A stretch of 64,000 nt of DNA from Streptacidiphilus jiangxiensis (GTDB taxonomy: Bacteria; Actinomycetota; Actinomycetes; Streptomycetales; Streptomycetaceae). A model generated the notes under the pieces. The model was not told the DNA's origin, did not search any database, and saw only the letters and a program-made list of their open reading frames with translations. Where the stretch lies: NCBI RefSeq assembly GCF_900109465.1, contig NZ_FOAZ01000011.1:206871-270870 (forward strand), given 5' to 3'. The position numbers were made by a program, and so were the translations under genes. This document shows positions 1 to 64,000 of the stretch, in pieces; position 1 is the first letter of the stretch, and each line of letters begins with the position of its first letter.

Positions 1-519
<519 letters not shown>

Positions 520-561
520 GGTCGGCCGCCCGGCCTGCGCCCTCGGGCTCAGGCCGGGCGC

Positions 562-1569
562 TCAGGCGCGCGCCGGGAAGGCGTACGCCTCGACCTCCGC
601 GAGCAGCTCGGCGCGCCGCTCCTCGTCGTCCTCCAGGAACGACGCGTCGAAGGAGTTCCGCGCCAGCAGCCGCAGTTGCTCGTCGCTCAGCCCGAGCGCG
701 TCCCGCACGCCGACGAAGTTCTCGTCGACGTAGCCGCCGAAGTACGCCGGGTCGTCCGAGTTGAGCGTCACCTGCAGGCCGGCCGCCAGCATGGCGGGCA
801 GCGGGTGCTCGGCGAGGGTGTCCACACACCGCAGTCGCACGTTGGAGAACGGGCAGACCGTCAGCGGGATCCGGTCCGTGACCAGGCGCTCCACCAGCTT
901 CGGGTCCTCGATCGCCCGGATGCCGTGGTCGATCCGCTCGACGCCCAGCACGTCCAGCGCCTCCCACACGTAGTCCGGGCCGCCCTCCTCGCCCGCGTGG
1001 GCGACCAGGTGCAGGCCGGCCTCGCGGGCCAGGCGGTACACGTCCGCGAACTTCGAGGCCGGGTTGCCGACCTCCGCCGAGTCCAGGCCGACGCCCGCGA
1101 TCGCCGTGCCGAAGTACGGGCGGCAGGCCTCGAACGTCGACAGCGCCGACTCCTGCGGCAGGTCCCGCAGGAAGCACATGATCAGCTTGGTGCTGATGCC
1201 GTGCCGCTCCATCGACGCGTCCAGCGCGCGGCGCAGGCCGCGCACCACCGCGTCCAGCTCCACGCCCCGCGAGGTGTGCGCCTGCGGGTCGAAGAAGATC
1301 TCCGCATGCCGGACGCCCTCACGCGCCGCGCGCGCGAGGTAGGCCTCGGCGAGCGCGGTGAAGTCGTCCTCGGTCCGCAGCACGTCCATCAGCTGGTAGT
1401 AGAGGTCCAGGAAGGACTGCAGGTCGGAGAAGGCGTACGCGGCCCGCAGCTGGTCCGGGTCGGCGTAGGGCAGATCCACCCCGTTGCGGTGCGCCAGCTC
1501 GAAGGCGAGCTCGGGCTCCAGCGTGCCCTCGATGTGCAGGTGCAGCTCGGCCTTGGGGAGGGGTGACAC
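562..1569 (-). CDS. Adenine/adenosine deaminase family protein
   Basis: This is a 335-residue amidohydrolase of the adenosine deaminase superfamily, a cytosolic zinc enzyme of purine salvage. Metal ligands are visible as H10-L-H12 and H191 in HAGEEG (191-196). The catalytic acid and zinc-binding motif SDDPAYFGG lies near 271-279. The motifs HIEGTLEPE and FFDPQAHT resemble the adenine deaminase (Aah1/PA0148-like) branch more than classical adenosine deaminases, so adenine to hypoxanthine is the likelier reaction; this substrate call is inference. The gene is divergent from the radical SAM gene, with about 110 bp between them. The start codon is ATG. Confidence 0.9.
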   Translation of the reverse strand: MSPLPKAELHLHIEGTLEPELAFELAHRNGVDLPYADPDQLRAAYAFSDLQSFLDLYYQLMDVLRTEDDFTALAEAYLARAAREGVRHAEIFFDPQAHTSRGVELDAVVRGLRRALDASMERHGISTKLIMCFLRDLPQESALSTFEACRPYFGTAIAGVGLDSAEVGNPASKFADVYRLAREAGLHLVAHAGEEGGPDYVWEALDVLGVERIDHGIRAIEDPKLVERLVTDRIPLTVCPFSNVRLRCVDTLAEHPLPAMLAAGLQVTLNSDDPAYFGGYVDENFVGVRDALGLSDEQLRLLARNSFDASFLEDDEERRAELLAEVEAYAFPARA

Positions 1570-1678
1570 AGTGCGACTACCTCTGGTCTGGTGGGGACAT
1601 TCGGGTCAAACCACACACCTTAGTCGCTGCGGTAACCTTGAGGGTCACCCCGGTGTCCACACGAAAGTCCCTGCCTCT

Positions 1679-3607
1679 ATGTCTGTCGAGTCGGTCTTCC
1701 CGCGCCTGGAGGCCCTCCTCCCGCACGTCCAGAAGCCGATCCAGTACGTCGGCGGCGAGCTCAACTCGACCGTCAAGGACTGGGACGCCTGCGATGTCCG
1801 CTGGGCCCTCATGTATCCCGACGCGTACGAGGTCGGCCTGCCCAACCAGGGCGTCATGATCCTCTACGAGGTGCTCAACGAGCGCGAGGGGGTCCTGGCC
1901 GAGCGCACATACAGCGTCTGGCCGGACCTCGAGGCGCTGATGCGTGAGCACAGCGTGCCGCAGTTCACCGTCGACGCCCACCGCCCGGTCAAGGCCTTCG
2001 ACGTGTTCGGCCTGAGCTTCTCCACCGAGCTCGGCTACACGAACATGCTCACCGCCCTCGACCTCGCCGGCATCCCGATGCTCGCCGCCGACCGCACCCT
2101 CGAGGACCCGATCGTCCTCGCGGGCGGCCACGCCGCGTTCAACCCGGAGCCGATCGCGGACTTCATGGACGCGGCCGTCGTCGGCGACGGCGAGCAGGCC
2201 GTCCTCGACATGACCGAGATCATCCGCGCCTGGAAGGCGGAGGGCCGTCCCGGTGGCCGCGACGAGGTGCTGCTGCGCCTCGCCCGCACCGGCGGCGTCT
2301 ACATCCCGCGCTTCTACGACGTCGAGTACCTGCCGGACGGCCGCATCGCGCGCGTGGTGCCGAACCGTCCGGGCGTGCCGTGGCGCGTGTCCAAGCACAC
2401 CGTCATGGACCTCGACGAGTGGCCCTACCCGAAGCAGCCGCTGGTGCCGCTGGCGGAGACGGTCCACGAGCGCATGTCGGTGGAGATCTTCCGCGGCTGC
2501 ACCCGCGGCTGCCGCTTCTGCCAGGCGGGCATGATCACCCGCCCGGTGCGCGAGCGCTCCATCACCGGCATCGGCGAGATGGTCGAGGCGGGCCTGAAGG
2601 CCACCGGCTTCGAGGAGGTCGGCCTGCTGTCGCTCTCCTCCGCCGACCACACCGAGATCGGCGACATCGCCAAGGGCCTGGCCGACCGCTACGAGGACGA
2701 CAAGGTCGGCCTCTCCCTGCCGTCGACCCGTGTGGACGCCTTCAACATCGACCTCGCCAACGAGCTCTCCCGCAACGGTCGCCGCTCCGGCCTGACCTTC
2801 GCGCCCGAGGGCGGCAGCGAGCGCCTGCGCAAGGTGATCAACAAGATGGTGTCCGAGGAGGACCTCATCCGCACGGTCGCCACCGCGTACGGCAACGGCT
2901 GGCGCCAGGTGAAGCTGTACTTCATGGCCGGTCTCCCCACGGAGACCGACGAGGACGTCATGCAGATCGCCGAGATGGCGAAGAACGTCATCGCCAAGGG
3001 CCGCGAGGTCACCGGCACCAACGACATCCGCTGCACCGTCTCCATCGGCGGCTTCGTGCCCAAGCCGCACACGCCGTTCCAGTGGGCCCCGCAGCTGGGG
3101 GTCGAGGAGACCGACGCGCGCCTGATCAAGCTGCGCGACGCGATCCGGGGCGACCGCAAGTACGGCCGCAACATCGGCTACCGCTACCACGACGGCAAGC
3201 CGGGCCTGATCGAGGGCCTCCTCTCCCGCGGCGACCGCCGCGTCGGCGCGGTCATCCGCGCCGTCTACGAGGACGGCGGCCGCTTCGACGGCTGGCGCGA
3301 GCACTTCTCCTACGACCGCTGGATCCGCAGCGCCGAGAAGGGCCTCGCCGGCACCGGCGTCGACGTCGCCTGGTACACCACCCGCGAGCGCCAGTACGAG
3401 GAGGTCCTGCCCTGGGACCACCTGGACTCCGGCCTGGACAAGGACTGGCTCTGGGAGGACTGGCAGGACGCCCTGGAGGAGGTCGAGGTCGACGACTGCC
3501 GTTGGACCCCGTGCTTCGACTGCGGCGTGTGCCCGCAGATGGACACCCAGATCCAGGTCGGCCCGACGGGCAAGAAGCTGCTGCCGCTGACGGTCGTCAA
3601 CCAGTAG
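1679..3607 (+). CDS. TIGR03960-type B12-binding radical SAM protein
   Basis: This 642-residue protein has an N-terminal cobalamin-binding-like region followed by a radical SAM core. The 4Fe-4S cysteines are C274, C278 and C281 in RGCTRGCRFC. A second cysteine cluster close to the C-terminus (CRWTPCFDCGVC) is typical of this family. Its substrate is unknown; the family is normally encoded beside a radical-SAM-linked partner (TIGR03936), which here lies 6.7 kb downstream. ATG was chosen because homologues start with a similar M-x-V-E-S-V-F-P sequence; the longer upstream frame runs into the divergent deaminase. No clear ribosome-binding site is visible. A TAACCT at 1633-1638 could be a -10 element. 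Confidence 0.92.
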   Translation: MSVESVFPRLEALLPHVQKPIQYVGGELNSTVKDWDACDVRWALMYPDAYEVGLPNQGVMILYEVLNEREGVLAERTYSVWPDLEALMREHSVPQFTVDAHRPVKAFDVFGLSFSTELGYTNMLTALDLAGIPMLAADRTLEDPIVLAGGHAAFNPEPIADFMDAAVVGDGEQAVLDMTEIIRAWKAEGRPGGRDEVLLRLARTGGVYIPRFYDVEYLPDGRIARVVPNRPGVPWRVSKHTVMDLDEWPYPKQPLVPLAETVHERMSVEIFRGCTRGCRFCQAGMITRPVRERSITGIGEMVEAGLKATGFEEVGLLSLSSADHTEIGDIAKGLADRYEDDKVGLSLPSTRVDAFNIDLANELSRNGRRSGLTFAPEGGSERLRKVINKMVSEEDLIRTVATAYGNGWRQVKLYFMAGLPTETDEDVMQIAEMAKNVIAKGREVTGTNDIRCTVSIGGFVPKPHTPFQWAPQLGVEETDARLIKLRDAIRGDRKYGRNIGYRYHDGKPGLIEGLLSRGDRRVGAVIRAVYEDGGRFDGWREHFSYDRWIRSAEKGLAGTGVDVAWYTTRERQYEEVLPWDHLDSGLDKDWLWEDWQDALEEVEVDDCRWTPCFDCGVCPQMDTQIQVGPTGKKLLPLTVVNQ

Positions 3608-3633
3608 CCGCGGCCCCGTCGCCGTAGCCGAAA

Positions 3634-3673
3634 GCGAAGGCCGGTCCCGTCGTCCGACGGGGCCGGCCTTCGC
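3634..3673. terminator. Bidirectional hairpin between convergent genes
   Basis: Nineteen-base arms starting GCGAAGGCCGG and ending CCGGCCTTCGC pair with one G-T wobble around a two-base loop. It sits between the stop of the radical SAM gene and the stop of the convergent serine hydrolase. There is no U-tract, as is common in actinobacteria. Confidence 0.85.
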
Positions 3674-3676
3674 GTC

Positions 3677-4790
3677 TCAGCGCAGTCCGCTGTAGGCGGC
3701 CATGACCATTTCCAGACCGCGGTGGTCCTCCTGCCGGTCCCGGTCGATCATCTGGCTCATGACGTAGGCCACCGTCATCCGGGCGTCGGGGTCGCTCGCG
3801 ACCATCGAGCCGCCCCAACCGCCCCAGCCGAAGGCGCTGCCGAACCTGCCGAAGCCGACTGTCCAGCACATCGGCGTCCCCAGGACCCGGTCCTGACCGC
3901 GGAACACCTCCTGCCACGCCGGCTCACACCCCTGCGGGGACAACAGCCGCACGCCGCCCGAGGTGCCCCGGTTCGCCAGGACCGACTGGACGAGGGCGAC
4001 CGAGCGCGCGTTGCCGAAGCCGTTCACGGCCGGGATCTGCGCACGACGCCAGGGCAGCGAGTTGACGTCCCTGACCCGGATCACGGCACCGGAGGTCTCC
4101 CGTGGCACGCCACCCGGCCCAGGGGGTGCGGCGGCGACGTACTCGTCGGTGAGCGACGGGGGCGGGACGAGCGGAGCGACGCGGTGGTCGTGCTCGGGGG
4201 AGAGCCCGATGTGGAAGTCCGCGTCCAGCGGCCCGGCCACCTCCTCGGCGAAGAACGCGCCGAGGGTACGGCCGGTGACCCGCCGGACGATCTCACCTGA
4301 GATACCCGAAGGTCAGCGCGTGGTAGCCGGCGGCCGTCCCGGGTTCCCAGGCGGGGGCCTGCGCGGCCAGCCGTGCCGTCACGGTCTCCCAGTCGTAGAG
4401 GTCCTCGACCGCGGTCGGCCCGGGGAGTTCGGGCAGCCCCGCGGTGTGGGACAGTACGTGCCGCACCAGCACCCGCTCCTTGCCGGCCGCGCTGAACTCG
4501 GGCCAGTAGGCGCAGACCGGCGCGGACAGCTCCAGCAGGCCCCGGTCGGCCAGGACGAGCGCGCACAGGGCGGTCATGTTCTTGGTCGTCGAGTTCACGC
4601 CGGTGAGGGTGTCACGCTCCCAGCCGACCGAGCGGTCCGCGTCGGCGTACCCGCCCCAGAGATCGACCACCGGCTCGCCGTCGAGGTACACGGCGACGGA
4701 GGCGCCCACGTCGTCCTTGTCGAGCGACTCCGCCAGTGCCGCGTGGACGGCGGCGAACCTCGGTTCGTAGGTCCCCTTAACATCAGTCAT
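3677..4790 (-). pseudogene. Beta-lactamase-family serine hydrolase (EstB-like), frameshifted
   Basis: Two reading frames together make one serine hydrolase of the class C beta-lactamase/EstB type. The 5' part (from ATG at 4790) carries the nucleophile motif S-T-T-K (in NSTTKNMTALC) and HVLSHTAGLP, and ends abruptly at YHALTFGYLR-stop near 4293. The 3' part resumes with GEIVRRVTGRTLG in another frame and runs through the usual PLDADFHIGL and WTVGFGRFGSAFGWGGWGG motifs to 3677. A one-base gain or two-base loss around 4291-4296 explains the break. It may be a real inactivation or a sequencing error. The remaining sequence looks well conserved, so the event is recent or artificial. The product would hydrolyse an ester or amide bond. 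Confidence 0.8.
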
Positions 4791-4867
4791 GGAACCAAGC
4801 CTCAGGTGATGCCGGGGCTTCCCGCCCGACCGTGCCCCTACCGGTTTTGTCGGAAGGACGGACACAC

Positions 4868-5752
4868 GTGCTGGAGCGGCTGAATCAGGCGCTGGACCAC
4901 CTGGAGGCCTGCCTCGACCGGGAGGTCGACGTGGCTGAGGCGGCCCGGATCGCCGCGGTGTCGGAATACCACTTCCGGCGGATGTTCTCCACGCTGGCCG
5001 GGATGCCGCTCCCGGTCTACCTGCGGCGGCGGCGGATGACCCTCGCCGGGGCCGAGGTGCTGGCCGGGGAGCTGACGCTGCTCGATGTCGCGGTCCGCTA
5101 CGGGTACGGCTCGGGCGAGGCGTTCGCTCGCGCGTTCCGCTCGGTGCACGGGACCGGGCCGGGTGAGGCCCGGCGCACGGGCGCGGTGCTCACGGCGCAG
5201 CCGCGCATCTCCTTCCGTGTCGTCGTCGAGGGCGGCACGGCGATGCGGTACCGGATCGTGGAGAAGGAGCCGTTCCGGATCTTCGGGAGGAAGGCCCGAG
5301 TCCCGCTCGTGCACGAGGGGCTCAACGCGGACGCCGCGGCCCACCTGGCGGGCCTGGACAGCCGGACGGTCGGGCGGATGAAGGAGCTGTCCGGCGACCG
5401 GGAGCCGGCGGGGATCCTGTCGGCGGCGGTGTACCTGACCGACAGCCGCGAGGAGGGCGCCGAGGCCGACTACTGGATCGGTGTGGTGACCGGTCCCGAG
5501 GCGTCCGCCGAGGAGCTCGACGCCATGGAGGTGCCTGCCGGGACCTGGGCGGTCTTCGACAACCACGGGCCCTATCCGGGCGCCCTCCAGGAGTTGTGGC
5601 GGGACGTGTTCACGCTCTGGTTCCCTTCGAACCCGTACGTGAGCCGACCAGGCCCGGAGCTCCTGCGGACGCGGCCCGTGGAGCTCGGCGCGGAGACCGA
5701 CTCCCAGCTGTGGATCCCGGTCGAGCGCCGCAGCGGCGACGCCGGGACGTGA
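4868..5752 (+). CDS. AraC-family regulator with GyrI-like effector domain
   Basis: The 294-residue protein starts with an AraC/XylS double helix-turn-helix DNA-binding domain (about residues 1-105). A GyrI-like small-molecule-binding domain follows (about 120-290; MRYRIVEKEPFRIFG and WIGVVTGPEA). This Rob/BmrR-like arrangement usually senses hydrophobic compounds and activates efflux or stress genes. GTG at 4868 was chosen because GGAAGGA lies nine bases upstream and the DNA-binding domain begins directly after it. It is divergent from the broken serine hydrolase, which may be its target, and lies upstream of the ECF41 module. Its ligand is unknown. Confidence 0.88.
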   Translation: MLERLNQALDHLEACLDREVDVAEAARIAAVSEYHFRRMFSTLAGMPLPVYLRRRRMTLAGAEVLAGELTLLDVAVRYGYGSGEAFARAFRSVHGTGPGEARRTGAVLTAQPRISFRVVVEGGTAMRYRIVEKEPFRIFGRKARVPLVHEGLNADAAAHLAGLDSRTVGRMKELSGDREPAGILSAAVYLTDSREEGAEADYWIGVVTGPEASAEELDAMEVPAGTWAVFDNHGPYPGALQELWRDVFTLWFPSNPYVSRPGPELLRTRPVELGAETDSQLWIPVERRSGDAGT

Positions 5753-5775
5753 ACGCCGGCTTTTTCGCGCTCCCG

Positions 5776-5802
5776 TGTCACAGCAGCGCGCGCTGTCTCG
5801 TC
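5776..5802 (+). promoter_or_regulatory. ECF41-type promoter (TGTCACA, 16 nt, CGTC)
   Basis: TGTCACA at 5776-5782 is followed after exactly 16 bases by CGTC at 5799-5802, about 40 bases before the start of the CMD-family gene. This agrees with the promoter motif known for ECF41 sigma factors, and an ECF41 sigma gene lies immediately downstream. Autoregulation of the two-gene unit is therefore likely; this is inferred from the motif and has not been measured. Confidence 0.8.
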
Positions 5803-5843
5803 CCGTGTACGGAAGCACGAAGGGATCACACAGGGAGCACCCC

Positions 5844-6317
5844 ATGGACGCGCGACTGAACATCCTTGCCGAGCCGGCCACCGGCAAGGCGATCAAGTAC
5901 CTGATGGCCGCGGGCAAGGAGCTGCGGGGCACCGCGCTGCCGGCCGAGACGCAGGAGCTGGTCTCGCTGCGGGTGAGCCAGATCAACGGGTGCGCCGGGT
6001 GCATCGACATGCACGTCAAGGAGGCCGCGGCGGCGGGGGAGAGCCACCTGCGGCTGCACCTGGTCGCGGCGTGGCGGGAGGCCACGGTCTTCACCGAGGC
6101 CGAGCGGGCCGCGCTGGAGTTCGCCGAGGAGGGCACGCGGGTCGCGGACGCCGGGCAGGGTGTCAGCGACGAGGTGTGGGCGAACGCCGCGAAGCACTAC
6201 GACGAGGGCCAGCTGGCCGCGCTCGTGCTGCTGGTCTCGTTCATGAACCTGGCCAACCGGATGAACATCATCACCCGCCAACCCGGGGGAAACCACCAGG
6301 CGGGACAGGCACACTGA
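5844..6317 (+). CDS. Carboxymuconolactone decarboxylase (AhpD-like) family protein
   Basis: The 157-residue all-helical protein has the AhpD-like motif C50-A-G-C53-x3-H57, a redox-active cysteine pair with a nearby histidine. Proteins of this family include peroxidase-coupled disulfide reductases and gamma-carboxymuconolactone decarboxylases. The typical partners of ECF41 sigma factors are exactly these COE proteins (carboxymuconolactone decarboxylase, oxidoreductase or epimerase). The ECF41 gene follows after 25 bases and an ECF41-type promoter precedes this gene. A role in redox or thiol stress is plausible, but the substrate is unknown. ATG is preceded by a GGGAG ribosome-binding site. Confidence 0.9.
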   Translation: MDARLNILAEPATGKAIKYLMAAGKELRGTALPAETQELVSLRVSQINGCAGCIDMHVKEAAAAGESHLRLHLVAAWREATVFTEAERAALEFAEEGTRVADAGQGVSDEVWANAAKHYDEGQLAALVLLVSFMNLANRMNIITRQPGGNHQAGQAH

Positions 6318-6342
6318 GATCGCGTCAGGCAGGGGTCGGCAC

Positions 6343-7266
6343 ATGGGCAAGGTCGAGGACTTCGAGGAACTGCGGCCGCTGTTGTTCTCCATCGCCTACC
6401 GGATCCTGGGCAGCGTGGCGGAGGCCGAGGACGCGGTCCAGGAGAGCTGGCTGCGCTTCGAGGCGTCCCCGACCGAGCCCGCCTCGGCCAAGGCCTTCCT
6501 GTCCGCCGTGGTGACCCGGATCTCGATCGACGTGCTGCGTTCGGCGCGGGTCCGGCGCGAGGAGTACGTCGGGCCGTGGTTCCCCGAGCCGCTGCTGGAG
6601 GATCCGTACCAGGATCCGGCGCGGGCGGCGGAGCTGGCCGACTCGGTGTCGATGGCCGCGTTGTTGCTGCTGGAGCGGCTCAGCCCGCTGGAACGGGCGG
6701 TGTTCGTGCTGCGGGAGGTGTTCGGCTTCGGGTTCGACGAGATCGCGGCGGCGGTGGGTCGGTCCGAGGCGGCCTGCCGCCAGCTCGTGGTGCGGTCGCG
6801 GCGGCACATGCAGGCGGGCCGTCCGCGCTTCGAGGCGGAGCGCAAGGAACGCGACGAACTCGCGGCGCGGTTCTTCGAGGCGCTCGCCGAGGGGGACGTG
6901 GCCGGTCTTCAGGACCTGCTGGCCGCGGACGCGTCGATGGTCGGCGACGGCGGCGGCAAGGCGCCGCAGCTGGCGCGGGCGATCATGGGGAGCGAGAAGG
7001 TGGCCCGTCTGCTCGGTGCGGTCTTCCCGGTGCTGGCCCGGATGGACGTGACCGTCGAGCCGCACGAGATCAACGGACAGCCGGGCGCGATCTTCCGCGA
7101 CCGGTCCGGGCTGGTGCTGCAGGCCATGGCGCTGGACGTGCAGGGCGGGCAGATCCAGGCGATCCGGTTGGTGCTCAACCCCGAAAAGCTCGGGCACGTC
7201 GGCGCGGTCGCCGACCCCTGGGCGCTCTCGCGGGAGTTCAGGGACGCCCGACGCCTCGCGGAGTGA
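6343..7266 (+). CDS. ECF41-family RNA polymerase sigma factor (SigJ-like)
   Basis: The 307-residue sigma factor has region 2 (about 8-75), the linker motif YVGPWFPEP (75-83), region 4 with a helix-turn-helix (about 110-160) and a SnoaL-like C-terminal domain (about 170-290). Both ECF41 hallmarks are present: DGGGK at 202-206 and NPEKL (canonical NPDKL) at 279-283. In this family the fused C-terminal domain controls activity in place of a separate anti-sigma factor. It is probably cotranscribed with the CMD protein. The stop codon lies inside the downstream terminator stem. Confidence 0.93.
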   Translation: MGKVEDFEELRPLLFSIAYRILGSVAEAEDAVQESWLRFEASPTEPASAKAFLSAVVTRISIDVLRSARVRREEYVGPWFPEPLLEDPYQDPARAAELADSVSMAALLLLERLSPLERAVFVLREVFGFGFDEIAAAVGRSEAACRQLVVRSRRHMQAGRPRFEAERKERDELAARFFEALAEGDVAGLQDLLAADASMVGDGGGKAPQLARAIMGSEKVARLLGAVFPVLARMDVTVEPHEINGQPGAIFRDRSGLVLQAMALDVQGGQIQAIRLVLNPEKLGHVGAVADPWALSREFRDARRLAE

Positions 7267-7292
7267 CCCCGCGCCGTGGGAGGCGCGGGGTC
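7265..7292. terminator. Bidirectional terminator hairpin
   Basis: GACCCCGCGCC and GGCGCGGGGTC form an 11-bp perfect stem with a six-base loop. It overlaps the sigma factor stop codon and serves the convergent SGNH hydrolase gene from the other side. Confidence 0.85.
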
Positions 7293-7304
7293 GGGGCCGG
7301 TAGG

Positions 7305-8453
7305 TCAGGGCATCGCGCTCAGCGTCATGCCTGAGGTGTCCTCGCCCGGGGTGTCCGTGCAGGACCAGTCGCCGGAGGACTGGGCGGCGATGAGCGAGAG
7401 GCAGTGGCCGAGGGCCTGCTCTCCGTAGGCGTTGGGGTGGAAGGACTCCTGTTCGGTGCCCTGGGTCATGCCGGTGGTCAGGAAGCGGGCCCATTCGCTG
7501 GTGGCCGCGGAGGGGGCCTGGGTGGGTGTCGCGAGCTGGGTGGACGTGGAGCAGACCTCGTGGCCCTGGAGGGCGTTCTCCAGGTCGAGGAACTGGACGC
7601 CCTTGGCGTCGGCGACGTTGCGCAGGGCGGAGGAGATCTCCGGGATCAGGGTGTCGCGGGCCCAGTCGGAGTCGCCGTCCCAGAACGGGCAGCCGCCGGT
7701 GCTGGTACGGGCCCAGCCGCTCTCGGAGTAGCGGTTCTCGCTGCTGCGGGGGATGGGGGAGGGGTAGGACTGGAGGATGATCCGGTAGCTGCCGGGCGCG
7801 TAGCCGTCCGAGGCCATCGCGGCGTTGACGGAGTCGATCGCCTTGCCCACTCCTGCCATGGCGCCCGGGAGGGCAGCGGCGATCTTCTGCTGCTGGGAGC
7901 CGTTGCAGTAGCTGTACCAGAGCTCGTAGTCCTCCACGCAGCTGGTGATGACGCTGGTGAAGCCGAGGTCGTTGCCGCCGATGGAGAGCACGACGGTCTG
8001 CACGTTGTTGCTCGCGGCGATCCGGGCGAGCTGGTCGGCCTGCGGGGCCTCGCCCTTGAAGCTCTGGCCGCCGTCGGAGGCGCGCAGCACGTTCGCCGTG
8101 GTGGCGCCGGAGCAGGCGATGTTGAAGCGGGTGGCGTTCAGGCCGGGCGCGCTGTTGATCTCGGCCGTGTCCGAGCGGTCGCACCCGCTGGCGTAGGTCG
8201 GGCCGTAGACGACGGTGGGGTCGTAGCTGCCGCCCACGTAGGCGCGGTCGGTGCCGTCGCGGCTGCCGGAGGTGTCGTCGCTGTTGCCCTGCCAGCGGCC
8301 GGCCTCTCCGGAGATGTAGCTGTCTCCCATGGAGACGACGGCGGCGGGACCGGTGCCGCCGGTGGCGTGCGCGGTGCCGGTCCCGTTGAAGAGCGCAAAA
8401 AGCGTGGTCAGTGATGCGACGGCGAGTCGCACCGTTCTTGCGGAGGCAATCAT
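7305..8453 (-). CDS. Secreted SGNH/GDSL hydrolase (lipase/esterase-like)
   Basis: The 382-residue protein has a Sec signal peptide (basic start, hydrophobic core, likely cleavage after AHA near residue 30). It has the SGNH blocks: GDSYISGE with the nucleophile S45, an Asn-containing GGNDLGF, and the terminal SFHPNAYG holding the catalytic Asp/His region. Several cysteines suggest disulfides typical of secreted Streptomyces lipases. It probably cleaves esters outside the cell; the substrate is not evident. It converges on the sigma factor gene. The 161 bp upstream contain no other gene. Confidence 0.92.
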   Translation of the reverse strand: MIASARTVRLAVASLTTLFALFNGTGTAHATGGTGPAAVVSMGDSYISGEAGRWQGNSDDTSGSRDGTDRAYVGGSYDPTVVYGPTYASGCDRSDTAEINSAPGLNATRFNIACSGATTANVLRASDGGQSFKGEAPQADQLARIAASNNVQTVVLSIGGNDLGFTSVITSCVEDYELWYSYCNGSQQQKIAAALPGAMAGVGKAIDSVNAAMASDGYAPGSYRIILQSYPSPIPRSSENRYSESGWARTSTGGCPFWDGDSDWARDTLIPEISSALRNVADAKGVQFLDLENALQGHEVCSTSTQLATPTQAPSAATSEWARFLTTGMTQGTEQESFHPNAYGEQALGHCLSLIAAQSSGDWSCTDTPGEDTSGMTLSAMP

Positions 8454-8614
8454 GGGTGAACTCCAGGTGAGGGTTGGGGTTCACCGGCCGGTGCGCAGAA
8501 TCTGGCACACGGGTGATTGCTACCGCAAGGTAACTACGGCGTTTATTTCCTGAGGGATCGTCCGGAAAGGGGCGCCCTGTATTTACGCCCCTTTCCGTAG
8601 CGAAATTCGAGAAT

Positions 8615-8974
8615 TCAGCACGCACACAGACAGAACGGATGGCCGGCGGGGTCGGCGAAGACCCGCCAGCCCTTGGTGCCGTCCCAGTCCTCCAGCAGTG
8701 TCGCGCCGAGTGCCAGCACCTGCGCCTGGGCGGCGTCGATGTCGGTGACGCCGATGTCGATGTGCGCCTGCTGCGGGGCGTCCTGCGTGGGCCATGCGGG
8801 TGCGCGGAAGCCCTCCACGCGCTGGAAGGCGAGGGTCGGGCCCTGGTCGCGGACCAGTTCCACCCACTCGTCGTCCTCGTCGTCGATCTTGCCGCCGACG
8901 AGCTCGGCGTAGAAGCCCGCGAGCGCGACGGGATCGGGGCAGTCGAGGGCGTAGGCGCGCAAGGTGCCGATCAT
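8615..8974 (-). CDS. VOC (glyoxalase/bleomycin-resistance fold) family protein
   Basis: This 119-residue single-domain protein begins MIGTLRAYALDCPDP and ends DPAGHPFCLC, the paired beta-alpha-beta pattern of the vicinal oxygen chelate superfamily. Likely metal ligands are the His in AHIDIGV and the Glu/His region near the C-terminus. Members range from glyoxalases to drug-binding resistance proteins, and the substrate cannot be told here. AGGAGG lies about eight bases upstream of the ATG and fixes the start. It is divergent from the CGNR regulator gene, which is a plausible regulator. Confidence 0.85.
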   Translation of the reverse strand: MIGTLRAYALDCPDPVALAGFYAELVGGKIDDEDDEWVELVRDQGPTLAFQRVEGFRAPAWPTQDAPQQAHIDIGVTDIDAAQAQVLALGATLLEDWDGTKGWRVFADPAGHPFCLCAC

Positions 8975-8985
8975 GTCGAGCCTCC

Positions 8986-9054
8986 TGTTACCTGTGAAAC
9001 CGGTCTTGGGGTAACCGCTGTCGTTACTGGATGCTGCCGGAGAATCGGTAACAT
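8986..9054. promoter_or_regulatory. Putative operator region with repeated GTAAC/GTTAC motifs
   Basis: The 87-bp gap between the divergent VOC and CGNR genes contains four copies of the pentamer GTAAC or its complement GTTAC (near 8987, 9011, 9023 and 9048). The last overlaps a TAACAT -10 element (9049-9054), seven bases before the CGNR start codon. A regulator bound there would block its own leaderless promoter. This is inference from repeat placement. Confidence 0.4.
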
Positions 9055-9061
9055 CGCAAGC

Positions 9062-9580
9062 ATGGGAGATGCCCCGGAGCCGCTGAGGCTCGTCCAGGAC
9101 CTGGTCAACACGCTCGACGTCGAGAGCGGCGTGGACGGGTTGGAGGCCTTCGTCGGCCCGGGTGTGGACCTCCCCCGAGCACGCGTCTTCCGTGAGCTGC
9201 TGCGGGACGTATGTGCAGCGCACGCCGGTCTGGATGTACCCGAGCGGTCGTTGGGGATATTCACGCGGCAGCTCGCGCTCGCGCCGCTCGTCCTCGTCCC
9301 GCAGGCCGACGGAAGCGCGGAACTGGCGCCCGCGCCCGGACTGTCGCCCACCGAGCTGCTGTTCGCGCAGGTCGCGGTCGCGGTGGCCGGTGGCGGAAAG
9401 GACTGGCTGCGGCTGAAGGCCTGCGCGGCGGACTCCTGCCGCTGGCTCTACTACGACCGCTCACCGGCCGGAAGGGGCCGTTGGTGCAGCATGGCCGTAT
9501 GTGGAAGCCGTGCGAAGATGCGCGCCTATCGGGCCAGAGGAAATGTTTCTGCAGTCCCCTCTTCCGAATATGCTGAGTGA
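9062..9580 (+). CDS. CGNR zinc-finger domain regulator (ABATE-like)
   Basis: The 172-residue protein has an N-terminal ABATE-like domain (LVNTLDVE... PLRL) and a C-terminal zinc finger with C121, C126, C142 and C147. The signature is WCSMAVCGSR, so the namesake CGNR reads CGSR here, followed by the basic tail AKMRAYRAR. The family is thought to contain stress-related transcription regulators. ATG is seven bases from a TAACAT hexamer, consistent with a leaderless mRNA. The reading frame stops one base before the preferred start of the VapB-like gene, so the three genes may be coupled. Confidence 0.85.
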   Translation: MGDAPEPLRLVQDLVNTLDVESGVDGLEAFVGPGVDLPRARVFRELLRDVCAAHAGLDVPERSLGIFTRQLALAPLVLVPQADGSAELAPAPGLSPTELLFAQVAVAVAGGGKDWLRLKACAADSCRWLYYDRSPAGRGRWCSMAVCGSRAKMRAYRARGNVSAVPSSEYAE

Positions 9581-9581
9581 T

Positions 9582-9821
9582 ATGGCGAAGACCCTGATCG
9601 ACCTCGACGAAGAGGCGCTCGCGTTCGCAGCCGAGGTTCTCGGCACGAGGACCAAGAAGGAGACGGTCAACACCGCTCTCCGCGCGATAGGCGCCCGTGC
9701 CAAACGCGAACGGGCCCTGGAGCAGATGATCGAGCTGTTCGAGTCCGGAGCCTTCGACGCGTCGATGTCGGCGCAGGCCGAGGGAGGTGTGGAGGCTTGG
9801 CAGGGGATCCCGGTTACCTGA
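9582..9821 (+). CDS. VapB-like antitoxin (type II toxin-antitoxin)
   Basis: The 79-residue protein begins MAKTLIDLDEEALAFAAEVL and continues GTRTKKETVNTALR, the ribbon-helix-helix and VapB_antitoxin pattern of Streptomyces. The C-terminal half is acidic and flexible, as expected for toxin binding. An alternative ATG at 9570 would add four residues. The gene overlaps the following PIN-domain gene by 25 bases, the normal antitoxin-first coupling. It would neutralise the toxin and repress the operon. Confidence 0.88.
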   Translation: MAKTLIDLDEEALAFAAEVLGTRTKKETVNTALRAIGARAKRERALEQMIELFESGAFDASMSAQAEGGVEAWQGIPVT

Positions 9822-10222
9822 TCGACGTCTCCGCCGTCGGGCGGATGATGCGCCCCGACGTGGTCGTCGCCTGGCGCGAGCAGGTCGCCGCCGGTCAGGT
9901 CGGCCTGTGCCAGGCCACCGCGCTGCAACTGCTGGGCTCCGCCCGCACCGGTGAGGAGTACGCGCGCATGCGCACCGGACTCACCACGGTCTACACCGCC
10001 TGGTCCATGCCGCCCGACGTGTTCCGGCTGGCCGAGGAGTATCAGGAACGGCTCGCCCGTCAGGGAGAGCTCCGCCTCGGCCATCCGGCCGCGCTGCTCC
10101 CGGCCGCGACCGCCGCCCACCACGGTCTGACGCTCCTCCACTACGACGAGGGGCTCGACCGCCTCGGCCGTCTCGTGGGCCTGCCCACCCGCTGGCTGGC
10201 GGAGCCCGGCTCGATCGACTGA
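9797..10222 (+). CDS. VapC-like PIN-domain toxin, with acidic residues missing
   Basis: The 141-residue PIN-domain protein retains the first acidic residue in YLID10VSA and the late HYD117EGLDRL motif. It ends TRWLAEPGSID, as actinobacterial VapC proteins do. VapC nucleases normally cut tRNA or rRNA with four conserved acids. Here the region usually reading T-E-L-E reads T41-A-L-Q44, and the usual VDLL-AATA reads AALLPAATA, so the central acids are lost. It may be inactive or altered. The only in-frame start is TTG, with GGGAGG nine bases upstream inside the antitoxin gene. Confidence 0.82.
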   Translation: MAGDPGYLIDVSAVGRMMRPDVVVAWREQVAAGQVGLCQATALQLLGSARTGEEYARMRTGLTTVYTAWSMPPDVFRLAEEYQERLARQGELRLGHPAALLPAATAAHHGLTLLHYDEGLDRLGRLVGLPTRWLAEPGSID

Positions 10223-10280
10223 CGCACCCGCGTACCCTTGTAGGCGCACGACCGCCCCTACTCCCGAAGGACTGAGCGCA

Positions 10281-11123
10281 CTGGCACGCCGCACGCCCGA
10301 TGGTCCGCCGCCCGCCCCTGTGGTCCAGCGGATCCGTCTCCGCTACACCAAGCGCGGGCGCCTCCGCTTCACCAGTCACCGCGACTTCCAGCGGGCCCTT
10401 GAGCGCGCCCTGCGGCGTTCCGCCGTCCCGATGGCGTACTCCGCCGGCTTCACCCCGCACCCGCGGATCAGCTTCATGAACGCCGCGCCCACCGGTGCCG
10501 CGAGTGAGGCCGAGTACGTGGAGCTGGCTCTCGCCGAGCACCGCGACCCGGAGCTGCTGCGCAAGCAGCTGGACGAGTCGCTGCCGACCGGCCTGGACGT
10601 GATCGACGCGGTCGAGGTGCACGTCAAGGACTTCATGGAGCGGCTGCAGGCCTCGGTCTGGCAGCTCAAGCTGGACGGTGTCGGGCCCGACACCGCCCGC
10701 GCCGCCGTCTCCGCGTTCCTCGCCGCCGACGAGGTCACCGTGGAGCGGCAGACCAAGAACGGCCTGCGCAGCTTCGACGCGCGCGGCGCGGTGATCTCGC
10801 TGCAGGTCGTGGATGCCCAGGTGGACGCGGGTACGCCCGCCCTACCGGAAAGTACGACCGATATCCCCGCAGGCCGCGCCTGTGCGATACTGCGGCTGGT
10901 TGTTCGGCACGCAACACCCGCCGTCCGACCCGACGACGTCCTGACCGGGCTTCGTGCGACGGCCGACCTCGCGCTGCCGGTCCCCGCTGGGGTGACCAGG
11001 CTGGCGCAGGGGCCGCTCGACGAGGAGACCGGTGCGGTGACCGACCCGTTCGCGTCCGACCGCGACGCGGCCGCGGCCCTTGGAGCCCTGGGCTCCGAGG
11101 AGGCCCGGCCGGAGCTCGCGTAG
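10281..11123 (+). CDS. TIGR03936/DUF2344 radical-SAM-linked protein
   Basis: The protein starts with the family signature VQRIRLRYTKRGRLRFTSHRDFQ (given here in part) and continues SAGFTPHPRISF. This family is encoded with, or fused to, TIGR03960 radical SAM proteins and is thought to work with them; the function is unknown. I place the start at CTG 10281 (280 residues). GAAGGA lies nine bases upstream, a TACCCT -10 sits at 10233-10238, and the resulting LARRTPDGPPPAP matches the N-terminus usual in Streptomyces. The first conventional start, GTG at 10320 (267 residues), has no ribosome-binding site. The gene is separated from its radical SAM partner by an accessory block. Confidence 0.88.
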   Translation: MARRTPDGPPPAPVVQRIRLRYTKRGRLRFTSHRDFQRALERALRRSAVPMAYSAGFTPHPRISFMNAAPTGAASEAEYVELALAEHRDPELLRKQLDESLPTGLDVIDAVEVHVKDFMERLQASVWQLKLDGVGPDTARAAVSAFLAADEVTVERQTKNGLRSFDARGAVISLQVVDAQVDAGTPALPESTTDIPAGRACAILRLVVRHATPAVRPDDVLTGLRATADLALPVPAGVTRLAQGPLDEETGAVTDPFASDRDAAAALGALGSEEARPELA

Positions 11124-11324
11124 CGGCGACGGGTCGTCGACGCGGCGTCGTCGGCGCCCGACCGGCGCCCTGGGAGCCATCCGGGGCCGGGTCTAGGGGT
11201 GCGACCAGAAGACTTCGGCACCGCCGCGAACCCCGCGGGGGCGCCACTACGACATACGCGAGCCCCCGTGCGGCGCCCGCCTCACCGGCGCGGCGCCCGG
11301 GGGCGTGACGGGAGAACCGCCCGC

Positions 11325-14300
11325 ATGCCCGACATCACCGACAACGAGAACAACGAACAGCGCGACCAGAGCGATACGCCGGCCGCGGCCCCCAAGGCCG
11401 CCCCGCGCCGCCGCCGCGCCGCGAGCCGCCCTGCCGGCCCGCCGACGACGGACGCTCCTGCGGAGGCCGAAGCGCCCCCCGCCAGGACGACTCGCGCCGG
11501 CTCCGCCGCGCAGGCACCTGCCGCCGAGACTGCTGCCGCCTCTGCCGACAGCGCCGTGGCCGCCGCCGAGGAGGCGCCGGAGCCGCGCAAGCGCGCTCGC
11601 CGTACCCGGAAGAAGGCCGAGGCCGAGCCGGTCGAGGCCGCTGCCGCCGAGGCGCCCGCCGCTGCGGCTGACACCGCGCAGGCCCCCGCTGCGGCCCGCT
11701 CCGCCGCCCAGGCTCCTGCCGCCGAGACGGCTGCCACGCAGGCTCCCGCCGCCGAGAGCGCGGAGCCGGGCGCCGAGGAGGCGCCGGAGCCGCGCAAGCG
11801 CGCTCGCCGTACCCGTAAGAAGGCCGAGGCCGCCCCGGTCGAGGCCGCTGCCGCCGAGGGCGCCGAGGCGCCCGCCGCCGGCTCCGCGCAGGCCGGTGCT
11901 GCCGTGCCCGCCGCCGAGCGGCCCGCCCCCGCCTCCGACAGCCTCGCGCTGCTCGGGGAGCTGGACCAGGTCGAGCAGCAGGTCGAGGCCGGGTTGGTCG
12001 CCGGGACCGCGCTGGAGGCGCTCGTCACCGACGTGGTCGCCCGCGTCAGTGGCGGGATGACCGTCGCGCCCGGGACGGAGCTGGAGCGCCGCCTGACGGC
12101 CCTGCAGCAGCGTGCCGCCGCCGCGGCCACGCCCGCCGCTCCCGCCGCCGAGGCCCCTGCCGGCGAGGAGCCCGCGCCGCGGGCGCGTCGTCGTGCCGTG
12201 CGTCCGGCCACCGCCGTGTTCCAGGCGCCCGTGTTCCAGGCGCCCGCTGCGCCCGCTGCCGCCGGCGAGCAGGGCGCGCCCGCCGCCGAGCGTCGCGCCG
12301 CGCCGGCCGCCGCCTTTGTCGTGCCGGACGAGGCCGCCGCCGAGCCGCGTCGTCGCAGTCGGCGTCGCGCCGAGGCGCCCACCGCTTCGCCCGTCGTCGA
12401 GGAGGCCGTGGTGGCCGCCCCGGCGTCGGAGGAGGAGTCCGCCGAGGAGACCACCGGCCGTCGTCGCAGCCGCCGCCGCGCCGCCGCTCCCGCCGCGCCG
12501 ACCGAGCCCGCCGTGTTCGAGCAGGTCGCGACCCGCGAGCCGCTGGGCGCCGAGGTCGAGGAGGAGCACGAGGACGAGGAGGACGAGCAGCCGAGCTTCG
12601 GCCGCCGTCGTCGTCGCCGTGCGACCTCGCCGGCGTTCGTCGCCGCCGACCACGCGGACGAGGACGCCGAGGAGGAGGACGAGGACACCGAGGCCGAGGA
12701 GCAGCACGCCGAGGAGGGCCGTCCGTCCTCCCGCCGTCGCCGTCGTGGCGGCCGTCGCCGTCGCCGTGGCGAGGGTGACACCGAGGACCATGAGGCCGCC
12801 GACGAGTCCGCCGAGGGCGAGGAGTCCGAGGACGAGGAGGGCGAGGACGACGAGCTCGGCGAGGCCCTGTCCGCCTCCAGCCGTCGCCGTCGTCGCCGTC
12901 GCCGCCGCAGCGGGGACGCCGCCCCGGAGGCCGAGCCGACCGACGGCGACCCGGAGCGCACCGTCGTGAAGGTCCGCGAGCCGCGCCGCCGCTCCGGCGA
13001 GGCGCCGTTCGACCCGGACGAGGTGCAGTCCATCAAGGGCTCCACCCGCCTGGAGGCGAAGAAGCAGCGCCGCCGCGAGGGTCGCGAGCAGGGCCGCCGC
13101 CGCGTCCCGATCATCACCGAGGCCGAGTTCCTGGCCCGCCGCGAGGCGGTCGAGCGCGTCATGGTCGTGCGCCAGTCCGGCGAGCGCACCCAGATCGGTG
13201 TGCTGGAGGACAACGTCCTCGTCGAGCACTACGTCAACAAGGAGCAGGCCAGCTCCTACGTCGGCAACGTGTACCTGGGCAAGGTGCAGAACGTGCTGCC
13301 GTCGATGGAGGCCGCCTTCGTCGACATCGGCAAGGGCCGCAACGCCGTGCTCTACGCCGGTGAGGTCAACTTCTCCCAGCTGGGGCTGAAGAACGGCCCG
13401 CGCCGGATCGAGTCGGTGCTGAAGTCCGGCCAGTCCGTGCTGGTCCAGGTCTCCAAGGACCCGATCGGCCACAAGGGCGCCCGCCTGACCAGCCAGATCT
13501 CGCTGCCCGGCCGCTACCTGGTCTACGTGCCCGAGGGCTCGATGACCGGCATCAGCCGCAAGCTGCCCGACACCGAGCGCGCGCGCCTGAAGTCCATCCT
13601 CAAGAAGATCGTCCCGGACGACGCCGGCGTCATCGTGCGCACGGCCGCCGAGGGCGCCTCGGAGGAGGAGCTGACCCGCGACGTCCAGCGGCTGCAGCAG
13701 CAGTGGGAGGACATCCAGAAGAAGGCGGGCAGCGGCAACGCCCCGGTTCTCCTCTACGGCGAGCCGGACATGACCGTCCGCGTGGTCCGCGACATCTTCA
13801 ACGAGGACTTCTCCAAGGTCATCGTCTCCGGCGAGAACGCCTGGACGACGATCCACGAGTACGTCTCCTCCGTCGCCCCGGACCTCGCGCCGCGCCTGCA
13901 GAAGTGGACCTCCGAGGTCGACGTCTTCGCGACCTACCGGATCGACGAGCAGCTGATGAAGGCGCTGGACCGCAAGGTCTGGCTGCCCAGCGGCGGCTCG
14001 CTGGTGATCGACAAGACCGAGGCGATGGTCGTCGTCGACGTCAACACCGGCAAGTTCACCGGCCAGGGCGGCAACCTGGAGGAGACGGTCACCCGCAACA
14101 ACATCGAGGCCGCGGAGGAGATCGTCCGCCAGCTTCGTCTGCGGGACCTGGGCGGCATCATCGTCATCGACTTCATCGACATGGTGCTGGAGTCCAACCG
14201 TGACCTGGTGCTGCGTCGTCTGCTGGAGTGCCTGGGCCGGGACCGGACCAAGCACCAGGTGGCCGAGGTGACCTCGCTGGGCCTGGTGCAGATGACCCGC

Positions 14301-15065
14301 AAGCGGGTCGGCCAGGGTCTGCTGGAGTCCTTCTCCGAGACCTGCGTCCACTGCAACGGCCGCGGTGTCATCGTCCACATGGACCAGGCCTCGCCCGCGC
14401 CCAAGGGCTTCGCCGGCCCGAAGCCGGGTGTCGGCGGCGGTCAGCCGCAGGCCGAGGAGGGTGGCTCCAAGCGCCGCCGTCGCGGCCGCGGCGCCGGTGA
14501 GGTGGCCGAGGTCCACGAGCACGAGGACCACGAGCACGAGGAGATCGAGCTCGTCGAGGCCGAGCCGGTGACGGCGGAGGTCGTCGTGGCCGCGGAGCCC
14601 GCGCCGCTGACGCTCGAGGCCGTGGTCGCGGCCCCGGTCGTGGACAGCGCCGCGCAGGCGGAGGCCGAGGAGTTCGTCGAGGCGATGATCGAGGCGCCGG
14701 CGACGCGCGGTCGCACCCGCCGTCGCGCGGTCCGCAAGGCCACGACGACGGTCGGCGCCGAGCCCGCCGTGGTCGTGATCCCGAGCGAGTCGGCCGCCGA
14801 GCAGGCCGCCCTGCCGATCGTCGAGGCCGCCGAGGTCGTCGTCGAGCCGGCCGGTGCGGAGGCGCCGATCGAGAGCGGCGACATCGACGCGGGCGACGTC
14901 GAGACGGCCGAGGCCCCCGCTGCGCCCGCCCGCAAGCGCGCCACGCGGAAGGTGGCGGCCAAGAAGGTCGCGGCCAAGAAGACCGCCGCGAAGAAGACGG
15001 CCACCAAGCGGACCTCGAAGAAGGCCGCCGCGAGCGAGCCCGAGGCCTCCCCGGCGTCGGAGTAA
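11325..15065 (+). CDS. rne: Ribonuclease E/G family endoribonuclease
   Basis: This 1246-residue protein has its catalytic core in the middle, as in Streptomyces RNase E/G. The core begins near residue 613 (MVVRQSGERTQ), with an S1 domain to about 720 and the DNase I-like site with D905 (VVDVNTGKF) and D949 (IVIDFIDM). The zinc-link is C1007-V-H-C1010. The N-terminal 600 residues are Ala/Pro/Glu-rich with Arg/Glu-rich clusters (RRRRRR, EEEDEDTE). They hold a 29-residue segment duplicated at 11565-11651 and 11772-11858. The C-terminus is histone H1-like (AAKK-type). These flanks are probably disordered scaffolds for RNA or partner enzymes. GGGAG precedes the ATG. Confidence 0.95.
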   Translation: MPDITDNENNEQRDQSDTPAAAPKAAPRRRRAASRPAGPPTTDAPAEAEAPPARTTRAGSAAQAPAAETAAASADSAVAAAEEAPEPRKRARRTRKKAEAEPVEAAAAEAPAAAADTAQAPAAARSAAQAPAAETAATQAPAAESAEPGAEEAPEPRKRARRTRKKAEAAPVEAAAAEGAEAPAAGSAQAGAAVPAAERPAPASDSLALLGELDQVEQQVEAGLVAGTALEALVTDVVARVSGGMTVAPGTELERRLTALQQRAAAAATPAAPAAEAPAGEEPAPRARRRAVRPATAVFQAPVFQAPAAPAAAGEQGAPAAERRAAPAAAFVVPDEAAAEPRRRSRRRAEAPTASPVVEEAVVAAPASEEESAEETTGRRRSRRRAAAPAAPTEPAVFEQVATREPLGAEVEEEHEDEEDEQPSFGRRRRRRATSPAFVAADHADEDAEEEDEDTEAEEQHAEEGRPSSRRRRRGGRRRRRGEGDTEDHEAADESAEGEESEDEEGEDDELGEALSASSRRRRRRRRRSGDAAPEAEPTDGDPERTVVKVREPRRRSGEAPFDPDEVQSIKGSTRLEAKKQRRREGREQGRRRVPIITEAEFLARREAVERVMVVRQSGERTQIGVLEDNVLVEHYVNKEQASSYVGNVYLGKVQNVLPSMEAAFVDIGKGRNAVLYAGEVNFSQLGLKNGPRRIESVLKSGQSVLVQVSKDPIGHKGARLTSQISLPGRYLVYVPEGSMTGISRKLPDTERARLKSILKKIVPDDAGVIVRTAAEGASEEELTRDVQRLQQQWEDIQKKAGSGNAPVLLYGEPDMTVRVVRDIFNEDFSKVIVSGENAWTTIHEYVSSVAPDLAPRLQKWTSEVDVFATYRIDEQLMKALDRKVWLPSGGSLVIDKTEAMVVVDVNTGKFTGQGGNLEETVTRNNIEAAEEIVRQLRLRDLGGIIVIDFIDMVLESNRDLVLRRLLECLGRDRTKHQVAEVTSLGLVQMTRKRVGQGLLESFSETCVHCNGRGVIVHMDQASPAPKGFAGPKPGVGGGQPQAEEGGSKRRRRGRGAGEVAEVHEHEDHEHEEIELVEAEPVTAEVVVAAEPAPLTLEAVVAAPVVDSAAQAEAEEFVEAMIEAPATRGRTRRRAVRKATTTVGAEPAVVVIPSESAAEQAALPIVEAAEVVVEPAGAEAPIESGDIDAGDVETAEAPAAPARKRATRKVAAKKVAAKKTAAKKTATKRTSKKAAASEPEASPASE

Positions 15066-15072
15066 CGAGCGA

Positions 15073-15114
15073 CAGCTCGGGGCCGGTCCGCACCTGCGGA
15101 CCGGCCCCGAGCTG
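15073..15114 (+). terminator. Terminator hairpin after rne
   Basis: A 20-bp perfect stem beginning CAGCTCGGGGCCGG with a two-base loop lies eight bases after the rne stop. No U-tract follows. Confidence 0.88.
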
Positions 15115-15148
15115 CGTCGATGACGCACACGGGGGTATAGGGGCCGGT

Positions 15149-15177
15149 TTGACCCCGGCTCCTGGCTTCCGTAGTCT
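15149..15177 (+). promoter_or_regulatory. Vegetative-type promoter for rplU-rpmA
   Basis: TTGACC at 15149-15154 and TAGTCT at 15172-15177 are 17 bases apart, close to the streptomycete HrdB consensus. Transcription would start near 15184 and leave about 140 bases of untranslated leader before rplU. The leader has GC-rich hairpin potential and could be a ribosomal-protein leader, but I cannot assign it to a known class. Confidence 0.7.
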
Positions 15178-15322
15178 TGACCCTCGGCGTGCTTTGCAAT
15201 CAGCGAGTCGCGCCTACTTCTGAGCACATCCCTCCCTGGTGTTTCCGTCGGGGAGAGGCCCCCGGGTATTCGGCCCGGTGCGGCTGGCGTCAGAGGTCCG
15301 ACCGAATCGAGAAGGGTTCAAC

Positions 15323-15637
15323 GTGTACGCGATCGTGCGTAGCGGCGGACGGCAGCACAAGGTTGCCGTCGGCGATGTTTTCGAGGCCGACAAGGTCGAC
15401 GCCAAGGTTGGCGAGACCGTTGAGCTCTCGACGATCCTGGTCGTCGACGGTGACGCGATCACCAGCGACCCGTGGGTCCTGGCGGGCGTGAAGGTCCGCG
15501 CCGAGGTGGTCGACCACCACAAGGGCGACAAGATCCGCATCCAGAAGTACAAGAACAAGACCGGCTACAAGAAGCGTATGGGCCACCGTCAGCGCCACAC
15601 CGCGCTTCGCGTGACCAGCATCGACTCGGCGAAGTAA
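15323..15637 (+). CDS. rplU: 50S ribosomal protein L21
   Basis: The 104-residue protein starts [18 protein letters not shown] and ends with the L21 signature ([18 protein letters not shown]). It binds 23S rRNA in the large subunit. The GTG start is preceded by GAAGGG. It heads the rplU-rpmA operon with 14 bases between the two genes, next to rne and obgE in the standard bacterial order. Confidence 0.97.
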
Positions 15638-15651
15638 GGGGCGAGGGGAAC

Positions 15652-15906
15652 ATGGCTCACAAGAAGGGTGCGAGTTCTACTCGCAACGGTCGTGACTCGA
15701 ACGCTCAGCGCCTCGGCGTGAAGCGCTTCGGTGGCCAGGTCGTCAACGCGGGCGAGATCCTGGTCCGCCAGCGTGGCACCCACTTCCACCCGGGTGCGGG
15801 CGTCGGCCGTGGCGGCGACGACACGCTGTTCGCGCTGCAGGCCGGTGCCGTCGAGTTCGGCACGCGCCGTGGCCGCAAGGTCGTCAACATCGTCCCGGTC
15901 GCCTGA
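15652..15906 (+). CDS. rpmA: 50S ribosomal protein L27
   Basis: The 84-residue protein begins directly with [16 protein letters not shown], the actinobacterial form without the cleavable N-terminal extension of Firmicutes. It contains the L27 motif [10 protein letters not shown]. Its N-terminus reaches the peptidyl-transferase centre of the 50S subunit. GCGAGGGG provides the ribosome-binding site. It is cotranscribed with rplU and followed by a hairpin terminator. Confidence 0.97.
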
Positions 15907-15947
15907 GCTTCTTAGGCCGACACGCAGGACGTAGCAGTACCTCGCTG

Positions 15948-15977
15948 AGGGTGGATCGGAACATTCCGGTCCACCCT
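15948..15977 (+). terminator. Terminator hairpin after rpmA
   Basis: AGGGTGGATCGGAA pairs with TTCCGGTCCACCCT (one wobble) around a two-base loop, followed by TGGTGTTT. It separates the ribosomal operon from obgE. Confidence 0.82.
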
Positions 15978-16033
15978 TGGTGTTTGAGAAGACTTGTTGT
16001 TGTTTCTTTCCGCCAACGAGAGGCGCCCGCATC

Positions 16034-17515
16034 ATGACCACCTTCGTCGACCGCGTCGAACTGCACGTCGCCGCGGGCAACGGGGGCCACGGCTGCGCCT
16101 CCGTACACCGCGAGAAGTTCAAGCCGCTCGGCGGCCCGGACGGCGGCAACGGCGGCCGTGGCGGCAGCGTCACGCTCGTCGTCGACCCGCAGGTCACCAC
16201 GCTGCTCGAGTACCACCACAGCCCCCACCGCAAGGCCGGCAACGGCAAGCCGGGCGCGGGCGGCAACCGCACCGGCGCCGAGGGCGAGGACCTGGTCCTG
16301 TACGTGCCGGACGGCACCGTCGTCATGGACAAGCGCGGCAACGTGCTGGCCGACCTGATCGGCAACGGCACCTCCTACGTCGCCGCCGCGGGCGGCGTCG
16401 GCGGCCTCGGCAACGCGGCGCTCGCCTCGGCCCGCCGCAAGGCGCCGGGCTTCGCGCTGCTCGGCGAGCCGGGCGACGCGACCGACATCGTGCTGGAGCT
16501 CAAGTCCGTCGCCGACGTGGCGCTGGTCGGCTACCCGAGTGCTGGCAAGTCCTCGCTGATCTCGGTGGTCTCCGCCGCCAAGCCGAAGATCGCCGACTAC
16601 CCGTTCACCACCCTGATCCCCAACCTCGGTGTGGTGACCGCCGGTTCGACCGTCTTCACGATGGCCGACGTGCCGGGTCTGATCCCGGGTGCGAGCCAGG
16701 GCCGGGGTCTGGGCCTGGAGTTCCTGCGCCACGTCGAGCGCTGCTCGGTGCTGGTGCACGTGCTGGACACCGCCACGCTGGAGTCCGACCGCGACCCGCT
16801 CTCCGACCTCGAGGTGATCGAGGAGGAGCTCAAGCAGTACGGCGGTCTGGAGGACCGTCCGCGCATCGTCGTCCTCAACAAGATCGACGTCCCGGACGGC
16901 CAGGACCTGGCCGACCTGGTCCGTCCCTCCCTGGAGGAGCGCGGCTACCAGGTCTTCGAGGTCTCCGCGGTGGCCCACAAGGGTCTGCGCGAGCTGACCT
17001 TCGCCCTCGCCAAGATCGTCGCCGAGGCGCGCGCCGCAAAGCCGGTCGAGGAGGCCACCCGCATCGTCATCCGCCCGAAGGCCGTGGACGACGCGGGCTT
17101 CGAGGTCGTCTACGACCAGGACGAGGACCTCTACCGTGTCACCGGCTCGAAGCCGGAGCGCTGGGTCAAGCAGACGGACTTCAACAACGACGAGGCCGTC
17201 GGCTACCTCGCCGACCGGCTCAACCGCCTCGGCGTCGAGGAGGCGCTGGCCAAGGCCGGTGCCCGTGAGGGCGACACCGTCGTCATCGGTGCGACCGAGA
17301 ACGCCGTCGTCTTCGACTGGGAGCCGTCCATGGCCGCCGGCGCGGAGATGCTGGGCCGCCGCGGCGAGGACCACCGCTTCGAGACCCCGCGTCCGGCCGT
17401 CGACCGCCGCAAGGAGCGGGAGGCCAAGCGCGCCGACGCCGCCGCCGAGGAGTTCGCCCACTTCGACCCGCTGAGCCGCCACGCCATCGAGGCGGACGAC
17501 GACGAGGACTACTGA
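16034..17515 (+). CDS. obgE: Obg-family GTPase
   Basis: This 493-residue GTPase has a glycine-rich Obg fold (residues 1-160; [12 protein letters not shown]). A G domain follows with the P-loop [10 protein letters not shown] near 165, switch motif [11 protein letters not shown], and NKID. A C-terminal OCT domain lies before a charged tail. It acts in 50S assembly, the stringent response and, in Streptomyces, the onset of differentiation. ATG at 16034 fits the conserved start [18 protein letters not shown]; the longer upstream frame reaches into the terminator region. It lies between rpmA and proB as in other actinobacteria. Confidence 0.97.
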
Positions 17516-17621
17516 GTCCCCGTCCCGCTGGCTGAAACCGGGATGAGTCACGCCGCCCGCTTCGCGTAGATTGCTGCTCACAGTTGGTACTGAGGGGCAT
17601 CGGACGTACGGGAGCGACGGC

Positions 17622-18782
17622 GTGACTGGCACCACCCTGCGGGAAGACGTGCTGCGGGCGCGACGGATCGTGGTGAAGGTGGGCTCCTCGTCGCTCACCA
17701 CCGCCGCGGGCGGCCTCGACGCGGACCGTGTGGACGCCCTCGTCGACGTCCTGGCCCGCGCACACGAGCACGGCAATCGCGCGCTGGGCAGCGAGGAGGA
17801 GCCGGTCGAGATCGTGCTGGTCTCCTCCGGCGCGATCGCGGCCGGCCTCGCCCCGCTGGGCCTGGAGAAGCGCCCCACCGACCTCGCCCGCCAGCAGGCC
17901 GCCGCCAGCGTCGGCCAGGGCCTGCTGGTGGCCCGCTACACCGCCTCCTTCGCCCGCTACGGCCTGCGCGTGGGCCAGGTGCTGCTGACGGCGGACGACG
18001 CCAGCCGTCGCGCCCACTACCGCAACGCCTACCGCACGCTGGAGCAGCTGCTGGTGATGGGCGCGGTCCCGATCGTCAACGAGAACGACACCGTCGCCAC
18101 CGCCGAGATCCGCTTCGGCGACAACGACCGCCTGGCCGCGCTCGTCGCCCACCTGGTCCGGGCCGACCTGCTGGTCCTGCTCTCCGACGTGGACGGCCTC
18201 TACGACGGCGACCCGAGCAAGCCCGGCACCAGCCGCATCGCCGAGGTGCACGGCCCGCAGGACCTCGCGGGCATCGAGATCGGCAGCGCCGGCAAGGCCG
18301 GCGTCGGCACCGGCGGCATGGTCACCAAGGTCGAGGCCGCGCGGATCGCCACCGGTGCCGGCATCCCCGTCGTGCTGACCGCCGCCCGCCACGCCGCGGA
18401 CGCCCTCGCGGGCCGCGACACCGGCACGCTCTTCCATCGCACCGGCCGCCGGGCGGCCGACCGCCTGCTCTGGCTGGAGCACGCCAGTTCGCCCCGTGGC
18501 GCGGTCACCCTCGACGCGGGCGCCGTCGCAGCCGTCGTGGAACGGCGAACGTCCCTGCTCCCGGCTGGTGTGACGGGAGTTGACGGTGATTTCGCTGCGG
18601 GCGATCCGGTGGACCTTCTTGACGAAAACGGCCACATCGTCGCGCGCGGGCTGGTCAACTTTGATGCAAGGGAGCTTCCCCGGCTGCTCGGCCGGTCGAC
18701 GCGGGACCTGGCCCGGGAACTGGGCCCCGCGTACGAGCGGGAGGTCGTGCACCGCGACGACCTCGTCGTGCTGACCGGCTGA
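17622..18782 (+). CDS. proB: Glutamate 5-kinase
   Basis: The 386-residue protein has an amino-acid kinase domain (RRIVVKVGSSSLT, GAVPIVNENDTV, GGMVTKVEAARIA) and a C-terminal PUA domain (about 290-375). It phosphorylates glutamate to gamma-glutamyl phosphate, the first step of proline synthesis. It is usually feedback-inhibited by proline. GTG at 17622 was chosen because GGAG lies nine bases upstream and the conserved kinase core starts soon after. A TAGATT element at 17567-17572 could be its -10. proA follows after one conserved hypothetical gene and a palindromic repeat. Confidence 0.95.
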   Translation: MTGTTLREDVLRARRIVVKVGSSSLTTAAGGLDADRVDALVDVLARAHEHGNRALGSEEEPVEIVLVSSGAIAAGLAPLGLEKRPTDLARQQAAASVGQGLLVARYTASFARYGLRVGQVLLTADDASRRAHYRNAYRTLEQLLVMGAVPIVNENDTVATAEIRFGDNDRLAALVAHLVRADLLVLLSDVDGLYDGDPSKPGTSRIAEVHGPQDLAGIEIGSAGKAGVGTGGMVTKVEAARIATGAGIPVVLTAARHAADALAGRDTGTLFHRTGRRAADRLLWLEHASSPRGAVTLDAGAVAAVVERRTSLLPAGVTGVDGDFAAGDPVDLLDENGHIVARGLVNFDARELPRLLGRSTRDLARELGPAYEREVVHRDDLVVLTG

Positions 18783-18789
18783 GCGGCGG

Positions 18790-19338
18790 GTGGCGGCTGC
18801 CTTGGGACCGCGGGGACGATTCGCCGACAGGAGGCCGCCGGTGGGATACAGGCGCAGCCCGGGCGCGGGGCCCGTGGGCAAGGGCAGGGTGGTGCTGACC
18901 AGCATCCCCGGCGGTGGGGCGCCGGGGGACCACGAGTCGGAGTCCAGACCGGGCGGCCATCCGCAGCCGGGCTCCAGTGCTGCGGAGATCGGGCAGCGGG
19001 CCCGCATATGGCACGTCGTGCTGAACGTGGCCGGGCGGGTCACCCCGCTCCCGGCGCTGAAGCAGGGCCTCGAGCAGCTCGCCCACGAACACCCCCCGTT
19101 CCTCACGGCCCGCTACGCCGTGGACCACGCGGAGATCCGCTACTGGGAGCAGGCGGACACCCTCCAGGACGCGGCGGCGCTGGCGCTGCGGCTGTGGGGC
19201 GAGCACCGCAGCTCGGCGGGGTTGCCGCCGTGGGAGGTCGTCGGCTTGGAGGTCGTCGACCGCCCGACCTACCACCAGCGCATCGCCGAGGGCTACGCCG
19301 AACCCCCGGCCTTCCTCGGCGGCGTGCACCCGTACTGA
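18790..19338 (+). CDS. Conserved hypothetical protein between proB and proA
   Basis: The frame encodes up to 182 residues. The last 110 (from RARIWHVVLNVAGRV through YWEQADTLQDAAALALRLWGEHR to GGVHPY) look like a compact, conserved streptomycete protein found near proBA. The first 70 residues are Gly/Pro-rich and may not be translated. GTG codons at 18889 and 18892 are alternative starts; none has a strong ribosome-binding site. I see no recognisable domain, signal peptide or membrane segment. The proB-proximal position suggests cotranscription with proB but not necessarily a role in proline synthesis. Confidence 0.65.
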   Translation: MAAALGPRGRFADRRPPVGYRRSPGAGPVGKGRVVLTSIPGGGAPGDHESESRPGGHPQPGSSAAEIGQRARIWHVVLNVAGRVTPLPALKQGLEQLAHEHPPFLTARYAVDHAEIRYWEQADTLQDAAALALRLWGEHRSSAGLPPWEVVGLEVVDRPTYHQRIAEGYAEPPAFLGGVHPY

Positions 19339-19363
19339 CCTCTGCGTTTGGGGCGATGGGGAA

Positions 19364-19490
19364 GTTGCACCATCCAGGGGCGCGAGGAACTGCGCGACAA
19401 GCCAGTGACGAGCGGATGGTCCTCAACGTGCAGGGCCATCCGCACGCCGTTGGTTCCTCGCGCAGTTCCTCGCGCCCCTGGAGGTGCAAC
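19364..19490. repeat. Intergenic palindromic repeat, copy A
   Basis: The element opens with GTTGCACCATCCAGGGGCG and closes with the inverted CGCCCCTGGAGGTGCAAC. Just inside are GCGAGGAACTGCGCG and its complement. A nested inner palindrome is GCGGATGG...CCATCCGC. The whole 127 bp can fold into a two-stage cruciform or RNA hairpin. Related copies lie at 36657-36772, 45010-45055 and 48228-48371. It contains no gene and could act as a terminator or RNA stabiliser, or be a MITE-like mobile repeat. Confidence 0.8.
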
Positions 19491-19576
19491 CTCGGGCGGG
19501 AGCGAAGCCTCAGGCACCGTCTCACTCGGCGGGAACGCCCCAGGGTGGCGGAGGTCAAAGCCGTACGCTGTAGCGC

Positions 19577-20887
19577 ATGAGCACTGAGTTCCCCTCTCCC
19601 GATCTGCCCTCGCCGCTGCCGAAGTCGCCGGTGCTCCAGGCTGCCTACCGGGCGAAGGCCGCCGCCGCGACCATCGCGCCACTGCCGCGGACGCCGAAGG
19701 ACGAGGCGCTGCTCGCCATCGCCGACGCGCTGCAGGTGCGGACGCGGGAGATCGTCGAGGCGAACGCCGAGGACGTGGCGCAGGCCAGGGCGAACGGCAC
19801 GGACGAGGCCGTGATCGACCGGCTGACGCTGACCCGGGAGCGGATCGCGGCGATCGCGGACGACGTCCGCAAGGTCGCGGGGCTGCCGGACCCGGTCGGG
19901 GAGGTCATCCGCGGCTACACGCTCCCCAACGGGCTAGATGTGCGCCAGGTGCGCGTGCCCCTCGGCGTCGTCGGCATCATCTACGAGGCGCGTCCCAACG
20001 TGACCGTTGACGCCGCCGCGCTCTGCCTGAAGTCCGGCAACGCCGTGCTGCTGCGCGGCTCCAGCTCCGCGATCGCGTCGAACCGCAAGCTGGTCGAGGT
20101 GATCCGGGACGCCGTCGGCGGTGCCGGTCTGCCCGCGGACGCGGTCCAGTTGGTGCCGGGGGAGAGCCGCGAGAGCGTGCAGGAACTGATGCGGGCGCGC
20201 GGCATGGTGGATGTGCTGATCCCTCGCGGTGGCGCGGGGCTGATCCGGACGGTCGTGGAGCAGTCGACGGTCCCGGTGATCGAGACGGGCACGGGCAACT
20301 GCCACGTCTACGTGGACGCCGAGGCGGACCTCGCCATGGCCGTGGAGATCCTGATCAACTCCAAGGCCCACCGCGTCAGCGTCTGCAACGCCGCCGAGAC
20401 GCTGCTCGTCCACAAGGACATCGCCGACGCGTTCCTCCCGCTCGCGCTCGCCGCGCTCGCGGACGCGGGGGTGACGGTGCACGCCGATCCGCGGGTCCAG
20501 GCCGTCGCCGAGCGTGAGGGCAGCAAGGCCGTCGTGGTGCCGGCGACGGCGGAGGACTGGGAGACGGAGTACCTCTCCTACGACATCGCCGCCGGCGTCG
20601 TGGACTCGCTGGAGGACGCGGTCGCGCACATCCGGCTGTGGACCTCGGGGCACACCGAGGCGATCGTGACGACCTCTCAGGCGGCTGCCCGTCGCTTCAC
20701 CCAGTTGGTGGACTCGACGACGGTCGCGGTCAACGCCTCGACGCGCTTCACCGACGGCGGCCAGTTCGGTTTCGGCGCCGAGATCGGCATCTCGACGCAG
20801 AAGCTGCACGCGCGCGGCCCGATGGGTCTGCCGGAACTGACGTCCACGAAGTACATCGTCACCGGGGACGGGCACATCCGCCGCTGA
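19577..20887 (+). CDS. proA: Gamma-glutamyl phosphate reductase
   Basis: This 436-residue aldehyde-dehydrogenase-fold enzyme reduces gamma-glutamyl phosphate to glutamate semialdehyde with NADPH, the second step of proline synthesis. Family motifs include [29 protein letters not shown] and the catalytic-cysteine region [13 protein letters not shown]. The start ATG lies seven bases after TACGCT (19564-19569), consistent with its own leaderless promoter downstream of repeat A. It may therefore be transcribed separately from proB. Confidence 0.96.
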
Positions 20888-20983
20888 CCTCGCGTGGGTG
20901 GGGAGTCGACGCCGTGTCGACCCCGTGCGGCCGTCTGGCGGCAAGACGCAGACAAAGCGGGCGGGCTGCCCTACGCTGATGCT

Positions 20984-21451
20984 GTGTCCGACGGCCCCGG
21001 CCACGGCTTCGACTCCGTCGAAGGCGCGGGTGACGACGACCACGGCCAGCCGGGCGGGGAGTTCGCGGCCGTGGTGTTCGACGAGGCCTTCGTCCGGGCG
21101 GCCCTGGTGCACGAGCCCTCGGCGCGCGAGCGTTCGCTGAGCGGGCCGACGCGGGTGCCCGTGGTCGACTATCCGGACGACTCCGACGACGACCCGGACG
21201 GCCTGCCGCTGGAGCTGCGGCCGCTGCCCTACGAGACGGATCACGTCGGCGGCTGGCACCGGATGATCGCGCGGGTGATGCTCGTCGTCATAGGAGTGGT
21301 CGCGGTGATGGCGGCGGCCGCCGCCGTCTATCGCGCGTCGGGTGGTTCCGGAGCGCCGGCGACTCACCAGAGCCCGGCCCCGACGGCGCCGTCCGCACCC
21401 GGAAACCAGAACACTCCCACGGGTGAATCGACGGTTCTCGCGCACAGCTGA
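20984..21451 (+). CDS. Membrane protein with VVFDE-F-RAA motif, first of a pair
   Basis: The 155-residue protein has an acidic cytosolic N-terminus with VVFDEAFVRAALVHEPSARE, one transmembrane helix (about residues 92-114; MLVVIGVVAVMAAAAAVY) and a Ser/Thr/Pro-rich extracytoplasmic tail. The VVFDE motif recurs in the next gene, so the two are paralogous at their N-termini. Such pairs are conserved after proA in streptomycetes. The function is not known to me. GTG start; TACGCT six bases upstream suggests a leaderless mRNA. Confidence 0.78.
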   Translation: MSDGPGHGFDSVEGAGDDDHGQPGGEFAAVVFDEAFVRAALVHEPSARERSLSGPTRVPVVDYPDDSDDDPDGLPLELRPLPYETDHVGGWHRMIARVMLVVIGVVAVMAAAAAVYRASGGSGAPATHQSPAPTAPSAPGNQNTPTGESTVLAHS

Positions 21452-21594
21452 GGCGTGACCATGACCCGCTGGTGTCCTTTTTGTCCGGAATGGGCGGATA
21501 TTTCGTCGGCTGACGAACAGTCAATCGAGGCGCGGGGGCAGAAGTTGCGGGGCGGGCCTGACCGCTTCGGCTCCGGGCGATTTACCCTGGACGC

Positions 21595-22956
21595 ATGGGT
21601 GGCCGGGCAGAGCCCCCCGAGGGCGGGCCGGAGGGCGGCGCCGGGGGCGAGGACGAGTTCCGATCCGTCGTGTTCGACGAGTCGTTCATTCGGGCTGCGC
21701 GGATCCAGGAGCTCTCGGCCAGCGAACGCCTCTCCGGGGCGCACCGCTCGGTGCGGCGACGGGGTGGCCGCGGCGGACTGCCGCGCCAGGCCCTGGCCCT
21801 GATGCTGCTGATCGGCTTCGCCTTCGCGACTGCGGTCTACATGGGCGTGCGGCATCCGTACGTCCCGCCGATCACCGGTGCGGCCGCCAATCTCACCTCG
21901 CAGGTCGTCCCGCTGGAGCCGGGCCCGGCCGGCATCCCGACGGACCGCAACCCGGTGCCGCTCTCGTCCTCCCTCGCGGCCTCCCTCGCGGCCTCGGCCG
22001 CGGCCTCCGCGTCCGCGTCCGGCGCGTCCGGCAGCCCGTCCGGGGCGCCCTCGGGCAGCGCGTCCGCCTCGGCCTCCGCTTCCGCCTCGGCCTCCGCGTC
22101 GGCCTCCGGGCCCGCCGTGATCGGCCACGACCCGGTCTACGCCGGGCTCCCGGGCTCGGAGTTGCTGCCGATCGGGGCCACCGGCTTCAACCTGCCCAAC
22201 CCGCGCCACACCGACCACTTCACCCACGACCAGGTCAACACGGCGCTGCAGATCGTGCTCAACTACCTGAAGGTCTCCTCGCTCGACCCCGACGTCGTCT
22301 CCGGCCACGACACGGACAGCGTCCGCCAGTACCTCTCCGGCGGGCAGCTGGCGCAGTTCGACGACAGCGTGAACCACCCCGCGAACGACGAGCGCCACCT
22401 CGCGACCGGCTGGATGGTGCGCTTCGACCCGTCCAAGGTGCGGCTGGCCACCGACCAGGTGCTGGTCGAGGCGGCCCCGGGCCACCAGATCACCTACCGC
22501 GAGCTGGACGCCGACACGCTCGAGGTCACGAGCGACTACACGTTCGTCTACGCGCTGTCGCCCGCGTCGGCGGCCTCGCCCTCCCCGTCCGCATCGGCGT
22601 CGCGCGGCACCTCGGCGAAGGCCGCCGACACCCCGCCGGTCGTCTACTACGTGGTGCGCCGGGCGCTCACCTACTGGCTGACCCAGGACGACATCGCCGG
22701 TGGGGCCCTCCAGGTCGTCGACTCGGTGACGCAGGCCGGCGCCACCAGCTGCGCCGCCGACAACAGCGCCTTCCTCCAGCCGCTCTTCCCGACCACGCCG
22801 ACCGCGGCCGGGGCCGGGGCCGGAAAGGGCTCCGCCAAGGCCGGTCCGACCCTGCGGCCGAGCCCGAGCGCGTCGGGCACGCCCGGCGCGATCGACCCGT
22901 TCGATCACACGCGCAGCGCGTGGACGGTCTGCGGGCAGCTCTCCTGGGCGTTGTAG
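21595..22956 (+). CDS. Membrane protein with VVFDE-F-RAA motif and extracytoplasmic domain
   Basis: The 453-residue protein shares VVFDESFIRAARIQELSASE with the preceding gene. It then has a transmembrane helix (about 62-82; ALALMLLIGFAFATAVY), a Ser/Ala-rich repeat linker (about 125-180, a hexamer-like GCCTCGGCCTCC DNA repeat) and a conserved extracytoplasmic domain of about 270 residues with two cysteines (SCAAD, VCGQ). The domain is not one I can name. CTGACC and TACCCT (21583-21588) lie before the ATG with six bases between hexamer and start, so a leaderless transcript is likely. It is followed by a strong terminator. Confidence 0.8.
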   Translation: MGGRAEPPEGGPEGGAGGEDEFRSVVFDESFIRAARIQELSASERLSGAHRSVRRRGGRGGLPRQALALMLLIGFAFATAVYMGVRHPYVPPITGAAANLTSQVVPLEPGPAGIPTDRNPVPLSSSLAASLAASAAASASASGASGSPSGAPSGSASASASASASASASASGPAVIGHDPVYAGLPGSELLPIGATGFNLPNPRHTDHFTHDQVNTALQIVLNYLKVSSLDPDVVSGHDTDSVRQYLSGGQLAQFDDSVNHPANDERHLATGWMVRFDPSKVRLATDQVLVEAAPGHQITYRELDADTLEVTSDYTFVYALSPASAASPSPSASASRGTSAKAADTPPVVYYVVRRALTYWLTQDDIAGGALQVVDSVTQAGATSCAADNSAFLQPLFPTTPTAAGAGAGKGSAKAGPTLRPSPSASGTPGAIDPFDHTRSAWTVCGQLSWAL

Positions 22957-22962
22957 TGACAT

Positions 22963-23002
22963 GAAGGGGCCCTTCGGACCACTCGGTCCGAAGGGCCCCT
23001 TC
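22963..23002. terminator. Bidirectional terminator hairpin
   Basis: GAAGGGGCCCTTCGGACC and its exact complement form an 18-bp stem with an ACTC loop between two convergent genes. Confidence 0.9.
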
Positions 23003-23014
23003 ACGCACTCGCGG

Positions 23015-24106
23015 CTACTCGCCGTCCTGCGGCGTGCCGTTGTGACCGTTCTCGCCGTTGCCGTTGCTGTCGCCGCCGCTGGTGCGGCCCGCGAAGACGT
23101 CGCGCAGCTTGCCACCCAGGTCGGCGGTGCCGCCCGCGATGTCGCGGACCAGGCCCATCAGCGGGTCCTTGGTGTCCTTGAAGCTCTGCGCGTAGGAGTC
23201 CGCGGCCGCCTTGGCCTGCTCGCGCACGGAGGCGTTCGGGTCGTCCTCGCGACGCGGGTACGCGCCGGCCATGATCGAGCGGTACTCGTCGCTCTCCGCC
23301 CACTGCTTGATCTTCGCCACCCGGACCGCCGCGAACGGGTGCGACTGCGGCAGCACCTGCAGCAGCTTGATCACGCCGTCGCGCAGGTCGCCCGCCTTGT
23401 CGTACTCCTCGGCCTGCTCCAGGAAGGCGTCGGTGTTCATCTCGTGCAGGTGGTGGCCGCCGGCCAGCTTCATCAGGCCGCGCATCGAGGCCTGCAGGTC
23501 CTGCCCCACCAGCAGCCCGGCCCGGTCGCAGGAGAGCTCCGCCTTGCGGAACCACTCGTTGAGCGCGGTGATCAGGCCCATGATGGCGAGCCCGCCGAGC
23601 GGGATGAACGCGATCCGCTGGGCCAGGTTGGTCAGGATGATCAGCATCGTGCGGTAGACCGCGTGGCCGGACATCGCGTGGGCGACCTCGTGGCCGATGA
23701 CCGCCCGCATCTCCTCCTCGTCGAGCAGCTCGACCAGGGAGGTGGTCACCACGATCACCGGGGCGTCCATGCCGATGCACATGGCGTTCGGCTTCGGGTC
23801 CTGGGTGACGTACAGCGCCGGGACCTTCTCCAGGTCCAGGATGTAGGCGGCGTCGCGGACCATCTCGTGCAGCTGCGGGAACTGCCGCTCGGACGCGCGC
23901 ACCGCACTGGCCAGGAACATCAGCCGCACCGCGCGCTCGGAGACGAAGCCGCCGAGCTTCTTCAGGATGTCGTCGAAGCCGCTGAGCTTGCGCAGTGCCA
24001 CCAGGGCCGAGCGGTCGGCCGGGTGCTCCCAGGCCCGCGTCGAGATGCCGGGGAACCGCTTGCGGGTCCGGCTGGGAACCTTGCTGCTGTCGTTGGGCTG
24101 GGTCAT
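23015..24106 (-). CDS. M48-family zinc metallopeptidase
   Basis: The 363-residue protein has the zinc motif H139-E-V-A-H143 (in AVIGHEVAHAMSGH). The downstream glutamate region RKAELSCDRAGLL is as in HtpX/M48 peptidases. One or two membrane segments lie directly after the active site (TMLIILTNLAQRIAFIPLGGL in part), while the N-terminus has no signal peptide, so the catalytic site is probably cytosolic and membrane-associated. The C-terminus is a flexible Gly/Asn-rich tail. A role in membrane-protein quality control is inferred from the family. It converges with the preceding membrane protein gene. Confidence 0.9.
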   Translation of the reverse strand: MTQPNDSSKVPSRTRKRFPGISTRAWEHPADRSALVALRKLSGFDDILKKLGGFVSERAVRLMFLASAVRASERQFPQLHEMVRDAAYILDLEKVPALYVTQDPKPNAMCIGMDAPVIVVTTSLVELLDEEEMRAVIGHEVAHAMSGHAVYRTMLIILTNLAQRIAFIPLGGLAIMGLITALNEWFRKAELSCDRAGLLVGQDLQASMRGLMKLAGGHHLHEMNTDAFLEQAEEYDKAGDLRDGVIKLLQVLPQSHPFAAVRVAKIKQWAESDEYRSIMAGAYPRREDDPNASVREQAKAAADSYAQSFKDTKDPLMGLVRDIAGGTADLGGKLRDVFAGRTSGGDSNGNGENGHNGTPQDGE

Positions 24107-24240
24107 CTGCTGCGTCCTCCCGAAGGTGCTGCCTGGCTCTCGCTCGTCCCTTTCGGGGAGACGTTCCGGGCCGGTGTCGGGTTCCCGTAAGCGCAGGACT
24201 AGGCTCGGAAGGCGCCACCTCTCCGTACGAAGGACATCCC

Positions 24241-24384
24241 ATGCACACCATCGGCACGCTGAACCAGCTCGCAGCCATCTCCAACGGCAGCGGTCCGGGC
24301 ATGTTCCTGCGCGTGATCGTCATCGCGGCGATCGCCGGAGTGGTGCTGATGGCGTGGTTGCTGCTGCGCGGCTACCGCGACTGA
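24241..24384 (+). CDS. Small single-pass membrane protein (47 aa)
   Basis: The product begins MHTIGTLNQLAAISNGSG, has a hydrophobic helix of about 20 residues (FLRVIVIAAIAGVVLMAWLL) and ends LRGYRD, giving a short N-out or N-in anchor with a basic cytosolic end. AAGGA lies about seven bases before the ATG. It is divergent from the M48 peptidase gene. Size and position match small conserved ORFs seen upstream of nadD in streptomycetes. The function is unknown. Confidence 0.72.
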   Translation: MHTIGTLNQLAAISNGSGPGMFLRVIVIAAIAGVVLMAWLLLRGYRD

Positions 24385-24448
24385 GCGAAGTGCGTAGCAT
24401 GAGCACCACCTGCCCGACCTGCCACCGAGTCAGAAAGCCTCCCCTCAG

Positions 24449-24595
24449 ATGACCAATTTCGTCGCCACGGCCGCCCAGCTCGCTGAGGGCAACGGCCAGC
24501 ACAACAGTCTCCAGCCGTGGCTCACCGGCGGTGGCGCCCTGCTCATCCTTCTGCTGCTCCTGGTCGTCACCGTCAGCTTCAACAAGGACCGCTGA
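24449..24595 (+). CDS. Small single-pass membrane protein (48 aa) upstream of nadD
   Basis: The product begins MTNFVATAAQLAEG, has a Leu/Val-rich transmembrane helix (GGGALLILLLLLVVTVSF) and ends NKDR. No good ribosome-binding site is visible directly upstream. Its helix and basic end resemble the preceding 47-residue protein only in layout, not in sequence. Homologues of this type precede nadD in streptomycetes as far as I recall. The function is unknown. Confidence 0.72.
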   Translation: MTNFVATAAQLAEGNGQHNSLQPWLTGGGALLILLLLLVVTVSFNKDR

Positions 24596-24670
24596 GACCC
24601 GCCCGCGTCGAGCTCCGGGGCCACGGACCGAACGGCCGTGGCCCAATCGGATCGCGTAGGGTGACCCGCT

Positions 24671-25339
24671 ATGAGAGAGCATGCCGAGGCGTCGGCGGGT
24701 GTCGAGCCGCAGAAGAAGCGGCTCGGTGTCATGGGTGGCACCTTCGACCCGATCCACCACGGCCACCTGGTCGCGGCCAGCGAGGTCGCCAGCCTCTTCC
24801 ACCTGGACGAGGTCGTCTTCGTGCCGACGGGCGAGCCGTGGCAGAAGAGCGGCCGGGTCGTCTCCGCCGCCGAGGACCGCTATCTGATGACGGTCATCGC
24901 CACCGCGGAGAACCCGCAGTTCTCGGTCAGTCGCATCGACATCGACCGCGAGGGCCCGACCTTCACGATCGACACGCTGCGTGATCTCCAGGCGATCCAC
25001 CCGGACGCCGACCTGTTCTTCATCACCGGGGCGGACGCCCTGGAGCAGATCTTCTCCTGGCGCAAGGCCGAGCAGCTCTTCGATCTCGCGCACTTCATCG
25101 GAGTGACCAGGCCGGGGCACACGCTGACGGATCCGGGTCTGCCGCCCGGCGGTGCCACCCTGGTGGAGGTGCCCGCTCTGGCCATCTCCTCCACCGACTG
25201 CCGCGAGCGCGTCGCCCGCGGCGAGCCCGTCTGGTACCTGGTGCCGGACGGCGTGGTGCGCTACATCGACAAGCGCCACCTGTACGCGCCCGCGGCCTCG
25301 GCCGGGGCCCTCGACGGCACAGGGATAGGGACGTCGTGA
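24671..25339 (+). CDS. nadD: Nicotinate-nucleotide adenylyltransferase
   Basis: The 222-residue enzyme transfers AMP from ATP to nicotinate mononucleotide in NAD synthesis. The nucleotidyltransferase motif [15 protein letters not shown] and the late [15 protein letters not shown] (canonical ISST-x-R) are both present. A TAGGGT hexamer (24657-24662) is eight bases from the ATG, so the mRNA is probably leaderless. The gene overlaps the LCP-like gene by four bases (GTGA), and the operon appears to run through rsfS and the histidine phosphatase. Confidence 0.96.
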
Positions 25340-27051
25340 GCGGATTCGAGCAGGCTTACCAGGACCCCTACACGGGTGAGTGGGTCTTCCCTTCGCAGAC
25401 CCCGCACCAGCAGCAGGCGCAGCCCCCGCAGCCGTCGCAGCAGCAGTACGAGGCCTCGTACGAGCAGCAGCAGTACACCGGGTACCAGCAGGAGTACGAC
25501 CCCTACGCGCCTGCCTACGACCCGTACGCTGCCTACCAGCAGCCGCTGCAGGACCCGTACCAGCAGCAGGCCGGCTACGAGCACCAGACCGGCTACGAGC
25601 AGCAGGCGTACCAGCAGCAGCCCCCGCAGTCCTTCTCGACGGCGTACCAGCCCCCGCCGTCGCAGCCCCAGTCGCAGCCCCAGCCCCAGTCGCAGTCGCA
25701 GGCCTATGCGGAGCCGGAGCCTGCGGCGGCGGAGCCCGCGGCCCGCATCCCGCGGCAGGAGCGGCCCGCTCCCAAGCCCGCTCCGGGGGCCGGACCGGCC
25801 GGTTCCGGCGGGAAGCGTCACTACAACGACGAGGAGTTCGAGTTCGTCGACGACGCGGAGGAGTCCACCGACGTCATCGACTGGGTCAAGTTCTCCGAGA
25901 CCCGCGGTGAGCGCCGCGACGAGCGCAGGCGCAAGCTGCGCAGCCGGGCCGTCGCGCTGGCGGTGGTGGTCGTGCTGGCGGCCGGGGGGACCGCCGGTTA
26001 CCTCTTCGCCACCGGCAAGATCGGCTCCGGCGCGTCGGCGACCGTCCCCGCCGCCGACAAGCGCGAGGTCATCGCGGTCCATCTGCACGACCTCAACAAG
26101 AACGTCTACAGCGCCCTGCTGATCTCCGAGCCCTCCCCGACCAAGGGCGTCACCCTGCTGCTCCCCGGCACGCTGGGCATCCCGTCGGACTCCGGCACCG
26201 GACTGCTGGCCCTGAACACCGCCGTCGACCAGGTCGGCGCGTACGGTACCCGGACCGGCATCAACAACCTGCTCGGCACCGACATCTCCGGCACCTGGAA
26301 CATCCAGACGCCGTTCCTCCAGGACCTGATCGACATGCTCGGCGGCGTGAAGATCAACTCCGACGTCACGATCGCGGTCAACGGCAAGACGATGGTCACC
26401 GCCGGCCAGAACTCCCTCGTGAACGGCGCCGCGGCCATGGCCTTCGCCACCTACAAGGCCAAGGGCGAGAGCGACCAGACCCAGATGAACCGGTTCGGCG
26501 TCATGCTGCAGGCGCTCATCGCCGCCATGCCGACGGACCCCACCTCGGCCGCCTCGGACATCACCCACATGGGGGCGGTGTCCGACCCGTCCCTCTCCGA
26601 CTCCACCCTCGGCGCACTGCTGGCCAAGCTCTCCGGCGACGCCCGCGGCGGCCAGTACTCGACGGAGACCCTGCCGGTGCTGGGCAACGGCACCCTGGGC
26701 TCCAGCGCGAGCGCGATGGTCAGCGGCCTGCTCGCGGGCAAGGTCAGCAACCAGGGCGGCCAGACGGCCGCGCGCATCCAGCTCGTCGACGCCACCGGCG
26801 GCAAGCCGAAGGCCGTCGACTACGCCTCGGCGGCGATGACCAACGCCGGCTACGTCCTGCTGCCCGGCGTCACCAAGGTGGCGAGCCGTGCCACCACGGT
26901 CATCGAGTACAACGACGCGTCCCGGCTCAAGGACGCCCAGGCGCTGGCGATGAACCTCGGCCTGCCGGTCTCCGTTGTGAAGAAGGTCACCTCGCCGCTC
27001 CCGGTGGACCTGCTGGTGACCCTCGGTCGTGACTACAAGGGAGCTCCCTGA
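25336..27051 (+). CDS. LCP-like membrane protein with LytR C-terminal domain
   Basis: This 571-residue protein has a 130-residue Gln/Tyr/Pro-rich cytosolic N-terminus and a transmembrane helix (about residues 208-230). An LCP-like domain follows (about 240-400), then a LytR_C domain (about 475-565). LCP enzymes attach glycopolymers to peptidoglycan and use conserved arginines. The usual S-I-P-R-D motif here reads [11 protein letters not shown], and the later R-x-R motif is ATYKAKGES, with only the Arg of QMNRF kept. It therefore looks like a degenerate or non-catalytic LCP protein. GTG start overlaps the nadD stop. Confidence 0.85.
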
Positions 27052-27208
27052 CCCGGTTCAGGCCGAGTTCGGGCCGTGATCGGGCCATGATCGGGTCGGA
27101 TCGGGGCCGGGTTGGGCCCCTGTTCGGGCCGCGAGAGGAAAGGCTTTCGCGGCGCGTCGGCGGTTCGTGAGATCCTGTAGGTATCTGACCCTCGACGGAA
27201 AGCATGCT

Positions 27209-27694
27209 GTGACCGCAACTGACCGGGCCCTCGAACTCGTCGCCACGGCCGCCCAGGCCGCCGCGGACAAGCTGGCCCACAACATCATCGCCTTTGACGT
27301 CAGCGAGGTCCTGGCCATCACCGACGCCTTCGTGCTCGCCTCCGCGCCCAACGACCGCCAGGTCAAGGCCATCGCGGACGAGGTCGAGGAGCGGCTCGCC
27401 GGGGAGTGCGGGGCCAAGCCCGTTCGCCGCGAGGGCGAGCGTGAGGGCCGCTGGATCCTGCTCGACTACCTGGACATCGTCGTCCACGTCCAGCACTCCG
27501 AGGAGCGCGCCTACTACAGCCTGGAGCGGCTGTGGAAGGACTGCCCCGAGCTGGAGCTGCCGGAGGACGCCAAGGCCAGCCGCAAGCGCGCCGAGGAGGC
27601 CGCGGAGGTCGACGGCGTGCCCGTCGCGCAGCCGGCCGAGTTCGCCCACGTGGAGGCGGTCCTGGCCGCCGAGGCCGAGAAGGCCCGGCGCTGA
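27209..27694 (+). CDS. rsfS: Ribosomal silencing factor RsfS
   Basis: The 161-residue protein carries the RsfS/Iojap signature (FDVSEVLAITDAFVLASA, GRWILLDYLDIVVHV and YYSLERLW). It binds ribosomal protein L14 and blocks subunit joining under nutrient limitation. The C-terminal 45 residues are an acidic/basic extension common in actinobacteria. GTG at 27209 was chosen because GGAAAG lies upstream and the upstream 14 residues are not conserved in character. The 157 bp before it are rich in degenerate ATCGGGCC repeats and hold no gene. Confidence 0.95.
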   Translation: MTATDRALELVATAAQAAADKLAHNIIAFDVSEVLAITDAFVLASAPNDRQVKAIADEVEERLAGECGAKPVRREGEREGRWILLDYLDIVVHVQHSEERAYYSLERLWKDCPELELPEDAKASRKRAEEAAEVDGVPVAQPAEFAHVEAVLAAEAEKARR

Positions 27695-28338
27695 GCGGCC
27701 AGGTCGGCGGACGCCGTGTCGTCTTCTGGCGGCACGGCCAGACGTCGTGGAACCTGGAGGGCCGCTTCCAGGGCTCCACGGACATCCCGCTGACGGAGAC
27801 GGGCCTGGCCCAGGCACGCCGTGCGGCGCGTCTGCTGGCCTCGCTGAAGCCCGACGCCATCGTCTCGTCCGACCTGCAGCGTGCCTCTGACACGGCGCAG
27901 CAGCTCGCCGAGGTGACGGGTCTGCCGGTCAAGCACGACCCGGGCCTGCGGGAGACCTACGCCGGCACCTGGCAGGGCCTGACCAACACCGAGATCCAGG
28001 CCAAGTACGGCGAGGAGTACCGGCTCTGGAAGCAGGGCGAGCCGGTCCGCCGCGGCGGCGGCGAGCTGCACACCGAGGTGGCCGACCGGGCCGTCCCGGT
28101 GGTGCTCGACGCGATCTCCGCGTTGCCGGAGGAGGGCACGCTCGTCGTGGTCAGCCACGGCGGCACCATCCGCATGGCGATCGGCCGCATGCTCGACCTG
28201 CCCGCGCACAGCTGGGAGGCGCTCGGCGGCCTCTCCAACTGCTGCTGGTCGGTGCTGGGCCGCGGCTACCGCGGCTGGCGCCTGGAGGAGCACAACGCCG
28301 GCACCCTGCCGGAGCCGGTCATCGGCGACGACACCTGA
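27691..28338 (+). CDS. Histidine phosphatase (phosphoglycerate-mutase-like)
   Basis: The 215-residue enzyme has the phosphohistidine motif RHGQTSWN, the second arginine region SSDLQRASDTA and the catalytic VVSHGGTIR. Such enzymes dephosphorylate sugar phosphates or nucleotides; the substrate is not clear. The gene belongs with nadD and rsfS. No ATG, GTG or TTG fits the domain start. CTG at 27691 overlaps the rsfS stop (CTGA) and gives LSGQVGGRRVVFWRHG, which corresponds to the M-S-G start of homologues. A CTG start with translational coupling is inferred. Confidence 0.9.
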   Translation: MSGQVGGRRVVFWRHGQTSWNLEGRFQGSTDIPLTETGLAQARRAARLLASLKPDAIVSSDLQRASDTAQQLAEVTGLPVKHDPGLRETYAGTWQGLTNTEIQAKYGEEYRLWKQGEPVRRGGGELHTEVADRAVPVVLDAISALPEEGTLVVVSHGGTIRMAIGRMLDLPAHSWEALGGLSNCCWSVLGRGYRGWRLEEHNAGTLPEPVIGDDT

Positions 28339-28381
28339 TCGGGGGGTCGGGCCGGATTTCGCAGTTCGGCCCCACTACCGC

Positions 28382-28387
28382 TAGAGT
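28382..28387 (+). promoter_or_regulatory. -10 element (TAGAGT) for tRNA-Ala copy 1
   Basis: TAGAGT matches the streptomycete -10 consensus TAGRRT and lies 49 bases before the mature tRNA. The -35 region is weak, so this is only a candidate. Confidence 0.45.
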
Positions 28388-28435
28388 CTTCTTCGTTCGC
28401 AGGGCACGGAAGCGCCCGGGAACGAAGCAGGACAA

Positions 28436-28508
<73 letters not shown>

Positions 28509-28514
28509 CAGAAT

Positions 28515-28544
28515 GGAACCCCCCGGCTCCCGCCGGGGGGTTCC
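28515..28544. terminator. Terminator hairpin after tRNA-Ala copy 1
   Basis: GGAACCCCCCGGC and GCCGGGGGGTTCC form a 13-bp perfect stem with a TCCC loop. It also lies 15 bases from the stop of the convergent XRE gene. Confidence 0.88.
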
Positions 28545-28559
28545 TGCGTTCCCGCGTGC

Positions 28560-29420
28560 TCAGTGCACGTGGTCGACGACCGCCAGGCCCGGGTTGGCCT
28601 GCAGGAACGAGACCCGCTCGCGGGTCTCGTCGTCGTTCGGGGTGTAGACCACCATGCGGGCCGTGGGCATGCCCAGCACCTGCAGATTGGTGGCCGTCAT
28701 CCGCAGCTCGCCCACCGAACCGTGCCGGAACACCTTCAGCCGCGAGGAGTGCAGCGCCACGTCCTGCTGGGCCCAGAGTGTGGCGAAGTCGGCACTCACC
28801 GCGATCAGGTCGGCGATGAACGTCTCCCACTCCGGCTCGCCCAGGTGCTCGACGTAGTTGGAACGCAGCACCGCGACCATGCGGGGCAGCTCCTCGTCCC
28901 GGTTGACGAAGGCGCTGCAGCACTGCGGCACCACGGCCGCCGCCCACAGCGAGTTGCGCCGGTAGGTGTCCGAGAGCGTGGCCCCCGGGAAGATCGTCTC
29001 GTAGCTCGCGTTCCAGCGCAGGATGTCGTAACGGGCGCTGCTGATCGCCGCGGGCAGCGGGTCCAGCGCGTCCAGGATCGACTGCACCTGCGGCTGGGTG
29101 GCGCACTCCATGGAATCCGGCACGGCGGGACGCAGGCCGGCCAGCCGCAGCAGGTGCGCCTGCTCGGCGAGGTCCAGCTGCAGCGTCCTGGCGATCGCCT
29201 GCAGCACCTGCTCGCTGGCGTTGATCGGCCGCCCCTGCTCCAGCCACGTGTACCAGGTCACCCCGACACCGGCGAGCTGTGCCACCTCCTCGCGGCGCAG
29301 GCCCGGCGTCCGCCGCCGCAGGCCCGGCGCCAGGCCCACCTGCTCCGGGGTCACCCGCGCGCGGCGGGTCTTGAGGAACTCCGCGAGCTGGGCACGGCGA
29401 TCGGTCGCGACGGTCGTCAT
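28560..29420 (-). CDS. XRE-family regulator with MmyB-like ligand domain
   Basis: The 286-residue protein has an N-terminal helix-turn-helix (about 18-80; RTPGLRREEVAQLAGVGVTWYTWLEQGR). It is followed by an MmyB-like ligand-binding domain (about 105-275; ILRWNASYETIF). This class is widespread in Streptomyces, often beside the transporter or oxidoreductase it represses. It is divergent from the MFS gene with 109 bp between them, so that gene is the likely target. ATG at 29420 was preferred over an upstream ATG that would overlap the promoter region. The ligand is unknown. Confidence 0.9.
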   Translation of the reverse strand: MTTVATDRRAQLAEFLKTRRARVTPEQVGLAPGLRRRTPGLRREEVAQLAGVGVTWYTWLEQGRPINASEQVLQAIARTLQLDLAEQAHLLRLAGLRPAVPDSMECATQPQVQSILDALDPLPAAISSARYDILRWNASYETIFPGATLSDTYRRNSLWAAAVVPQCCSAFVNRDEELPRMVAVLRSNYVEHLGEPEWETFIADLIAVSADFATLWAQQDVALHSSRLKVFRHGSVGELRMTATNLQVLGMPTARMVVYTPNDDETRERVSFLQANPGLAVVDHVH

Positions 29421-29463
29421 GCCCCTATCGTGCCCGACGGGACCGACAGTTCGCGGGCCGACG

Positions 29464-29478
29464 GGTACCCCCGGTACC
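29464..29478. promoter_or_regulatory. Putative operator: two GGTACC boxes between XRE and MFS genes
   Basis: GGTACC, three bases, GGTACC form a 15-bp near-palindrome midway between the divergent start codons. The placement suits an operator for the XRE regulator. Inference only. Confidence 0.35.
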
Positions 29479-29529
29479 AGCATCAAGGGGCTCTCTCCAC
29501 GACCGTCGCGCGGCCGCGACGCTTGATCC

Positions 29530-30993
29530 ATGACGATCACTCAGCCTGAGCGCGTCGCGACCCGGACCGACCGGGCCGCTGACGTTTCCGCCCGCACCTC
29601 TGCCGCGGCCCGTCCGGGCCTGCTGCTCGGACTCGTCCTCACCGGCCAGTTCATGGCCCTGCTCGACGTCACCATCGTCAACGTCGCCGTCCCCGGCATG
29701 CGCGTCGACCTGCACGCCGGCGGTGCCGCGCTGCAGCTGGTCGTCGCCGGCTACGGGATCGCCTACGCGGTCCTGCTGATCACCGGCGCCCGCCTCGGCG
29801 AGCGCCACGGCTTCACCCGGCTCTTCCTCGGCGGGCTGGCCCTGTTCACCGCCGCCTCCCTGGCCTGCGGCCTCGCCCCCGGCGTCGGCGCGCTGATCGG
29901 CTTCCGGCTGCTGCAGGGGCTCGGCGCCGCGCTGATGGTGCCGCAGGTGATGAGCCTGATCCAGCGCACCTTCACCGGCCCGGCGCGGGTGCGGGCGCTG
30001 GGCGTCTACTCGGCGGTGCTGGCCGTCGGCGGTGTGACCGGCCAGGTCGTGGGCGGCGCGCTGGTCAGCGCGAACCTCTTCGGCTGGGGCTGGCGTCCGG
30101 TGTTCCTGGTCAACGTCCCCATCGGCGTGGCCCTGCTGGTGGCCGGGGCACGGCTGCTGCCCTCCGTCGCGGGGGAGCGGACGCGGCAGTTGGACCTACG
30201 CGGCATGCTGCTGCTCGCGGCCGCGATCGGCAGCCTGGTGATCCCGCTGGTGCTCGGCCACGACGAGAACTGGCCGCTCTGGTGCTGGGCGCTGCTCGGT
30301 GCGAGCGTCGCGCTGTTCACGGCCTTCGTCCTCGTCGAGCGCGGCCTCGCCCGCTCCGGCGGCCACCCGCTGATCCACAGCCGCGTGCTCCGGGCCCCCG
30401 GCCTGGTGCCCGCCGCGGCCGCGATGTTCCTGGTGATGACCGGCGTCGCCGGGTTCTCCTTCTCCCTGGCCATGCACCTGCAGGCGGGCCTCGGCGTGAG
30501 CGCGCTGCGCAGTGGGCTCACCGTCGCCCCGACGATGCTGGGCTTCGGCGCGGCCGGCCTGTGGTGGCAGCGCCTCCCGCAGCGCCTGCACGGAGGGCTC
30601 CCCCAGTTCGCCCTGGTCGCCGCCGCGTCGGCCTTCGCCGCGGTCGCCCTGCTGGCCCGCGACGGCGCCGCGGTCTCCTGGTCGGAGCGCGCCGCGCTCC
30701 TCGCCATCGGCATCGCGGGCGGCTGCGCCTATAGCCCCCTCTTCGCCCGCGCGCTCGGGTGCGTCGCACCGGAGCACGCGGCGGACGCCAGCGGTGTCAT
30801 GGTGACCGTCCTTCAGCTGGGCCAGGTCGTGGGCGTCGCCGCCCTCGGCACGCTCTTCCTCTCCCAGGTCCACTACCCCGGCGCGACGCCGGCGAGCTCG
30901 GGCACGGCCCTCGCGATCACGCTCGGCGCGGTGGCCGCGCTGATGCTGGGCGCGGCCGTGCTGGTCAGGCCCGTACGGGGCGGTTCCCGCTGA
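29530..30993 (+). CDS. MFS efflux transporter, DHA2 family
   Basis: The 487-residue protein has about 14 hydrophobic helices, the count of the drug:H+ antiporter-2 family. The opening LLGLVLTGQFMALLDVTIVNVA and ARLGERHGFTRLFL (motif A-like) are family motifs, and GVTGQVVGGALVSA resembles antiporter motif C. It probably exports hydrophobic drugs by proton exchange at the cytoplasmic membrane. The divergent XRE gene likely controls it. The pair lies between two identical tRNA-Ala genes. Confidence 0.92.
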   Translation: MTITQPERVATRTDRAADVSARTSAAARPGLLLGLVLTGQFMALLDVTIVNVAVPGMRVDLHAGGAALQLVVAGYGIAYAVLLITGARLGERHGFTRLFLGGLALFTAASLACGLAPGVGALIGFRLLQGLGAALMVPQVMSLIQRTFTGPARVRALGVYSAVLAVGGVTGQVVGGALVSANLFGWGWRPVFLVNVPIGVALLVAGARLLPSVAGERTRQLDLRGMLLLAAAIGSLVIPLVLGHDENWPLWCWALLGASVALFTAFVLVERGLARSGGHPLIHSRVLRAPGLVPAAAAMFLVMTGVAGFSFSLAMHLQAGLGVSALRSGLTVAPTMLGFGAAGLWWQRLPQRLHGGLPQFALVAAASAFAAVALLARDGAAVSWSERAALLAIGIAGGCAYSPLFARALGCVAPEHAADASGVMVTVLQLGQVVGVAALGTLFLSQVHYPGATPASSGTALAITLGAVAALMLGAAVLVRPVRGGSR

Positions 30994-31058
30994 GGGAAAC
31001 GGATTGGTGGGCGGCCTCGTGGAACGTGTACAGTTAGGGACGTCGCCGCGAGGCGCAC

Positions 31059-31131
<73 letters not shown>

Positions 31132-31139
31132 CAGCAGGT

Positions 31140-31183
31140 CCGAGGGCCGGTATCCACCACGGATACCGGCCCTCGGCTTTTTT
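31140..31183 (+). terminator. Intrinsic terminator after tRNA-Ala copy 2
   Basis: CCGAGGGCCGGTATCC and its exact complement form a 16-bp stem with an ACCAC loop, followed by CTTTTTTC. It is the most classical rho-independent terminator in the window. Confidence 0.93.
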
Positions 31184-31217
31184 CACGGACCCAAGGTTGC
31201 ACGACGCCCTTGGAGGG

Positions 31218-32702
31218 CTACGCCCTCGGGAGGCGCAGGGCCAGCGCCGGGCAGCCCGCCACTGCTCTGCGGGCCTGGGACTCCTGCCAGGGGGCGATCG
31301 GGGCGTCCGTGCGGAACACGGGGTAGCCGTGGGGGTCGAGGGTGAGCAGGTCCGGGGCGAGGGACGCGCACAGGCCGTGGGCGTCACAGCGGGACCAGTC
31401 CAGGGTGAGCCGGGTGCCCGCGGGTTCCGGCAGGGGGAGGCTGGTGCCCGGGCGCCGACCGCAGCCCCCGTGCTGCTGGTGCGCGGTGACCTCGTCCGCG
31501 AACGCGGTCAGTCCGGACAGGACGAAGCGCGCCGTGCCGTCGGGGTGGGCGCAGGCGCCGCGTCCGCGGCCCTGGGCCGCCGCGTGGCGGACCTCCTCGG
31601 GGCTGCCGCTCCCGCGCGTCAATGCGGCCAGCGCTGCCGCCGTCTCGGGCAGGCCGCGCCTGCACGGGCCGCACTGGCCCACGGACTCGCCGGCCAGCCA
31701 ACCCGCGACACGGGTCAGCTCGCCCAGCGCGCACACGCCCTGCGGCAGCACGGCGACGCTCGCCGCGCCCAGCACGCCCCCGGCGGCGGTGAGGCCGGCC
31801 CGGGAGAGAGCGGTGCGCTCGGCGACCTCGGGCCGCAGCCACCCGCCGTGGTAGCCGCCGACCAGCACGCCCGCCCCCGGGTCGACGCCGCAGGCGTCCA
31901 GCACGATGCCGAGCGGGGCCCCGGCGGGGATCTCCACCACGACGGGTGCCCGACCGCCGGCCCGGTTCACGGTGACCAGCAGCGTGCCCGACTCCTCGGG
32001 CGTGCCGACGACGGCGTAGCCGTCCGCGCCGAGCCGGACGAGCAGGGCGAGCTGGGCCCATGTCTCGGCGTTGCACAGCAGCGTCGGTCGTCCGCGCACT
32101 CCGCCGCGCCCGCCCTCGGCGGCCCGGACGGGCCGCGTCGACGGGACGGCGTCACGGCCGTTGACGGCGCGGACGAGCGCGCCGGACTCGCCGGAGACGA
32201 AGCGCTCGGGCACGCAGACCGTCCGCGTCGGCACCTGGTCGCGGCGGGCGCGCGCCCGTTCGTCGAGCGCGGCGGGCACGGAGAGCTCGCCCGGGCTGCC
32301 CGCCGCGACCGCGACGACCACCTCGGCGGCGCCGAACGCCGCGGCGGCGAGGGACACGCCGTCCAGCACCAGGTGCGGGGTGCGGGTGAGCAGCGTCGCG
32401 TCCTTGACGCTCGGCGGCTCGCCCTCGGTGGCGTTGACCACGAGGACGGGCGCCTGCCCGCCGCGCTGCGTCGCGGCGAGCGCGGCGTGCGCCTTGCGTG
32501 CGAACGGGAAGGCCGCGCCGCCGCGTCCGCGCAGGTCCACCCGCTCGGCGAGGGCGAGCAGCGCCTCCTGGGAGACGCGCGGCAGCGGGCCGTGGGTCCG
32601 CTCGTGGGCGGCCAGGTCCAGCCGCTCCCAGCGGTCCAGCCCGGCACTGAGCCGAGCCGGCCCCAGCCGCCGCACCTCCGTCACCGCGAGCCCGGCACTC
32701 AT
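31218..32702 (-). CDS. NuoF-like flavoprotein fused to a ferredoxin domain
   Basis: The 494-residue protein resembles the NADH/FMN subunit NuoF. It has the FMN motif GRGGAAFPFARK near 57, NATEGEPPSVKD near 90, an SLBB-type domain near 240-290 and an iron-sulfur region GQCGPCRRG near 350. The first of the expected three clustered cysteines is valine (ESVGQC). A C-terminal ferredoxin domain (about 430-490) has the C-x5-C...C pattern of 3Fe-4S ferredoxins (RCDAHGLC, GCPALAL). It would pass electrons from NAD(P)H or a ferredoxin to its partner. It overlaps the membrane-protein gene upstream by four bases (ATGA), so the two are cotranslated. Confidence 0.85.
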   Translation of the reverse strand: MSAGLAVTEVRRLGPARLSAGLDRWERLDLAAHERTHGPLPRVSQEALLALAERVDLRGRGGAAFPFARKAHAALAATQRGGQAPVLVVNATEGEPPSVKDATLLTRTPHLVLDGVSLAAAAFGAAEVVVAVAAGSPGELSVPAALDERARARRDQVPTRTVCVPERFVSGESGALVRAVNGRDAVPSTRPVRAAEGGRGGVRGRPTLLCNAETWAQLALLVRLGADGYAVVGTPEESGTLLVTVNRAGGRAPVVVEIPAGAPLGIVLDACGVDPGAGVLVGGYHGGWLRPEVAERTALSRAGLTAAGGVLGAASVAVLPQGVCALGELTRVAGWLAGESVGQCGPCRRGLPETAAALAALTRGSGSPEEVRHAAAQGRGRGACAHPDGTARFVLSGLTAFADEVTAHQQHGGCGRRPGTSLPLPEPAGTRLTLDWSRCDAHGLCASLAPDLLTLDPHGYPVFRTDAPIAPWQESQARRAVAGCPALALRLPRA

Positions 32703-34363
32703 CCGACCACGCCTCCGGCCGCCGGGGCGTCCCAGGTGAGCGGACCCCACTCACCCGACGGCCAGTCAGCCCACCCACCCGGCATCGCGCCCGGCTGCGG
32801 CGTCCAGCCAGGACCGGGGACCTGGCTCGCTCCGTCCCACCCGGAGGTGCCGTACCAGCCCGTGGGTATCTGGCCGGTGGCGTGCTCCCACCCGGCCGGG
32901 CCGCCGCTGCCCGGCCCGGGGACCTGACCCGCTGCGTTCCACCCGCCGATGCCGTACCAGCCCGTGGGTATCTGGCCGGTGGCGTGTTCCCATCCGACCG
33001 CGCCGTCGCCGCCCGGCACCGGGACCTGGCCGGTGGCCTGCTCCCAGGTGGGAGCCGCGGCAGGCTGGTACCCACCGGCCGCAGCCCCGGCCGCGGCGGG
33101 CGCCTCGGCTCCGGTCCGGGCGTGGGCGCCCACGGGCCTGCCGGCACCTGCGGCGTGACGCCCCCGAGGCGCTTCGAGGTCGGCGGGCGCGCCCTGCCCG
33201 GACCAGTCCTCGTGTCCGGTCCAGTCCCGGTGTCCGGCCCCGCCCCCGTGGCCACCACCGCTCCACGCCGCGCCGGCTGTCGGGCCGGTCGGGGCTGCGC
33301 CCGCCCAGGCGCCGAGCGGTCCGGCCGTGGCGGGCCTGCCTGCTGCCCGGGCGCGGTGGGCGCCCTGGACGGGGATGCCCGGGTTGTTCGCGAACGCGCC
33401 GTGCACGGGGACGCCGTGGGGCGGGGTGTCGGCGAGGCGGGGATGTTCGCGGGGGCGGTCGGGTGAGGTGGCGGCGGCAGCCGGGACGTGCTCCCGTGTC
33501 TCCGCGTGCTCCCGGGCCTCCGCGCGGGTGGCGCGGGTGGCGTAGGGGACGGGTTCGTGTTCGCGCGAGAGCGCGCCCAGTTCGGCGAGCGCCACGCGCG
33601 AGGGGCGGCGGGCGCGGTAGGCGCGGGCCCGGCCGGCCCGGCCACTGCTCGCGAGGCGGTCCAACAGGCCGAGGGCCCGGATCAGGAGGGCGAGGGCGAC
33701 CAGCGCACCGCAGACGCCGTAGCTCCACAGGACCCAGACCGCCGCCGCTCGCCCGGCGGTGAGGCCGTGGGCGAGCGCGATGGGCCAGCAGGCGTACGCG
33801 GAGGCGTGCAGGACCCGCCACAGCCCGGGGCGGCGCGCGTCGGCGAACCGACCGCGCACCGCGCCCGTCGCGGCGGCGAGGACGAGCAGGTCCGCCGCCA
33901 GCGTGCCGAGGCCGACGGCGAACGTGGCCCCTCCGCCGAAGGGCAGCAGCGCGGTCAGCGGGCTCGCGTCGTGCTCGGCGATCTTGACGCCGATGTGCGT
34001 GGCGAGGAACCCGAGTGCCGCGACGGAGGTCGCGCGGTGCACCGACTGGGCGGCGACCCGTAGGCGCGGCGTGAGGACGAGCCGGTCGGTCGCGGCCAGC
34101 CCGCAGAGCACCGCCGCGGTCAGGGACAGGAGCGTGAAGACGCCCGCGAAGTAGTCGAGGAAGGCGAGCAGGCGTTCCGCCGTGCCGCTGAGCACCTGCG
34201 GCGCGTGGCCGCCGGACACGAGCGCGCGGACGGCGGTGGCGGCGATGGTGACCGCCGCGCAGACCGCGAGCAGGAAGAGGGGGAACGGGGGGAGCGCGGG
34301 CAGTAAACCTCCGCGGGAGCCGCGGCGGCCGCGGACTCCTCCTCGTGGCTGTCGCATCGTCAT
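32699..34363 (-). CDS. Ferric-reductase-like membrane protein with repeat-rich tail
   Basis: The 554-residue protein has about six transmembrane helices in the first 240 residues. Paired histidines (SVHRATS and ATHIGV; VLHASA and ALAHGL) are placed like the bis-heme ligands of ferric-reductase or cytochrome b families. The remaining 310 residues are predicted disordered, rich in Gly/Ala/Pro/Trp, and end with two 34-residue repeats (GWEHATGQIPTGWYG...QVPGPG) plus a degenerate third (WEQATGQVPVPGG). Together with the NuoF/ferredoxin protein it probably forms a transmembrane electron-transfer module. Acceptor unknown. The start at ATG 34363 is likely; an ATG two codons later is possible. Confidence 0.82.
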   Translation of the reverse strand: MTMRQPRGGVRGRRGSRGGLLPALPPFPLFLLAVCAAVTIAATAVRALVSGGHAPQVLSGTAERLLAFLDYFAGVFTLLSLTAAVLCGLAATDRLVLTPRLRVAAQSVHRATSVAALGFLATHIGVKIAEHDASPLTALLPFGGGATFAVGLGTLAADLLVLAAATGAVRGRFADARRPGLWRVLHASAYACWPIALAHGLTAGRAAAVWVLWSYGVCGALVALALLIRALGLLDRLASSGRAGRARAYRARRPSRVALAELGALSREHEPVPYATRATRAEAREHAETREHVPAAAATSPDRPREHPRLADTPPHGVPVHGAFANNPGIPVQGAHRARAAGRPATAGPLGAWAGAAPTGPTAGAAWSGGGHGGGAGHRDWTGHEDWSGQGAPADLEAPRGRHAAGAGRPVGAHARTGAEAPAAAGAAAGGYQPAAAPTWEQATGQVPVPGGDGAVGWEHATGQIPTGWYGIGGWNAAGQVPGPGSGGPAGWEHATGQIPTGWYGTSGWDGASQVPGPGWTPQPGAMPGGWADWPSGEWGPLTWDAPAAGGVVG

Positions 34364-34660
34364 CTCAGGGGCCTCCGACCAGTCGTGAGCCTGATGAGCC
34401 GTGATGGGTTCGTGATGTTACCGAGACGTTCGGACAGCGGAAGGGGGTCTGATGATTCGTTCGAAAATGTGCACACTTCCGCCGCGAATGGCGCACGACT
34501 CACGCACACACGCTCGAACAGAACAACAACCCGAACTGATGAATAATCAGCCAATCATCGGAGCGAGCGGCTGCATCCCTGCTCCGAGCCTCCCCCCGCT
34601 GCGCATCCTTCCGTCGATCGCGTACCGACACGGCGCGCAGACGAGAGAGGTGTTCCTTCC

Positions 34661-36649
34661 ATGCGTCCCACCAGGAGGCTCCTGGCCCTGACGGCGTCCC
34701 TGCTGTGCGCCGGGATCACGGCCGCCGCCGCGCTCCCCAGCGCGGCCGCGGCCGACCGGACCAGGCCGGACCGCGTCCCCCTCCCCGGCACGGCACCCGT
34801 CTGGACCGCGGAGCAGCTCGACCAGGGAGTCGTGCCCGGCACGTCCCGGGTCGAGGCCCGCGTCTACCTCGCCGGACGGGCCGGCCGCGCCCTCGCAGCC
34901 GAGGCCAAGGCCGTCTCCGATCCCCACTCCCGCTCGTACCGACACTTCCTGACGCCTGAGCAGATCCGCGCGCGCTTCGCCCCGTCCCAGGCGCAGATCG
35001 ACGCGGTCACGGCCTGGCTGACCGGCGCCGGCTTCCGGGTGGTCGGCGGCAACAGCCACTACCTCACCGTCGCTGGTGACGCCTCCGCTGCCACCCGTGC
35101 CTTCGGCGCCCACCTGCACGCCTACCGCAAGGGCGGTCATGTCTACACCGCGCCGGACGGGCTGACCACGGTGCCGGCCTCGGTCGCCGACGACGTCCTC
35201 TCCGTCACCGGCCTCGACTCGGCGCCGCACCAGGCCCACCACGACGACACCCTGCCGGGCCCCGGCAGCGCCTTCGTCAACGCGCCGCCGATGTCCGACT
35301 ACTACGGCGCGCAGTCCGCCACCACAGTGCCCAAGGCCTACGGCCGGGTGATGCCGTACGTGGTCAGGGGCTACACCGGCAAGCAGCTGCGCGCCGCCTA
35401 CGGCGCCACCGCGACCGGTCTCACCGGGGCGGGCGTGAAGATCGCCGTTGTCGACGCCTACGACTCGCCGACCCTGCTGAGCGACCTCTCCCAGTACGCG
35501 ACCGCGCACGGCGACGCCCCCTACGTCGCCGGCCAGCTCACCCGCGTCGACGCCACCACCTGGACCCACACCGCGGACCCCTCGATGAGCGCCCCCGACG
35601 GCTGCGGCGCCTCCGGCTGGTACGGGGAGCAGACGCTCGACCTGGAGGCCGTGCACGCGATGGCCCCCGCCGCGAACCTCACCTACATCGGCGCAGCCTC
35701 CTGCGGTGACGCCGACCTGGTCGACGCGCTGAACAAGGTCAACGACGGCCACCTGGCGGACATCGTCAGCGACAGCTGGGGCGAGCCGGAGCTCGGCAGC
35801 GACCCGGCGATGGACCCGGTCTACGACAAGATCTTCATGACCGGCGCGGCCGAGGGCATCGGCTACTACTTCTCCAGCGGCGACGGCGGCGACGAGAAGG
35901 CCGCGACCGGCGCGAAGCAGACCGACATGCCCGCCTCCCTGCCCTGGGTGACCGCCGTCGGCGGCACGTCCCTCGCCGTCGGCGCGGACGGGCAGTACCT
36001 CTTCGAGACCGGCTGGGGCACGGACAAGTCGCTGCTGAACTCCTCCGGTACCTCGTGGTCCTCTCTGCCCGGCGCGTTCGTGGCCGGCGCGGGCGGCGGG
36101 ACGAGTGCGCGGGTCGCGCAGCCGTCCTACCAGAAGGGGATCGTCCCCGGCGCGCTCTCCCTGGTCGCCGGCAACGCGCACCGTGTGGTCCCGGACATTG
36201 CCGCGGTCGCGGACTCCAGCACCGGCTTCCTGATGGGCCAGACCCAGACGTTCCCCGACGGCACCACGAAGTACAGCGAGTACCGCATCGGCGGGACGAG
36301 CCTCGCCTCCCCGGTGATCGCCGGAATCCAGGCGCTGGCCCAGCAGGAAGCGGGCGGGCCGCTGGGGTTCGCGAACCCGGCGATCTACGAGCGGTACGGC
36401 ACCCAGGCGCTGCACGACGTCACGGACTCCCCGTACGGCAAGAACGTCCAGCTGGCGGAGGTCCGACTGGACTACAGCAACAGCGTCGACGCCTCCGGCG
36501 GCACGGTCACCTCCCTGCGCACCCTCGGCCGCGACTCGTCGCTGCACGCGACGCAGGGCTACGACGACGTCACCGGCGTCGGCACCCCGTCCGCGGGCTA
36601 CATCCCCTCCTACGGACCTCTCGGCGGAGCCCCCGCCTCGGCCCGCTAG
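34661..36649 (+). CDS. Secreted S53-family serine-carboxyl protease (sedolisin)
   Basis: The 662-residue preproprotein has a Sec signal peptide (cleavage near AAA-ADR at about residue 31), an activation prodomain (about 40-195) and a catalytic domain. The triad is E323 and D327 in GEQTLDLEAVH and S547 in GGTSLASP. The oxyanion Asp is D408 in SSGDGG. Such proteases are active at acidic pH outside the cell. GAGAGAGG precedes the ATG. The 297 bp upstream, shared with the divergent membrane protein, are AT-rich for this genome (around 34530-34560) and probably hold promoters, but I see no clear -35/-10 pair. Confidence 0.93.
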   Translation: MRPTRRLLALTASLLCAGITAAAALPSAAAADRTRPDRVPLPGTAPVWTAEQLDQGVVPGTSRVEARVYLAGRAGRALAAEAKAVSDPHSRSYRHFLTPEQIRARFAPSQAQIDAVTAWLTGAGFRVVGGNSHYLTVAGDASAATRAFGAHLHAYRKGGHVYTAPDGLTTVPASVADDVLSVTGLDSAPHQAHHDDTLPGPGSAFVNAPPMSDYYGAQSATTVPKAYGRVMPYVVRGYTGKQLRAAYGATATGLTGAGVKIAVVDAYDSPTLLSDLSQYATAHGDAPYVAGQLTRVDATTWTHTADPSMSAPDGCGASGWYGEQTLDLEAVHAMAPAANLTYIGAASCGDADLVDALNKVNDGHLADIVSDSWGEPELGSDPAMDPVYDKIFMTGAAEGIGYYFSSGDGGDEKAATGAKQTDMPASLPWVTAVGGTSLAVGADGQYLFETGWGTDKSLLNSSGTSWSSLPGAFVAGAGGGTSARVAQPSYQKGIVPGALSLVAGNAHRVVPDIAAVADSSTGFLMGQTQTFPDGTTKYSEYRIGGTSLASPVIAGIQALAQQEAGGPLGFANPAIYERYGTQALHDVTDSPYGKNVQLAEVRLDYSNSVDASGGTVTSLRTLGRDSSLHATQGYDDVTGVGTPSAGYIPSYGPLGGAPASAR

Positions 36650-36656
36650 GGCCGAC

Positions 36657-36772
36657 AGGGGCGCGGGGAACGGCGCGAGAAACCCACCGCAGGCGGATGG
36701 CCCTGTCCGCTCGGGATCTCAATGACCTGGGTGGCTTGTCGCGCAGTTCCCCGCGTCCCTGGACGGTGCAAC
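36657..36772. repeat. Intergenic palindromic repeat, copy B
   Basis: The inverted arms are AGGGGCGCGGGGAACGGCGCG and GCGCAGTTCCCCGCGTCCCTG (each given in part), ending GGTGCAAC. The inner GCGGATGGCCCT arm is kept but its partner has diverged, so this copy is degenerate. It starts eight bases after the protease stop and ends just before the leuS leader promoter. Confidence 0.75.
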
Positions 36773-36801
36773 TCCTGCGGAAGCCCAAAGTGACCGCCTG
36801 C

Positions 36802-36807
36802 TACCCT
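36802..36807 (+). promoter_or_regulatory. -10 element (TACCCT) of the leuS leader
   Basis: TACCCT fits TANNNT and lies six bases before the ATG of the leader peptide, so the transcript would begin at or next to that ATG. No convincing -35 is seen. Confidence 0.5.
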
Positions 36808-36813
36808 TGCGCC

Positions 36814-36852
36814 ATGCGAACTGCGCGCCTGCTCCTTAGCCGGCCGCGCTGA
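36814..36852 (+). CDS. Leu-rich leader peptide ([12 protein letters not shown]) upstream of leuS
   Basis: The 12-codon ORF reads [12 protein letters not shown]. It contains three consecutive Leu codons of three kinds (CTG, CTC, CTT at 36829-36837). It is followed by structured RNA and an intrinsic terminator before leuS. This is the classic layout of ribosome-mediated attenuation, in which stalling at Leu codons under leucyl-tRNA shortage prevents termination. The ATG lies six bases after a -10 hexamer, suggesting a leaderless message. No protein function is expected. Confidence 0.7.
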
Positions 36853-36925
36853 CAAGGACCGGCCCGTTCGGAAGCGACGTTGGCCGGAGTCAGCGTGGCG
36901 ACCCCTCATGGACGAGGGGTTTTTT
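36843..36925 (+). promoter_or_regulatory. leuS: Putative leucine attenuator before leuS
   Basis: GCCGCGCTGAC (36843-36853, overlapping the leader stop) can pair with GTCAGCGTGGC (36889-36899) with one mismatch. The terminator stem ACCCCTC/GAGGGGT (36901-36907 and 36914-36920) follows at once, with a run of T to 36925. A second pairing, GGACCGGCC with GGCCGG, competes with the first stem. A ribosome halted on the Leu codons would cover the first arm. The exact antiterminator is not proven by eye. Confidence 0.6.
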
Positions 36926-36979
36926 CGTTTTCCGGCACGCATCACCCTTCCGAGCTGGCACCCCTGGAGTCTGAGGACG

Positions 36980-39874
36980 ATGAGCGAGAGCACCTCCGAG
37001 GCGGCTGCGGCCGCTCCGTACCGGTACACCCACGCCCTGGCGGCGCAGATCGAGGCCCGTTGGCAGGACCGCTGGGAGAAGGACGGCGTCTTCGCCGCCC
37101 CGAACCCGGTCGGGCCGCTGGCGGATGCCGCCGACGCCGACGCGGCCTCGCGTCCGCACGCGTTCATCATGGACATGTTCCCGTACCCGTCCGGCGCGGG
37201 CCTGCACGTGGGGCACCCGCTGGGGTACATCGCGACCGACGTGTACGCCCGTCACCTGCGGATGACCGGGCACAACGTGCTGCACACCATGGGCTTCGAC
37301 GCCTTCGGCCTGCCGGCCGAGCAGTACGCGGTGCAGACCGGCACCCACCCGCGGGTGACCACCGAGGCGAACATCGCCAAGTACCGGGAGCAGCTGCGCA
37401 GCCTGGGCCTGGGCCACGACCTGCGGCGCTCGATCTCCACGATCGACCCGTCGTACTACAAGTGGACCCAGTGGATCTTCCTGCAGATCTTCAACTCCTG
37501 GTACGACCCGGAGGCGCAGGCCGCCCGTCCGATCGCCGAGCTGGTCGAGAAGTTCGCCTCCGGCGCCGTGCAGACTCCGGACGGCCGCGCCTGGTCCGCG
37601 CTGACGCCCGCCGAGCGGGACGAGCTGCTGGGTGAGTACCGCCTGGCCTTCGTCAAGCAGGCCCCGGTCAACTGGTGCCCGGGCCTGGGCACCGTGCTGG
37701 CCAACGAGGAGGTCACCGCCGACGGTCGCTCCGAGCGCGGCAACTTCCCCGTCTTCAAGGCCAACCTGCGGCAGTGGATGATGCGGATCACCGCCTACGC
37801 GGACCGCCTGATCGACGACCTGGACCTGCTGGACTGGCCCGAGGCCATCAAGCTGCAGCAGCGCAACTGGATCGGCCGCTCCGAGGGCGCCAAGGTCGAC
37901 TTCAAGGTCCACACCACCGAGGCGGGCGACGGCGACGCCGCCATCACCGTCTTCACCACCCGCCCGGACACGCTGTTCGGCGCCACCTACATGGTGCTGG
38001 CGCCCGAGCACGAGCTGGTCGAGTCGATCGTCCCGGCCGCCTGGCCGACCGCCGATGGCGACCTGCCGGTCGAGTGGACCGGTGGCTACGCCACGCCCAC
38101 CGAGGCCGTCGACGCCTACCGCCGTCAGGCCGCCGCCAAGTCCGACGTGGAGCGCCAGGCCGACGCCAAGACCAAGACCGGTGTCTTCACCGGCTCCTAC
38201 GCGGTCAACCCGGTCAGCGGCGAGCTGGTCCCGGTCTTCATCGCCGACTACGTGCTGATGGGCTACGGCACCGGCGCGATCATGGCCGTCCCGGCGCACG
38301 ACAGCCGCGACTTCGCCTTCGCGCGGGCGTTCCGGCTGCCGATGCGCTGCGTCGTCCAGCCGTCCGACGACCGCGGCACCGACCCGTCGACGTGGGACGA
38401 CTCGTTCGACTCCTACGACGCCGCCATCGTCAACTCGAAGAACGACTTCATCTCGCTGGACGGTCTGGGCGTCGTCGACGCCAAGAAGGCCATCACCGAC
38501 TGGCTGGCCACCCAGGGCATCGGCGCGGGCACCGTCAACTACAAGCTGCGCGACTGGCTGTTCAGCCGTCAGCGCTACTGGGGCGAGCCGTTCCCGATCG
38601 TCTACGACGAGGACGGCGTCGCGCACCCGCTGCCCGCCTCGATGCTGCCGGTCGAGCTGCCCGAGATCGAGGACTACTCGCCGCGCACCTTCGACCCGGA
38701 CGACGCGGACACCAAGCCCGAGACGCCGCTGTCGCGCGCCGAGGACTGGGTCAGCGTCACCCTGGACCTGGGCGACGGGCCCAAGCAGTACCGCCGCGAG
38801 ACCAACACCATGCCCAACTGGGCCGGTTCGTGCTGGTACGAGCTGCGCTACGTGGACCCGGAGGACGACACCGAGGTCGTCAACCCGGTCAACGAGGCCT
38901 ACTGGATGGGCCCGACCGAGGTGAAGAAGGCCGGCGGCGCCGACCTGTACGTCGGTGGCGCCGAGCACGCCGTGCTGCACCTGCTGTACGCGCGCTTCTG
39001 GCACAAGGTGCTGTTCGACCTGGGCCACGTCAGCTCCTGCGAGCCGTTCCACAAGCTGTTCAACCAGGGCATGATCCAGGCCTACGTCTACCGCGACGAG
39101 CGCGGCTTCCCGGTCCCGGCCGCGGAGACCGAGGAGCGCGACGGCGTCTGGTACTTCGAGGGCAAGCCGGTCAGCCGCGAGATCGGCAAGATCGGCAAGT
39201 CGCTGAAGAACGTGGTGGCGCCGGAGGAGGTCACCGGCGAGTACAGCGTCGACACGCTGCGCCTGTACGAGATGGCGATGGGCCCGCTGGACGTCTCCCG
39301 TCCGTGGGACACCCGCGCCGTCGTCGGCTCCTTCCGCTTCCTGCAGCGCCTGTGGCGCACGGTCGTGGACGAGGAGACCGGCGAGGTCGTCGTCACCGAC
39401 GAGACGCCGGACGAGGAGACGCTGCGCGCGCTGAACAAGGCGATCGACGGCGTCCGCACGGACATGCTGAACCTGCGGTTCAACACGGCGGTCGCCAAGG
39501 CCACCGAGCTGAACAACTTCCTGGTCAAGCGCGGCTCCACGCCGCGGGCCGTGGCCGAGCAGGCGGTGCTGCTGGTCGCCCCGCTGGCCCCGCACATCGC
39601 CGAGGAGCTGTGGGAGAAGCTGGGCCACGAGGAGTCGCTGGTCCACGCCCAGCTGCCCGAGGCCGACCCGGCCTACCTGGTGGAGGACTCGGTCACCTGC
39701 GTCGTCCAGATCAAGGGCAAGGTCAAGGCCCGCCTGGAGGTGCCGCCGGCCATCGGTGACGCCGAGCTGGAGACGCTGGCCCTGGCCGACCCGGCGGTCG
39801 TGGCCGCGCTGGGCGGCGCCGAGGTGCGCAAGGTCATCGTCCGCGCGCCGAAGCTGGTCAACATCGTCGTCTGA
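36980..39874 (+). CDS. leuS: Leucyl-tRNA synthetase
   Basis: This 964-residue class I synthetase charges tRNA-Leu. The HIGH motif appears as H76-V-G-H79 in [15 protein letters not shown] and the KMSKS motif as K737-I-G-K-S741. A large CP1 editing insertion occupies roughly 270-500. The length and the extended C-terminus are typical of actinobacterial LeuS. ATG at 36980 was chosen because GGAG lies about 11 bases upstream and the 24 upstream codons run through the attenuator. Expression is probably controlled by the leader described before it. Confidence 0.96.
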
Positions 39875-39899
39875 TCCTCCGAGATGTTCGACAACTGAT

Positions 39900-39933
39900 A
39901 CCGGAAGGGACGGGTCCGCCTGTCCCTTCCGGT
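39900..39933 (+). terminator. Terminator hairpin after leuS
   Basis: ACCGGAAGGGAC pairs perfectly with GTCCCTTCCGGT around a ten-base loop, 26 bases after the leuS stop. Confidence 0.82.
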
Positions 39934-39957
39934 CTTCCGGCGGGTAACCTCCAGGCC

Positions 39958-40797
39958 ATGTCCGTCGCCATCCTCACCGACTCCACCGCGTACCTTCCGG
40001 AGGAGGAGGTGGCCCGCCACGGGATCTCCGTCGTCCCGCTCAGCGTGGTCATCGGCGACCAGGCCCTCGCCGAGGGCACCGAGATCTCCCCGGCCGAGGT
40101 CGCCGCCGCGCTGCAGCGCAGGGCACCGGTCACCACCTCCCGTCCCAACCCCGAGGCCTTCGCCGAGGCGTACCGGGCCGCGGCCGAGGCGGGCGCGAGC
40201 GAGGTCGTCTCACTGCACCTGTCCGCCGCCCTCTCCGGCACCTACGAGGCCGCGCTGCTCGCCGCCGAGGAGGCACCGCTGCCGGTGCGCGTCGTCGACA
40301 CCCGTATGGTTGGCATGGCGCTCGGCTACTGCGTCCTCGCCGCCGCCGAGGCCGCCCGCGACGGTGGCACCGCGGACCAGGCCGTCGAGGCCGCGACCGC
40401 CCGGGCCAAGGGCACGGCCGGTCTCTTCTACGTCGACACCCTGGAGTACCTGCGCCGGGGCGGTCGCATCGGCGCCGCCCGCGCCATGCTCGGCTCCGCA
40501 CTCGCGGTCAAGCCGCTGCTGCACCTGGCCGACGGTCAGATCCAGCCGCTGGAGAAGGTCCGCACCTCCAGTCGCGCCATCGCCCGGCTGGAGGAGCTGG
40601 CCGTCGCCCACGCCGGCGGCGACGAGGTCGACCTGGCGGTCCACCACCTCGCCGCCCCCGACCGCGCGGAGGCCCTGGCCGCCCGGCTGCGCGAGCAGGT
40701 ACCGCACCTGGGCGAACTGGTCGTCTCCGAGGTCGGCGCGGTCATCGGCGCGCACGTGGGGCCGGGCCTGCTCGCGGTCGTCGTCTCGCCGCGCTGA
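39958..40797 (+). CDS. DegV-family fatty-acid-binding protein
   Basis: The 279-residue protein has the DegV N-terminal signature SVAILTDSTAYLP, the TSRPNPEAF block and SLHLSAALSGTYEAA. The central VDTLEYLRRGGRIGAARAMLG is also diagnostic. Family members bind a single fatty acid; in some bacteria they serve fatty-acid kinases (FakB). No fakA is in the window. TAACCT (39945-39950) sits seven bases before the ATG, so the mRNA is likely leaderless. Confidence 0.93.
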   Translation: MSVAILTDSTAYLPEEEVARHGISVVPLSVVIGDQALAEGTEISPAEVAAALQRRAPVTTSRPNPEAFAEAYRAAAEAGASEVVSLHLSAALSGTYEAALLAAEEAPLPVRVVDTRMVGMALGYCVLAAAEAARDGGTADQAVEAATARAKGTAGLFYVDTLEYLRRGGRIGAARAMLGSALAVKPLLHLADGQIQPLEKVRTSSRAIARLEELAVAHAGGDEVDLAVHHLAAPDRAEALAARLREQVPHLGELVVSEVGAVIGAHVGPGLLAVVVSPR

Positions 40798-40895
40798 ACC
40801 CGTTTCCCCGGTCCGTGTACGACATGGATTGACGCGCCCGCACGCGGGCATCCTCCGAGCATCAGGCGCACCAGGGGCACCGGGAGGAGAACGCC

Positions 40896-41240
40896 ATGGC
40901 CCACGCCTGCCCCAGCTGCGGGATGGCCGAACAGGTCGTCAAACTCGACCACTTCTATCTGGCCCTGCCCGACGGCAGCGGCCTCAAGTCCTCGTTCGCG
41001 CCGCCGGCGACGCGCGCCTCGAGCTACGGGGTGCCGCTCGTCGTCGCCGCCGTCGGGGCGTTCTTCGTGATCGACGGCGCCGTGGTGCTGGGCCTGCTGC
41101 TCCTGCTGGTCGCCGCGGTGCTCGCGATGGTCGTCTCGCGCGGTGTCGACGAGGCCCGCCGGGCCCGTGCGCACTGGGAGCGGCAGATGTTCTGCCGCCA
41201 CTGCGCGATCCGTTTCGTGCCGGAGGAGCCCGGCGGGTAA
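40896..41240 (+). CDS. Zinc-ribbon membrane protein of unknown function
   Basis: The 114-residue protein has two CxxC pairs, one at each end (HACPSCGM near residue 4 and FCRHCAIRF near 100). They flank one or two hydrophobic helices (VPLVVAAVGAFFVIDGAVVL and LGLLLLLVAAVLAM). The cysteines could form a split zinc ribbon on the cytosolic side. I know no function. CGGGAGGAG lies before the ATG. It lies between the DegV-like gene and comEA, which suggests no specific pathway. Confidence 0.75.
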   Translation: MAHACPSCGMAEQVVKLDHFYLALPDGSGLKSSFAPPATRASSYGVPLVVAAVGAFFVIDGAVVLGLLLLLVAAVLAMVVSRGVDEARRARAHWERQMFCRHCAIRFVPEEPGG

Positions 41241-41337
41241 CTCGCGCGAGTGAGCCGGTTCTCCACAGACGCAGGTTTTCCACAGGCCGTCAGTTCGTCC
41301 GGGACGCCTGTGTGTGCGGGCTCCTAACGTCGGCCGC

Positions 41338-42204
41338 ATGCGAACCGCTCTGACCCCTGCGGCCCGGGCCCGTCGTGAGGCGACGACGGCCCTGGTACGC
41401 CACCGCGTCGACACCCTCTTCGGTCCTCAGGCCCAAGCCCTTGCCTCGGCTCGGACTCCGCCTTCCCCTCCCGCCCCACCTCCCGCCCCGATGCCGCGGC
41501 CGGAGGTGACGGCCGTGCTGCCGCAGGCCGCCCCGGATCCACCACGGCTGCGTCCTCCGCTCGCCTCCTCGCTCGCGCTCGCGCTCAAGGAGCGATGGGA
41601 CCTGGACCGCAAGGCCCTGCTCGGGCTCGCCGTCCTGCTCTTGCTCGCCCTCGGCTACGGCATCCAGCACTTCTGGGCCGGCCGCCCGGAGCCCGTCGCC
41701 GTCCCCGCCCCGGCCGTGGAGGGGACGGTCGGGGCGGGCGCGTCCTCCTCGCCCACACCCGGGCCGGGCGTCCCGGTGGCGGGCAGCACGACCATCACCG
41801 CGCTGGTCGTCGACGTGTCCGGCAAGGTGCGCAGCCCCGGGCTGCGCACCCTCCCGCCCGGTTCGCGCGTCCAGGACGCCCTCAACGCGGCGGGCGGCCC
41901 GTTGCCCGGTACGGACCTGACCGGCCTCAACCTCGCCCGCAAGGTCAACGACGGCGAGGAGATCATCGTCTCCGGCTCGCCCCCGCCGCCCGGCGCCGCC
42001 GCCCGCGCCTCCGGTCCGCTCAGCCTCAACGCCGCCACCGAGGCCCAACTGGACGCCCTGCCCGGCATCGGCCCGGTCTTGGCCCAGCGCATCATCCAGT
42101 TCCGCCAGGAACACGGCGGGTTCCAGTCCGTCGACCAGCTCCGCCAGGTCCCGGGCTTCGGCGAACGCCGCCTGGCCGACCTCCGCGCGCAGCTCCGCCC
42201 ATGA
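41338..42204 (+). CDS. comEA: ComEA-family DNA-binding protein
   Basis: The 288-residue protein has a Pro-rich cytosolic N-terminus and one transmembrane helix (about 95-115; LLGLAVLLLLALGYGI). An SLBB domain (about 150-205; VVDVSGKVRSPGLRTLPPGSRV) and a helix-hairpin-helix domain (about 220-288; LNAATEAQLDALPGIGPVLA) follow. It is the membrane DNA receptor of transformation systems and is paired with ComEC. Natural competence is not established in most streptomycetes. TAACGT lies seven bases before the ATG. The stop overlaps the comEC start (ATGA). Confidence 0.93.
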   Translation: MRTALTPAARARREATTALVRHRVDTLFGPQAQALASARTPPSPPAPPPAPMPRPEVTAVLPQAAPDPPRLRPPLASSLALALKERWDLDRKALLGLAVLLLLALGYGIQHFWAGRPEPVAVPAPAVEGTVGAGASSSPTPGPGVPVAGSTTITALVVDVSGKVRSPGLRTLPPGSRVQDALNAAGGPLPGTDLTGLNLARKVNDGEEIIVSGSPPPPGAAARASGPLSLNAATEAQLDALPGIGPVLAQRIIQFRQEHGGFQSVDQLRQVPGFGERRLADLRAQLRP

Positions 42205-44720
42205 GGGGGAGTGGGGAGGAGCCCCCGGCGTCGGTCCGCGGCCTGTCCTCGGTGGAGTCGGCTCCTGCCGCGCCGAAGCCCGCTGCGCCCAAGTCTGCCG
42301 TGCCCCGGGCCGTCCCGGAGGCTGCCGGCAGGGTCGCGGGTGGGGCCCGGGCCGGGGAGGGCCCCCGCGCGGCGGAGGAACGGCCGCTGGACGTGCGACT
42401 GGTGGGGCCCGCCGTGGTGGTGTGGGGCCTCAGCGCCGCGCTGCTGCCGCTGCGGGGCGCACACACCGCGTGGGTGCTCGGCGCGGCCGGCGGCGCCGGG
42501 GTGCTCGGGCTCGGGCTGCTGCTGGGCCGGGTACGGCCGCGTCTGCTCGCGGCCCTGCTGCTCAGCGCGGCGGCCGCCGCGTGCAGCACCGGGCTGGCGG
42601 GAGCCGCCCTGACACGCGGCCCGGTGCCCGCGCTGGCCCGCTCCGGCCGTCCGGCCGCGGTGCGGCTGACGGTGACGACGGATCCGCAGCGCCGCGCCAC
42701 CGACGGCAACGTCGTCCTGCGCGGCGTCGTCGACGCCGTCGCGGACGCCGCCACCAGCGCCCCCGTCCGTGTGGTCGTGCGCGGCCCGGCGGCGGGGGAG
42801 TGGCTGCGACTGCTGCCCTCGACACAGGTCGCCGTCACCGCCCGGGCCCGCCCCGTCCCACCCGACGGGCCGCCCGACATCGCCGCCACACTGCTGACGG
42901 CGGATCAGCCCCGGGTCCTGGTCGGCCCCGACGCCCCGCAGCGCGCGGCGGGCGCGCTGCGGTCGGGGCTGCGGCAGGCCGTCGCACCGCTGTCGGAGGA
43001 CGAGCGGGCCCTTCTGCCGGGCCTCGTCGACGGCGACACCAGCGCCATGACCCCCGAGCTGGACGAGGCCTTCCTGGCCACCGACCTCACCCACCTCACC
43101 GCCGTCAGCGGCTCCAACCTGTCGATCATGATGGTGCTGCTGATCGGCCGCGCCTCCCGGGCCCGCACCCCCGAGCGCGGCGGGCTCGCCGCCCGCCTCG
43201 GGCTGCCCCTGCGCGCCGCCGCCCTCGCCGGCGCCCTGCTGACCGCCGCCTTCGTCGTCCTGTGCCGGCCGGACCCGAGCGTGCTGCGTGCCGCCGCGAC
43301 GGGCCTGGTGATGCTGCTCGGCCTGGCCACCGGCCGCCGCGGCAGCCCCCTGCCGGCCCTGGCCGGGGCCACGCTGGTGCTCATCCTCGCCGACCCGGCC
43401 CTCGCCCACTCCTACGGCTTCGCGCTCTCCGCGCTCGCCACGGCGGGGTTGGTCACGGTGGGCCCGCGCTGGGGCGAGGCCCTGCGCGCGGCCGGCTGCC
43501 CGGCCCGTCTCGCCGAGCCGCTGGCCGCCGCCGCGGCGGCACAGGCCTGGTGCGGTCCGCTGCTGGTGCTGCGCTCCGGGCGGCTCTCCCTGGTCGCCGT
43601 CCCCTGCAACCTGCTCGCCGAGCTGTGCGTCGCCCCGGCGACGGTGCTGGGCTTCGCCGCCCTCGCGGTCGCCCCGCTGTGGCTGACCGGAGCGCAGTGG
43701 ATCGCCCGGGTCGGCGCCGTCCCGGTCTGGGCGCTGATCCAGGTGGCCCGCCTCGGCGCGGCCCTGCCCGGAGCCGAGACGGACTGGCCCGTGGGCTGGT
43801 TCGGCGCCGCCCTGCTGATCGCCGTGACCTGCGCCCTCGTCGCCGCGGCCGCGTGGCTGCGCCGCCCGCTGGTGGCCGCGTTCCTGGCGGTCTGCCTGCT
43901 GCTGGTGCTGCTCCGTCCGCCCCCGCTGGCCCGGCTCGCCACGGGCTGGCCCCCGCCCGGCTGGCGCCTGGTCGCCTGCGACGTGGGCCAGGGCGACGCC
44001 CTCGTCCTCTCGCCCGGCGACGACCCGGGCACCGCCGTCCTCGTCGACACCGGCCCCGACCCGCACGCCGTCGACGGCTGCCTGCGCGCCCTCGGCGTCT
44101 CCACGATCCCGCTGGTGATTCTCACCCACGACCACGCCGACCACGTCGAGGGCCTCCCCGGGGTGCTGCACGACCGCCGCGTCGGCGCGGTGGAGACCAC
44201 GACGGTCGACGACCCGCCGGCCGAGTACGCCCGCGTCCGCCGCTGGACCGCCGAGGCCGGTGTCCCGCTGATCCGCGCGGTGCGCGGCGAGCGGCGCGCG
44301 CTCGGCGCGCTCCACTGGGAGGTGCTGTGGCCGCCGGATCCCTCCGGGGAGGGAGTCCCGCCCGGCCCCAACAACGCCTCGGTCGCGCTCCTGGTCACCC
44401 TCCCGGGCCTGCGGATGGCGCTGCTGGGCGATCTGGAGCCTCCCGCCCAACAGCGGCTCCTCGGCGCCGTCGGGCCCGTGGACGTGCTCAAGGTCGCTCA
44501 CCACGGCTCCGCCAAGCAGGACCCGGCACTGATCGCCGCGCTCCATCCCCGCCTGGCGCTGCTCTCGGTCGGCCGCGGCAACCGCTACGGCCATCCGGCC
44601 CCCACCACGCTCCGCCTGCTGCGCTCCCTCGGCACCACCGTCGTCCGCACGGACCAGCAGGGTGACCTGGCGGTCCTGCTCACGGACGGAGCCCTCGCCG
44701 TCGCGGTGCGCGGAGCGTAG
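42201..44720 (+). CDS. comEC: ComEC/Rec2-family DNA-uptake channel
   Basis: The 839-residue polytopic protein has a Competence domain of many helices (about 240-560) and a C-terminal metallo-beta-lactamase domain (about 595-835) with THDHADH near 641-647 and GLRMALLGDLE. It forms the membrane channel for single-stranded DNA in competent bacteria, and the lactamase domain may degrade the other strand. It is translationally coupled to comEA. The first 60 residues are an Ala/Pro-rich extension of doubtful function. Whether uptake occurs in this organism cannot be told. Confidence 0.94.
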   Translation: MRGSGEEPPASVRGLSSVESAPAAPKPAAPKSAVPRAVPEAAGRVAGGARAGEGPRAAEERPLDVRLVGPAVVVWGLSAALLPLRGAHTAWVLGAAGGAGVLGLGLLLGRVRPRLLAALLLSAAAAACSTGLAGAALTRGPVPALARSGRPAAVRLTVTTDPQRRATDGNVVLRGVVDAVADAATSAPVRVVVRGPAAGEWLRLLPSTQVAVTARARPVPPDGPPDIAATLLTADQPRVLVGPDAPQRAAGALRSGLRQAVAPLSEDERALLPGLVDGDTSAMTPELDEAFLATDLTHLTAVSGSNLSIMMVLLIGRASRARTPERGGLAARLGLPLRAAALAGALLTAAFVVLCRPDPSVLRAAATGLVMLLGLATGRRGSPLPALAGATLVLILADPALAHSYGFALSALATAGLVTVGPRWGEALRAAGCPARLAEPLAAAAAAQAWCGPLLVLRSGRLSLVAVPCNLLAELCVAPATVLGFAALAVAPLWLTGAQWIARVGAVPVWALIQVARLGAALPGAETDWPVGWFGAALLIAVTCALVAAAAWLRRPLVAAFLAVCLLLVLLRPPPLARLATGWPPPGWRLVACDVGQGDALVLSPGDDPGTAVLVDTGPDPHAVDGCLRALGVSTIPLVILTHDHADHVEGLPGVLHDRRVGAVETTTVDDPPAEYARVRRWTAEAGVPLIRAVRGERRALGALHWEVLWPPDPSGEGVPPGPNNASVALLVTLPGLRMALLGDLEPPAQQRLLGAVGPVDVLKVAHHGSAKQDPALIAALHPRLALLSVGRGNRYGHPAPTTLRLLRSLGTTVVRTDQQGDLAVLLTDGALAVAVRGA

Positions 44721-44734
44721 CGGATAATGGCCAC

Positions 44735-44998
44735 GTGACCACGACGAGTGACCAGACCGACCACTACGTGCTCGTAGTCCCCGACCGCGACGCGGCGGAG
44801 GAGCTCTCGGCACGCCTCACCGCCGCCCACCCGACTCTTCCCGAGCCCGAACTCCACCGCGAGGCCCTGGCCGGCGAGGACGACGCGGAGGACGCCCAGT
44901 GGCTCGTGGTCCTGGACCCGCCCCTCCCGATCACCCTCTCCGTCGCCGACCTGCACGACCTCGCCGCCGAGTTCGACGGCTGGCTCGAGGACTTCTAG
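44735..44998 (+). CDS. Small acidic hypothetical protein after comEC
   Basis: The 87-residue acidic protein (MTTTSDQTDHYVLVVPDRDA to FDGWLEDF) has no membrane segment or cysteine. Predicted alternation of strands and helices suggests a small alpha/beta fold. Homologues of this kind follow comEC in streptomycetes as far as I recall. The GTG start lies six bases after GATAAT (44723-44728), again pointing to a leaderless message. The function is unknown. Confidence 0.75.
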   Translation: MTTTSDQTDHYVLVVPDRDAAEELSARLTAAHPTLPEPELHREALAGEDDAEDAQWLVVLDPPLPITLSVADLHDLAAEFDGWLEDF

Positions 44999-45009
44999 GC
45001 ACTAGGGTC

Positions 45010-45055
45010 GGTTGCAACACCTCAGCAGAGCCTCGCGCCCCTGGATGGTGCAACC
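45010..45055. repeat. Intergenic palindromic repeat, copy C (short derivative)
   Basis: GGTTGCAAC at the left and GTGCAACC at the right flank only one inner arm (CCTCGCGCCCCTGGATG). The copy looks like the longer repeat after deletion of its left inner arm and centre. It lies 12 bases after the preceding gene. Confidence 0.65.
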
Positions 45056-45078
45056 GAAGGTCCGTCCGAGGAGTACCG

Positions 45079-46335
45079 CTGAGCACGCCCATCGCCGAGA
45101 GCCTGTCGATCCTGCTGCTCGCGGTCGTGCTCGTCTGCGCCGTCGTGCGGCCGTTCGGTTGGCCGGAGGCCGTCGTCGCGGTGCCCGCGGCCGGCCTGCT
45201 GGTCGCGCTGGGGGCCGTCACGCCCGCGCACGCCGCCACCGAGGCCGCGCGGCTCGGGCCGGTCATCGGGTTTCTCGCGGCGGTGCTGGTGCTCGCCCAG
45301 CTCTGTGCCGACGAGGGGCTCTTCGAGGCCTGCGGTGCGTGGATGGCGCGGACCGCCGCCGGCCGGTCGAGGCGCATGCTGGCACAGGTCTTCGTCGTCG
45401 CGGCGGTGACCACCGCCGTGTTGAGCCTCGACGCCACCGTCGTCCTGCTCACGCCCGTGGTCTTCGCGACCGCGACCCGGCTCGGCGCCCGCCCGAAGCC
45501 GCACGTCTACGCCTGCGCGCACCTGTCCAACTCCGCCTCCCTGCTCCTTCCGGTCTCCAACCTGACCAACCTGCTGGCGTTCACCGCGGCGGGCCTCAGC
45601 TTCACCCGCTTCACCGCGCTGATGGCGCTGCCCTGGCTGGTGGCCGTCGGCATCGAGTACGTGGTGCTGCGCCGGTTCTTCGCCGCCGACCTCGACGCGG
45701 GCGCGACCGAGCCGGATGCCGGGCCGCCGCCCGCGCTGCCGCTGTTCGCTCTCGTCACCGTCGCCTGCACGCTGGGTGGCTTCGTGCTCACCTCCGCGCT
45801 GGGGATCAACCCGGCCTGGGCGGCGACGGCAGGCGCCTTCGTCCTCGCGGTCCGCGCGCTGGTCCGCCGTCACACCACGCCGCGGGCGATCGTGCGCTCG
45901 GCCGCGTTGCCGTTCCTCGCGTTCGTACTGGGGCTCGGCATCGTCGTGCGGGCCGTGGTCGACAACGGGATGGCCACCGCCCTCGCCCATCTCGTGCCCG
46001 CCGGCACCGCGCTGCCCGCCCTGCTCGGCGTCGCGGCGCTCGCGGCGCTGCTCGCGAACGTCATCAACAACCTGCCCGCGACGCTGGTCCTGGTCCCGCT
46101 CGCAGCCCCGGCCGGACCCGGTGCGGTCCTCGCGGTGCTGTTGGGCGTCAACATCGGCCCCAACCTGACCTATGCCGGCTCCCTGGCGACGCTGCTGTGG
46201 CGGCGCATCGTGGGTGAGCACGGCGCGGAGGTGGAGCTGGGCGAGTTCACCCGCCTCGGGCTGCTCACCGTCCCGGCCGCACTCGTCGCCTCCGTCGTGG
46301 CGCTGTGGGGCGGGCTGCAGCTCATCGGGGTCTGA
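45079..46335 (+). CDS. ArsB/NhaD (SLC13/IT superfamily) ion transporter
   Basis: The 418-residue protein has about ten to twelve hydrophobic helices and family motifs around LDATVVLLTPVVFATA, SNSASLLLPVSNLTN and NVINNLPATLVL, typical of arsenite/citrate-type IT-superfamily permeases. No ars genes are near, so the substrate is open. No ATG, GTG or TTG precedes the first helix in frame. CTG at 45079 follows GAGGAG by five bases and gives LSTPIAESLSILLL, matching homologous starts. GTG at 45127 would cut the first helix. Confidence 0.85.
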   Translation: MSTPIAESLSILLLAVVLVCAVVRPFGWPEAVVAVPAAGLLVALGAVTPAHAATEAARLGPVIGFLAAVLVLAQLCADEGLFEACGAWMARTAAGRSRRMLAQVFVVAAVTTAVLSLDATVVLLTPVVFATATRLGARPKPHVYACAHLSNSASLLLPVSNLTNLLAFTAAGLSFTRFTALMALPWLVAVGIEYVVLRRFFAADLDAGATEPDAGPPPALPLFALVTVACTLGGFVLTSALGINPAWAATAGAFVLAVRALVRRHTTPRAIVRSAALPFLAFVLGLGIVVRAVVDNGMATALAHLVPAGTALPALLGVAALAALLANVINNLPATLVLVPLAAPAGPGAVLAVLLGVNIGPNLTYAGSLATLLWRRIVGEHGAEVELGEFTRLGLLTVPAALVASVVALWGGLQLIGV

Positions 46336-46482
46336 ACGTCCTGGTCTGTCCGCCACCTGTGGCGATCATGTCACGCCCGCGTCACAGACGTATCAGGGCG
46401 CAACCGGACGTTCGGGACTCTCGTCCTCGCGGAATGACGGCACGCACGAGACGTGCCGCGTCATCCCATGGGGGGATCCACC

Positions 46483-47163
46483 ATGACGACTGCCCGCATA
46501 CGCCCCGCCACCGTGACCGCGACGCTCCTGGCCTCGGCCTGCCTGTTGCTGACGGCCTGTCAGGGGTCGGGCACCTCGGCCGCCTCGGCCTCTGCTCCGA
46601 GCTCCGGCGCTTCCGCCGCCTCGTCTGCCTCCGCGGGCGCCGTGGCGGCCTCTCCCGTCTCCGACGGCGGCCCGGCGGCCACCGCGACGGCCTCCGCCGG
46701 GGTGCCCCTGGCCGTGGACCCGGTCCGCTGCACGGCCGAGTCGCTGACGGCATCGCCCGCCGAGGCACAGCCGTCCGACGCGGCCACCTCGACCTACGAC
46801 GACTTCGTCAAGCTGACCAACACCGGCGGGCACACCTGCACCCTGACGGGCTTCCCGACCGTCGCGGTGGCCGGCGAGGGCGACCCGACCCGCAACCGGC
46901 CGCTCAAGGTCACTCGGCGCGGCACCGCGCACCCGGTGCGCCTGGCGCCCGGCCACAGCGCGTGGCTGCGGCTGACCTTCCGCGTGGTGATGGGCGAGGC
47001 CGACGGCTACTGCGCCTCCGGCGCCACCCCCACGTCCGCACCGACGCTGGTGATCGGCGGCTTCGCCAACGGCGGGGCGATTCAGATCGGTTCCGTGAAC
47101 CGCGGGTTCGGCGAGTGCGACGACGTCGTCTGGGTTGCGCCCTTCCTCGGCACCCGCCCCTGA
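46483..47163 (+). CDS. DUF4232-type lipoprotein
   Basis: The 226-residue protein has a lipoprotein signal (TLLASACLLLTAC, lipobox LTAC with the acylated Cys near residue 26). A Ser/Ala-rich linker (30-75) and a DUF4232 domain follow, starting RCTAESLTA and containing LTNTGGHTCTLTGFPTV and FANGGAIQIGS. DUF4232 lipoproteins are abundant on the Streptomyces cell surface, with no known biochemical role. GGGGGA precedes the ATG. A strong hairpin follows the stop. Confidence 0.88.
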   Translation: MTTARIRPATVTATLLASACLLLTACQGSGTSAASASAPSSGASAASSASAGAVAASPVSDGGPAATATASAGVPLAVDPVRCTAESLTASPAEAQPSDAATSTYDDFVKLTNTGGHTCTLTGFPTVAVAGEGDPTRNRPLKVTRRGTAHPVRLAPGHSAWLRLTFRVVMGEADGYCASGATPTSAPTLVIGGFANGGAIQIGSVNRGFGECDDVVWVAPFLGTRP

Positions 47164-47176
47164 GCCCACCCCTTCG

Positions 47177-47199
47177 GCGGGGAGCGACGCGCTCCCCGC
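47177..47199 (+). terminator. Terminator hairpin after the DUF4232 gene
   Basis: GCGGGGAGCG and CGCTCCCCGC form a perfect 10-bp stem with an ACG loop, 14 bases after the stop codon. Confidence 0.75.
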
Positions 47200-47229
47200 T
47201 GTCGGTCGTGCCGGATAGGGTGGTCGGCG

Positions 47230-48210
47230 ATGGCCAGGAAACCTTCCGAAGATCTGCTCTCCCCGCTGACCGTGATCGTCGGGCAGGAGGAGCTGCTGCT
47301 CGACCGCGCCGTCGCGCAGACGGTCGCCGCGGCCCGCGCCGACGACCCGGACACCGACGTGCGCGATCTCGCGCCCGGCGCGCTCCAGCCCGGCATGCTG
47401 AGCGAGCTGACCAGCCCCTCGCTCTTCTCCGAGCGCAAGGTCATCGTCGTGCGCGCGGCGCAGGACGTGGGCGCGGACGTGGTCAAGGAGCTCAAGGCCT
47501 ACATCGAGGATCCGGCGCCGGACGTCCTGCTGCTGCTCGTCCACGCCGGCGGCGTGAAGGGCAAGGCGCTGCTGGAGGCGGGCAAGAAGGCCGGGGCGCG
47601 CGAGGTGGTGTGCCCCAAGCTGACCAAGCCCGCCGAGAAGCTCGCCTTCGTCCGCGCGGAGTTCCGCAGCGCGGGCCGGTCGGCCAGCGAGGACGCCTGC
47701 CGGGCCCTGCTGGACGCCGTGGGCGGCGATCTGCGGGAGCTGGCGAGCGCGGCCAGCCAGCTGGCCGCGGACACCGAGGGCACGATCGACGAGACGGTCG
47801 TCGCCCGCTACTACACCGGCCGGGCCGAGTCGACGGGCTTCCAGGTCGCGGACCTGGCGGTGGCCGGCCGCACGGCCGACGCCCTCGGCCAGCTCCGCTG
47901 GGCGCTGGCGGTGGGGGAGAAGCCCACGGGCATCGTCTTCGCGCTCGCCTCCGGCGTCCGCGCGATCGGCCGCGTCGCCACGGCGGACCGCTCGCTCCGT
48001 CCGGCGGATCTCGCCCGCGAGCTCGGCATGCCGCCGTGGAAGATCGACCGCGTCCGCCAGCAGATGCGCGGCTGGTCGGGCGACGGCGTCGCGACGGCGC
48101 TGCGGGCCATCGCCGAGGCGGACGCCGCGGTCAAGGGCGGCAGCGGCGACCCGGCGTACGCGCTGGAGCAGTGTGTCGTCGCCGTCGCCCAGGCCGCTCG
48201 AGCGCGATAG
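47230..48210 (+). CDS. holA: DNA polymerase III subunit delta
   Basis: The 326-residue protein has the delta-subunit architecture. It has an N-terminal ATPase-like fold without Walker motifs (LTVIVGQEELLLDRAV; SLFSERKVIVVRAAQD), a lid domain and a helical C-terminal collar domain (LRWALAVGEKPTGIVFAL). It opens the beta clamp within the clamp loader. TAGGGT (47216-47221) is eight bases from the ATG, so the message is likely leaderless. It is followed by palindromic repeat copy D. Confidence 0.95.
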   Translation: MARKPSEDLLSPLTVIVGQEELLLDRAVAQTVAAARADDPDTDVRDLAPGALQPGMLSELTSPSLFSERKVIVVRAAQDVGADVVKELKAYIEDPAPDVLLLLVHAGGVKGKALLEAGKKAGAREVVCPKLTKPAEKLAFVRAEFRSAGRSASEDACRALLDAVGGDLRELASAASQLAADTEGTIDETVVARYYTGRAESTGFQVADLAVAGRTADALGQLRWALAVGEKPTGIVFALASGVRAIGRVATADRSLRPADLARELGMPPWKIDRVRQQMRGWSGDGVATALRAIAEADAAVKGGSGDPAYALEQCVVAVAQAARAR

Positions 48211-48227
48211 CGCTTCAGCTTGGCCCG

Positions 48228-48371
48228 GTTGCACTCCCCAGGGGCGCGAGGAACTGCGCGAGAAACCACCCTGTGCGGATGGCCCTGCGCGTTGAGGACC
48301 ATCCGCACGTCAGTGGCTTGTCGCGCAGTTCCTCGCGCCCCTGGAGGCTGCGCCTCCTGAGGTGGTGCAAC
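48228..48371. repeat. Intergenic palindromic repeat, copy D (longest)
   Basis: The element starts GTTGCACTCCCCAGGGGCG and ends GGTGCAAC. Inside are GCGAGGAACTGCGCG and its complement, and a perfect inner pair GTGCGGATGG...CCATCCGCAC. The right end carries an extra GAGGCTGCGCCTCCTGAGG insertion that is itself palindromic. It lies 17 bases after the holA stop. Confidence 0.8.
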
Positions 48372-48390
48372 TGTCTCGCCTGCAAAACCA

Positions 48391-48430
48391 GAAAGGTCCC
48401 GCCCTCCCCGAAGGGAGCGCAGGACCTTTC
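48391..48430. terminator. Terminator hairpin between holA and rpsT
   Basis: GAAAGGTCC and GGACCTTTC form the outer stem, with GCCCTCCCC/GGGAG-rich pairing inside. On the minus strand the right arm reads as an A/T-flanked stem suited to terminating rpsT. Confidence 0.65.
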
Positions 48431-48554
48431 CGTCAGCTTCAGCTATGTGCAGCCCACCCGCGTGGCGAACGCAGGCCGCGTGGGCTGCGGGGTTGTGCGG
48501 CTCGGTCGGGGCGATTGAGAGGGATCGCGTCCGGCGAGCGGTAGATCAAGGGGT

Positions 48555-48821
48555 TCAGGCCTTGAGCGCGTCAACCTTGACAGCCAGCGCGGACTTCTTG
48601 TTCGCGGCCTGGTTCTTGTGGATGACGCCCTTGCTGACGGCCTTGTCCAGCTCACGGGACGCGGCGCGGGCCAGCTCCTGGGCCTTGGCGAAGTCGCCGG
48701 CCTCGACAGCCTCACGGGTCTTGCGGACGGCGGTCTTCAGCGAGGACTTGACAGCCTTGTTGCGCTGACGAGCCTTCTCGTTGGTCTTGATGCGCTTGAT
48801 CTGGGACTTGATGTTCGCCAC
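48555..48821 (-). CDS. rpsT: 30S ribosomal protein S20
   Basis: The 88-residue basic protein begins [20 protein letters not shown] and has the S20 pattern of Lys/Ala-rich helices ending [13 protein letters not shown]. It binds 16S rRNA early in 30S assembly. The start codon is GTG. It is monocistronic, placed convergent to holA and upstream of lepA in the standard actinobacterial order. A TTGACC in the region beyond the start (about 48911-48916 on the minus strand) could belong to its promoter. Confidence 0.97.
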
Positions 48822-48928
48822 GAATGAGCCTCAGTCTGAGTTGATTCTTCTGGGACTGCGTCGGCGCCGAGCCAGGTTAGAGGGCATGGCACAGCACAGA
48901 CACGAGGGTCAACGATATCAGACCCCGC

Positions 48929-49228
48929 TCACACCACCGACTCGCCGAAGTGTTCGACCAGCGGGAAGGGGTCGTAGAAGTGGTGCAGCAGCTCCCGCCA
49001 CTGCCCGTACTCCGCGGACTGCCGGAAGCCCTCGGTGTGGTCCTCCAGGGTCTCCCACTCCACCAGCAGCAGGAAGCGCGAGCCGCGGCCCTCGTCCACA
49101 CAGCGGCGCAGCTCCAGCGAGCGGAAGCCGCGCTGGACGGCGATCAGCGGGCGGGCCTGGGCGAACGCGGCGAGGAAGGCGTCCTCCTGGCCGGGGCGGA
49201 CGTCGAGCAGCGCGGATTCCATGATCAT
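48929..49228 (-). CDS. ABM-family (antibiotic biosynthesis monooxygenase fold) protein
   Basis: The 99-residue protein ([52 protein letters not shown]) matches the small ferredoxin-like ABM dimer fold. Proteins of this type include heme-degrading and quinol monooxygenases, but many are uncharacterised. Ligand residues cannot be assigned with confidence. It lies between rpsT and lepA, divergent from lepA. An ATG two codons later is a possible alternative start. Confidence 0.85.
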
Positions 49229-49315
49229 GACCCAGGATTCTGCACCAGCGCCACGCCATGGGACGATAGGTGGGAAGAACTGTGTCCCCGGCCGATCAGA
49301 AGAACTGGATCCTGC

Positions 49316-51190
49316 GTGTCAGCCATCCCTGTCAACGTTCCGCAGCCGAGCAAGACCGATCCGGCGCTGATCCGCAACTTCTGCATCATCGCCCACATCG
49401 ACCACGGCAAGTCCACGCTGGCCGACCGGATGCTGCAGATCACCGGTGTGGTCGACCCCCGGCAGATGCGCGCCCAGTACCTGGACCGGATGGACATCGA
49501 GCGCGAGCGCGGTATCACCATCAAGTCGCAGGCCGTGCGTCTGCCCTGGGCGCCGCTCACCGGTGCCGGCACCGGGACCACGCACATCCTGAACATGATC
49601 GACACGCCGGGCCACGTCGACTTCACCTATGAGGTCTCCCGCTCGCTGGCGGCCTGCGAGGGCACCCTCCTGGTGGTCGACGCCGCGCAGGGCATCGAGG
49701 CGCAGACCCTCGCCAACCTGTACCTGGCGCTGGAGAACGACCTCACGATCATTCCGGTGCTGAACAAGATCGACCTCCCGGCCGCGCAGCCGGAGAAGTA
49801 CGCGGAGGAGATCGCCCGGATCATCGGCTGCGAGCCCACCGACGTGCTGCGTGCCTCCGCCAAGACGGGTCTAGGCGTCGAGGACATCCTGGACGCGGTC
49901 GTCGAGAAGGTCCCGGCGCCGGTCGGCGTCAAGGACGCCCCCGCCCGCGCGATGATCTTCGACTCGGTCTACGACGCCTACCGCGGCGTGGTCACCTATG
50001 TCCGTGTCGTGGACGGCCAGCTCAACAAGCGCGAGCGCATCGCGATGATGTCGACCGGCGCCACCCACGAGCTGCTGGAGATCGGCGTCATCTCGCCGGA
50101 GCCCAAGGTGGCCGACGGCCTCGGCGTCGGCGAGGTGGGCTACCTGATCACCGGTGTGAAGGACGTCCGCCAGTCCCGCGTCGGTGACACCATCACCTCG
50201 ATGCACAAGGGCGCCACCGAGGCGCTCGGCGGCTACAAGGACCCGAAGCCGATGGTCTTCTCGGGCCTGTACCCGCTGGACGGCTCGGACTACCCGCTGC
50301 TGCGCGACGCGCTGGACAAGCTGCGCCTGAACGACGCCGCGCTGGTCTACGAGCCGGAGACCTCGGTCGCGCTCGGCTTCGGCTACCGCTGTGGCTTCCT
50401 CGGCCTGCTGCACCTGGAGATCATCCGGGAGCGCCTGGAGCGTGAGTTCAACCTCGACCTGATCTCCACCGCCCCGAACGTGGTCTACCGGGTGGTCATG
50501 GAGGACGGCACCGAGCACATCGTCACCAACCCGAGCGAGTTCCCGAGCGGCAAGATCGCCGAGGTGCACGAGCCGATCGTGCGCGGCACGATCCTGGCGC
50601 CCAACGAGTTCGTCGGCGCCATCATGGAGCTGTGCCAGGCCCGCCGCGGCGTGCTCCAGGGCATGGACTACCTCTCCGAGGACCGCGTCGAGATCCGCTA
50701 CAACCTGCCGCTCGCCGAGATCGTCTTCGACTTCTTCGACCAGCTGAAGTCCAAGACCCGCGGCTACGCCTCGCTCGACTACGAGCCCATCGGCGAGCAG
50801 AGCGCCAACCTGGTCCGCGTGGACATCCTGCTCCAGGGCGAGCAGGTCGACGCCTTCTCCGCGATCGTCCACCGCGACAAGGCCTACAGCTACGGCGTGA
50901 TGATGGCCGGCAAGCTGCAGAAGCTGATCCCGCGCCAGCAGTTCGAGGTGCCGATCCAGGCCGCCATCGGCTCGCGCGTCATCGCCCGTGAGACCGTCCG
51001 CGCGATGCGCAAGGACGTTCTGGCCAAGTGCTACGGCGGTGACATCTCCCGTAAGCGGAAGCTGCTGGAGAAGCAGAAGGAAGGCAAGAAGCGTATGAAG
51101 ATGGTCGGCCGCGTGGAGGTCCCGCAGGAGGCCTTCATCGCCGCGCTGTCGACCGACGACAACGCCGCCGCCGCGGAGAAGAAGAAGTAG
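49316..51190 (+). CDS. lepA: Elongation factor 4 (LepA)
   Basis: The 624-residue translational GTPase has G1 [14 protein letters not shown]2 RGITIKS, G3 DTPGH and G4 NKID. EF-G-like domains II, III and V follow, and the LepA-specific C-terminal domain ends KGGDIS-type [16 protein letters not shown]. It back-translocates or remodels stalled ribosomes. GTG at 49316 was chosen because it gives the short N-terminus V-S-A-I-P before the conserved [21 protein letters not shown]. The upstream frame overlaps the divergent ABM gene. Confidence 0.96.
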
Positions 51191-51209
51191 GTCTGATCCG
51201 CCCGGAGTT

Positions 51210-51242
51210 GAGGCCCCCACAGGTGAGACCTGTGGGGGCCTC
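51210..51242 (+). terminator. Terminator hairpin after lepA
   Basis: GAGGCCCCCACAGGT and ACCTGTGGGGGCCTC form a perfect 15-bp stem with a GAG loop. Confidence 0.88.
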
Positions 51243-51320
51243 GCCTTTGCCGTACGCGCGTGCGACTGCGGTAACCTCCCGGTGCCGATGGGGGCGGATC
51301 TACACCGACGGGGACAGGAC

Positions 51321-53237
51321 ATGACGCAGCAGGACGGATTCACAGATCCCAGGATGTTCAGCTCGGTCGGCCTCGACCGCCTGGGGGCCAAGCCGCTGCG
51401 TGCGACGGACCCGCGCCGGGTCGGCCCCTACGCGGTCGTCGCCGTGCTCGGCGGTGGCGGGATGGGCCGGATCTACTTGGGCCGCAACCTTGATGACGTG
51501 ACGTCAGCGCCGGCTGCCGTCAAGGTGATCCGGCCCGAGTACGCCGAGGACGAGGGCTTCCGCAGGCGCTTCGAGCGTGAGTCCGCCGCGCTCGCGCGGG
51601 TGCGCGGCGAGCAGGCCGCGGTGCTGCTCGGCAGCGGCTACGACGGCGACCTGCTGTGGATGGCCACCGAGTACATACCCGGGCCCACCCTCTCCGAGGC
51701 CGTGGCCGCGTCCGGCCCGCTCGGCGCGGCCGGCGCCTGGCGCCTCGCGCTCGACCTCGCCCAGGCCGTCACGGCGATGGAGCGGGTCGGTGTGGTCCAC
51801 CGGGACATCAAGCCGTCCAACGTCATCCTGGGTCCGGCCGGCTGCCGCGTCATCGACTTCGGCATCTCGCAGGCCGCCGACACCAGCGCCATCACCACCA
51901 CCGGCCAGCAGGTGGGCACCCCCGCCTACATGTCGCCCGAGCAGGTGCGCGGTCAGACCGTCGCCAGCTCCTCCGACGTGTTCGCGCTCGGCTCCGTCCT
52001 CGCCTTCGCGGTGACCGGCAACGGCCCCTTCGGCGACGGGACGAGCGTCGACGTGCTGCACCGCGTCGCCTTCGAGGAACCGAAGGAAGAGGTGCTGGCC
52101 CGGGTCGAGCAGGCCGACCCGCAGCTCGCCGAGCTCGTCCGCACGTGTCTCGACAAGGACCCGCAGGCCCGTCCGACCGCGTCCGAGGTGGCCGAGCGCG
52201 CGGCGCTGCGCCAAGTAGCGGCGCCGTGGCCGCCGGAGCTGAGCGCGACCGTCATGTCCCGCGTGGAGGTGGTCCAGGCCGTCCAGGCCCTCCCGCTCCC
52301 GGCGCCGGACGCGCCGCCGGCGCCGGTCGCCGACGACGGCACCCTGCTGCTCGGCCGCGCCACCGCCGCGGCGTCCGCGCCGTTCTCGCCGTCCGCACCG
52401 CCCACGCCGCCGACGGCGCAGGCGCCGCTGCACGGTCCGGTGCGGGCCACCCCGCCGACCGTGCCGGTGGTGCCGGAACCGCAGGCCCCCGCCCCGGTCC
52501 TGCCCTCCTACGTCTCCGTCGGCCCCGACACGGCACCCGGCGCGGCACCCGAGCCACGGCAGGGGCGCCGCCGCGGCGTCCTGCTCGCCGTCGGGGCGGT
52601 GCTCGCGGTGGCCGCGCTCACCGGTACCGCGATCGCCATGACCGGCGGCAACGGCAAGCCGGGCGGCTCGCAGACGGTCGCGCAGCAGGGCGGCGGCAGC
52701 AGCATGGACGGTGTGCCGGCGAGCCCGGGAGCCTCCGGTGCGGCGGGACCGTCCGCCACGGCGTCCACGGGGACCGCCGGTGTCCGCCCCTCGGGCCCGG
52801 CCGGCTCCACGGCGGCCCGTCCGGGCACGTCCGGCGCGGCGAGCGCTCCGGGGCAGCCGGGCGGGCCGGGCCCGGGCGGCTCCCCCGCGACCACCCCGGC
52901 CTCGCAGCAGACGACGCCCGCCGCGACGCACTCGTCGCCTCCGCCGCCGCCCAGCACCCCGAGCTGGGACCAGGCCTGCACCTACTACTCCGGGAGCGAG
53001 GAGACCGACATCCACGGTCACGGCAGCACCGCGGCGATCGAGGAGGTGCAGTGCCTGCTCCTCAACAGGGGAGGGCAGCTTGCGAACCTCATTTCGTCGT
53101 CAGGCGGCGTCGACGGTCAGTTCGGCCCTGGCACCCAGAAGGCCGTGGAGACCTTCCAGTCCTGCGTCGGCCTCAGCAACGACGGTGGCGTCGGTCCGTT
53201 GACCTGGCCCGTCCTGCGGGGAAGCAAGAACTGCTAG
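51321..53237 (+). CDS. Ser/Thr protein kinase with extracellular peptidoglycan-binding domain
   Basis: The 638-residue PknB-type kinase has a glycine loop (LGGGGMGRIYLG), ATP-binding K68, catalytic HRD162IKPSN and DFGIS. A Pro/Ala-rich juxtamembrane region, one transmembrane helix (about 420-440) and a 120-residue Gly/Ser/Pro linker follow. A C-terminal PG_binding_1-like domain (about 575-638; IEEVQCLLLNRG, VDGQFGPGTQKAVETFQ) ends the protein. The outside domain may tether or sense peptidoglycan and so control cytosolic phosphorylation. PASTA repeats are absent. GGGGA precedes the ATG by seven bases. Confidence 0.93.
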   Translation: MTQQDGFTDPRMFSSVGLDRLGAKPLRATDPRRVGPYAVVAVLGGGGMGRIYLGRNLDDVTSAPAAVKVIRPEYAEDEGFRRRFERESAALARVRGEQAAVLLGSGYDGDLLWMATEYIPGPTLSEAVAASGPLGAAGAWRLALDLAQAVTAMERVGVVHRDIKPSNVILGPAGCRVIDFGISQAADTSAITTTGQQVGTPAYMSPEQVRGQTVASSSDVFALGSVLAFAVTGNGPFGDGTSVDVLHRVAFEEPKEEVLARVEQADPQLAELVRTCLDKDPQARPTASEVAERAALRQVAAPWPPELSATVMSRVEVVQAVQALPLPAPDAPPAPVADDGTLLLGRATAAASAPFSPSAPPTPPTAQAPLHGPVRATPPTVPVVPEPQAPAPVLPSYVSVGPDTAPGAAPEPRQGRRRGVLLAVGAVLAVAALTGTAIAMTGGNGKPGGSQTVAQQGGGSSMDGVPASPGASGAAGPSATASTGTAGVRPSGPAGSTAARPGTSGAASAPGQPGGPGPGGSPATTPASQQTTPAATHSSPPPPPSTPSWDQACTYYSGSEETDIHGHGSTAAIEEVQCLLLNRGGQLANLISSSGGVDGQFGPGTQKAVETFQSCVGLSNDGGVGPLTWPVLRGSKNC

Positions 53238-53310
53238 GGCCTGGCTTCGAACCCGCGTCGGATCAGCGCGGGTTGTCCGGTGCGGCGCATCGCAGGGCGG
53301 AGGAAAGGCC

Positions 53311-53898
53311 CTAGCGCGGTGCCCGGCCCGACAGGGCCAGGGCGCGGGCGAATGTCGGGGCGTCGTCCGGCACCGTCACGGGTTCGGCGAAGCCGTCGTA
53401 CTGGCGGAACATCTCCGCCCACTGCTCGACCTGCCCGAGCAGGGCCGTGGCCGTCGTCTCGTCGAGGGTGTACGTCTGGCCGGAGGCCTCCGCGGCCTCC
53501 CAGCCGTGGAGGGCGAACTCCAGCATGATCATCCCGGCGATCGCCGTCGCAGGGACGGCGGAGTCGCCCATCGGCATGTCCCGCTCCCAGACGGAGGGGT
53601 CGGACCACGCCTGCAGGGCCTTGTCGACCTGCTGGGCGTAGGCCTCGGCCCAGCCGGGCTCCGCCGTGAAGTCGCGCTCGTACCACTCGGAGGGGACCGA
53701 GCCGCCCTCTGCGCGGAGTGCGAAGTTGTGGGCGGTCCACAGGATCAGGTGGTTCACGACGGCCCGCAGGTCCCACTCGGCCGACGGCGTCGCCGCGCCC
53801 AGCGTGGCGGGGTCGATGCCGCGCACGACGCGGACGGTCTCGGTGGCGGCGGCGTGGAGCGGGCCGTACAGCTCGGGAAGTTCGGACTTGGCGTTCAT
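53311..53898 (-). CDS. TIGR03086-family DinB/mycothiol-type metal-binding protein
   Basis: The 195-residue protein has a four-helix DinB-like fold with the expected histidines (AVVNHLILWTAH and LEFALHGWE). It resembles the mycothiol-dependent maleylpyruvate isomerase N-terminal family. It may bind metal and use mycothiol, the actinobacterial thiol; the substrate is unknown. On the minus strand TAACGT lies six bases before the ATG, so the mRNA is probably leaderless. It is divergent from the AraC gene over 66 bp. Confidence 0.88.
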   Translation of the reverse strand: MNAKSELPELYGPLHAAATETVRVVRGIDPATLGAATPSAEWDLRAVVNHLILWTAHNFALRAEGGSVPSEWYERDFTAEPGWAEAYAQQVDKALQAWSDPSVWERDMPMGDSAVPATAIAGMIMLEFALHGWEAAEASGQTYTLDETTATALLGQVEQWAEMFRQYDGFAEPVTVPDDAPTFARALALSGRAPR

Positions 53899-53904
53899 GC
53901 CCCG

Positions 53905-53957
53905 ACGTTACGGGTCGCGCGCCGCGCGGTCTTGAAGAAACGCGACAGACGTAGGGT
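53905..53957. promoter_or_regulatory. Back-to-back leaderless promoters of the DinB and AraC genes
   Basis: ACGTTA (53905-53910, TAACGT on the minus strand) lies six bases from the DinB start. TAGGGT (53952-53957) lies seven bases from the AraC start. The two promoters therefore fill the 66-bp gap, and a single bound regulator could control both. Confidence 0.5.
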
Positions 53958-53964
53958 GGCCGTC

Positions 53965-54771
53965 ATGGAGCAGGACAAGGACCGGACGGCCCCCAGGGGC
54001 GTCCTGCACCCGGAGCAGGGCGCGAGCCGGTTCACGGTCACGACCGCGCCGCCGGGGCCCGCGCTGGCCCCGTACGTGGAGTACCACTGGATCGTCCGCT
54101 GGGACGTGACGGGGCAGCCGCCCTACGACTCCCAGGTGCTCTCGCATCCCAACGTCCACCTGGTCCTCGAGCCGGTCGGCCCGCTGGTCTACGGCGTGAT
54201 CCGGGGCGTCTACACACGGCGCCTGGTCGACGCGGGCCAGGTGCACGGGGTCCGCTTCCTGCCGGGCGGCTTCCGCGCGTTCGCGTCCGGCCCGGTGCAG
54301 GAGCTCACCGACCAGGTCCTCCCGGCCGACCGGGTCTTCGGCGCGGCGGTGGACGACCTGTGCCCGCGCGTGCTGGCCTGCGCGGAGACGGACGCGATGG
54401 TCGTCCTGGTCGAGGAGTTCCTGACCGCCCGCGTGCCGTCGGAGCCGGACCCGCAGGCGGTGCAGGTGGCCGCGATGGTGCGGGAGATGACCGGCGACCG
54501 CACCATGCTGCGGGTCGAGCAGGTCGCCGCCCGGTTCGACCTCTCGCCGCGGACCCTGCAACGGCTCTTCGCCGAGTACGTGGGCGTCGCGCCGAAGGCG
54601 GTGCTGCGCCGCGCCCGTCTGCACGAGGCGGCGCAGCGCGCCGATGCCGGGTCCCTCGACTGGGCGGCCCTGGCCGCGGACCTCGGCTACGCCGACCAGG
54701 CCCATCTGACCCGCGACTTCACCGCCGTCGTCGGCGTCCCGCCCAGCCGCTACGCACGCGGCGAGCGCTGA
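53965..54771 (+). CDS. AraC-family regulator with DUF6597-type sensor domain
   Basis: The 268-residue protein has an N-terminal sensor domain (about 15-130; YVEYHWIVRWDV, LSHPNVHLVLE, GVRFLPGGFRAF) and a C-terminal AraC double helix-turn-helix (about 180-262; LRVEQVAARFDLSPRTLQRLF, LGYADQAHLTRDFTAVVG). The sensor resembles DUF6597 domains fused to AraC regulators in many Streptomyces; the signal is unknown. The ATG lies seven bases after TAGGGT, with no ribosome-binding site. The divergent DinB gene is the likely target. Confidence 0.9.
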   Translation: MEQDKDRTAPRGVLHPEQGASRFTVTTAPPGPALAPYVEYHWIVRWDVTGQPPYDSQVLSHPNVHLVLEPVGPLVYGVIRGVYTRRLVDAGQVHGVRFLPGGFRAFASGPVQELTDQVLPADRVFGAAVDDLCPRVLACAETDAMVVLVEEFLTARVPSEPDPQAVQVAAMVREMTGDRTMLRVEQVAARFDLSPRTLQRLFAEYVGVAPKAVLRRARLHEAAQRADAGSLDWAALAADLGYADQAHLTRDFTAVVGVPPSRYARGER

Positions 54772-54772
54772 T

Positions 54773-54808
54773 CGGCCCGGACTCGGCCCGGACTCGGCCC
54801 GGACTCAG
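54773..54808. repeat. Short tandem repeat, three copies of CGGCCCGGACT
   Basis: Three consecutive 11-bp units, followed by a partial fourth, lie between the convergent AraC and lysozyme genes. The last unit runs into the lysozyme stop codon. It could pair as a weak terminator or have arisen by slippage. Confidence 0.7.
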
Positions 54809-55638
54809 CCCAGCGCGAGCGCCTGCACGCGGCTGATGTCACCGTTGAACCTGTCGTGGTCGCCGACGTAGGGGCCGGAGTCGGTGTACTGCCACATGGT
54901 GTAGTAGCCCCAGCCGGCCGGCAGGGTGCCGGGGGAGCCGTTGTAGTTGGCCACCCAGAGGGGGTCGTTGGCGGCGAACCCGCCGTAGTTGCCGGTGCAC
55001 TGGACCCACCAGGAGGTCGCCGTGTAGATCACGGCCCAGCGGCTGGTGCGGTAGTGGTACTCGTTGACGAAGCTCGCGATCCAGTTGACCATCGCGCTCG
55101 GCGACAGGCCGTAACAGGCGGAGCCGTAGGGGTCCCACTCGAGGTCCACGACGCCCGGCAGGGTCCTGCCGTCGGCGGACCAGCCGCCGCCGTGGTTGAC
55201 GAAGTAGTCCGCCTGCGTGGCGCCCGAGGTCGTGTCCGGAGTGGCGAAGTGGTAGGCCGCCCGGATCATGCCGACGTTGTAGGGGCCGTTGTACTGCTGG
55301 GCGAAGTCGGGGTTGGTGTAGTAGGTCCCCTCGGTGGCCTTGGTGTAGGCCCAGCGGACGCCGCTGTTCCACAGCGTCGTCCAGTCGACGCTGCCCTGGT
55401 AGCTGGAGACGTCCACGCCCTCGGTCTGGGTGACCAGGGGTTGCAGGGCTCCGGTGCCGCCTGCGGCGCCGCCGTGCGCGCGGACGCCGATGCCCATGTA
55501 GGCGCCGCCACGCGGCGGCTTCGACGCCTGGGCGGCGTTCGCCGGTGCGGCCGTGAGCACGCCGAGGGCGGCGAGCAGCGTCGTGGCAGCGGTGAGTCTG
55601 TGACGGAAGGCTGGGCTGTTCAAAGAGCGTGAGTTCAT
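54805..55638 (-). CDS. Secreted GH25 muramidase (lysozyme)
   Basis: The 277-residue protein has a Sec signal peptide (cleavage near ANAAQA, about residue 36) and a GH25 domain. The latter has GVDVSSYQGSVDWTTL, AYTKATEGTYYTNP and the catalytic pair in VDLEWD. The C-terminal WQYTDSG is typical of the family. It hydrolyses the beta-1,4 bond between MurNAc and GlcNAc, in cell-wall turnover or against other bacteria. ATG at 55638 gives a normal signal peptide; the longer upstream frame (to 55737) is less likely. Confidence 0.93.
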   Translation of the reverse strand: MNSRSLNSPAFRHRLTAATTLLAALGVLTAAPANAAQASKPPRGGAYMGIGVRAHGGAAGGTGALQPLVTQTEGVDVSSYQGSVDWTTLWNSGVRWAYTKATEGTYYTNPDFAQQYNGPYNVGMIRAAYHFATPDTTSGATQADYFVNHGGGWSADGRTLPGVVDLEWDPYGSACYGLSPSAMVNWIASFVNEYHYRTSRWAVIYTATSWWVQCTGNYGGFAANDPLWVANYNGSPGTLPAGWGYYTMWQYTDSGPYVGDHDRFNGDISRVQALALG

Positions 55639-55796
55639 TGCGTCGCGCCTCCGTGGTGTCGTCGTGCAGGGACGGCAAGGGGCTTGCGAGAACGCCGAAC
55701 TGATGGCCGGACGGGGTGCTTGTCGCAGCCATGCCACAGGGATGCTACGCGGGTGGACCGCCGCCGGGAAAGAGCGGCCGTGCGAGACTCGCGCCC

Positions 55797-56225
55797 ATGA
55801 CGAGTGATCATATGAGCGTCGGCGACCGCGATCCGGAGCTGAACGCGCGGCTGTCCGCCGGGCTGGACGAGGTCAACTTCCCCGCCACCGGAACCACCGC
55901 GGCGGACCAGCGCCAGCTGTCGGTGAAGGTCCTGGACGACGAGGGTGAGATCGTCGGGGGTCTGGCCGGCTGGACCTGGGGTGGCCTGCTCGGGATCGAG
56001 ATGTTCTGGGTGCGCGAGCAGAGCCGTGCGGAGGGCTGGGGGAGCCGGATCCTGCACGCCGCCGAGGAGGAGGCGCGGCGGCGCGGCTGCGACCGCGCCG
56101 CGGTCTCCTCGTTCACCTTCCAGGCGCCCGGTTTCTACCAGCGCCACGGCTACCGGGAGACCGGTCGCACGCTCGGCATCCCGGGTGGTCACCAGGATGT
56201 TCACATGTTCAAGGAGCTGTCCTAG
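55797..56225 (+). CDS. GNAT-family N-acetyltransferase
   Basis: The 142-residue protein has the GNAT acetyl-CoA motif region (WGSRILHAAEEEARRRGCD, with an R/Q-x-x-G-x-G/A-like EQSRAEGWGS) and the terminal GFYQRHGYRETGR. It probably acetylates an amine on a small molecule or protein. The substrate is unknown. A GAGACT hexamer seven bases upstream could be a weak -10; an ATG at 55812 is an alternative start. It is divergent from the lysozyme gene. Confidence 0.86.
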   Translation: MTSDHMSVGDRDPELNARLSAGLDEVNFPATGTTAADQRQLSVKVLDDEGEIVGGLAGWTWGGLLGIEMFWVREQSRAEGWGSRILHAAEEEARRRGCDRAAVSSFTFQAPGFYQRHGYRETGRTLGIPGGHQDVHMFKELS

Positions 56226-56234
56226 CCTGGGCCG

Positions 56235-56420
56235 ATGGCCCGCGACGAGGACCCGCCGCGCAACCCCCTGCTCGATCCGCGCCTGGCGGGGGCCGGTGGC
56301 CTGCTGATCACTGTCGCCGCCCTCGCGTTCCTGCTCACGCACGCCGGCCGGCACGATCCGGCGCCGGTCACGCCGGTCACGCCGGTTCCGCCACGCACGT
56401 CGGTGACGGCGACCAGGTAG
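56235..56420 (+). CDS. Small membrane protein (61 aa)
   Basis: The product begins MARDEDPPRNPLLDPRLAG, has one hydrophobic helix (GGLLITVAALAFLLTHAG) and a short Pro/Thr/Val-repeat tail (PVTPVTPVPPRTSVTATR). TAGCCT (56223-56228) lies six bases before the ATG, supporting a real leaderless gene. It ends just before a bidirectional terminator. The function is unknown. Confidence 0.68.
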   Translation: MARDEDPPRNPLLDPRLAGAGGLLITVAALAFLLTHAGRHDPAPVTPVTPVPPRTSVTATR

Positions 56421-56424
56421 CGGA

Positions 56425-56467
56425 AAGGCCGGTGGCCGCCCCCGCGAGGGGAGCGGCCACCGGCCTT
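56425..56467. terminator. Bidirectional terminator hairpin
   Basis: AAGGCCGGTGGCCGC and GCGGCCACCGGCCTT form a perfect 15-bp stem around a 13-base loop, between the small membrane protein gene and the convergent ABC operon. Confidence 0.88.
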
Positions 56468-56485
56468 GTGAGCGTGGCGCCGGGG

Positions 56486-58435
56486 TCAGTCGACCTCGGC
56501 CACCGCCTGCGCGAACTGCGCCTGGTAGAGCCGGGCGTAGGCGCCGCCCTGCTCCAGCAACGAGGCGTGGTCGCCCTGTTCGACGATCGCGCCGTTCTCC
56601 ATCACCAGGATGGTGTCCGCGTCGCGGATCGTGGAGAGACGGTGCGCGATGACGAACGCCGTGCGGCCCGCGCGCAGTTTGGCCATCGCGCGCTGGATCA
56701 GCACCTCGGTGCGGGTGTCGACGGAGCTGGTCGCCTCGTCCAGGACGAGGATCGACGGCTCGGCGAGGAACGCCCGGGCGATGGTGATCAGCTGCTTCTC
56801 GCCCGCGCTGACGCCGGTGCCCTCGTCGTCGATGACGGTGTCGTAGCCGTCCGGCAGGGTGCGCACGAAGCGGTCGACGTGGGCGGCCTTCGCCGCCGCG
56901 ACGACCTGCTCGCGCGTGGCCCCCTCCGAGCCGTAGGCGATGTTGTCCGCGATGGAGCCGCCGAACAGCCAGGTGTCCTGCAGCACCATGCCGATGTTGC
57001 CGCGCAGCTCCTCGCGGTTCATCGCCGCGACGTCCACGCCGTCCAGCGTGATCCGCCCGCCGGTCGGCTCGTAGAACCGCATCAGCAGGTTGACCAGCGT
57101 GGTCTTGCCCGCGCCGGTCGGGCCGACGATGGCGACGGTGTGGCCGGGCTCGGCCAGCAGCGACAGGTCCTCGATGAGCGGCTTCTCCGGGTCGTACCGG
57201 AAGGCCACGTGCTCGAACTCGACCCGGCCGTGCACGGTCTCCGGACGCTCCGGCTGCGCCGGATCGGGGGACTGCTCGTCCGCGTCCAGCAGCTCGAAGA
57301 CCCGCTCGGCCGAGGCGACGCCGGACTGCACCAGGTTGGCCATGGCCGCGACCTGGGTCAGCGGCTGGCTGAACTGCCGCGAGTACTGGATGAACGCCTG
57401 CACGTCACCGATCGACAGCGCGCCCGAGGCGACCCGCAGACCGCCGACGACCGCGACGATGACGTAGTTCAGGTTGCCGATGAACATCATCGCCGGCTGG
57501 ATCAGGCCCGAGATGAACTGCGCCTTGAAGCTGGCCTGGTAGAGCTTCTCGTTCTCGGCGTCGAACTGCTCGGCGGCCTCCTGCTGGCGGCCGAAGACCT
57601 TGACCAGCGAGTGGCCGGTGTACATCTCCTCGATGTGCGCGTTCAGCTTGCCCGTGGACTTCCACTGCGCCACGAACTGCGGCTGCGCGCGCTTGCCGAC
57701 CTTGGCCGCCAGCACCGCCGAGGCGGGGATGGAGACCAGCGCGATCAGCGCCAGGATCCAGGAGATCCAGAACATCATCGTGAGCACGCCGACGACCATC
57801 AGCAGCGAGGTGATGATCTGCGACATGGTCTGCTGCAGCGTCTGCGCGATGTTGTCGATGTCGTTGGTGACCCGGCTCAGCACCTCGCCGCGCGGCTGCT
57901 TGTCGTAGTAGCTGAGCGGCAGCCGGGCCAGCTTGTCCTCGACGTCCGAGCGCAGCCGGTTCGCGGCGCGCTGGACGGCGACGTTGGCCAGGCGCGCCTG
58001 GACGATGCCGCACAGGCCGGCGAACAGGTAGATCAGCGCCACCCAGCCGAGCACCGTGCCGACCGCACCGAAGTCGATGCCCTTGCCGGGGGTGAAGTGG
58101 ACCGACGCCAGCATCTGCTGCTGCTTGGAGTTCAGGTGGAACGCGCCGGGGTGCTCCCCGGCCAGCTTGCCGAAGACGCCGCCGAGGATCAGGTCGGTCG
58201 CGTGGCCGAGGATCTTCGGGCCGATCACCGAGAGCGCGACGCTGACCGTGGCCAGCGCCAACACGCCGATGATCAGCGGGCGCTCCGGCCGCAGCCGGCC
58301 CAGCAGCCGCTTGCCGGAGACCTTGAAGTTCATGGACTTCTCGACGGGCCCACCACTCATGAAGCGGCCGGGGCCCATCGCCGGGGCCGGGCGGCGGGTG
58401 GCCGCCGCCTTCGCTTCGTCGCCGCCGGAGCTCAC
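56486..58435 (-). CDS. ABC exporter half-transporter (canonical ATPase site)
   Basis: The 649-residue protein has a six-helix transmembrane domain (about 50-370) and an ATP-binding domain with Walker A GPTGAGKTT. The signature is VSAGEKQL (LSGGQ variant), Walker B ILVLDEATSSVD carries the catalytic Glu, and the switch His is in VIAHRLST. It pairs with the following gene to make a heterodimeric exporter of drugs or lipids, like BmrCD or TM287/288. The GTG start overlaps the stop of the partner gene (GTGA), so synthesis is coupled. A basic N-terminal extension of about 40 residues precedes the first helix. Confidence 0.94.
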   Translation of the reverse strand: MSSGGDEAKAAATRRPAPAMGPGRFMSGGPVEKSMNFKVSGKRLLGRLRPERPLIIGVLALATVSVALSVIGPKILGHATDLILGGVFGKLAGEHPGAFHLNSKQQQMLASVHFTPGKGIDFGAVGTVLGWVALIYLFAGLCGIVQARLANVAVQRAANRLRSDVEDKLARLPLSYYDKQPRGEVLSRVTNDIDNIAQTLQQTMSQIITSLLMVVGVLTMMFWISWILALIALVSIPASAVLAAKVGKRAQPQFVAQWKSTGKLNAHIEEMYTGHSLVKVFGRQQEAAEQFDAENEKLYQASFKAQFISGLIQPAMMFIGNLNYVIVAVVGGLRVASGALSIGDVQAFIQYSRQFSQPLTQVAAMANLVQSGVASAERVFELLDADEQSPDPAQPERPETVHGRVEFEHVAFRYDPEKPLIEDLSLLAEPGHTVAIVGPTGAGKTTLVNLLMRFYEPTGGRITLDGVDVAAMNREELRGNIGMVLQDTWLFGGSIADNIAYGSEGATREQVVAAAKAAHVDRFVRTLPDGYDTVIDDEGTGVSAGEKQLITIARAFLAEPSILVLDEATSSVDTRTEVLIQRAMAKLRAGRTAFVIAHRLSTIRDADTILVMENGAIVEQGDHASLLEQGGAYARLYQAQFAQAVAEVD

Positions 58436-60165
58436 GCCGCCTCCTCCTCGGTCAGCTGAGACAGCACGATCTCTCGGTACGTCTCGTTGTCGTCCATCAG
58501 TTCACGGTGGGTGCCCTCGCCGACGACACGGCCCTCGTCGAGGACGATGATCCGGTCGGCGCCGCGGATCGTGGAGACGCGCTGCGCCACGATCACCACC
58601 GTCGACTCGCGGGTCTCCTGCTCCAGCGCGGCGCGCAGGCGCGCGTCCGTCGCGTAGTCGAGCGCGGAGAAGGAGTCGTCGAAGAGGTAGACCTCCGGCT
58701 TGCGCACCAGCGCGCGGGCGATGGCCAGACGCTGACGCTGGCCGCCGGAGACGTTGGTGCCGCCCTGGGCGATCGGCGCGTCCAGGCCCTCGGCGAACTT
58801 GCTCACGAAGTCCCTGGCCTGCGCCGTCTCCAGCGCCGCCCACAGGTCCTCGTCGGTCGCCTCCGGGTTGCCGTAGCGGAGGTTGGAGGCGACGGTGCCG
58901 CTGAACAGGTAGGGCTTCTGCGGGACCAGGCCGATGGTCCGGGCCAGCAGCGCCTCGTCCAGCGAGCGCACGTCGACGCCGTCGACGAGCACGGAGCCGT
59001 CGGTGACGTCGGACAGACGCGGGATCAGGTTGATCAGGGTGGTCTTGCCGGAGCCGGTCGAGCCGATGATCGCCGTGGTCTCACCGGGCCGGGCGGTGAA
59101 GGAGATGTCCCGCAGGACGGCCTCCTCGGCGCCGGGGTAGCGGAACTCGGCGGCCCGCAGCTCCAGGAAGCCGCGGGCGGAGAGCTCGCGGACGGGGCTG
59201 GCCGGCGGGACGACGGTGGTCTCGGTGCTGAGGATCTCCTCGATGCGCTCGGCGCAGACCTCGGCGCGCGGCACCATCATGAACATGAAGGTGGCCATCA
59301 TGACCGACATCAGAATCTGCATCAGGTAGCTGAGGAAGGCCGTCAGCGCGCCGATCTGCATGCCGCCGCTGTCGATCCGGTGCGCGCCGAACCACATGAC
59401 GGCGACGCTGGAGAGGTTCACGACGAGCATGACCAGCGGGAACATCAGCGCCATCAGCCGGCCCACGCGGAGGCCGACGTCGGTCAGGTCGTCGTTGGCC
59501 GTGCCGAAGCGCTTGCGCTCGTGGTGGTCCTTGACGAAGGCGCGGATCACGCGCAGACCGCTGATCTGCTCGCGCAGCACCCGGTTGACGGTGTCGATGC
59601 GCTCCTGCATGGTGCGGAAGAGCGGACGCATCCGGCTGACGGTGAAGCCGATGATGACGCCGAGGATCGGCACGATGACGACCAGCAGGCTGGAGAGCGG
59701 CACGTCCTGGTTGAGCGCCATGATGATGCCGCCGACCATCATGATCGGCGCGGAGACCATCAGCGTGAAGGTCATCAGCACCAGCATCTGCACCTGCTGC
59801 ACGTCGTTGGTGCTGCGGGTGATCAGAGAGGGGGCGCCGAACTGGCCGACCTCGCGGGTGGAGAAGGACTGGACCCGGGTGAAGACGGCGGCGCGCATGT
59901 CCCGGCCGAGGGCCATGGCGGTACGGGCACCGAAGTAGACGGCTCCGACGGAGCAGACCACCTGGGCCAGCGAGACACCGATCATGATCCCGCCGGTGGC
60001 GAGGATGTAGCCGGTGTCGCCCTTGATCACGCCGTTGTCGATGATGTCGGCGTTGAGGGTGGGAAGGTAGAGGGTCGCGATCGTCTGGATCAGCTGGAGC
60101 AGGACCAGCAGGGTGATCGGCCTGGAGTACGGCCCCAGGTGGGCGCGCAGGAGTCGGATCAGCAC
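58432..60165 (-). CDS. ABC exporter half-transporter (degenerate ATPase site)
   Basis: The 577-residue half-transporter has six helices (about 15-300) and an ATP-binding domain with Walker A GSTGSGKTT and signature NVSGGQRQR. The Walker B ending is FDDSFSALD, so the catalytic Glu is Asp, and the switch histidine is Gln in VAQRVST. This asymmetry is the hallmark of heterodimeric ABC exporters. It is the first gene of the two-gene operon, starting at GTG. The upstream 341 bp, shared with the acyl-CoA synthetase gene, hold a near-palindrome that may be its operator. Confidence 0.94.
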   Translation of the reverse strand: MLIRLLRAHLGPYSRPITLLVLLQLIQTIATLYLPTLNADIIDNGVIKGDTGYILATGGIMIGVSLAQVVCSVGAVYFGARTAMALGRDMRAAVFTRVQSFSTREVGQFGAPSLITRSTNDVQQVQMLVLMTFTLMVSAPIMMVGGIIMALNQDVPLSSLLVVIVPILGVIIGFTVSRMRPLFRTMQERIDTVNRVLREQISGLRVIRAFVKDHHERKRFGTANDDLTDVGLRVGRLMALMFPLVMLVVNLSSVAVMWFGAHRIDSGGMQIGALTAFLSYLMQILMSVMMATFMFMMVPRAEVCAERIEEILSTETTVVPPASPVRELSARGFLELRAAEFRYPGAEEAVLRDISFTARPGETTAIIGSTGSGKTTLINLIPRLSDVTDGSVLVDGVDVRSLDEALLARTIGLVPQKPYLFSGTVASNLRYGNPEATDEDLWAALETAQARDFVSKFAEGLDAPIAQGGTNVSGGQRQRLAIARALVRKPEVYLFDDSFSALDYATDARLRAALEQETRESTVVIVAQRVSTIRGADRIIVLDEGRVVGEGTHRELMDDNETYREIVLSQLTEEEAA

Positions 60166-60286
60166 AACGGGTCTCTCAGATGAGGAGATGAGCTGGTGGG
60201 CGGAGGGTGGTGAAGATATCTGCGTACACCGTACCCGGTTTGCTGGGCGCGGACCATCGGTTTAGTGGCGCGCCATACTACGAAGC

Positions 60287-60308
60287 TTACCTGCCGACCG
60301 GCAAGTAA
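60287..60308. promoter_or_regulatory. Putative operator (22-bp near-palindrome)
   Basis: The half-site TTACcTGCCG is mirrored by CGGCAaGTAA with one internal mismatch and a two-base centre. The size and symmetry suit a TetR-type regulator controlling the ABC operon. No such regulator gene is in the window. Confidence 0.5.
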
Positions 60309-60376
60309 CGTGATCGCCGTCACCTTCACCCCCTTACGTGCGAGGCCCTAACGTCCTACGCTGTTGCCCGCTGGTT

Positions 60377-60386
60377 ACTCGCGAGT
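60377..60386. promoter_or_regulatory. Putative operator (ACTCGCGAGT) before the acyl-CoA synthetase gene
   Basis: A perfect 10-bp palindrome flanked by TT and TAA (a TTACTCGCGAGTTAA context) lies about 120 bases before the start codon. It is a plausible site for a fatty-acid-responsive regulator; inference only. Confidence 0.4.
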
Positions 60387-60506
60387 TAAGCAAGGGGCTC
60401 ACCGCCGTCAGTCCCGCACGAGTAGCCGCCCGCCGTCCGCATCGCATCCGCACCGCATCAGCCCCACGGCCGTCCCACACCGGTCGCGCGGGCACCGGAG
60501 GTAGCC

Positions 60507-62423
60507 GTGAGCCTGAAGCCGCTCGTCGCCGAGCCCCTGCTGGACAACCGCCCCGAGTCCGTGGCGCAGCTTTTCCTCGCCCGCGTGGCGGCCACCCCGG
60601 ACCGGGTGGCCTACCGCTATCCCGTGCCCGTCGACGAGCATGCCGCCGACGGCGCGCCCGGCGCCGAGCAGTGGCGGGGGATGACCTGGGGCGAGGCCCG
60701 GGAGCGGGTCCAGGACATCGCGGCCGGCCTGATGAGCCTCGGTGTCGTGCCCGAGGAGCGCGTCGGCATCTCCTGTTCCACCCGGATCGAGTGGATCCTG
60801 ATCGACCTCGGCATCATGTGCGCGGGCGCGGCCGTCACCGCCGTCTACCCGAGCACCAACGGCGAGGAGACCGCGTTCATCCTCTCCGACTCCGGCAGCC
60901 GGGCCCTCTTCGTCGAGGACGCCAAGCAGCTGGCCAAGGTGCTGGGCGTGCTGGAGCAGGCCCCCGAGCTGACGGCCGTGATCACCGTCGACGGCAGCAA
61001 GCCGGAGCCGGGCGCGGAGCCGGCCGGGGTCGAGGTGCTGTCGCTCGCCGAGCTGGAGGAGCGCGGCGTCGCCTACCTCAAGGAGCACGCCGACGCGGTC
61101 ACCTCGACCGTTGCGGCGCTCAAGCGCGAGCAGCTCGCCACCCTCATCTACACCTCCGGCACCACCGGCCGCCCCAAGGGCGTCCGCCTGGTCCACGACT
61201 GCTGGGCCTACCAGGCCGCCGCGCAGAGCTCTCTGGGCCTGACCGGCGAGGACGACGTGCAGTACCTGTGGCTGCCGCTCTCCCACGTCTTCGGCAAGAC
61301 GCTGACCTCCGGTCACATCCAGCAGGGCTCGGTGATCGCGGTCGACGGCCGGATCGACAAGATCATCACCAACCTGCCGGTGGTGCAGCCGACCTACATG
61401 GCCGCCGCGCCGCGCATCTTCGAGAAGGTCTACAACGGCATCGCGGGCAAGGCCCGGGCCGAGGGCGGCGCCAAGTACAAGATCTTCATGTGGGCGGCGG
61501 GCGTCGCCCGCGCGTACGCCGAGACCGCGCAGAAGAACGAGATCACCACCGGCTCGCGCACCGTTCCGTTCCCGCTCCAGCTCAAGCACGCCGTCGCGGA
61601 CAAGCTCGTCTACGCCAAGATCCGCGCGGCCTTCGGCGGCCGGCTGCGGGCCTGCGTCTCCGGCTCGGCGGCGCTGGCCCCGGACATCAACTTCTTCTTC
61701 TCCGGCGCGGGCGTCCACATCCTCGAGGGCTACGGCCTCAGCGAGACCTCCGCCGGTTCGACCGTCAACCCCGGCGAGAGCTACCGCGTCGGCACCGTCG
61801 GCCGCGCCCTGCCCGGCACCGAGGTCCGCATCGCCGAGGACGGCGAGATCCTGCTGCGCGGCCCCGGCGTCATGCGCGGCTACCACAACCAGCCCGAGAA
61901 GACCGCCGAGGTGCTGGAGGCCGACGGCTGGTTCCACACCGGCGACATCGGCGAGCTCGACCAGGACGGCTTCCTGCGGATCACCGACCGCAAGAAGGAC
62001 ATGTTCAAGACCTCCGGCGGCAAGTACGTCGCCCCGAGCGAGGTCGAGGGCCGGTTCAAGGCCGTCTGCCCGTTCGTCAGCAACATCCTGGTCATCGGCA
62101 ACGGCCGCAACTTCTGCACCGCGCTGATCACCCTGGACGAGCCGGCCATCATGCAGTGGGCCGGCACCAACGGGCAGGCGGGCAAGGACTACGCCGCGGT
62201 CTGCACCTCCGCGGAGACCCACCAGCTGATCTCCGGCTTCGTCGACAAGCTCAACGGCGGGCTGCAGCGCTGGCAGACGATCAAGAAGTTCACGGTCCTC
62301 CCGCGCGACCTGGACGTCGAGCACGGCGAGCTGACCCCGAGCCTCAAGGTCAAGCGCCCGGTCGTCGAGCGCGAGAACGCCGAGCTCATCGAGGCGATGT
62401 ACGCGGGCGCTCGGGAGGCCTGA
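60507..62423 (+). CDS. Long-chain fatty-acid-CoA ligase (FadD15-like)
   Basis: The 638-residue adenylate-forming enzyme has the AMP motif TLIYTSGTTGRPKGV, the A5-like motif EGYGLSETSA, and DGWFHTGDIGELD. The terminal region carries a lysine-containing KKFTVLPRDL. It activates fatty acids to acyl-CoA via acyl-AMP at the membrane or in the cytosol. Length and motifs match the mycobacterial FadD15/LACS branch. CGGAGG precedes the GTG start. It is followed by hemW after about 50 bases. Confidence 0.94.
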   Translation: MSLKPLVAEPLLDNRPESVAQLFLARVAATPDRVAYRYPVPVDEHAADGAPGAEQWRGMTWGEARERVQDIAAGLMSLGVVPEERVGISCSTRIEWILIDLGIMCAGAAVTAVYPSTNGEETAFILSDSGSRALFVEDAKQLAKVLGVLEQAPELTAVITVDGSKPEPGAEPAGVEVLSLAELEERGVAYLKEHADAVTSTVAALKREQLATLIYTSGTTGRPKGVRLVHDCWAYQAAAQSSLGLTGEDDVQYLWLPLSHVFGKTLTSGHIQQGSVIAVDGRIDKIITNLPVVQPTYMAAAPRIFEKVYNGIAGKARAEGGAKYKIFMWAAGVARAYAETAQKNEITTGSRTVPFPLQLKHAVADKLVYAKIRAAFGGRLRACVSGSAALAPDINFFFSGAGVHILEGYGLSETSAGSTVNPGESYRVGTVGRALPGTEVRIAEDGEILLRGPGVMRGYHNQPEKTAEVLEADGWFHTGDIGELDQDGFLRITDRKKDMFKTSGGKYVAPSEVEGRFKAVCPFVSNILVIGNGRNFCTALITLDEPAIMQWAGTNGQAGKDYAAVCTSAETHQLISGFVDKLNGGLQRWQTIKKFTVLPRDLDVEHGELTPSLKVKRPVVERENAELIEAMYAGAREA

Positions 62424-62472
62424 CCTCCCCGTTGCGGGGCGAGCGACCCGGAAGGAGGCGGCGTGCCGGACA

Positions 62473-63711
62473 ATGGACGGCATGCCCTCCGCTCTGCCCG
62501 ACGGCGAAGCCGTCCCCGCCGACGGTGCGCTGCCCGAGACCGCCCTCGCCGGTCTCGGCACGCGCCCCTTCGGCTTCTACGTCCACGTCCCGTACTGCGC
62601 CACCCGCTGCGGGTACTGCGACTTCAACACCTACACCGCCACCGAGCTGCGCTCCTCCGGCGCGGTGGCGTCCCAGGACACCTACGCCGATCACCTGATC
62701 GCGGAGATCCGCCTTGCGCGGAAGGTCCTCGGCGACGCGGACATCCCCGTCGAGACGGTCTTCCTCGGCGGCGGCACGCCGACCCTGCTGCCCGCCCGCG
62801 ACCTGGTCCGGATGCTCGGCGCGATCCGCGACGAGTTCGGGCTCGCGCCGGGCGCCGAGGTCACCACCGAGGCCAACCCGGAGTCGGTCGACCCCGCCTA
62901 CCTGAGTGAGCTGCGCGAGGGCGGTTTCAACCGGCTCAGCTTCGGCATGCAGAGCGTGCGCCCGCACGTGCTCCAGCTGCTGGACCGCCACCACACCCCC
63001 GGGCGCCCGCAGGCCTGCGTCGCCGAGGCGCGCGCCGCGGGCTTCGAGCACGTCAACCTCGACCTGATCTACGGCACCCCGGGCGAGTCCGACGACGACT
63101 GGCGCGCCTCCCTCGACGCGGCCCTCGCCGCCGAGCCGGACCACGTCAGCGCCTACGCGTTGATCGTCGAGGAGGGCACCAGGCTCGCCGCCCGGATCCG
63201 CCGCGGCGAGATCCCGATGACGGACGACGACGTCCACGCCGACCGCTACCTCATCGCCGAGGAGCGCCTCACCGCCGCCGGCATGGAGTGGTACGAGGTC
63301 TCCAACTGGGCCACCTCGCCCGAGGCGCGCTGCCGCCACAACGAGCTCTACTGGACCGGTGCCGACTGGTGGGGTGCCGGCCCCGGCGCGCACAGCCACG
63401 TGGGCGGCGTGCGCTGGTGGAACCGCAAGCACCCCGCCGCCTACGCCCAGGCACTGGAGGCCGGGCAGACCCCGGCCCAGGGCCGGGAGCGCCTGGAGGA
63501 CGAGGACCGCCGCGTCGAGCGCATCCTGCTGGAGCTCCGCCTCTCCGACGGCTGCCCGCTCGACCTCCTCCGAGAGACCGGCCGCGAGGCCGCCGACCGG
63601 GCGCTGGCCGACGGGCTGCTGGAGGCCGCGCCGTTCGCGGCCGGACGGGCCGTGCTGACGCTGCGCGGCCGCCTGCTCGCGGACGCGGTCGTGCGCGACC
63701 TGGTGGACTGA
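62473..63711 (+). CDS. hemW: Radical SAM heme chaperone HemW
   Basis: The 412-residue protein has the radical SAM motif C42-x3-C46-x2-C49 in YCATRCGYCDF and GGGTPTLLPARDL. HemW-type segments include NRLSFGMQS and LIYGTPGES. A C-terminal HemN-like domain is present with HNELYW. It binds heme and inserts it into respiratory enzymes; it lacks the HemN cysteine arrangement needed for coproporphyrinogen oxidase activity. AAGGAGG at 62452-62458 serves the ATG at 62473; the ATG three codons later is an alternative. In many actinobacteria hrcA follows hemW, but here a secreted protein does. Confidence 0.94.
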   Translation: MDGMPSALPDGEAVPADGALPETALAGLGTRPFGFYVHVPYCATRCGYCDFNTYTATELRSSGAVASQDTYADHLIAEIRLARKVLGDADIPVETVFLGGGTPTLLPARDLVRMLGAIRDEFGLAPGAEVTTEANPESVDPAYLSELREGGFNRLSFGMQSVRPHVLQLLDRHHTPGRPQACVAEARAAGFEHVNLDLIYGTPGESDDDWRASLDAALAAEPDHVSAYALIVEEGTRLAARIRRGEIPMTDDDVHADRYLIAEERLTAAGMEWYEVSNWATSPEARCRHNELYWTGADWWGAGPGAHSHVGGVRWWNRKHPAAYAQALEAGQTPAQGRERLEDEDRRVERILLELRLSDGCPLDLLRETGREAADRALADGLLEAAPFAAGRAVLTLRGRLLADAVVRDLVD

Positions 63712-63815
63712 CACCCCACCCTCCCGCCGAACCTGACGCGGCGTATGATCGCCGCTGCCCGGCGGCGGTCCGGGGTCGAGCAGGCGCGGCGGGAACGCCA
63801 CAAGGGGGAGTCAGC

Positions 63816-64000
63816 GTGAGGAAGACCGTCCACAGAGCCCTGGCCACGGGCGCGGTGCTCGCCGCCGTCGCGACCAGCACCGGGTTCGTCCCGGCCGTCG
63901 CGACCGGCGGCACGGGCGACGGTACGCACTCGGCCGCCACCGCGGCCACCATGCCGTCCTGGCTGCGCGGCGCCTGGACCGCGACGGTCTCGAACGCGAC
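63816..64000 (+). CDS. Secreted protein, 5' part (runs off the window)
   Basis: The first 61 residues start MRKTVHRALATGAVLAAVAT, a Sec signal peptide with a basic start and hydrophobic core, and a likely cleavage near VATGG-TGDG (about residue 30). The sequence continues into a Thr/Ala-rich stretch. AAGGGGGAG lies before the GTG. A TATGAT at 63744-63749 might be a -10. Too little is visible to name the protein. Confidence 0.7.
   Translation, partial: MRKTVHRALATGAVLAAVATSTGFVPAVATGGTGDGTHSAATAATMPSWLRGAWTATVSNA

Follow-up and report, generated by a model that had tools for sequence, protein, structure and literature searches.

How expression of leuS, the gene for leucyl-tRNA synthetase, is controlled in Streptacidiphilus jiangxiensis is the question raised by the region that separates it from an upstream protease gene with pro-kumamolisin and subtilase domains (34661-36649; positions throughout are those of the window, the whole stretch of 64,000 nucleotides that was analysed). 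A preliminary description had read this region as a leucine attenuator operated by a peptide leader, and that reading is supported by conservation and by published cases in Streptomyces: in all likelihood the region attenuates transcription of leuS by way of the translating ribosome, and is the ortholog of the leuL2/leuS attenuator published for Streptomyces. The same description had set the peptide leader against a T-box, which likewise controls synthetase genes by tRNA charging; a leader peptide is present here, and a search of 30000-44000 against Rfam at the gathering threshold returned a single match, to a tRNA, with no T-box.

Attenuation of leuS is not itself new, since a 2005 study predicted classical attenuators before this gene in S. 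avermitilis and S. coelicolor (PMC1262725), and the leader LeuL2, MRAVRLLLSEPR, followed by a hairpin and uridines before leuS, was described in S. lividans TK24 in 2021 and called leaderless from RNA-seq and mapped transcription starts (PMC8079986). These Streptomyces attenuators, like the one here, feature three consecutive Leu codons, with a hairpin and T-run before leuS. The leucine attenuator is real and very probably working, and of a kind already published in this bacterial family; the contribution of the present analysis is its breadth, the covariation of its hairpins, a codon contrast between leader and leuS, and a missing antiterminator. In the passages of the two reports that concern leuS, the attenuators are confined to Streptomyces, and neither the breadth nor the codon contrast is described; among the papers listed by literature searches, none was recognised as treating leuS attenuation more broadly across Actinobacteria.

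The anatomy of the element is collected in Table 1. The 12-residue leader, the stem that pairs with its end, and the hairpin with T-run before leuS all lie exactly where the preliminary description had placed them, the leader being correct to the base. Stem 1 comprises 11 bp, including one G-U, and overlaps the regulatory ORF, with five positions between the last Leu codon and its first base. A single nucleotide separates its end from the terminator arm (0-3 nt in the tabulated tails of relatives), in which ACCCCTC (36901-36907) pairs with GAGGGGT (36914-36920), followed by six T at 36920-36925. The fold of 36840-36930 has a z-score of -4.88, with none of 200 shuffles equally stable, and a scan of 36650-36990 identified one terminator, which is not significant by itself because shuffles yield 0.5 on average (sd 0.8). 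The terminator loop also contains an ATG (36908-36910) in frame with leuS; because of it, automatic ORF calling extends leuS upstream from 36980 to 36908, giving 988 aa, and for such genes a start at the terminator-loop ATG is likely to be an annotation error.

Table 1. Features of the leuS upstream region, in window positions
Feature	Position	Strand	Basis or remark
-10 box TACCCT of leader promoter, predicted	36802..36807	+	six bases between box and ATG
Leader ORF, 12 codons, predicted leaderless	36814..36852	+	ATG at 36814, stop TGA 36850-36852
Regulatory Leu codons CTG CTC CTT	36829..36837	+	sequence; last Leu codon conservation in relatives
Stem 1, 5' arm, taking in the stop codon and the two sense codons ahead of it	36843..36853	+	folding; covariation over 71 leaders
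Inner hairpin within stem 1	36859..36887	+	folding; variable length, often reduced in relatives
Stem 1, 3' arm	36889..36899	+	folding; covariation
Intrinsic terminator: stem and loop ATGGAC (36900-36921), T-run to 36925	36900..36925	+	folding; terminator scan; covariation in relatives
leuS, leucyl-tRNA synthetase	36980..39874	+	TIGR00396, 878 bits (cut-off 548)

Conservation provides the decisive evidence, at the level of sequence, that the element is real: the Leu codons, the stem, the terminator and the promoter arrangement expected of a leaderless transcript are all kept across relatives, conservation of the Leu codons being among the checks that the preliminary description had proposed. 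An alignment of 71 leaders was made without supervision; 70 of these are leuS-verified or come from leuS loci, and one is truncated at a contig end. Pairing in stem 1 and the terminator is kept in 94.9% of the alignment cells, and both sides have changed in 10 of 17 pairs. Compensatory cells across the two hairpins number 76, against 21.9 (sd 5.6) in shuffles, none of 500 of which reaches 76, and versions of the alignment slid out of register give at most 14 doubly changed cells; the covariation that had been suggested as a check is therefore present in both hairpins. The arms of stem 1 beat all 1000 swapped pairings, and across 91 leaders its four outer pairs vary by G-U only.

The range of the element extends well beyond Streptomyces. 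Among 80 leuS loci of named genomes, the best 80 of 587 matching stretches, 36 are from Streptomyces, and in all 36 of these an orthologous leader peptide precedes leuS. A covariance model built from 22 leaders (R1) was searched in the window and in 60 of the 80 named loci, where at E <= 2.3e-5 it matches the window, 16/16 Streptomyces loci and 16/44 others, the latter including Jiangella, Plantactinospora, Catellatospora, Hamadaea, Kibdelosporangium, Prauserella, Lentzea, Pseudonocardia, Amycolatopsis, Actinopolyspora, Geodermatophilus, Modestobacter and Brachybacterium; at this threshold the remaining 28 of the 44, among them Mycolicibacterium, Nocardia, Corynebacterium and Aeromicrobium, gave no match. 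Further genomes were searched at E <= 0.01, where matches, some of them not before leuS, were returned for 14/14 of the window's genus, 170/394 of its class and 25/396 of its phylum. Inspection of 60 additional regions, mostly one per genus, identified leuS downstream in 53 and another gene in six, with one region ending too early. Within the class, leaders verified to precede leuS represent 24 families (f1, f2, f4-f7, f78, f79, f81-f84, f86, f87, f89-f93, f105, f107, f113-f115), and a further family, f39, belongs to another class. LeuS is only about 35-50% identical to that of the window in f39 and in several other families carrying the element, which is therefore found ahead of divergent types of LeuS. 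On this sequence evidence, the element is widespread in Actinobacteria.

A leader of this kind might simply encode a small protein from a leaderless message that ends at its own terminator, with no role in regulating leuS, a reading judged highly improbable. The predicted peptide spans 8-21 residues in 91 leaders and is variable outside the Leu run, and its stop codon shifts among leaders while stem 1 stays in place, falling within the stem in 75, as a TAG ending on the first stem base in eight, and farther on in eight. Among 39 inspected R1 loci, moreover, 34 lie before leuS, and these comprise every match at E <= 3.6e-5, the five elsewhere being weak.

The promoter of the leader can be placed from the same comparison. 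The TACCCT noted previously six bases before the leader ATG is present, and the geometry recurs in relatives: in 90 of the 91 leaders a TANNNT box stands upstream of the start codon, 6 nt away in 66 and 7 nt in 24, and the remaining leader is truncated at a contig end. The box lies outside R1 and is thus independent of the search model. A sigma-70-type promoter with a -35 box was found neither in the scan of 36650-36990 nor, as a -35 consensus, in the leaders. The spacing of 6-7 nt between box and start codon matches that described for leaderless S. lividans genes (PMC8079986), and transcription probably starts on the start codon of the leader itself. A G two bases upstream of TANNNT is kept in 84/90 leaders and is absent from the window itself, and TGnGn stands ahead of the box in 42/90, without an evident -35 box. 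Nearer leuS, many of the Streptomyces loci L002-L036 share a block around GACGATCGATGGAGCTTTGAGGA within the last 40 bases before the gene, longer than a ribosome-binding site requires. Three Mycolicibacterium and Williamsia loci (L062, L077, L074) yielded no leader; they have a TANNNT-like box a few bases before the leuS start, and leuS may therefore be leaderless there.

In trp-type and enterobacterial leu attenuators, a ribosome stalled on regulatory codons alters the hairpin formed before the terminator, and an antiterminator has been demonstrated. The logic proposed here is the same. With ample charged leucyl-tRNA, the ribosome would pass CTG CTC CTT, stop at the TGA within stem 1 and depart, upon which stem 1 and the adjoining terminator would form and transcription would end near 36925; under leucyl-tRNA shortage, it would wait on the Leu codons and cover the first arm of stem 1, allowing more polymerases to proceed into leuS. 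The leader and its two hairpins would in this model very probably raise the supply of LeuS when charged leucine tRNA is short. Two differences from the enterobacterial systems are that the leader is predicted to have no 5' UTR and that no antiterminator is supported. The actinobacterial leuA leader (the LEU element; LeuL1 in S. lividans) shares the Leu-run leader peptide and is leaderless in S. lividans, but is reported without a typical terminator, featuring instead a pseudoknot and a base stem over the leuA Shine-Dalgarno box.

The preliminary description had found no clear competing antiterminator stem, in agreement with the covariation, swap and equilibrium tests made here. The candidate tried was a pairing of the 3' arm of stem 1 with the terminator loop, the 3' arm being chosen as the test strand because it is free even in the shortest leaders. 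This pairing is seen in single folds and gained no support from any of the three tests: it shows no covariation in the leader alignment; real arm-tail pairs (mean -5.89) are no better than swapped ones (-6.16, sd 0.14), with 97.7% of permutations as good or better; and deletion of the first arm lowers the terminator probability, as a mean over 91 leaders, from 0.973 to 0.940, with a drop above 0.3 in only 4/91. In the window, deleting the first arm of stem 1 moves that probability from 0.997 to 0.993. The negative tests imply that the switch is either kinetic or dependent on stem 1 as a helper; an antiterminator acting kinetically would be compatible with them. A pairing of the CTCCTT sensor codons with the leuS ribosome-binding site was weighed by eye and not adopted.

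With its missing part supplied, the best explanation would be a classical three-way attenuator, in which the 3' arm, GCGCGG in Streptomyces, would on being freed form base pairs with CUGUGC in the terminator loop and hold the C-run in the antiterminator loop until the polymerase has passed. According to the 2005 report (PMC1262725), both of its Streptomyces possess antiterminators, a statement that finds no support in this analysis. Many single truncated folds do predict one, at about -8 kcal/mol in most Streptomyces, and real terminator loops pair slightly better with the arm than shuffled loops, 8 of 100 of which are as good, a result that is suggestive only. The lack of covariation and the outcome of the swap test nonetheless argue against it, as does the window itself, whose best hairpin of this type reaches only -3.8 kcal/mol while the terminator persists, and the three-way reading is accordingly held as a tentative one, with the odds somewhat against it.

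A second reading dispenses with a competing structure, stem 1 acting as a helper of the terminator, through stacked tandem hairpins or as a pause hairpin, until blocked by a stalled ribosome; the short terminator would then be leaky by itself. The negative antiterminator tests are what this reading expects, stem 1 nearly abuts the terminator, and its outer pairs hardly vary; at one locus (L193) stem 1 is almost loopless, so little else there is free to pair. The terminator is nevertheless predicted to be stable without stem 1, and the helper role is regarded as a possible but rather unlikely account.

Leucine codon usage separates the leader from the gene that it precedes. The last Leu codon of the leader is CTT in 84, CTC in six and CTG in one of 91 leaders, counts that are biased toward R1 because 18 of these leaders also trained the model and because the usual run of three Leu codons falls inside R1, which starts three codons ahead of it. 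Under standard wobble pairing, CTT and CTC are both presumably read by tRNA-Leu(GAG). All 77 Leu codons of leuS in the window are CTG, leaving CTC+CTT at 0/77, against 571/1484 (38%) in the other ORFs of the window, a background set defined by a crude GC3-based call (Fisher p 3e-16). In leuS of 35 Streptomyces loci, CTG occurs 2543 times, CTC 89, TTG nine and CTT not at all.

The contrast extends to genomes compared with one another. In 16 attenuator genomes CTC+CTT makes up 85/888 (9.6%) of leuS Leu codons and 403/1106 (36%) of those of a ValS-family control, leuS being lower in 15/16, whereas in 14 genomes without the element, meaning no R1 match at E <= 0.01 with strict filters, the counts are 240/789 and 378/982, leuS being lower in 10/14; the control falls below the valS cut-off in 14 of the 30 genomes and may there be another synthetase of that class. 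The leuS-control differences separate the two groups at a Mann-Whitney p of 0.0007, uncorrected for phylogeny. Among the named loci, median CTC+CTT is 4% with a leader (n=16) and 32% without (17 of 28, the other 11 being left out for low GC3). Exceptions occur in both directions, with leuS CTC+CTT of 28% (L055), 42% (L066), 31% (G062) and 32% (G085) in the presence of the element, and low values without an R1 match in Nocardia (L067-L069) and G050. The purging of these codons is thus an imperfect partner of the attenuator element.

Those low values without an R1 match, and the lack of a phylogenetic correction in the codon tests, speak for the possibility that the shunning of CTC and CTT by leuS has nothing to do with the attenuator and stems from some other cause, for instance high expression or inheritance. 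In eight attenuator genomes, however, CTC+CTT amounts to 22/466 in leuS against 152/399 in rpoB (8/8 genomes) and, in the seven of these in which leuC was found, 82/275 in leuC; because rpoB and leuC keep these codons, neither high expression nor leucine metabolism alone is sufficient. Within single families, too, leuS CTC+CTT is lower with the element than without it (f7, 7/46 and 20/61; f5, 17/53 and 35/56; f89, 2/46 and 7/44), and an unrelated cause is considered possible but rather unlikely. With the sensor codons absent from leuS in the window and rare in leuS of most genomes with the element, LeuS could still be made while tRNA-Leu(GAG) is short. The contrast is consistent with the theory of selective charging, by which attenuation leaders are reported to prefer the codons most sensitive to supply (PMC1183508). 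A narrow literature search found no statement on the clearing of sensor codons from a controlled synthetase gene.

R1 also recovered leaders of other branched-chain genes. In the same genome as the window, an ilvB attenuator (L120, G000:C77:7903-8012) has the leader MRTRILVLGGRVG, one residue from the ilvL reported in S. lividans, MRTRILVLGKRVG (PMC8079986). Family f17, which belongs to another class, has at L104/L205 the leader MSQNLLLT ahead of leuA (NF002086, 752 bits); the leader ATG follows a TANNNT box by 7 nt, and a terminator comes after the leader, making this a putative leuA attenuator that differs from the LEU element in having a terminator. Loci of family f9, also in another class (L103, L105, L106; longer stretches L203, L204), combine a leader that ends in LVLIT with a terminator, ahead of a small gene followed by ilvB; the small gene, of about 100 codons, has no Pfam or NCBIfam match, as tested for L203. 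Six loci of family f89 (L165, L177, L182, L187, L191, L200) feature a leader with consecutive Ile codons, for example MPSQVIIIVRRAG, and a terminator. Two of the six were read further (L201, L202), the gene behind the leader scoring 622 bits as citramalate synthase in L202 (TIGR00977), and the other four were assigned because their leader and initial residues agree with these; this may be, on sequence grounds, an isoleucine attenuator of cimA. The one paper listed by a brief literature search for a leader before citramalate synthase concerns, to judge from its title, valine overproduction.

A fuller account can be offered as speculation, in which an old actinobacterial attenuator, standing before distinct LeuS types, has a leader that senses one isoacceptor through CTT/CTC, a leuS purged of these codons, and a helper stem in place of an antiterminator. 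With sensor codons near zero in the controlled gene and ordinary in its neighbours, the leuS attenuator would offer a clear case for the selective charging of tRNA isoacceptors, and, having no demonstrable antiterminator, a compact RNA for testing termination control in high-GC bacteria. Attenuation of leuS is extended from a prediction in two species and one transcript of S. lividans to many families of an antibiotic-producing phylum, in which it would represent a control element of an essential synthetase.
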